From a candidate division TA06 bacterium DG_78 (GTDB taxonomy: Bacteria; Hydrothermota; Tepidihabitantia; SM23-42), in NCBI GenBank assembly GCA_001303225.1, contig LJNI01000014.1, positions 1-20,753 of the forward strand: a stretch of 20,753 bases of DNA, in the 5' to 3' direction. How positions within the stretch are numbered: the first letter of the stretch is position 1; every line of letters begins with the position of its first letter. A program made the position numbers and the translations under genes. The notes below the pieces were generated by a model. That model saw only the letters and a program-made list of their open reading frames with translations. It ran no database searches and was not told the DNA's origin. This document shows positions 1 to 20,753 of this stretch, one piece after another.

Positions 1-2109
1 CCTGGTGAAGAACCACGTATTCGTGAATTCTTTCCAGAAACATTTATCTTTGAGCCTGCATTAATCACAGATCACAAAGGTGAAGCGTGGCTTTCAGTAA
101 CTATGCCTGATGCGATTACAACCTGGCGAGTAACGGCATTTGCATCCTCACGAAAAGGCGAACTCGGTTCAACACTCTCACAGATTCGTGTATTCCAGGA
201 TTTCTTTGTCGACATTGATCTGCCAATTGCCTTAACTGAGGGTGATGAGATTTCCATACCGATTGCGATTTATAACTACTTGCCACGAGATCAAGAAATT
301 AAGATTGTGTTGCAAGAGGAAGAGTGGTTTGATATTTTAGAAATGGCGGAAGTTACAAAAACATTAACAAAGGACGAAGTTTCAGTTGTTTATTTCCCGA
401 TAAAGGTAACGAAGATTGGGTACTATTCGATGCTCGTCAAGGCGTACGGTGAGGTGAAATCGGATGCGATAAAGAGAATGATTGCGGTTTTACCGAATGG
501 TAGACGGTTCGAGAACATAATTTCTGACCGACTCGAAGGTACGATTACACAGCATGTACATTTTCCTGATAATGCAATTGGCGGTGCGAATACAGTTATT
601 CTAAAAATCTTTCCTGGTATCTACTCGCAAATTGTTGAAGGATTAGATAATCTCTTCCGTGTTCCCTTTGGTTGTTTTGAACAGACAACATCAGTTACCT
701 ACCCTAATATTTTGCTCTTAGATTATTTGAGACAGACCGAACAGATTAAACCTGAAACTGAAATGACGGCAGAGGAATATATCAGTCTCGGTTATCAACG
801 ACTCCTCTCATTCGAAGTCCAAGGTGGAGGATTTTCCTGGTTTGGTGATGCCCCAGCTAATAAAGTTCTTACTGCATACGGATTAATGCAATTCAATGAT
901 ATGGCAAAGGTGTATGAGATTGATGAACGTATTATTGAACGGACTACACAGTGGTTGAAAAGTCAGCAGAATAAAGATGGTTCATGGTCACCGGATGCCC
1001 AGTATTTACACGCCGAATCCTGGACCAAAATTCAGAAGAGTGAAATTCTTCCGACTGCGTACATATGCTGGGCATTAGGAGATATTGGAGAGAGAGGAAC
1101 TGCAGTATCACAAGGTCTCTCATTCTTGAGGGCGAATATAAACGCAGTCGATGATGCCTATATTATGGCACTCGTTGCCAATGCGTTTGTCGCAATTGAA
1201 CCGAAGAGTGAAACAACACTAGAAGTTCTCAAGAAACTGGTTAGTATGGCAGAGGAAAAAGATGATGCCATATACTGGAAGTCAGATATTGCATCAGTTA
1301 CATTCTCTCGGGGTGCAGGCGCCGATGTTGAGGCAACTGGGCTTGCTGCCTACGCTCTGATAAAATCTGGGAAATATAGTGATGTTGTGAATAAGGTCCT
1401 CACGTACTTAATTCGTGCGAAACAACCCTCTGGGTTATGGTATACAACACAGGGAACTATTATTGCGCTCCGCTCACTTGTTGCATCGTTAGGTGGCGAA
1501 GCAGAGGATGTTGATGCCCACATTGCAGTTACCATGAATGGCAAAAAGGTTACCTCTCTGAACATCACGAAAGCGAATGCTGATATTATGCACCAGATTG
1601 ACCTGACTGAGTATCTTGGTAAAGAGAACACTGTCGAACTAACTGTTAACGGTGAGGGTAATTTCACCTATGAAATCATGAGTGCCTATTATATACCGTG
1701 GAAAGACCTCCCGCGTCCAGTACAGCCGCCATTTACCATTAATGTTGACTATGACCGCACGAAACTTACTGTTAATGATATTGTGAAAGTCGATGTTTCG
1801 ATAGGGCTCAACAGATCAGGAACTGCTCAGATGGTGATGATTGATTTGGGTATTCCTCCTGGTTTCGAAGTGCAGACGCCAACGTTAGATGAACTCGTTG
1901 GCAAGAAGATTCAGAAATACACGGTCACACCACGACAGTTGATTATTTACCTCGATGAAGTTTCTTCAACAAAACCAGTGACTTTAACCTACAGCATAAA
2001 GGCGAAGTACCCAATAAAAGCACAGATTCGTTCTTCACGCGTATATGAGTACTACAATACATCAGATGAAGGAGTTGAACAACCGATTGAAATGAGTGTT
2101 ACACTATAG
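1..2109 (+). CDS. Alpha-2-macroglobulin family protein, C-terminal part (5' end outside window)
   Basis: The reading frame is open from base 1, so the window cuts into a longer gene; the first ATG at 103 is internal, because the in-frame residues before it (REFFPETFIFEP..., ending in WLSVT) are typical A2M sequence. About 702 residues are visible. The segment runs from the macroglobulin-like domain before the bait/thioester part, through the alpha/alpha-toroid thioester domain, to the C-terminal receptor-binding-like beta domain. The thioester motif PFGCFEQTT is intact: Cys codon at 673-675, Gln at 682-684. The toroid repeats show as NKDGSWS and GGGFSWFG. Bacterial A2Ms are large (about 1,500-1,900 residues) periplasmic or outer-surface traps that use the Cys-Gln thioester to capture attacking proteases. 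No partner pbpC (PBP1c) lies downstream in the window. A strong terminator follows the stop, so this is the last gene of its transcript. Signal peptide and bait region cannot be seen. Confidence 0.93.
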   Translation, partial: PGEEPRIREFFPETFIFEPALITDHKGEAWLSVTMPDAITTWRVTAFASSRKGELGSTLSQIRVFQDFFVDIDLPIALTEGDEISIPIAIYNYLPRDQEIKIVLQEEEWFDILEMAEVTKTLTKDEVSVVYFPIKVTKIGYYSMLVKAYGEVKSDAIKRMIAVLPNGRRFENIISDRLEGTITQHVHFPDNAIGGANTVILKIFPGIYSQIVEGLDNLFRVPFGCFEQTTSVTYPNILLLDYLRQTEQIKPETEMTAEEYISLGYQRLLSFEVQGGGFSWFGDAPANKVLTAYGLMQFNDMAKVYEIDERIIERTTQWLKSQQNKDGSWSPDAQYLHAESWTKIQKSEILPTAYICWALGDIGERGTAVSQGLSFLRANINAVDDAYIMALVANAFVAIEPKSETTLEVLKKLVSMAEEKDDAIYWKSDIASVTFSRGAGADVEATGLAAYALIKSGKYSDVVNKVLTYLIRAKQPSGLWYTTQGTIIALRSLVASLGGEAEDVDAHIAVTMNGKKVTSLNITKANADIMHQIDLTEYLGKENTVELTVNGEGNFTYEIMSAYYIPWKDLPRPVQPPFTINVDYDRTKLTVNDIVKVDVSIGLNRSGTAQMVMIDLGIPPGFEVQTPTLDELVGKKIQKYTVTPRQLIIYLDEVSSTKPVTLTYSIKAKYPIKAQIRSSRVYEYYNTSDEGVEQPIEMSVTL

Positions 2110-2127
2110 AGTGGTGGTTAATACTCC

Positions 2128-2163
2128 AAGAGGCTGAACCTCACGAGGCTCAGCCTCTTTTTT
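2128..2163 (+). terminator. Rho-independent terminator after the A2M gene
   Basis: A perfect 10-bp stem (AAGAGGCTGA at 2128-2137 pairing with TCAGCCTCTT at 2150-2159), extended inside by CCT/AGG after one mismatch, runs straight into a T tract (T2156-T2163 broken by one C). The T tract is on the plus strand only, so it mainly ends plus-strand transcription; it lies 19 bases past the A2M stop. The convergent mscS gene stops at 2179, so the hairpin also separates the two genes. Confidence 0.9.
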
Positions 2164-2178
2164 ATTACTTTTCTTCTG

Positions 2179-3216
2179 TTATTTTTGCTCTTTCAAATGT
2201 ATAGTTCGGATCGGAAATGGAATTTCTATTCCTTCTTCTTTATATCGCTTATGGAGTGCTTTGATAAATTCATGCCTGACAAGATATTTACTGAAAAATT
2301 CCTTTACGCGTAATATGACAGTAAAGTTGATACTGAAGTCATCAAATGCACGGTACCGGATGAATGGTTCAAACTCAGATTGAGCACCCTGAACTTCTTT
2401 CATTACGTTCTTTGCTACCTCAATAGTAACCTTTTCTACTCTTTCTAAATCACTGTCGTAGCTTACACCAACCTGCACGAGTACTGCCATTTCCGTCTGG
2501 GGTCGATTGTAATTCGTCACTATAGTATCCGCGAGCTTTGAGTTTGGCACAACAATTAAGTTGTTATGGATAGCCTTTATTGTTGTATTCCGCCATGAGA
2601 TATCGGTGACATACCCTTTTTCACCTGAGTCGAGTTCTACATAGTCACCAACCTCGACTTGCCGAGATATAATGATTTGTAGTCCAGCAAATAGATTGGA
2701 TAAGGTGGGTTGTAAGGCAAGTGCGACGGCGAGTCCACCAACACCGAGGGCAGTAATCAACGGCGTTATCGAGATGCCGAGAGATTGTAAGATGATGAGT
2801 ATACCGAGTATAAATATCACGCCCCGTATTAAATTATTAATGAGTGAAAAGGAGGGTAAAGCTCGGTCAGTTTTTTTACTATGGAGTTGAAAAAAACCAG
2901 CTGCGAGTCTAGCGAGCACAATTGTTGCGGAGAATATTATAATTATTAAGAGTATCTTTTGAAATACGTTGGTTAATGTCACATTAAATGGAAGATTGAA
3001 TACTACACCATATATACCACCAATGCAGAGCCAGAGAATTATTATTCCATGAAGCGCTGAGATAATTATTTCATCGCCTTGCCATTTTGTACGTACTGCA
3101 AGTTTTTTTAATCTCGTGATAATAATTTTTTCGATAAGTACTCCAACAAAAAATCCACCAATGATAAAGGATAATGATATAATGAGATGTTGTAGTGTTA
3201 ATTGTTCTGTAAACAT
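2179..3216 (-). CDS. mscS: Small-conductance mechanosensitive channel, MscS family
   Basis: 345 residues, against 286 for E. coli MscS; the extra length is N-terminal. Hydrophobic segments are visible at about residues 9-30, 50-72, 83-107, 124-146 and 150-178. The last is the Gly/Ala-rich pore helix, with GVGGLAVALALQPTLSN followed by FAGLQIIISRQVEVGDYVEL, the MscS signature leading into the cytoplasmic beta domain. A conserved alpha/beta C-terminal domain completes the cage. The role is release of solutes on hypo-osmotic shock at the inner membrane. The start is supported by AAAGGAG (complement of 3223-3230), with about six bases before the ATG at 3216. It is a single gene with its own promoter, divergent from the methyltransferase at 3372. 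Release of osmolytes fits a trehalose-making organism, but nothing local links them. Confidence 0.95.
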   Translation of the reverse strand: MFTEQLTLQHLIISLSFIIGGFFVGVLIEKIIITRLKKLAVRTKWQGDEIIISALHGIIILWLCIGGIYGVVFNLPFNVTLTNVFQKILLIIIIFSATIVLARLAAGFFQLHSKKTDRALPSFSLINNLIRGVIFILGILIILQSLGISITPLITALGVGGLAVALALQPTLSNLFAGLQIIISRQVEVGDYVELDSGEKGYVTDISWRNTTIKAIHNNLIVVPNSKLADTIVTNYNRPQTEMAVLVQVGVSYDSDLERVEKVTIEVAKNVMKEVQGAQSEFEPFIRYRAFDDFSINFTVILRVKEFFSKYLVRHEFIKALHKRYKEEGIEIPFPIRTIHLKEQK

Positions 3217-3265
3217 TTCACACTCCTTTACTCTTTAAAATTGTCTCATAATAATAGGATAAAAT

Positions 3266-3293
3266 ATTGTATGCATTCTCATAGTTATGTCAA
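3266..3293 (-). promoter_or_regulatory. Sigma-70-type promoter of mscS
   Basis: On the minus strand, -35 TTGACA (complement of 3288-3293), 16-base spacer, -10 TACAAT (complement of 3266-3271). Predicted transcription start near 3259, giving a leader of about 43 bases that contains the AAAGGAG ribosome binding site. Confidence 0.75.
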
Positions 3294-3301
3294 TATGACG
3301 T
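3287..3301. promoter_or_regulatory. Imperfect dyad overlapping the mscS -35 box
   Basis: ATGTCA-ATA-TGACGT: five of six arm positions pair. It lies over the -35 box of mscS and 17 bases before the -35 box of the divergent methyltransferase promoter, so it could be an operator. The dyad is short and may be chance. Confidence 0.22.
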
Positions 3302-3317
3302 CGGTGAATATTATTGT

Positions 3318-3345
3318 TTGACACGTTACATTATTTCACTATAAT
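3318..3345 (+). promoter_or_regulatory. Consensus sigma-70 promoter for the methyltransferase operon
   Basis: Both hexamers match the consensus: TTGACA at 3318-3323, 16-base spacer, TATAAT at 3340-3345. Transcription should begin near 3352, leaving a leader of about 20 bases with GAGGAGG at 3361-3367 before the ATG at 3372. Confidence 0.88.
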
Positions 3346-3371
3346 CACGTAACACTATCAGAGGAGGTAGT

Positions 3372-4142
3372 ATGCAAGAAGCAGTTTTCGATAGGATAGC
3401 ACGATTCTATGACTATGAGCAAGGTAGTTTTACAAAAGACATACCATTGTACACGGGTTACGCAAAGAAATGCAAAGGAGAGGTTTTAGAATTAGGCTGT
3501 GGCACAGGCAGGATTTTGATCCCCATTGCAAAAGAAAATATACGGGTTACCGGATTAGATATATCAAATGAGATGTTAAAGCTTGCCAGAGAGAAAGTAG
3601 ATAAATTAGATAGTGAGTTAAAAATTCATGTTCAACTGATACAGGGAGACATGGCAAAATTTAGTATGAATAAGAAATTTCCATTTATTTTCATTGCTTT
3701 TCGCTCTTTTCAGTCTCTTATGACAAAAAAAGAGCAAGGGGATTGTCTTGAGTGTGTATATAGACACTTGAAAGATAATGGTATTTTTATTCTCGACCTT
3801 TTTGCTCCGAGGCACGATCTTCTTGCTCAAGTGAATAGGAGTGTGTATCTTGGCGAATTTTACGATAGAGAAAATGATGTATATATCACACGGCGAGCCG
3901 AAGATGAATATAACTTAGCCTCACAAACCTTAAAAGAAGACAGATTTTATGAATGGACTGATAAACAAGGCATGTTTCATCAACAACGGTGGTCATTTGA
4001 ACTCTCGTACCTCTTCAGATACGAAGCAGAAATGTTATTAGAAAAACATGGTCTCCTTATTGAACACGTTTTTGGTGATTTTGACAAATCACCGTATAAT
4101 TATTATTCAGGTGAGCAGATATTTGTAGCGAGGAAGGTTTAA
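3372..4142 (+). CDS. Class I SAM-dependent methyltransferase
   Basis: 256 residues. Motif I (glycine-rich SAM loop) is VLELGCGTGR near residues 38-47, followed by TGLDISNEML (motif II, acidic residue for the SAM ribose) and QGDMAKF (motif III). The C-terminal third is beta-rich and carries DKSPYNYYSGEQIFVARK at the end, as in many small-molecule methyltransferases of the Methyltransf_25/11 type. The substrate cannot be told from the sequence. The start is clear: GAGGAGG four bases ahead of the ATG, behind a consensus promoter. It is the first gene of a plus-strand run with the small membrane ORF at 4147 and the membrane protein at 4359. Confidence 0.88.
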   Translation: MQEAVFDRIARFYDYEQGSFTKDIPLYTGYAKKCKGEVLELGCGTGRILIPIAKENIRVTGLDISNEMLKLAREKVDKLDSELKIHVQLIQGDMAKFSMNKKFPFIFIAFRSFQSLMTKKEQGDCLECVYRHLKDNGIFILDLFAPRHDLLAQVNRSVYLGEFYDRENDVYITRRAEDEYNLASQTLKEDRFYEWTDKQGMFHQQRWSFELSYLFRYEAEMLLEKHGLLIEHVFGDFDKSPYNYYSGEQIFVARKV

Positions 4143-4146
4143 AAAT

Positions 4147-4245
4147 ATGAGAAGCTGGATGTGGTCGGCATTCGTATTTATTGTAACACTTATCATCGTA
4201 ATTATATTTTCGTATTGGAATTTCAATAAATTTAAATTCCAATAG
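4147..4245 (+). CDS. Small one-helix membrane peptide, 32 residues
   Basis: A short ORF starts four bases after the methyltransferase stop, with AGGAAGG at 4131-4137 as a ribosome binding site about nine bases ahead of the ATG. The product begins MRSWMW, has one long hydrophobic stretch (residues 7-23) and ends in an aromatic, lysine-bearing tail; a single inner-membrane helix is expected. Its end (IIFSYWNFN) loosely resembles the end of the first helix of the protein at 4359 (ITFTYGSFN), so it may be a truncated duplicate of that gene's 5' end. The stop codon lies in the first arm of the structured repeat. Spacing and ribosome binding site support translation; the function is unknown. Confidence 0.5.
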   Translation: MRSWMWSAFVFIVTLIIVIIFSYWNFNKFKFQ

Positions 4246-4369
4246 CACCTTATTCCGTTGGATAAGGTGCTGGACTCAGATAAGCATTTGAGCCCAATAC
4301 GACCCCGCACCTTTGCAAAAGGTGCTGTCCCGAAGGGAAGATAGCACGAGCGAAGCGAGTGCTTATCTG
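4244..4369. repeat. Compact structured repeat with nested inverted repeats
   Basis: A 126-base island richer in G+C than its surroundings. It contains: (1) a perfect 10-bp hairpin, AGCACCTTAT at 4244-4253 with ATAAGGTGCT at 4262-4271; (2) a perfect long-range 10-bp pair, CAGATAAGCA at 4277-4286 with TGCTTATCTG at 4360-4369; (3) inside that, GCACCTTT at 4307-4314 with AAAGGTGC at 4318-4325; (4) TCCC-GAA-GGGA at 4328-4338; (5) AGCAC at 4343-4347 with GTGCT at 4359-4363, separated by GAGCGAAGCGA, which can add two G-C pairs around tandem G.A mismatches. Pairings 2 and 5 compete for the same bases. AAGGTGCTG occurs twice as a direct repeat. No T tract follows, so it is not an ordinary terminator. 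It may be a dispersed palindromic element or a structured RNA. Confidence 0.6.
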
Positions 4370-5033
4370 GAATATTCCGTTCTGGATATTTTTGCTCGTG
4401 GTTGTTCCATTACTCATCATTACGTTTACCTATGGTTCATTTAATTACAGTTTCAGGAGGTCACTAAAAATCGAACCTATACCACAGAGAGGATATACTT
4501 TACGCATAAGAGATTTAGACCTTGAAATAAAAAAAGTGGAGAGTATTGGATTTGAACAAATCGACGCATTTTATTTGAAGATGATACCACATTCAGTCAC
4601 CTATGTCTTAAAACACAGAGAAGCCTCCGTATATCTATGCCTCTATCATTTTGGAACTAAAAAAACATGTGATTTTTTCACAAGATATGAAAATGATTAC
4701 ACGCTCACAACATGCGACAATATTGATGGTGGAATGACACCGAGACCAGGAAAGAGTTTATTACAGATAGCAACTAATGTATCTTACGAGCAGCTGTTCG
4801 AAATTCATAAGAAAACGCACAATTTTTTAATAGATAAAGGTCTAAAACTAGATGAACTACCACAAGAGGAATTCCGACACTATTTTTTAAAAAACATCTA
4901 TGACTATGCTCAGTATGTGCGTACATATTCGTTTGGTCCTATTCGCTTGATATTCTGGACAGTGAGCAAAAGGGGTCGTGTGCACTGTAAAGAAATAGAG
5001 ACACACTATAATACTGGTTTAATTAAATTGTAG
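4359..5033 (+). CDS. Membrane-anchored protein of unknown function
   Basis: 224 residues; I do not recognise the family. The N-terminus is one strong hydrophobic helix (about residues 6-26: FWIFLLVVVPLLIITF), followed by a soluble domain of about 195 residues with mixed alpha/beta character, two cysteines close together (YLCLYHF and KTCDFF) and no obvious catalytic motif. The only usable in-frame starts are GTG at 4359, which sits in the 3' arm of the structured repeat, and TTG at 4392 inside the helix; the frame is open upstream only to a TAA at 4281 and has no ATG there. No ribosome binding site fits either start. The native start may have been replaced when the repeat arrived. The gene is probably co-transcribed with the methyltransferase and ends six bases from the convergent gene at 5040. 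Confidence 0.65.
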   Translation: MLIWNIPFWIFLLVVVPLLIITFTYGSFNYSFRRSLKIEPIPQRGYTLRIRDLDLEIKKVESIGFEQIDAFYLKMIPHSVTYVLKHREASVYLCLYHFGTKKTCDFFTRYENDYTLTTCDNIDGGMTPRPGKSLLQIATNVSYEQLFEIHKKTHNFLIDKGLKLDELPQEEFRHYFLKNIYDYAQYVRTYSFGPIRLIFWTVSKRGRVHCKEIETHYNTGLIKL

Positions 5034-5039
5034 CGAATA

Positions 5040-5561
5040 TCATGGTATCACAAATTCCCAAGCACAGTAATAGTATTTAGGATGGGGGTCTGGCGGGCAC
5101 GCAATGCATCTTGTTTGAATACGAGGGTCGATCGTTTTTGCAAAATACTCATATTCAACAAAACCGACAGGCTTACATGGAAAATCAGGTAGGTTCTTTC
5201 GTTTCCTCGCTGCTTGAACACGACAATCTACCATTCTGAAGATACATCTCTGTTCCGAAACCTCGGTAACTTCTTGTTTGTTGATATACGCATAGAGGCG
5301 GAAGTTTAATGCCTGAATTAAAGCAGGAATGCCGCCGCCGGATTTCATATTCAATCGTTTCATGATTCTCTGTGCTTCTATTTGGGTAAATTCCTTCCAG
5401 GCTTTACCATCAAGTTCAATCGCGGCGTTTATTCCGAACTTCTTCTCAACTGCTTGGAACCATAAGCCATCATGACAAAGCCAGTTCTTCGCTGCATCAG
5501 TCAATAATTTTACGAGTTCTTCTTTGTTCAAATTTTGAAGGGTTACAATTTTATGTTGCAT
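5040..5561 (-). CDS. Cysteine-rich protein of the DUF6125 / ATC-hydrolase-like type
   Basis: 173 residues. The pattern NWLCHDGLWFQAVEKKFG followed by AAIELD, then RIMKRL, FRLYAYIN, MVDCRVQAARKRK and RCIACPPDP fits a family of small cytosolic proteins annotated as DUF6125 and related to the L-2-amino-thiazoline-4-carboxylic acid hydrolase family; this assignment is from memory of the family pattern. Cysteines cluster in C-H-D-G, R-C-I, D-C-R, P-C-K, R-C-I-A-C and Y-C-A, suggesting a metal or redox site. The ATG shares one base with the stop of the upstream radical SAM gene (TAATG), behind a good GAGGTGAT ribosome binding site, so translation is probably coupled. Last gene of the minus-strand operon that starts at 8378. 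Confidence 0.72.
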   Translation of the reverse strand: MQHKIVTLQNLNKEELVKLLTDAAKNWLCHDGLWFQAVEKKFGINAAIELDGKAWKEFTQIEAQRIMKRLNMKSGGGIPALIQALNFRLYAYINKQEVTEVSEQRCIFRMVDCRVQAARKRKNLPDFPCKPVGFVEYEYFAKTIDPRIQTRCIACPPDPHPKYYYCAWEFVIP

Positions 5562-6487
5562 TACATCACCTCGTAATATTTTTGTGCTTTGTGTTGAGTC
5601 AATTTTATTTTTTGCTTAGTTTTTAATCTCTCGAGATACTTCAACAATTCATTTTTATGTAAACCGGTAACATGAGAGATATCATCGAGAGTAACTGGCC
5701 TTCTTTTTATTAAATTTAAAATATCATTTTCTTTAGTATGGGAATACGATATTTGTTTTTTCCCTTTGAATCCTGCTATGATTTCGCACGTATCACCAAA
5801 AGATTGCTTGATTTTTTGTAACTGTTTATATGACAGAGGAGCGGCATATTTTTCGCTCGGTGGTCTCACAACGGTATTGAGATGAATTTTATCAGGAGCA
5901 ATTTTCTCAGTAGCTTCCTTGATTTTTCTAATTTCTGATTCAGAATCATTAATACCTTTCACAAGCATAATCTCAAGCCAGATTTTCCCTTGATACCGTC
6001 TTCGAAAATCGACCATGCCTTGAATGATTGTACCTATAGATAATAAAGGATGGTTTCTATTTATTTTGATAAATATTTTTTCGCTTACAGCGCATAGGGT
6101 TGGAAGAATAACATCTGCAGACAGTAGGTCACTCTGTACATCTGAGCGAAAGAGTAGAGAGCCATTCGTGAGAACCGCCAATGGTATGGCTGTGATCCCT
6201 TTCAATTGTTTTATCATGTAGCCTATCTTTGAATGCAGCGTAGGCTCACCCGAACCGCTGAATGTCAGGTAATCGGTGCGACCACCCGTGTTAAGTGCAA
6301 TTTTAACTTCTTTGAGTATTTTTTCTGTCGGCGCGTATTCTTTCCGCTCGAGTGTTTTCTTTGTCGTTTTACCAAGCTGACAATAAATACAGTCATAACT
6401 GCAATATTTGAAAGGAACGAGGTCAACACCGAGTGAAAACCCAAGTCTCCTCGATGGAACTGGTCCGTAAACATATTTACTGCCCAT
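5561..6487 (-). CDS. Radical SAM protein, COG0731-like, with C-terminal winged helix
   Basis: 308 residues. The N-terminus YGPVPSRRLGFSLGVDLVP leads into the 4Fe-4S motif C29-x3-C33-x2-C36 (CSYDCIYC). The SAM-binding features LTFSGSGEPTLH and LTNGSL follow. This layout is that of the group often labelled wyosine-synthetase-like (COG0731), but bacterial members are not shown to modify tRNA, and the true substrate is unknown. The last 60 residues (from about 250) form a winged-helix DNA-binding-like domain (NDILNLIKRRPVTLDDISHV...), common in this subgroup. It overlaps the DUF89 stop upstream by 11 bases and the DUF6125-like gene downstream by one, so it belongs to the same operon. No clear ribosome binding site precedes the ATG. 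An anaerobic lifestyle fits. Confidence 0.88.
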   Translation of the reverse strand: MGSKYVYGPVPSRRLGFSLGVDLVPFKYCSYDCIYCQLGKTTKKTLERKEYAPTEKILKEVKIALNTGGRTDYLTFSGSGEPTLHSKIGYMIKQLKGITAIPLAVLTNGSLLFRSDVQSDLLSADVILPTLCAVSEKIFIKINRNHPLLSIGTIIQGMVDFRRRYQGKIWLEIMLVKGINDSESEIRKIKEATEKIAPDKIHLNTVVRPPSEKYAAPLSYKQLQKIKQSFGDTCEIIAGFKGKKQISYSHTKENDILNLIKRRPVTLDDISHVTGLHKNELLKYLERLKTKQKIKLTQHKAQKYYEVM

Positions 6488-7328
6488 ATTTATTTGTAAT
6501 AAGAATAGTACTTTTCCTTTTTAATCTGAGATTACGTGCTACAACTGGACATTTCAGCTGCAAGAGAAAGAAGATTGGTCTATTCGTGTCTGAAAGTGTT
6601 TCATAATTACCTTGTCCTTTACTAATGACCATGTCAGCAGACCAGAAGATTTTTTTGAACTGGGTCGTGCATAGTTTTAATATTGTCCCTGGTGCATCAC
6701 ACCCTGAAGAAATGACTTCAGCGATGTTATCTATGCCGGCGTGCCGGGCGTCGTCGATGGTTGCATCGTTTATTATTGGTTTATTTCTGACTGCGTAGAT
6801 TACTGGTTTGTTTAGTTGCTCAATCAATAATTTATCGAGTACTGTTTCTCCGGCATTATCTGCTATATAGAGAATGTGTTTTGCCTTTTTGAGCGTTTTC
6901 TTGAACTCATTATACTCACTAATTTCAAAATCTTGGTGAAAGAAGGTTCTGATTATTTTATTGAAATCAAAATTATGATCGGCACCCAAGTCAATAGCAT
7001 TTGCTAAAGCCGCAAAGGTGAGTGCAGTATAGAGGGAATCTTTTGATGAAATGATCTTGTCTTGCAATTGAGGGTACAGAGCTAAGAGATTTTCTGTACA
7101 CCTTTCTTTTATTTCTCTATATGGATCACTATTTTTACTGATTCGATATATTGTTTTATAGATTACCATACCAATCTCAGGAGGAGATGTGTGTAGTGAT
7201 ATTTTTAAGAGGTGTAATGCAACAGCATTTATGACCCTTAAAATATCTTTATCTTTAAGATGTGCGATTCTTGCCGCTCGAATGGCTTGTTTAAAAAAAC
7301 AGGGAATGCAACCTATGTATGTTTTCGT
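6477..7328 (-). CDS. DUF89 (ARMT1-like) metal-dependent phosphatase-like protein, apparent ACG start
   Basis: The frame is open 53 codons upstream of the first ATG (7169), and those codons encode the conserved DUF89 N-terminus: KTYIGCIPCFFKQAIRAAR with the family's C-x2-C pair, through TSPPEIG just before the ATG. Nothing like ATG, GTG or TTG lies between the upstream TAA and the CxxC; the codon exactly where the family starts is ACG (7326-7328), ten bases after AAAGGA. Starting there gives 283 residues, normal for prokaryotic DUF89. Later motifs are intact: IADNAGETVLDK (catalytic Asp/Asn), SSGCDAPGT and ADMVISKGQGNYETL. Some DUF89 proteins remove phosphate from damaged metabolites such as 4'-phosphopantetheine or sugar phosphates. 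The gene overlaps the Nudix-PanD stop by 16 bases and the radical SAM start by 11. The CoA link to its neighbour is inference. Confidence 0.85.
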   Translation of the reverse strand, partial: TKTYIGCIPCFFKQAIRAARIAHLKDKDILRVINAVALHLLKISLHTSPPEIGMVIYKTIYRISKNSDPYREIKERCTENLLALYPQLQDKIISSKDSLYTALTFAALANAIDLGADHNFDFNKIIRTFFHQDFEISEYNEFKKTLKKAKHILYIADNAGETVLDKLLIEQLNKPVIYAVRNKPIINDATIDDARHAGIDNIAEVISSGCDAPGTILKLCTTQFKKIFWSADMVISKGQGNYETLSDTNRPIFFLLQLKCPVVARNLRLKRKSTILITNKYGQ

Positions 7329-8176
7329 TTTATTTTATTCCTTTCATCGAGAATGACGACATGTGGCCTAAATTTTTTTGCTTCTTCAGTATTGAGGATC
7401 GTGTACGAGAGTATACACAATTTGTCACCTATTTTCCCCTTTTGAGAAGCAGGACCATAGAGAACAAATTTGCCTGAACCAGCACGCTCTTCAATTGTGT
7501 ATGTTTCTAACCGTTCACCATTATCATAATTTAAGACCTGTACCTTCTCGCCAGGAATTAAATGTGCTGCCTTCATAACAGCACCATCGATACCCATACT
7601 TCCTCTATAGAATAACTGGGTGTGAGTGACTGTCGCCTTAGTGATTTTTGACTTCAATACTTCGATTAACCCCCTTTTCTGTTGTTTTTTCATTAATCCA
7701 TCTATAATTATCATCCTATGACTTCGAAAGGGTATCGTTGGTAATTTATTGATAGGGAAGAACTTAACAGCCTGCGTATCCGAACCATGTTTGAGCTTAC
7801 CACCGATAGATTCAATGCTATAAGCAATTAATAATACTGTGCCATAGGTGACAGTTGATTCAGTATACACACCAATTAAATCCCTGATAACTCCCTTTAT
7901 GTGCGTTTCTTCCTGTAATTCTCTCAAAACTGCTTCTGAAGGTAATTCATCTTCTTCAATAAAGCCTGAAGGAAGTGCCCACGTCCCTTTACGTGGAGAA
8001 ACATTCCTCTTGATTAATAAAATCTTATCATTATTGCACACGAAGGCTACGACACTCGATAAGGGATTAGCATAGTGAACCCAACCACATTTTCGACAGG
8101 AGAGTCGAGTCCTACTATCTTGTTTTTTCATATATAAATTACTTTTACAAAATGGGCAAAACTTATAACTTTTCAT
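7313..8176 (-). CDS. panD: Zinc-ribbon Nudix hydrolase fused to aspartate 1-decarboxylase (PanD)
   Basis: 287 residues in one frame. Residues 7-30: zinc ribbon, C7-x2-C10 and C27-x2-C30, as in NudC-like Nudix enzymes. Residues 71-93: Nudix box G71...E77...R85-E86-L-x-E89-E90, with H92 where the consensus has Gly. Residues 169-287: complete PanD. Counting from residue 169 as PanD residue 1, the E. coli catalytic positions align without a gap: Lys9 is K177, Tyr22 is Y190, the self-cleavage pair Gly24-Ser25 is G192-S193, Arg54 is R222, Thr57 is T225, Tyr58 is Y226. PanD makes beta-alanine from aspartate for pantothenate and CoA after forming a pyruvoyl group at that Ser. Cleavage here would leave the Nudix domain joined to the short beta chain. 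The ribosome binding site is GAGGAAAG before the ATG; the gene overlaps DUF1858 by 14 bases. The Nudix substrate is unknown. Confidence 0.92.
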   Translation of the reverse strand: MKSYKFCPFCKSNLYMKKQDSRTRLSCRKCGWVHYANPLSSVVAFVCNNDKILLIKRNVSPRKGTWALPSGFIEEDELPSEAVLRELQEETHIKGVIRDLIGVYTESTVTYGTVLLIAYSIESIGGKLKHGSDTQAVKFFPINKLPTIPFRSHRMIIIDGLMKKQQKRGLIEVLKSKITKATVTHTQLFYRGSMGIDGAVMKAAHLIPGEKVQVLNYDNGERLETYTIEERAGSGKFVLYGPASQKGKIGDKLCILSYTILNTEEAKKFRPHVVILDERNKIKRKHT

Positions 8177-8378
8177 TCACTTTCCTCAACTCTTCATTTA
8201 ATTTGTCAATCAAAGTGTCAACATTGACATGATGTTTTTCGGCAAGATCAGCAATAGTTCCCCAGTATGATTGTCCGCAGACCAAACAGGGCAGTCCAAG
8301 TTCGATAAATACCTTGGTGAGCCCAGGGTATTCAGTTAAAACGGCCTCAACATGCATATCTTTAGATATTTTCTCCAT
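8163..8378 (-). CDS. DUF1858 domain protein, leaderless
   Basis: About 71 residues, a full-length single DUF1858 domain: ISKDMHVEAVLTEYPGL, then VFIELGLPCLVCGQ with the C-x2-C turn, then the helix DTLIDKLNEEL. This small fold occurs alone or beside redox and metal proteins; its function is unproven. The ATG at 8378 is chosen over an in-frame TTG at 8384, because 8384 is the last base of the -10 hexamer and cannot be in the message. Only five bases separate the -10 box from the ATG, so the mRNA should begin at or next to the A of the start codon. First gene of the five-gene minus-strand operon; its stop lies inside the Nudix-PanD gene. Confidence 0.82.
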   Translation of the reverse strand: MEKISKDMHVEAVLTEYPGLTKVFIELGLPCLVCGQSYWGTIADLAEKHHVNVDTLIDKLNEELRKVNEKL

Positions 8379-8383
8379 ATTCA

Positions 8384-8411
8384 AGTATAGTCAAACAGAG
8401 CTAAAAATCAA
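8384..8411 (-). promoter_or_regulatory. Promoter of the DUF1858/Nudix-PanD operon
   Basis: Minus strand: -35 TTGATT (complement of 8406-8411), 16-base spacer, -10 TATACT (complement of 8384-8389). The ATG at 8378 is the sixth base after the -10 box, so a leaderless transcript is expected. Confidence 0.75.
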
Positions 8412-8419
8412 CCCTCTAT

Positions 8420-8436
8420 ATGTGAATTATACTCAT
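8420..8436. promoter_or_regulatory. Operator-like dyad between divergent promoters
   Basis: ATGTGAATTATACTCAT is a 17-base imperfect palindrome (six of eight position pairs match; arms ATGwGwAT and ATwCwCAT). It lies between the two divergent -35 boxes (8406-8411 and 8451-8456), close to the midpoint, so one dimeric regulator could act on both operons. Supported only by position and symmetry. Confidence 0.3.
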
Positions 8437-8450
8437 TATCTTTTCAAATG

Positions 8451-8478
8451 TTGACTTCTCTTTTGTATTAGATATACT
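8451..8478 (+). promoter_or_regulatory. Promoter of the FmdE-like gene
   Basis: TTGACT at 8451-8456, 16-base spacer, TATACT at 8473-8478. The ATG at 8487 is nine bases past the end of the -10 box, so the leader is zero to about two bases long. Confidence 0.75.
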
Positions 8479-8486
8479 GTACTGGA

Positions 8487-8900
8487 ATGCGATTTGTACG
8501 TCCAAAAAGTTTAAGTTATCAGGAGACCATCAGGTTTCATGGCCACGATGGTCCATTTCTTGCTCTCGGTTATAAATTAGGAAGGTTCGTAGTAAAAACA
8601 TTCAGGCCTAAGGGCATCATGGACTTCAAAATCACTGTAAGAACAAGGGCTAAAAAACCATTCACCTGCTTGATCGATGGTTTACAATGTATAACCTTTG
8701 CGACAACAGGTAAGGCTAATATGTTGATTAAAAAGTGTCGGAGTAAGGATATTATTGTTTTTGTAGAAAATAATAAAAGAAAATATAGATATAAAATCAC
8801 GCAGAAAGCAATGAATATTTGCTTGAACGCAGACGATTTGCACAAAGCAGCACAGAAAATTTTTAGAACTCCAGCAAAAGACTTGTGGAATATACTATAG
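8487..8900 (+). CDS. FmdE-family (formylmethanofuran dehydrogenase subunit E-like) protein
   Basis: 137 residues. The family signature F-H-G-H near the N-terminus is present (F17-H18-G19-H20), followed by DGPFLALGYKLGR; C61-L-I-D64-G-L-Q67 and T74-G-K-A-N78 match the FmdE pattern C-x2-D-x2-Q...G-x-x-N. The Cys found in many FmdE proteins right after HGH (H-G-H-x-C-P) is replaced by Gly22. The domain binds metal in known members; in organisms without methanofuran its role is unknown. The protein lacks the C-terminal zinc finger of longer FmdE proteins. No ribosome binding site is present and the promoter lies immediately upstream, so it is probably translated leaderless. It may be co-transcribed with the reductase gene downstream. 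Confidence 0.75.
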   Translation: MRFVRPKSLSYQETIRFHGHDGPFLALGYKLGRFVVKTFRPKGIMDFKITVRTRAKKPFTCLIDGLQCITFATTGKANMLIKKCRSKDIIVFVENNKRKYRYKITQKAMNICLNADDLHKAAQKIFRTPAKDLWNIL

Positions 8901-9012
8901 CCACACCGTTATTCAGTAAAGTAGATTTCATTAAAAATGTAATTAATTGTTTACAATCGATATCTCAATTATGGTTTCCCGTTGGAAATTATTCACATAT
9001 CGACTTGATGCG

Positions 9013-9999
9013 ATGATAGATACCCGTCCCAAAGTATTACTAACAAAAATGCTGCCCCAAGCAGGTATTGATTCTCTGAAAAAGCGTGTTGAGCTGGAAA
9101 TTTACCACGATGAAAAACTAATATCAAAAAAGGAAATAATAGAAAGAATGCAAGATAAAAATGGGTTGATCTGTTTACTCGGTGACCCTATCGATGCCGA
9201 AGTCATTTCTGCAGGTAAGAAATTAAAAATCATAGCCAATTATGCAGTAGGGTACAATAACATCGATATCAAAGAAGCAACAAGGAGAAAAATCGCAGTG
9301 ACCAACACCCCAGGTGTTTTGACAGAAACCACTGCGGATTTAACCTTTTCCTTAATACTGAGTGTCGCACGGAAAATTGTAGAGGCTGATACATTTGTGA
9401 GAGAAGGTAAATTCATCGGGTGGGAACCGATGCTCTTTTTAGGCAGTGATGTGCACCACAAGACACTAGGGATTATAGGATTAGGAAGGATTGGTAGGGC
9501 AGTGGCAAACCGCGCCCGAGGATTTGGTATGAGGATCATCTATTTTGAACCTGAAAGGTTACCCGAAGAAGTTGAACGTGAATGTGGTGCAGAATACCAG
9601 GGTCTAGATAATGTACTCAAGGAGTCAGACATTATTACCGTCCATGTACCTCTGACAGAATCTACGCACCATTTAATCGCTCAAAAGGAATTTTCATTGA
9701 TGAAAAAAGGCGCATATGTAATCAACGTATCTCGAGGACCTGTGGTTGATGAAAAGGCACTAGTTGAAGCGTTGAGGGACAAGAAAATTGCTGGTTGTGC
9801 CTTAGACGTTTTTGAACGAGAACCGAAAATTGAACAGGAACTTTTGGATTTGCCGAATACCGTACTCGTGCCACATATCGGCTCTGCTTCAGTTGAAACG
9901 AGAACGCGCATGGCGGTTATGGTGGCTGAAAATATTATAGCAGTTTTGATTCATGGATGTAAGCCACCAAATCTTGTCAATCCAGAAATATATCAGTGA
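9013..9999 (+). CDS. gyaR: D-isomer 2-hydroxyacid dehydrogenase: glyoxylate/hydroxypyruvate reductase
   Basis: 328 residues from the ATG at 9013. The frame is open further up (ATG 8971, TTG 8947), but 9013 gives MIDTRPKVLLTKMLP, which matches the usual start of archaeal-type GyaR (about 330 residues); no start has a clear ribosome binding site. NAD(P)-binding motif LGIIGLGRIGRAV, then the catalytic Arg in NVSRGPVVD, Glu in DVFEREP and His in VPHIGSAS. IANYAVGYNNIDI and TNTPGVLTETTADL are typical of glyoxylate/hydroxypyruvate reductases. It interconverts glyoxylate and glycolate, or hydroxypyruvate and D-glycerate. The next gene, glycerate kinase, overlaps by four bases (GTGA), which makes D-glycerate the likely shared metabolite. 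No promoter was found just upstream; it is probably read through from 8451. Confidence 0.92.
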   Translation: MIDTRPKVLLTKMLPQAGIDSLKKRVELEIYHDEKLISKKEIIERMQDKNGLICLLGDPIDAEVISAGKKLKIIANYAVGYNNIDIKEATRRKIAVTNTPGVLTETTADLTFSLILSVARKIVEADTFVREGKFIGWEPMLFLGSDVHHKTLGIIGLGRIGRAVANRARGFGMRIIYFEPERLPEEVERECGAEYQGLDNVLKESDIITVHVPLTESTHHLIAQKEFSLMKKGAYVINVSRGPVVDEKALVEALRDKKIAGCALDVFEREPKIEQELLDLPNTVLVPHIGSASVETRTRMAVMVAENIIAVLIHGCKPPNLVNPEIYQ

Positions 10000-11120
10000 A
10001 GATACTCGTTGCACCGAATAGTTTTAAGGAATCTTTAAATTCTATCGCAGTTGCACATCATATAGGCAGGGGACTCAAGAGGGTATCAAAAAAATTTCAA
10101 ATCACAGAACTTCCCCTAGCAGACGGTGGTACTGGAACGTCTTTCATAGTTACCCGAGCACTTAAGGGCACCTTTGTAAAATACTCAGTTTCTGGACCAT
10201 TAGGCAAAAAGGTTAGTGCAACCTATGGTATCATTCCACAGCAAAACATAGCTGTTATTGAGCTTGCAGAAGCGGCTGGGTTGAGATTAGTACCAGAAAA
10301 AAAACGAAATCCGCTCGTGACATCGACACGGGGTGTTGGCGAATTAATGCTCGACGCAATTAAAAGGGGGTATAAGAAGATTATCCTCGCAATCGGCGAT
10401 AGTGCGACAATCGATTGTGGCATCAGTGCTCTATCTGTATTCGGAATAAAATTCCTCAATAGGGCTGGTGCAGAGATCGAACTCAATTGTCAAGGATTGC
10501 TTAATTTGGATAAAATAGATACGTCTGGTGTGATAAGTGAATTAGCTGATACAAGAATTACCATAGCTTCCGATGTCAAAAATATTTTGACAGGACGATA
10601 TGGTGCGCTCGTCTATGCGAAGCAAAAGGGCGCAAAACGCAAAACCTTGCCGATTATTCACCAGGCTCTCAAGAATTTTAAAAATGTTGTCGCCAGGCAG
10701 TATGGATTCAACCTCGATAAAATAGCAGGTGCAGGTGCAGCTGGAGGTGTTGGTGGTGCATTTGTAGCAATAGTGCGCGCGGAAATTATATCAGGATTTG
10801 GATTGGTAAAGGAAGTAGTATATCTTGAAGACGCAATAAAGAATAGCGATTTAGTTATCACTGGCGAGGGTAGGATTGATAGAGAGAGCTTTTATGGTAA
10901 GACTTTGAAGAAGGTAATCGACTTGGCATATATACACAAAAAACCGGTGCTACTCATTGCTGGAAGTATTGCGCGTGATGCGAGAGTTCTCAAAAAATAC
11001 CGTGTTATCGAACAATACAGCCTGCTGAAATTATGCAAATCACTGAAAAAATCTATGAAAAACACGCCGCAGTTGTTGGAAGGTTTGGCATGTTCAATTG
11101 GTGAAAAATTGAAGAGATAA
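9996..11120 (+). CDS. Glycerate kinase (GlxK/GarK family)
   Basis: 374 residues, normal for this family (about 375-380). N-terminus MKILVAPNSFKESLNS; then LPLADGGTGTSF (family active-site Asp-Gly-Gly-x-Gly), VSATYGI, EAAGLRLV, TRGVGELMLDA, IGDSATIDCGI, GAGAAGGVGG and VITGEGRID. All are hallmarks of the bacterial glycerate 2-kinase family, which phosphorylates D-glycerate to 2-phosphoglycerate for glycolysis or gluconeogenesis. The GTG start overlaps the reductase stop as GTGA, so the two are translationally coupled. Together they form a hydroxypyruvate/glycerate to 2-phosphoglycerate branch, as in serine or glyoxylate assimilation. No terminator follows; a new promoter starts 26 bases later. 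Confidence 0.94.
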   Translation: MKILVAPNSFKESLNSIAVAHHIGRGLKRVSKKFQITELPLADGGTGTSFIVTRALKGTFVKYSVSGPLGKKVSATYGIIPQQNIAVIELAEAAGLRLVPEKKRNPLVTSTRGVGELMLDAIKRGYKKIILAIGDSATIDCGISALSVFGIKFLNRAGAEIELNCQGLLNLDKIDTSGVISELADTRITIASDVKNILTGRYGALVYAKQKGAKRKTLPIIHQALKNFKNVVARQYGFNLDKIAGAGAAGGVGGAFVAIVRAEIISGFGLVKEVVYLEDAIKNSDLVITGEGRIDRESFYGKTLKKVIDLAYIHKKPVLLIAGSIARDARVLKKYRVIEQYSLLKLCKSLKKSMKNTPQLLEGLACSIGEKLKR

Positions 11121-11145
11121 CATTTTTATTACGACTGACCGTTAC

Positions 11146-11173
11146 TTGACATAATAGAATTATTAAATAAAAT
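11146..11173 (+). promoter_or_regulatory. Promoter of the DUF5752-treT operon
   Basis: TTGACA at 11146-11151, 16-base spacer, TAAAAT at 11168-11173. The GTG at 11180 is the seventh base after the -10 box, exactly where transcription should begin. Confidence 0.8.
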
Positions 11174-11179
11174 TAATGT

Positions 11180-11818
11180 GTGTACCCCTCTTTTTATTTT
11201 AAAAGTAACTTTCATCTTGTTACTCTGCTGGGACTGAAAGCAAAAGACCCTGTCGAATTATTGGAGAAGATAAAAAAGGTCCCTCGTGCTTCAATATATT
11301 ACCATACGCATAGGTTTTTACAACAACATCACTATTTATCTCCTGAACCACCAAATGATTTTGCTTACTGGTTGATAAACGTTCTGAATCTCAAGGATTT
11401 AGGTGAATTGTTTGCTGGTGTAGATACAGTAAGTTTTAGAAATATGGAGTCATTAAGAGCAGAATTTATCAAAATTTTGGAAACTTATCTTTCAAGGAGT
11501 GGAAGAATTGCAGAATGTGCTGAATATCATGAATTTCACTTTATAAGTTGTCTGACATTTATTTTACCAACACCTTATGTTGCTCATAGCGTGAAGGAAT
11601 TCAGAGGAATTCTCTCTAAGATTAGTATAAATTCTTTATATTTTCATATGTTTGAAGCACGGATGAGACTCGAACGAGACGAAAATGATTTTTCAGCTTG
11701 GTTTAAAAGTATTGGTAAAAATGATCTCGCACGCACAATTTCAAAATTAGATCCTTATACTATTACACTGGAAGGGTTGAGAAAAAAAATTATTGAGACA
11801 GTATCTAAATATGACTAA
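11180..11818 (+). CDS. DUF5752 family protein, probable trehalose-synthase partner, leaderless GTG start
   Basis: 212 residues, soluble, no signal peptide. The pattern FYFKSNFHLVTLLGLKAKD, RASIYYHTHRFLQQHH, PPNDFAYWLINVL and SLYFHMFEARMR fits DUF5752, a family of unknown function that I associate from memory with neighbouring trehalose-type glycosyltransferases. The conserved His/Tyr-rich segments (YYHTHRFLQQHHY, YHEFHF, YFHMFEAR) might bind a ligand or metal. The GTG start lies at the predicted transcription start, with no ribosome binding site possible; an upstream ATG at 11176 is out of frame. Its stop overlaps the ATG of treT by eight bases, so the two are co-translated. A regulatory or chaperone role for TreT is inference. 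Confidence 0.72.
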   Translation: MYPSFYFKSNFHLVTLLGLKAKDPVELLEKIKKVPRASIYYHTHRFLQQHHYLSPEPPNDFAYWLINVLNLKDLGELFAGVDTVSFRNMESLRAEFIKILETYLSRSGRIAECAEYHEFHFISCLTFILPTPYVAHSVKEFRGILSKISINSLYFHMFEARMRLERDENDFSAWFKSIGKNDLARTISKLDPYTITLEGLRKKIIETVSKYD

Positions 11819-13031
11819 AATTAAAAAATATGTGCCGATTGTTGGGCAGGGTGTAATCGATGAATTATACTTCTTAGCAGAGAAATTTGGGGGGAAAACA
11901 GTACAGAATATCAATTCGACAGCAGTCGGCGGTGGAGTAGCTGAAATTCTTACACGAATGATTCCTCTTATGCGACAACTCGGTGTTGAGGTATTGTGGG
12001 ATGTTATCAAGGGTAATGAAAAATTCTTTAGTATTACAAAAAAATTCCACAATGCTTTGCATGGTATTAACGTGACAATCACAGACGACGATTTTAAATA
12101 TTTCGTATCTGTCAACCATGAAAATGCCAAGGAAATAAACTTCTCCGGTGATGTTTTGTTCATCCATGACCCGCAACCCATTGCACTCGTCGATATGAAA
12201 CATGAACATGGTAAGCAGTGGGCTTGGCGTTGTCACATAGATTTTACACAGCCTCAAGCAGATGTCATGAATTTTTTACAGTCGTACATTGAAAAATACG
12301 ATAGTGCAGTATTTTCCGCACCCGCTTTTTCAAGGAATTTGAGCATTCCTCAAGTTTTGATTTCACCATCGATTGACCCCTTGAGCGATAAAAATAAGGA
12401 ACTGCGAATGGATAAAATTGACCGTGTACTGGAGCGCTTCGGTATTGATAAAGAACGACCTATTGTCACGCAGATTTCTCGTTTTGACTATTTGAAAGAT
12501 CCTCTCGGTGTTATTGAAGTTTATAAAAGAGTGAAACAGTACGTTGACTGTCAGCTTGTGCTTGCTGGTGGTGGTGCAACTGATGACCCTGAGGGATTGG
12601 AAGTATTGGAAAAAGTAAGAACAGCAGCAGCGGGTGATTCTGATGTACATATTATTTTTCTACCTCCTGCAAGTGACATCATAATAAATGCACTTCAGCG
12701 AGCATCGACAGTAATTCTCCAAAAATCGTTGAAAGAAGGTTTTGGCTTGACTGTTGCTGAAGCATTATGGAAGGCAAAACCGGTTATTGCATCAGCAGTT
12801 GGTGGTATCCCCCTACAGATTGCCCACAAATATTCAGGAATTTTAACATACTCTATTGATGGAACGGCCTATTACTTAAAACAATTGCTTAACGACCAGA
12901 CATACGCAAATAAACTCGGGATAAATGGAAAAGAGCATATAAAGCATAATTTTCTCATCACGAGGCATATTCGAGACTACCTTTTGCTTTTTCTCTCCCT
13001 GTACCATAGAGGAGACATTATCCATCTGTAA
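11811..13031 (+). CDS. treT: Trehalose glycosyltransferring synthase TreT (GT4), copy 1
   Basis: 406 residues from the ATG at 11811, which overlaps the DUF5752 stop; an ATG at 11793 in the same frame would add six residues. TreT motifs: VQNINSTAVGGGVAEIL near the N-terminus (GT-B acceptor loop), KKFHNALHG, FIHDPQP, CHIDFTQPQ, SIDPLSDKN, QISRFDYLKDPLGV and KEGFGLTVAEALW (the E-x7-E of retaining GT4 enzymes). TreT reversibly joins NDP-glucose and glucose to make trehalose and NDP in the cytosol. Close paralogue of the gene at 14565-15782 (same motif order, clearly diverged). It is the last gene of the plus-strand run and converges on the trehalose operon; the 67 bases after it hold only AT-rich sequence with no clear terminator. 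Confidence 0.92.
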   Translation: MTKIKKYVPIVGQGVIDELYFLAEKFGGKTVQNINSTAVGGGVAEILTRMIPLMRQLGVEVLWDVIKGNEKFFSITKKFHNALHGINVTITDDDFKYFVSVNHENAKEINFSGDVLFIHDPQPIALVDMKHEHGKQWAWRCHIDFTQPQADVMNFLQSYIEKYDSAVFSAPAFSRNLSIPQVLISPSIDPLSDKNKELRMDKIDRVLERFGIDKERPIVTQISRFDYLKDPLGVIEVYKRVKQYVDCQLVLAGGGATDDPEGLEVLEKVRTAAAGDSDVHIIFLPPASDIIINALQRASTVILQKSLKEGFGLTVAEALWKAKPVIASAVGGIPLQIAHKYSGILTYSIDGTAYYLKQLLNDQTYANKLGINGKEHIKHNFLITRHIRDYLLLFLSLYHRGDIIHL

Positions 13032-13098
13032 AAATATAACCGATGATATATAAAATCTATAGTTTAGGGAATTGCGTTAATCAAGAGAATGAGCACAT

Positions 13099-13470
13099 TT
13101 ATACCGCAGTAAATGATGTATTTTTGAAATAATCACTTATGTATGTTACATAACCTTGTTCAATCCTGAATAGTGTTACACCTTCATTTTGATATGGATC
13201 GCCGTTTACATCGGTTCCTGAATTTGTCCATGATACAGCTAATCTGTTTTCTTCCACAATGATATCTTTAATACGAAATGTTAAATCAGGATATTTACGA
13301 AATATCGCTTTGAAGAGTTGGATCACTTTGTGGGGACCACTCAAGGATTTTGTACCAGGAAAATAGAAGATAACAGCAGGAGAGAGAAAGGCGGTCAAAT
13401 TTTCCAGTTCTTTTTTGTTGAGTAAGCGAAAAAATTCTTTAACGAGGTCCTTGAATTCAATAGAGTTCAT
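13099..13470 (-). CDS. NTF2/SnoaL-like protein
   Basis: 123 residues, a full-length cone-shaped alpha+beta NTF2-like fold: helices FKDLVKEFFRLLNKKELENL, then FLSPAVIFYFPGT, PHKVIQLFKAIFRKYPDL, and the long beta strands with WTNSGTDVNGDPYQNEGVTLFRIEQG. This pattern (DP-x-x-NEG-x-x-x-FR) is typical of SnoaL-like polyketide-cyclase or limonene-epoxide-hydrolase relatives, which have many functions; substrate unknown. Overlaps the metallophosphoesterase gene by 14 bases and ends the minus-strand operon. No clear terminator separates it from the convergent treT. Confidence 0.78.
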   Translation of the reverse strand: MNSIEFKDLVKEFFRLLNKKELENLTAFLSPAVIFYFPGTKSLSGPHKVIQLFKAIFRKYPDLTFRIKDIIVEENRLAVSWTNSGTDVNGDPYQNEGVTLFRIEQGYVTYISDYFKNTSFTAV

Positions 13471-14098
13471 AATTGATGCTTTCTGTACACGTGATTATTG
13501 CATAGTGTTTTGGGAATGGGCCCGGGTTGATTATTAAAGTGCTGCCAATCTTATCAACACCTCGTGCTTCATGGATGTGACCACAAATTACTAGATTCGG
13601 CTGAGATTTTTCAATATATGTACGTAACGCCTTGCTTCCGACATGGAGGCCAAGAAATATTTTATCCACCTCGGTCTTAATAGGAGGTGTATGACTGATG
13701 AGAACATGCAAGTGTGCCTCAGGTTTTTTTTTGTACTTCCCTAACAATCTCTCTATCTCCCTCTCTGTATATTCTTGGGGTGTATAGAGCGGAGTTTTAT
13801 TACTCCCATTGAGTCCACAAAACATAATTTTATTAATTATCTTACACGTTCCATGGATATTTACTCCATGTGAATTGAGTGCAACGTTGACACCATCGTG
13901 GTCACAATTGCCAGAAACAGCGACGATACTATTATTTACATTCTTAATGCTCTGGATTACTGCATTTGCTTCTTTTTCGCCACCAAAATGGGTGATATCA
14001 CCAGCGATTACAATAATGTCGACATGAAGCATTTCTTGTGCTATCGTTTCGTTGAAATGCTGGCGGCCATGCATGTCTGTTATCGCAAAAATTTTCAT
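13457..14098 (-). CDS. Calcineurin-like metallophosphoesterase
   Basis: 213 residues. The metal-binding motifs are in order: D-x-H (TDMHGR), GDITHFG, GNCDH, ISHTPP and GHIHEARG, the set of the calcineurin-like/YfcE-type phosphoesterases. NPGPFPKHYAII closes the domain. These are two-metal phosphodiesterases or phosphatases; the substrate is not evident. Overlaps the IscU-like gene by four bases (ATGA) and SnoaL-like by 14, so it is translated from the same message. Confidence 0.88.
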   Translation of the reverse strand: MKIFAITDMHGRQHFNETIAQEMLHVDIIVIAGDITHFGGEKEANAVIQSIKNVNNSIVAVSGNCDHDGVNVALNSHGVNIHGTCKIINKIMFCGLNGSNKTPLYTPQEYTEREIERLLGKYKKKPEAHLHVLISHTPPIKTEVDKIFLGLHVGSKALRTYIEKSQPNLVICGHIHEARGVDKIGSTLIINPGPFPKHYAIITCTESINYELY

Positions 14099-14550
14099 GT
14101 TACTGGATTTCTATATAGCTTTTTCCACGGTTCATTTTTGATTCTTTCATAATTTTCAATAGCATTCTGCAATGTGGTGACAGCAAGTAGTGCACAGTGC
14201 TTATTTTCTCGGGGAAGACCATCACAGTAGTTAAGCAAATCTTTCTGTGTTATTTTTTTTGCATCAGCAATTGATTTTCCTGCTACCAGCACGGTTATCA
14301 TACTACCGCAAGATATGGTTGACCCACATCCATCAGTGTCGAATGTACATTTTATGATTTTATTATTTTTGACGTTTATTGAAATTTCCATGGTATCTCC
14401 ACACTGCCCAGTTATTTTCGCATACCCATCAGCATTGCTCATGATGCCCCAGTTTCTTGGGTGCTTCCAGTGTTCGATAACCATTTTTGAATAATCAAGC
14501 TTAAGGTGTTCTATGATTTTTTCCTGGAGTTCTTTTGCGATATTATCCAT
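14095..14550 (-). CDS. IscU/NifU-type iron-sulfur cluster scaffold
   Basis: 151 residues from the ATG at 14550 (an in-frame TTG at 14556 is less likely). The three scaffold cysteines and the conserved Asp and His are all present: C50-G-D52 (IscU C37/D39), C75 (C63) in DGCGSTISCGS, and H118-C119 (H105/C106). Extra cysteines at 68, 81 and 109 are unusual for IscU; C81 is six residues after the second ligand. An N-terminal helix of about 13 extra residues is present. It should assemble 2Fe-2S or 4Fe-4S clusters in the cytosol, but no IscS/NifS or HscA partner is near. The ATG follows the treT stop by 14 bases with no ribosome binding site. Why it sits in a trehalose operon is unclear. Confidence 0.85.
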   Translation of the reverse strand: MDNIAKELQEKIIEHLKLDYSKMVIEHWKHPRNWGIMSNADGYAKITGQCGDTMEISINVKNNKIIKCTFDTDGCGSTISCGSMITVLVAGKSIADAKKITQKDLLNYCDGLPRENKHCALLAVTTLQNAIENYERIKNEPWKKLYRNPVT

Positions 14551-14564
14551 ATACAATAGAAATT

Positions 14565-15782
14565 TTAACTTTCTAACATTTCGCTCACCAACGTCATGTA
14601 ATCTAACAAGGAGCGTGTGATGAGAAATTTCTCTTTCACAACCTCTTTTCCTTTCTGTCCAAATTTCTGTGCGAGTTTAGGGGTTTTCATAATATCGATA
14701 ATTCTTTCGGCGAATCCAGCTATATCCTGAGAATCGACAAGATAACCATTTTCAGCATCTTTTATCTGTAGTGGTATTCCGCCGACATTCGAAGCAACAA
14801 CAGGTTTTTCCTTCCACAGCGCCTCTGTTATTGACAGTCCGAATCCTTCTCTGATCGATTTTTGAAGGATGACTGCTGCTTTCCTCTGCAATGCATTGAC
14901 GAGGATGTTGCTTTCTGAAGTAATCAGTATGACATCGCCATTCTTTGTATAATTGTTCGTTTTCTTTTTTACTTGTTCGTATACCTTAACACTCTCAGGA
15001 TCATCAGTAGCCATACTACCACAGAGTACGAGTCGACAATCTATTTTTTCCTTAACGAGTTTAAAAATCTCGACGATACCAACAGGATCTTTCCATTTAT
15101 CAAATCGCGAAATTTGACATAAGATTGGTTTGTCTGTAGGAATGCCAAATTTTTTGAGATATTTATCTATTGTTTTTTGTGAGATTTCAATGTTTTTAGG
15201 AGATAGTGGATCTATAGACGGATGAATAACTCTTTGCTCTACAGGTAAGTCATTTCTTTTATACTTATTATGTGAAAAAATGATACTATCATAACGCAGT
15301 ATATAGTGTTTGAGAAATGTCCAGAGCTCTTGATGAGGATTTGATACATCTATATGAACCCTCCATATCCATGGCTGTCTTTTCTTATAAAACTTAATCA
15401 TGGAGAGTGGTTGTGGGTCGTGTACAATAACACAATTGTGATTTGAGAGGTGTGTGTACAATGAGAAATCAACGTTGGTCTGGACATAAATCTTTTTTTT
15501 CATCTCAGTAAGATTCAATGAATCACCCTGTAGTGCGTTGTGAAATTTTTTTGTTATATTGAAAAAATCCTGTGAACCACGCAATTGCCTCCATCCTGTT
15601 TCCACTCCTATTTCGTTCATGAGCGGAACAAGGGCACTCAGTATTTCAGCAACACCACCACCGTAGTATGTTGAGTTAATATGAACAACAGTTTTCCCGT
15701 AGAGATGTCGGGCAGCTTTATATATTTTAAACATTATATCTTCTTCAACTATTTTTGCGTATTCTTCAATTCGATAGGCCAT
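14565..15782 (-). CDS. treT: Trehalose glycosyltransferring synthase TreT (GT4), copy 2
   Basis: 405 residues. Motifs as in copy 1: VVHINSTYYGGGVAEIL, KKFHNALQGD, VIVHDPQP, RVHIDVSNP, SIDPLSPKN, QISRFDKWKDPVG, GSMATDDPE and REGFGLSITEALW. NDP-glucose plus glucose gives trehalose plus NDP, reversible in characterised thermophile enzymes. It lies directly downstream of a trehalose-type ABC importer, as in Thermococcus, where TreT can turn imported trehalose into NDP-glucose and glucose. The start is supported by GGAG (complement of 15792-15795) nine bases before the ATG. The 107-base gap after malG carries a good promoter, so it can be expressed apart from the transporter. Confidence 0.94.
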   Translation of the reverse strand: MAYRIEEYAKIVEEDIMFKIYKAARHLYGKTVVHINSTYYGGGVAEILSALVPLMNEIGVETGWRQLRGSQDFFNITKKFHNALQGDSLNLTEMKKKIYVQTNVDFSLYTHLSNHNCVIVHDPQPLSMIKFYKKRQPWIWRVHIDVSNPHQELWTFLKHYILRYDSIIFSHNKYKRNDLPVEQRVIHPSIDPLSPKNIEISQKTIDKYLKKFGIPTDKPILCQISRFDKWKDPVGIVEIFKLVKEKIDCRLVLCGSMATDDPESVKVYEQVKKKTNNYTKNGDVILITSESNILVNALQRKAAVILQKSIREGFGLSITEALWKEKPVVASNVGGIPLQIKDAENGYLVDSQDIAGFAERIIDIMKTPKLAQKFGQKGKEVVKEKFLITRSLLDYMTLVSEMLES

Positions 15783-15846
15783 ACATTCTGTCTCCTTTCA
15801 TACCTTCACTACTTTTTTATATTGCATCCATGTTAAAGTTTTAATT

Positions 15847-15874
15847 ATTATACAAAATTTTTCATCATTTTCAA
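15847..15874 (-). promoter_or_regulatory. Internal promoter for treT copy 2
   Basis: Minus strand: TTGAAA (complement of 15869-15874), 16-base spacer, TATAAT (complement of 15847-15852). Predicted start near 15840, giving a leader of about 58 bases. Confidence 0.78.
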
Positions 15875-15889
15875 GGATCTTTATATGTG

Positions 15890-16717
15890 TCATTGCTTTA
15901 CTGCTCCTCGCGTAAGCCCCTGAATAATATGTTTTTGGAATACGAGAGCGATTGCGATGACAGGTATACAAGAAATAACCGCCGCTGCCATTATGTAACC
16001 CCAAGGTAATTCACCATGCAGACCTTGGAATAGAGCAATGCCTACTGGGACAGTTCTCGTTCTGTAATCTATAGTTAACATGAGTGCAAAGAGGAATTCA
16101 TTAAAAGCAAACATGAGCAGGAGCAGTATTGTTGATAAAAAACCAGGTAGGGTGATGGGGAAAATAATTTTTGTAAGTGTTTGCAGTTTACTTGCACCAT
16201 CAATTTGTGCTGCTTTATCTAGTTCATACGGAATCTGTGAAAAATAACTCATCATTATCCATAGTGCGAGAGGGAGGCTCCATGAAACATAGGGTAGGAT
16301 TAATGCCTGATATGTATTTATCCATCCTAATGCAGCCATAAACTTGTAGAGATATCCAACGATGCTAATCTGTGGAAACATTGACATACTAAGTACAGCA
16401 AACACGAGCAGAATTTTCCCGGGGAATGAAATTCTAGAAACAGCGTAAGCTGCAAGTGCACCAATAAATCCACTCAATAACGCAGCAGCTCCTGCAATGA
16501 TGATGCTGTTTCTTAAGTAGTCTAAAAAATGAAGGTTGTCTAAACGCAAAATATCAATGTAATTTTTTGTGGTTAACTGCGATCCTATATTCACAATGAA
16601 ATCAGCTCGTTCGTTAAATGAAATGATGAGCATCCAGATAAACGGCACTAAACAGAAGACGAGGATAAACAATACACCCAGTGCGAATAATATTTTCTTT
16701 CCAGTATCTTCTTTCAT
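15890..16717 (-). CDS. malG: Sugar ABC transporter permease, MalG type
   Basis: 275 residues with six predicted membrane helices; the first starts near residue 9 (KILFALGVLFILVFCLVPFI). The EAA loop that docks the ATPase is ELDKAAQIDGASKLQTLTKI followed by IFPITLPG, close to the consensus EAA-x3-G-x9-I-x-LP. AFNEFLFALML and the C-terminal QKHIIQGLTRGAVK are typical of CUT1 MalG proteins. It pairs with the MalF-type gene upstream, overlapping it as ATGA. The likely substrate is trehalose or maltose, judged from the binding protein and the trehalose genes around it. No MalK-type ATPase is present in the window. Confidence 0.94.
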   Translation of the reverse strand: MKEDTGKKILFALGVLFILVFCLVPFIWMLIISFNERADFIVNIGSQLTTKNYIDILRLDNLHFLDYLRNSIIIAGAAALLSGFIGALAAYAVSRISFPGKILLVFAVLSMSMFPQISIVGYLYKFMAALGWINTYQALILPYVSWSLPLALWIMMSYFSQIPYELDKAAQIDGASKLQTLTKIIFPITLPGFLSTILLLLMFAFNEFLFALMLTIDYRTRTVPVGIALFQGLHGELPWGYIMAAAVISCIPVIAIALVFQKHIIQGLTRGAVKQ

Positions 16718-17583
16718 AAAATCGAAGTTCTGATTCTGCCAACCTTTATATATGTTAATGCTATAATAAATGAGATAAGGAAAAGGATAACAGAGACTGT
16801 AGAACCATATCCGAAATCACCTAATAAGAAAAATTTGTAGCCGTAGAGTGATAGCGACGTTGTGACGCCGCCTGGACCTCCTTCAGTGATAACGTAAATA
16901 AGATCGAAGACTCTGATTGCATCAATGGTTCTAAACAAGAGGGCAATGATGACAATTGGTTTTATCAATGGAAGTGTAATTTTAAAAAATCTTTGTACGA
17001 AATTTGAACCATCGACTTGTGCTTGATCATAAATATCATTGGGAACTGTTTGTAGTCCAGCGAGGAGAATAATCGCAACGAATGGTGTCGTTCTCCAGAC
17101 ATCGGCTAAAACGAGGGCAGAGAAAGCACCAACTGGACTTCCAAGCCAGTTAATGGATTGGATACCGAACATTTTTAAAAAAAGATTTGCGAGTCCATAG
17201 TCATAACGATAGATAAGTTGCCATATACGTGCTCCGACAATGCTCGGGATTGCCCAGGGAATAAGGCTGATCCCTCGTAAGATTCCTCGGAATCGGAATG
17301 TTTCGTTCAAAACGAGAGCGAAGATCATACCAAAGAACATTTCTAGGGATACTGAAATAAGTGGGAAGAGGAGTGTAAAATATGTTGATTGCCAAAAATG
17401 TCGATCACTTAGCAATCTCACATAATTCTCTAAACCAATAAATTTTTTCGAAATGAATGCAACATCTTGCCATAGACTAGTCCAAAAAGTCCCACAGATA
17501 GGTAATAGAATGAAGAAAGATATGAAAATAACTAGAGGAGCTACGAACAGGAGAGCTTCTTTGAATTCTCTATTTACTTTCAT
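16714..17583 (-). CDS. malF: Sugar ABC transporter permease, MalF type
   Basis: 289 residues, six predicted helices, without the large periplasmic loop of enterobacterial MalF. The EAA loop is IYDQAQVDGSNFVQRFFKI followed by TLPLIKP. IPSIVGARIWQLIY and ITEGGPGGVTTSLSLYGYK are typical of CUT1 permeases. It forms the inner-membrane channel with the MalG-type gene, which overlaps it by four bases. The ATG at 17583 has no ribosome binding site, and a 125-base gap separates it from the binding-protein gene. Confidence 0.94.
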   Translation of the reverse strand: MKVNREFKEALLFVAPLVIFISFFILLPICGTFWTSLWQDVAFISKKFIGLENYVRLLSDRHFWQSTYFTLLFPLISVSLEMFFGMIFALVLNETFRFRGILRGISLIPWAIPSIVGARIWQLIYRYDYGLANLFLKMFGIQSINWLGSPVGAFSALVLADVWRTTPFVAIILLAGLQTVPNDIYDQAQVDGSNFVQRFFKITLPLIKPIVIIALLFRTIDAIRVFDLIYVITEGGPGGVTTSLSLYGYKFFLLGDFGYGSTVSVILFLISFIIALTYIKVGRIRTSIL

Positions 17584-17674
17584 AATTTAGTATTACAATT
17601 ATAGAACGTCATATCAGAAATAGCATGTTCAATAAAAACTGGGAGTGCAACCAGAATAGAGTTTTGATTTATTC

Positions 17675-17696
17675 AAAAAATCGTGGTTGATTTTTT
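17675..17696 (-). other. AT-rich hairpin between the binding-protein and permease genes
   Basis: An eight-base inverted repeat (AAAAAATC with GATTTTTT, six-base loop) lies 13 bases past the binding-protein stop, in the 125-base gap. On the minus strand it ends in a T tract, so it could act as a weak partial terminator that makes the binding protein more abundant than the permeases, a common pattern. The stem has only two G-C pairs, so support is low. Nothing else recognisable was seen in the gap. Confidence 0.3.
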
Positions 17697-17708
17697 ATAT
17701 AGAGGTTA

Positions 17709-18998
17709 TTATTGATTCGAGACATGGTATATATCTACAATCCGTTCTATTTCTTTTTGAGACTGAAATAATGCTTTGTGAGCTGATAATTTGCCAGATA
17801 GACATGCATTGATATGTCTCTGGAGAATTTCTGATAGTTGAGTATAATAGGGAAGATTGGGTCGTGCTGCAGTATATTCGAATGCCTTTTTTAACACAGC
17901 AATATGTGGTACATTCTCTTTAATTTCTGAATCGTCATAAATATCACTTCTACCTGGATTCCAGCCCAAATTCAGTGTTAGTTCTTTTTGTGTTTCATAA
18001 GCGATGATGAATTTTACGAGTTCCCATGCATTATCCTTGTTATCTGAATACTTCGATATTCCAATATGCCATCCACCGAGTGCTGCTGCGTTTTTTCCAT
18101 CTGCGGTTTTTGGTAACAACGTGATGGCTATTTTCCCTTGTACTGGAGAATCTTCTCTCTCATGAAGGCTCCAGGCATAGGGCCAATTTCTCTCAAATAA
18201 TGCATTGCCGGCATCAAAAAATAATCGTACTTCTTCTTCCTTCATTTCAGTAAAGGTATTAGGTGGTGAAATCTTATAGCTATGTATCATATTTTTCATC
18301 AATTCAAGCGCCTCAATATTTTCTTTACAGTTGATGACGATATTTCCATTTTTATCGACAATACCACCACGATGAGAAACAGCAAATTCAAGGAAGGTGC
18401 AAATTAATCCTTCATACTGCGCACCCTGCCAAACAAAACCACGGAATTGTGGATTTTCTTTTTTTTCATGCTTTTGAATAATCTGTGCGCAATGAATAAG
18501 GTCGTCCCACGTTTCAGGAATAACACAACCGTATTTTTCTAGAAGATCTTTTCTGTAATAAAGCAAACCACAATCAATATATACAGGCAGTGCGACTAAT
18601 TTTTTATTATACATGTCTACCTGTTCAATAATACTCTGAAAGAATACATCAACATTTAATGTATCCTTATTAATATAATGAGCAAGTGGCTGCAGCCAAT
18701 CAGAAGCAGCAAATTGACCAACCCAGATGACATCCATCAAAAATACGTCGGGATCTTTCTTCTTTGCCTTTAACGGGATGACTAATCCCTGTCTTCTCTG
18801 GTCTGTGTCTGTTGGTTGCCTTAAAATTTTCACACTTATATTGCTTTTTTCCTTAAATTTTTTTATAAGTATTTCCCAGTACTCGACTTCACTAGGAGCA
18901 CCACCTATTGCGAATGTAAGAGTCGGTGGTTCTTGAGAACAATTTGAAAACAGAATGCATAATATGTATAGTATAATTGAAAGTTTATAGTACTTCAT
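17709..18998 (-). CDS. malE: Trehalose/maltose-type ABC solute-binding lipoprotein
   Basis: 429 residues. A short charged N-terminus, one hydrophobic helix and Cys20 in LFSNCSQ form a lipoprotein signal; Asn at -1 is not canonical. The mature protein follows the pattern of the Thermococcus trehalose/maltose-binding protein: TFAIGGAPSEVEYWEILI, RQPTDTDQRRQGLV, DPDVFLMDVIWVGQFAAS, LPVYIDCGLLYYRKDLLEK, GFVWQGAQYEGL and AALGGWHIGISKYSDN. It captures trehalose or maltose outside the membrane and delivers it to the MalF/MalG pair. The ATG overlaps the OtsAB stop as ATGA, so it is co-translated with the trehalose synthase/phosphatase. Confidence 0.93.
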   Translation of the reverse strand: MKYYKLSIILYILCILFSNCSQEPPTLTFAIGGAPSEVEYWEILIKKFKEKSNISVKILRQPTDTDQRRQGLVIPLKAKKKDPDVFLMDVIWVGQFAASDWLQPLAHYINKDTLNVDVFFQSIIEQVDMYNKKLVALPVYIDCGLLYYRKDLLEKYGCVIPETWDDLIHCAQIIQKHEKKENPQFRGFVWQGAQYEGLICTFLEFAVSHRGGIVDKNGNIVINCKENIEALELMKNMIHSYKISPPNTFTEMKEEEVRLFFDAGNALFERNWPYAWSLHEREDSPVQGKIAITLLPKTADGKNAAALGGWHIGISKYSDNKDNAWELVKFIIAYETQKELTLNLGWNPGRSDIYDDSEIKENVPHIAVLKKAFEYTAARPNLPYYTQLSEILQRHINACLSGKLSAHKALFQSQKEIERIVDIYHVSNQ

Positions 18999-20753
18999 AA
19001 ATTTTGAAGCTCTTGCAACAGTTGTCTTACCTCATAGGGGTATTCGATGTTGTGTTGAGCCTTTGTTATTCCCATACCTACTTTAATCGAATATGATTGT
19101 GTAGAAAGCACCTCAAAAGTATCCTCGTCTGTCCAATCATCTCCAATTGCCATAATAAAATCCCACTTTTCTCTTAAAATCCACCTTAAAGCAGCGTGAC
19201 CCTTACTGATACCAACGTTTTTAACCTCGATTACTTTGCTTCCTTCCAAAATTCCAAGATTAAGGTTATTTGTTAAATAAGAAAGTGCTTCTTTCAGCTC
19301 TCGAGCTCTAATCGATGCCAGTTTAGGATCTGCTTTCCGATAGTGCCACACAAGTGAAAAATCTTTTTCTTCAATAAAAGCACCCGGAGTTCTGTCAACA
19401 TATAGTTCAAGTATTGGTCTAATTTGAACTTTCCATTCACTCATTAGAGGTTCTGTGAGTTCCCACTGTTTCTTATTTTCTTTTATCCAAACACCGTGCT
19501 CAGCAATCAATCCTAAATTTATATTTGCGAACCATTGGTCGAGTATTTGTCTGTTTCTTCCACTTATAATAACAACTTCATTATTTTGTTTTTGAGTAAG
19601 CGTTTTTAAAATTGTGTAAAGTTGTTTGTCGGGTTTTGCTTTTTCCGGTCGATCGATAAAAGAAATGAGTGTGCCATCATAGTCGAGTAGCAGCAGTCTT
19701 CGTTTACTCTTAGCATAATTTTCAATTAAATCCCTTCGAGTTTCTGGTGTTAATCTCTTAGAGATGGTATCTTGTTGGACTTTCTTTATATTATATAAGC
19801 TGTCCATAAAATCAATAGCCCACCGTTCGACATTATAACGTTTAAGCCGTCTTTGCATCGTCTCATTTCTTATAATCTGTTCTTCTTCCGATAACTCTAA
19901 AGCATTTTTTATTGCATCAGCAATCTCATCTTTATTATTAGGATTTACAATGATAGCTTCACCAAGTTCTTTTGATGCACCAGCCATTTCACTCAAGATG
20001 AGCACACCTTTGGAATCAATTTTTGCTGCAAGAAATTCTTTTGCGATAAGATTCATACCATCTCGAAGAGGCGTGATGAGCGCAACGTCTGCAACACTGT
20101 ATAGAGGAACGAGATTTTGAAACGGAAGGTATCGATAGAGATACCAAATAGGCATCCATTCGAGTGTACCAAATTTCCCATTGATTTTGCTAATCAATTC
20201 ATCAACGCGTTTTTTTAACAATGCATACTGATCTACTCCTGTGCGCGAAGGTACTGCTACGAGAATGAGTGTGACCTTCTCTCGATATTTAGGGTTTTTT
20301 TCAAGAAAAGAGTCAAATGCTTCAAGTCTCTCTGGTATTCCCTTTGTGTAGTCCAATCGATCAACCGATAAAATTACTTTCCGTTCACCTACTTTTTTGC
20401 GTATTTTCTTTATTTCTTTCTGAACTTCAATATTGTTGACTGCATGTACAAAGCGTTCATAGTCAATACCCATAGGAAAAGCATCGACTCTTACTATCCG
20501 ATTATCAGCGGTGATCCGTCCAGGAGTGTGTTCATAACCGAGAAGACGGCGTACGCTTTCAATAAAATGATGGACATAATCATAGGTATGAAAACCGATG
20601 AGGTCTGCTCCTAGTATTCCTTCTACAATTTCGTCACGGCACGGTAGAAGCCGGAACACCTCAGAAGAGGGGAATGGAATATGGAGGAAAAATCCAATTG
20701 TTGCATCTGGTAATTTCTTTCGTAAAAACTTGGGGAGGAGCATTAATTGATAA
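18995..20753 (-). CDS. otsAB: Trehalose-6-phosphate synthase/phosphatase fusion (OtsA-OtsB), N-terminus outside window
   Basis: The frame runs out of the window; the ATG at 20743 is internal, since the in-frame residues YQL before it extend the OtsA segment YQLMLLPKFLRKKLPDA. About 585 residues are seen. GT20 synthase part: GFFLHIPFPSSE, ADLIGFHTYDYV, VDRLDYTKGI, and RDGMNLIAKEF (UDP-glucose binding). After about residue 345 of the visible part comes a HAD-type phosphatase: DYDGTL (nucleophile Asp codon at 19682-19684), VIISGRNR, GLIAEHG, and IGDDWTDEDTF (metal-binding acidic motif). The protein makes trehalose-6-phosphate from UDP-glucose and glucose-6-phosphate, then removes the phosphate. 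Fusions of this kind occur in several bacteria as well as in fungi and plants. About 130-150 N-terminal residues are missing. It is followed by the sugar importer with ATGA overlap. Confidence 0.95.
   Translation of the reverse strand, partial: YQLMLLPKFLRKKLPDATIGFFLHIPFPSSEVFRLLPCRDEIVEGILGADLIGFHTYDYVHHFIESVRRLLGYEHTPGRITADNRIVRVDAFPMGIDYERFVHAVNNIEVQKEIKKIRKKVGERKVILSVDRLDYTKGIPERLEAFDSFLEKNPKYREKVTLILVAVPSRTGVDQYALLKKRVDELISKINGKFGTLEWMPIWYLYRYLPFQNLVPLYSVADVALITPLRDGMNLIAKEFLAAKIDSKGVLILSEMAGASKELGEAIIVNPNNKDEIADAIKNALELSEEEQIIRNETMQRRLKRYNVERWAIDFMDSLYNIKKVQQDTISKRLTPETRRDLIENYAKSKRRLLLLDYDGTLISFIDRPEKAKPDKQLYTILKTLTQKQNNEVVIISGRNRQILDQWFANINLGLIAEHGVWIKENKKQWELTEPLMSEWKVQIRPILELYVDRTPGAFIEEKDFSLVWHYRKADPKLASIRARELKEALSYLTNNLNLGILEGSKVIEVKNVGISKGHAALRWILREKWDFIMAIGDDWTDEDTFEVLSTQSYSIKVGMGITKAQHNIEYPYEVRQLLQELQNL

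Follow-up and report, generated by a model that had tools for sequence, protein, structure and literature searches.

A zinc-ribbon Nudix hydrolase and a complete PanD are encoded as a single polypeptide in candidate division TA06 bacterium DG_78, and the fusion is conserved within its order. The gene is found at positions 7313..8176 of a 20,753-nucleotide stretch of contig LJNI01000014.1 (hereafter the window), on the minus strand like every feature described below. It forms one open frame of 287 amino acids (aa) and ends at a TAG stop (7313-7315). Judged from sequence comparison, it probably represents a vertically inherited two-domain enzyme, in which PanD would make beta-alanine while the Nudix domain would keep an older pyrophosphohydrolase function.

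The N-terminal half begins with a zinc ribbon of the form CxxC...CxxC (residues 5-35, 8072..8164), which matches Pfam PF14803 (Zn_ribbon_Nudix) at 29.8 bits against a cut-off of 25.6. It is followed by a NUDIX domain (residues 40-146, 7739..8059) scoring 64.2 bits with PF00293 (cut-off 21.1), for which Foldseek returned 3cng and NudC. This domain contains the Nudix box GX5EX7REUXEE (residues 71-90, 7907..7966). The PanD domain occupies residues 169-287 (7316..7672) and was recognized by Pfam, NCBIfam, and Foldseek. Its Asp_decarbox match (PF02261, residues 171-282) reached 124.9 bits against a cut-off of 25, and the NCBIfam panD equivalog TIGR00223 reached 111.4 bits against 106, with residues 172-285 aligned to model positions 4-117. 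By sequence, the closest PDB chain to the N-terminal half is the zinc-ribbon Nudix protein 3cng (residues 5-112), and those closest to the PanD half are PanD chains, with 3oug at the top (residues 170-274). An earlier sequence-only reading had proposed a single polypeptide of this composition, and the uninterrupted 287-codon frame, with all domains above curated cut-offs, bears it out.

A missed stop or an assembly join between residues 160 and 175 had been named as the weak point of that reading. The frame is open across this region, and an assembly join or frame artefact was ruled out because the same frame is present in 26 genomes, six of which are single-contig assemblies (G075, G076, and G085-G088). 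An AlphaFold2 model built from a 60-row alignment (mean pLDDT 95.5, but a pTM of only 0.75 for the model as a whole) shows how the halves meet. The C-terminal Nudix helix (residues 151-167, 7676..7726) passes directly into the PanD strand at residues 170-182, and 17-20 residues separate the SHR-like motif of the helix from the LKSK-like motif of PanD in all proteins that matched the pattern (25 of 26). Since both leave no space for a long linker, the two domains are, in the model, joined with almost none. The PanD part superposes on the E. coli PanD mutant 1pqe with an rmsd of 0.8 A over 116 columns (target TM 0.97, Foldseek).

Occurrence and gene neighbourhood in WOR-3

Going by its near relatives (CP070705, CP070795, and CP070802), the window belongs to candidate division WOR-3, where 128 of the 147 genomes searched gave a PanD match. 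Of the 27 genomes in the window's order, 26 carry the fusion, the window's own included. Every one of the 23 genomes in family f1 has it, as do three of the four in family f2; no PanD match was obtained in the remaining one (G068, 84% complete). Across the order the open frame around PanD is 284-306 aa long and contains a Nudix domain in every one of the 26 cases. The relatives share 52-66% identity with the protein of the window. Taken separately against 24 relatives, the Nudix part is 47-61% identical (mean 55) and the PanD part 59-75% (mean 68). One protein (L050), whose N-terminal stretch is masked as N, was omitted from some counts.

Outside the order, no fusion was found in the 100 judgeable WOR-3 genomes with a PanD match. 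From 102 such genomes, 64 were read in sequence and 36 were judged from the length of their open frames (145 aa or less, too short to hold the fusion), while G025 and G047, where a contig end truncates the PanD gene, fall outside the 100. Further WOR-3 PanD fusions had been suspected from open frames of 144-253 aa, in family f10 among other places, but these were rejected as stop-to-stop frames that gave no Nudix match. A scan of genome contigs by exact-peptide seeds recovered three WOR-3 fusions and one Nudix-only locus. Such seeds restrict the reach of the scan, and fusions may therefore also occur in other phyla. None of the 341 matching plasmid records and none of the 41 matching phage records covered 80% of the fusion query, and no relative is encoded at any of the seven places where viral contigs matched the pattern. 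According to the sequence-only reading this architecture is not known to have been described, and no description was found among the open-licence papers listed.

The genes around the fusion are also conserved. Upstream, a DUF1858 / prismane-associated redox disulfide domain protein of 71 aa (8163..8378) overlaps the start of the fusion by 14 nt. A PF08984 match adjoins the fusion on this side in 22 of 26 genomes, at E-values up to 0.001 and in some cases below the family cut-off. Downstream, a radical SAM protein of 308 aa (5561..6487) is present in all 26 loci, its NCBIfam matches all falling under the cut-off, and a DUF6125 protein of 173 aa (5040..5561) in 24 of 26.

Further analysis of the Nudix relatives suggested which domain was there first. 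The eight nearest outside the order are free proteins of 49-58% identity. In three genomes of family f32 (G132, G133, and G134) the order DUF1858 - Nudix - radical SAM is found with an unfused Nudix gene; G135 and G012 have an unfused Nudix gene beside a radical SAM gene, and G144 has one behind DUF1858. A DUF89 gene precedes the radical SAM gene in G142 and G144. The remaining WOR-3 Nudix relatives sit in unlike neighbourhoods. PanD is encoded at another place than Nudix in G012, G133-G135, and G144, and G132 (61% complete) gave no PanD match. In many genomes of the same class PanD follows two genes that resemble, and that we take to be, rpoA and rplQ. Since other WOR-3 families have a free-standing Nudix gene in similar surroundings, the likeliest order, as far as these comparisons indicate, is that Nudix came first and that PanD joined it later.

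In phylogenetic trees the fused PanD domains form one clade (SH-aLRT 100), and the fused Nudix domains (25 rows) form one group (74/90 on the tree) beside the unfused Nudix of families f32, f33, f15, and f37. The PanD tree sets the fused clade next to PanD of Bacteroides, a weakly supported placement (82), and its grouping with 33 WOR-3 PanD of the same class was not rejected (AU p 0.42).

Beside the computed architecture, single copy, conservation, neighbourhood, and unfused Nudix in similar neighbourhoods elsewhere, we infer an order of events, a cleavage, a tetramer, and two activities. A WOR-3 operon of the form DUF1858 - zinc-ribbon Nudix - [DUF89] - radical SAM would have gained panD directly behind Nudix, and the two frames would then have merged into one. 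The precursor would fold and the PanD part would cut itself at Gly192-Ser193, giving two chains, one of 192 residues made up of Nudix and the PanD beta chain, and one of 95 residues, the alpha chain, which would bear the pyruvoyl group. A PanD tetramer would in this way carry four Nudix domains. PanD would make the beta-alanine of the cell, and the Nudix domain would retain its own role on a nucleoside-diphosphate compound. Fusion would provide fixed stoichiometry and tethering, which is not the same as a proven shared pathway.

Active site of PanD and substrate of Nudix

The sequence-only reading had aligned the PanD part to E. coli PanD with a constant offset of 168. With a reference sequence identical to 1ppy_A this holds at each position named, as K177, Y190, G192, S193, R222, T225, and Y226 correspond to K9, Y22, G24, S25, R54, T57, and Y58. 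All seven are invariant in the 26 fused proteins. The predicted self-cleavage site Gly192-Ser193 (7598..7603), aligned to E. coli Gly24-Ser25, is accordingly present in 26 of 26, and the proposed cleavage at this bond stands as a prediction for which the needed residues are in place. By analogy with E. coli PanD, the Nudix domain would remain attached to the predicted beta chain.

What the earlier reading overlooked, in judging that the decarboxylase looks active, is a pair of substitutions. Tyr240 and Pro242 (7451..7459) replace Asn72 and Ala74 in all 26 fused proteins. Asn72, a neighbour of the pyruvoyl serine, is frequent in PanD and not universal; among 64 unfused WOR-3 PanD this position is N in 46, K in 10, L in three, R and Q in two each, and D in one, and position 74 is G in 37, A in 26, and R in one. 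Moreover, Ala76 is replaced by Ser and Phe55 by Leu in 25 of 26 fused proteins, and Ile86 by Cys in all 26. None of the substitutions at positions 55, 72, 74, 76, and 86 was found in the 64 unfused WOR-3 PanD.

Five changes that are fixed or nearly so in the fused proteins could mean that PanD has changed function or become inactive and serves as a tetrameric scaffold for Nudix. We regard this as very improbable, as the seven invariant residues speak against it and Leu55 and Pro74 are also found in the PanD of Francisella tularensis (3oug). In the E. coli zymogen the Asn72 side chain is reported to bond with Ser25, and the same report describes an Asn72Ala mutant that still activates (PMC3975893); the residue is thus dispensable for activation there, and it varies in unfused WOR-3 PanD as noted above. 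The gene content argues in the same direction. In each of the 26 fused genomes the fusion is the sole PanD match, and in the window's genome (79.5% complete) it is the only PF02261 match, so that the second panD which had been suggested as a check was not found there or in the other fused genomes. Matches to PanB were obtained in 26 of the order's 27 genomes and to PanC in 24, a small number of them partial or split; in the window's genome, at its 79.5% completeness, PanC was found and PanB was not. With no PanD found other than the fusion, and with PanB and PanC almost always in the same genomes, beta-alanine is very probably supplied by this protein. An active decarboxylase is made likely by the invariant residues and the sole copy, with a qualification for positions 72 and 74: a working but altered active site appears likeliest, and Tyr72 and Pro74 might change maturation or activity.

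In the Nudix half, the four Cys of the zinc ribbon are present in 25 of 26 fused proteins (the remaining one, L050, is masked at this place), and the core box GX5EX7REUXEE is present in all 26. The strict form of the box with a final GU occurs in 11; the last two positions are missing in the other 15, including the protein of the window, which has HI in place of GU. NudC enzymes carry a SQPWPFP motif, and CoA-type Nudix hydrolases (NUDT7 type) carry a motif upstream of the Nudix box. Neither SQPWPFP nor the CoA-type motif in a loose form was found in any of the 26 fused proteins, and no NCBIfam Nudix equivalog reached its cut-off (NudC model, 36.9 against 158 bits). The suggestion that the fusion couples beta-alanine synthesis to hydrolysis of CoA or NAD(H) was not borne out by these motifs, nor by the unfused Nudix relatives, which have no PanD nearby. 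Their occurrence in a like neighbourhood points instead to an older, separate Nudix role.

Two observations would fit an alternative in which the Nudix domain is a sensor acting in cis: NrtR, a regulator with a Nudix domain, is among the Foldseek matches of the fusion, and the helix-to-strand junction of the AlphaFold2 model appears rigid. Such a domain would bind CoA, dephospho-CoA, ADP-ribose, or a NAD-like compound and control the maturation or activity of PanD. A precedent is reported in E. coli, where PanD is controlled by the separate protein PanZ with CoA (PMC4410942), and PanZ is described as limited to gamma-proteobacteria (PMC3496974). However, the core Nudix box is kept throughout, as expected for catalysis, relatives of the domain occur unfused in similar neighbourhoods, and PanDBS is described as a PanD without need for PanZ. 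A role as sensor is for these reasons considered rather unlikely, and an enzymatic Nudix domain with its own older function is preferred.

The overlapping DUF89 gene and its ACG codon

In 13 of the 26 fused genomes, including that of the window, the fusion is followed by a gene for a DUF89 / ARMT1-like damage-control phosphatase (6477..7328, read from ACG), which overlaps its 3' end in the -1 frame. The gene product matches PF01937 at 205.9 bits (cut-off 25), and all NCBIfam equivalogs fell under their cut-offs. Its nearest solved chains, 2g8l and 2ffj, are 'hypothetical' proteins, which we take to be archaeal.

The presence of this gene gives rise to an alternative based on CoA turnover. Nudix would cut CoA or dephospho-CoA to 4'-phosphopantetheine, DUF89 would dephosphorylate the product, and PanD would feed the pathway. 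The DUF89 domain of human PANK4 is reported to dephosphorylate 4'-phosphopantetheine (PMC9352595), and DUF89 is found behind half of the fusions and near unfused Nudix in families f30 and f33, so that by analogy a link to CoA is conceivable. Nevertheless, the CoA-type Nudix motif is lacking from the fused proteins as described above, DUF89 is missing from 14 of the 27 genomes of the order, and the closest solved DUF89 structures are those of 'hypothetical' proteins. CoA turnover is thus an improbable explanation of the fusion, and separate roles for PanD and Nudix remain preferred.

The start of the DUF89 gene is unusual. Ahead of the conserved DUF89 N-terminus, no ATG, GTG, or TTG was found in any of the 13 fused loci that have the gene. 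Four of them contain a TTG or GTG 29 nt beyond the PanD stop, and a start at this place would lose the conserved Cys-x-x-Cys of DUF89. At the expected start codon, six codons ahead of the first Cys of this motif, all 13 loci have ACG (7326..7328 in the window). At the same place in 63 unfused WOR-3 DUF89 loci (most, not all, since 72 unfused genomes have a DUF89 match) the codon is ATG in 56, GTG in five, and TTG in two. On this pattern of codons, the DUF89 gene probably initiates at ACG. The change would be simple, as in an ancestral A-ATG-A overlap one T-to-C substitution would have altered both signals together, leaving CGA in place of the TGA stop of PanD and ACG in place of the ATG start of DUF89.

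A Shine-Dalgarno-like AGGAA (7338..7342) precedes the ACG by exactly 9 nt in every one of the 13 fused loci that have DUF89, and it is also present in a decayed copy at L041. Among the 12 fused loci without DUF89 it is present at the matching codon in one (L051). As support for the ACG start it is not decisive, because L051 has it without DUF89 and because the counts of such motifs vary among related genes. With a lenient test they were found before 7 of 26 radical SAM genes, 23 of 24 DUF6125 genes, 2 of 18 DUF1858 genes, and 12 of 17 genes of the methyltransferase-like cluster c9.

Codon usage in the overlap was also examined. When 190 codon columns were compared among the 13 genes, synonymous differences occurred at a mean rate of 0.55, and the rate was zero in two columns. 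It was zero at PanD residues 278, 279, 283, 284, 285, and 286 (28 pairs only for 286). Residues 278-279 and 282-283 lie ahead of the ACG, and at residues 284-286 the overlap alone would be expected to constrain the codons. CGA makes up 10% of the Arg codons in these genes, yet it is used in 13 of 13 at residue 284; the PanD Arg at this position also on its own restrains the CG of the ACG. The 13 sequences are related, and therefore such codon matches are not independent events.

DUF89 could alternatively be reached by a -1 frameshift, which would produce a Nudix-PanD-DUF89 protein. This is ranked below initiation at ACG, because L036 and L037 do not preserve the only plausible slip seen, xTA AAA CGA, whereas ACG and AGGAA hold in all 13 loci. 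In an E. coli reporter library, ACG is reported in a group of codons with 0.1-1.5% of the ATG level (PMC6925171), and because of this low level the ACG start may be weak or assisted by coupling. A further proposal is that in the 13 WOR-3 genomes Nudix-PanD and DUF89 form one translationally coupled unit, with the ACG start (or a -1 frameshift) perhaps acting as a rate-setting, low-level start for a phosphatase of the CoA pathway; we consider this unlikely. No description of a conserved bacterial ACG start was found among the open-licence papers listed.

Relation to known systems

Both domains of the fusion belong to known families; the new elements are their union in one chain, the invariant Asn72Tyr change, and the ACG within the overlap. 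With known PanD (TIGR00223, PF02261; 1ppy, 3oug) it shares the fold, the full length, the Gly-Ser cleavage site, and Lys9, Arg54, Thr57, and Tyr58, and it differs in its N-terminal Nudix domain, in Tyr for Asn72, and in Pro for Ala74 (Pro also in 3oug). Similarly, the zinc ribbon, core Nudix box, and fold are those of zinc-ribbon Nudix hydrolases such as N. europaea 3cng, which do not have the C-terminal PanD. The NADH/NAD pyrophosphatase NudC also combines a zinc ribbon with a Nudix fold, but the fusion lacks its motif and stays under its NCBIfam cut-off. If the sensor alternative were right, the E. coli PanD-PanZ-CoA complex would have in common a nucleotide-binding partner on PanD; PanZ, however, is a separate GNAT protein, while the Nudix domain is covalently attached. 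Finally, in PANK4 a CoA-pathway domain (pantothenate-kinase-like) is joined to DUF89, whereas here the PanD and DUF89 genes overlap in separate reading frames and the partner domain is a different one.

PanD is a small self-cleaving enzyme in the pathway of an essential vitamin (B5), and its control varies among bacteria. In this WOR-3 order every PanD found is attached to a Nudix domain that appears rigidly held, which amounts to a natural experiment on whether nucleotides can control PanD in cis. The fixed Asn72Tyr would inform how the pyruvoyl group forms. The DUF89 gene lacks a usual start codon in all 13 fused loci that have it and in none of the 63 unfused loci read, which provides a clean case in which a conserved ACG start in bacteria, or a frameshift, can be tested.

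Start of the DUF89 gene

Within the 3' end of the fused Nudix-PanD gene, the position where the DUF89 phosphatase gene is expected to start carries ACG (positions 7326-7328 of the window, minus strand), and this site was compared across loci with the Nudix-PanD fusion (fused) and without it (unfused). Thirteen fused loci contain DUF89, namely the window and 12 relatives (extracted loci L036-L040, L042-L046, L056, and L057), and in none of the 13 does the gene have an ATG, GTG, or TTG start. The expected start is ACG in all 13, while ATG, GTG, or TTG occupies it in 63/63 unfused loci read. An AGGAA motif is placed 9 nt before the ACG at each of these 13 fused loci.

In another locus, L041 (genome G076), what appears to be a decayed DUF89 gene start lies directly past the fusion stop, with AGGAA and ACG still there. 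The DUF89 profile PF01937 had no match in G076.

Genes around the fusion

The start of the fusion is overlapped by 14 nt by a gene for a 71-aa DUF1858/prismane-associated redox disulfide protein (window 8163-8378, minus strand), too short to pass the length threshold used for listing ORFs. Radical SAM and DUF6125 protein genes lie downstream (window 5040-6487, minus strand); after the fusion, the former was found in 26/26 loci and the latter in 24/26. Farther away (window 14565-20752, minus strand), putative ABC sugar transporter genes adjoin trehalose synthase-like and trehalose-6-phosphate synthase/phosphatase-like genes, all names there being assigned by eye.

Unfused PanD in WOR-3

In L081-L087, L012-L014, and further loci of the same class, unfused panD immediately follows rpoA-like and rplQ-like genes that close a ribosomal operon. 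The unfused PanD of L088 (genome G097; 4414-4791, minus strand) has Cys at the Gly24 position, Gln at Arg54, and Thr at Tyr22 (E. coli numbering). This protein is perhaps inactive, or else misaligned.
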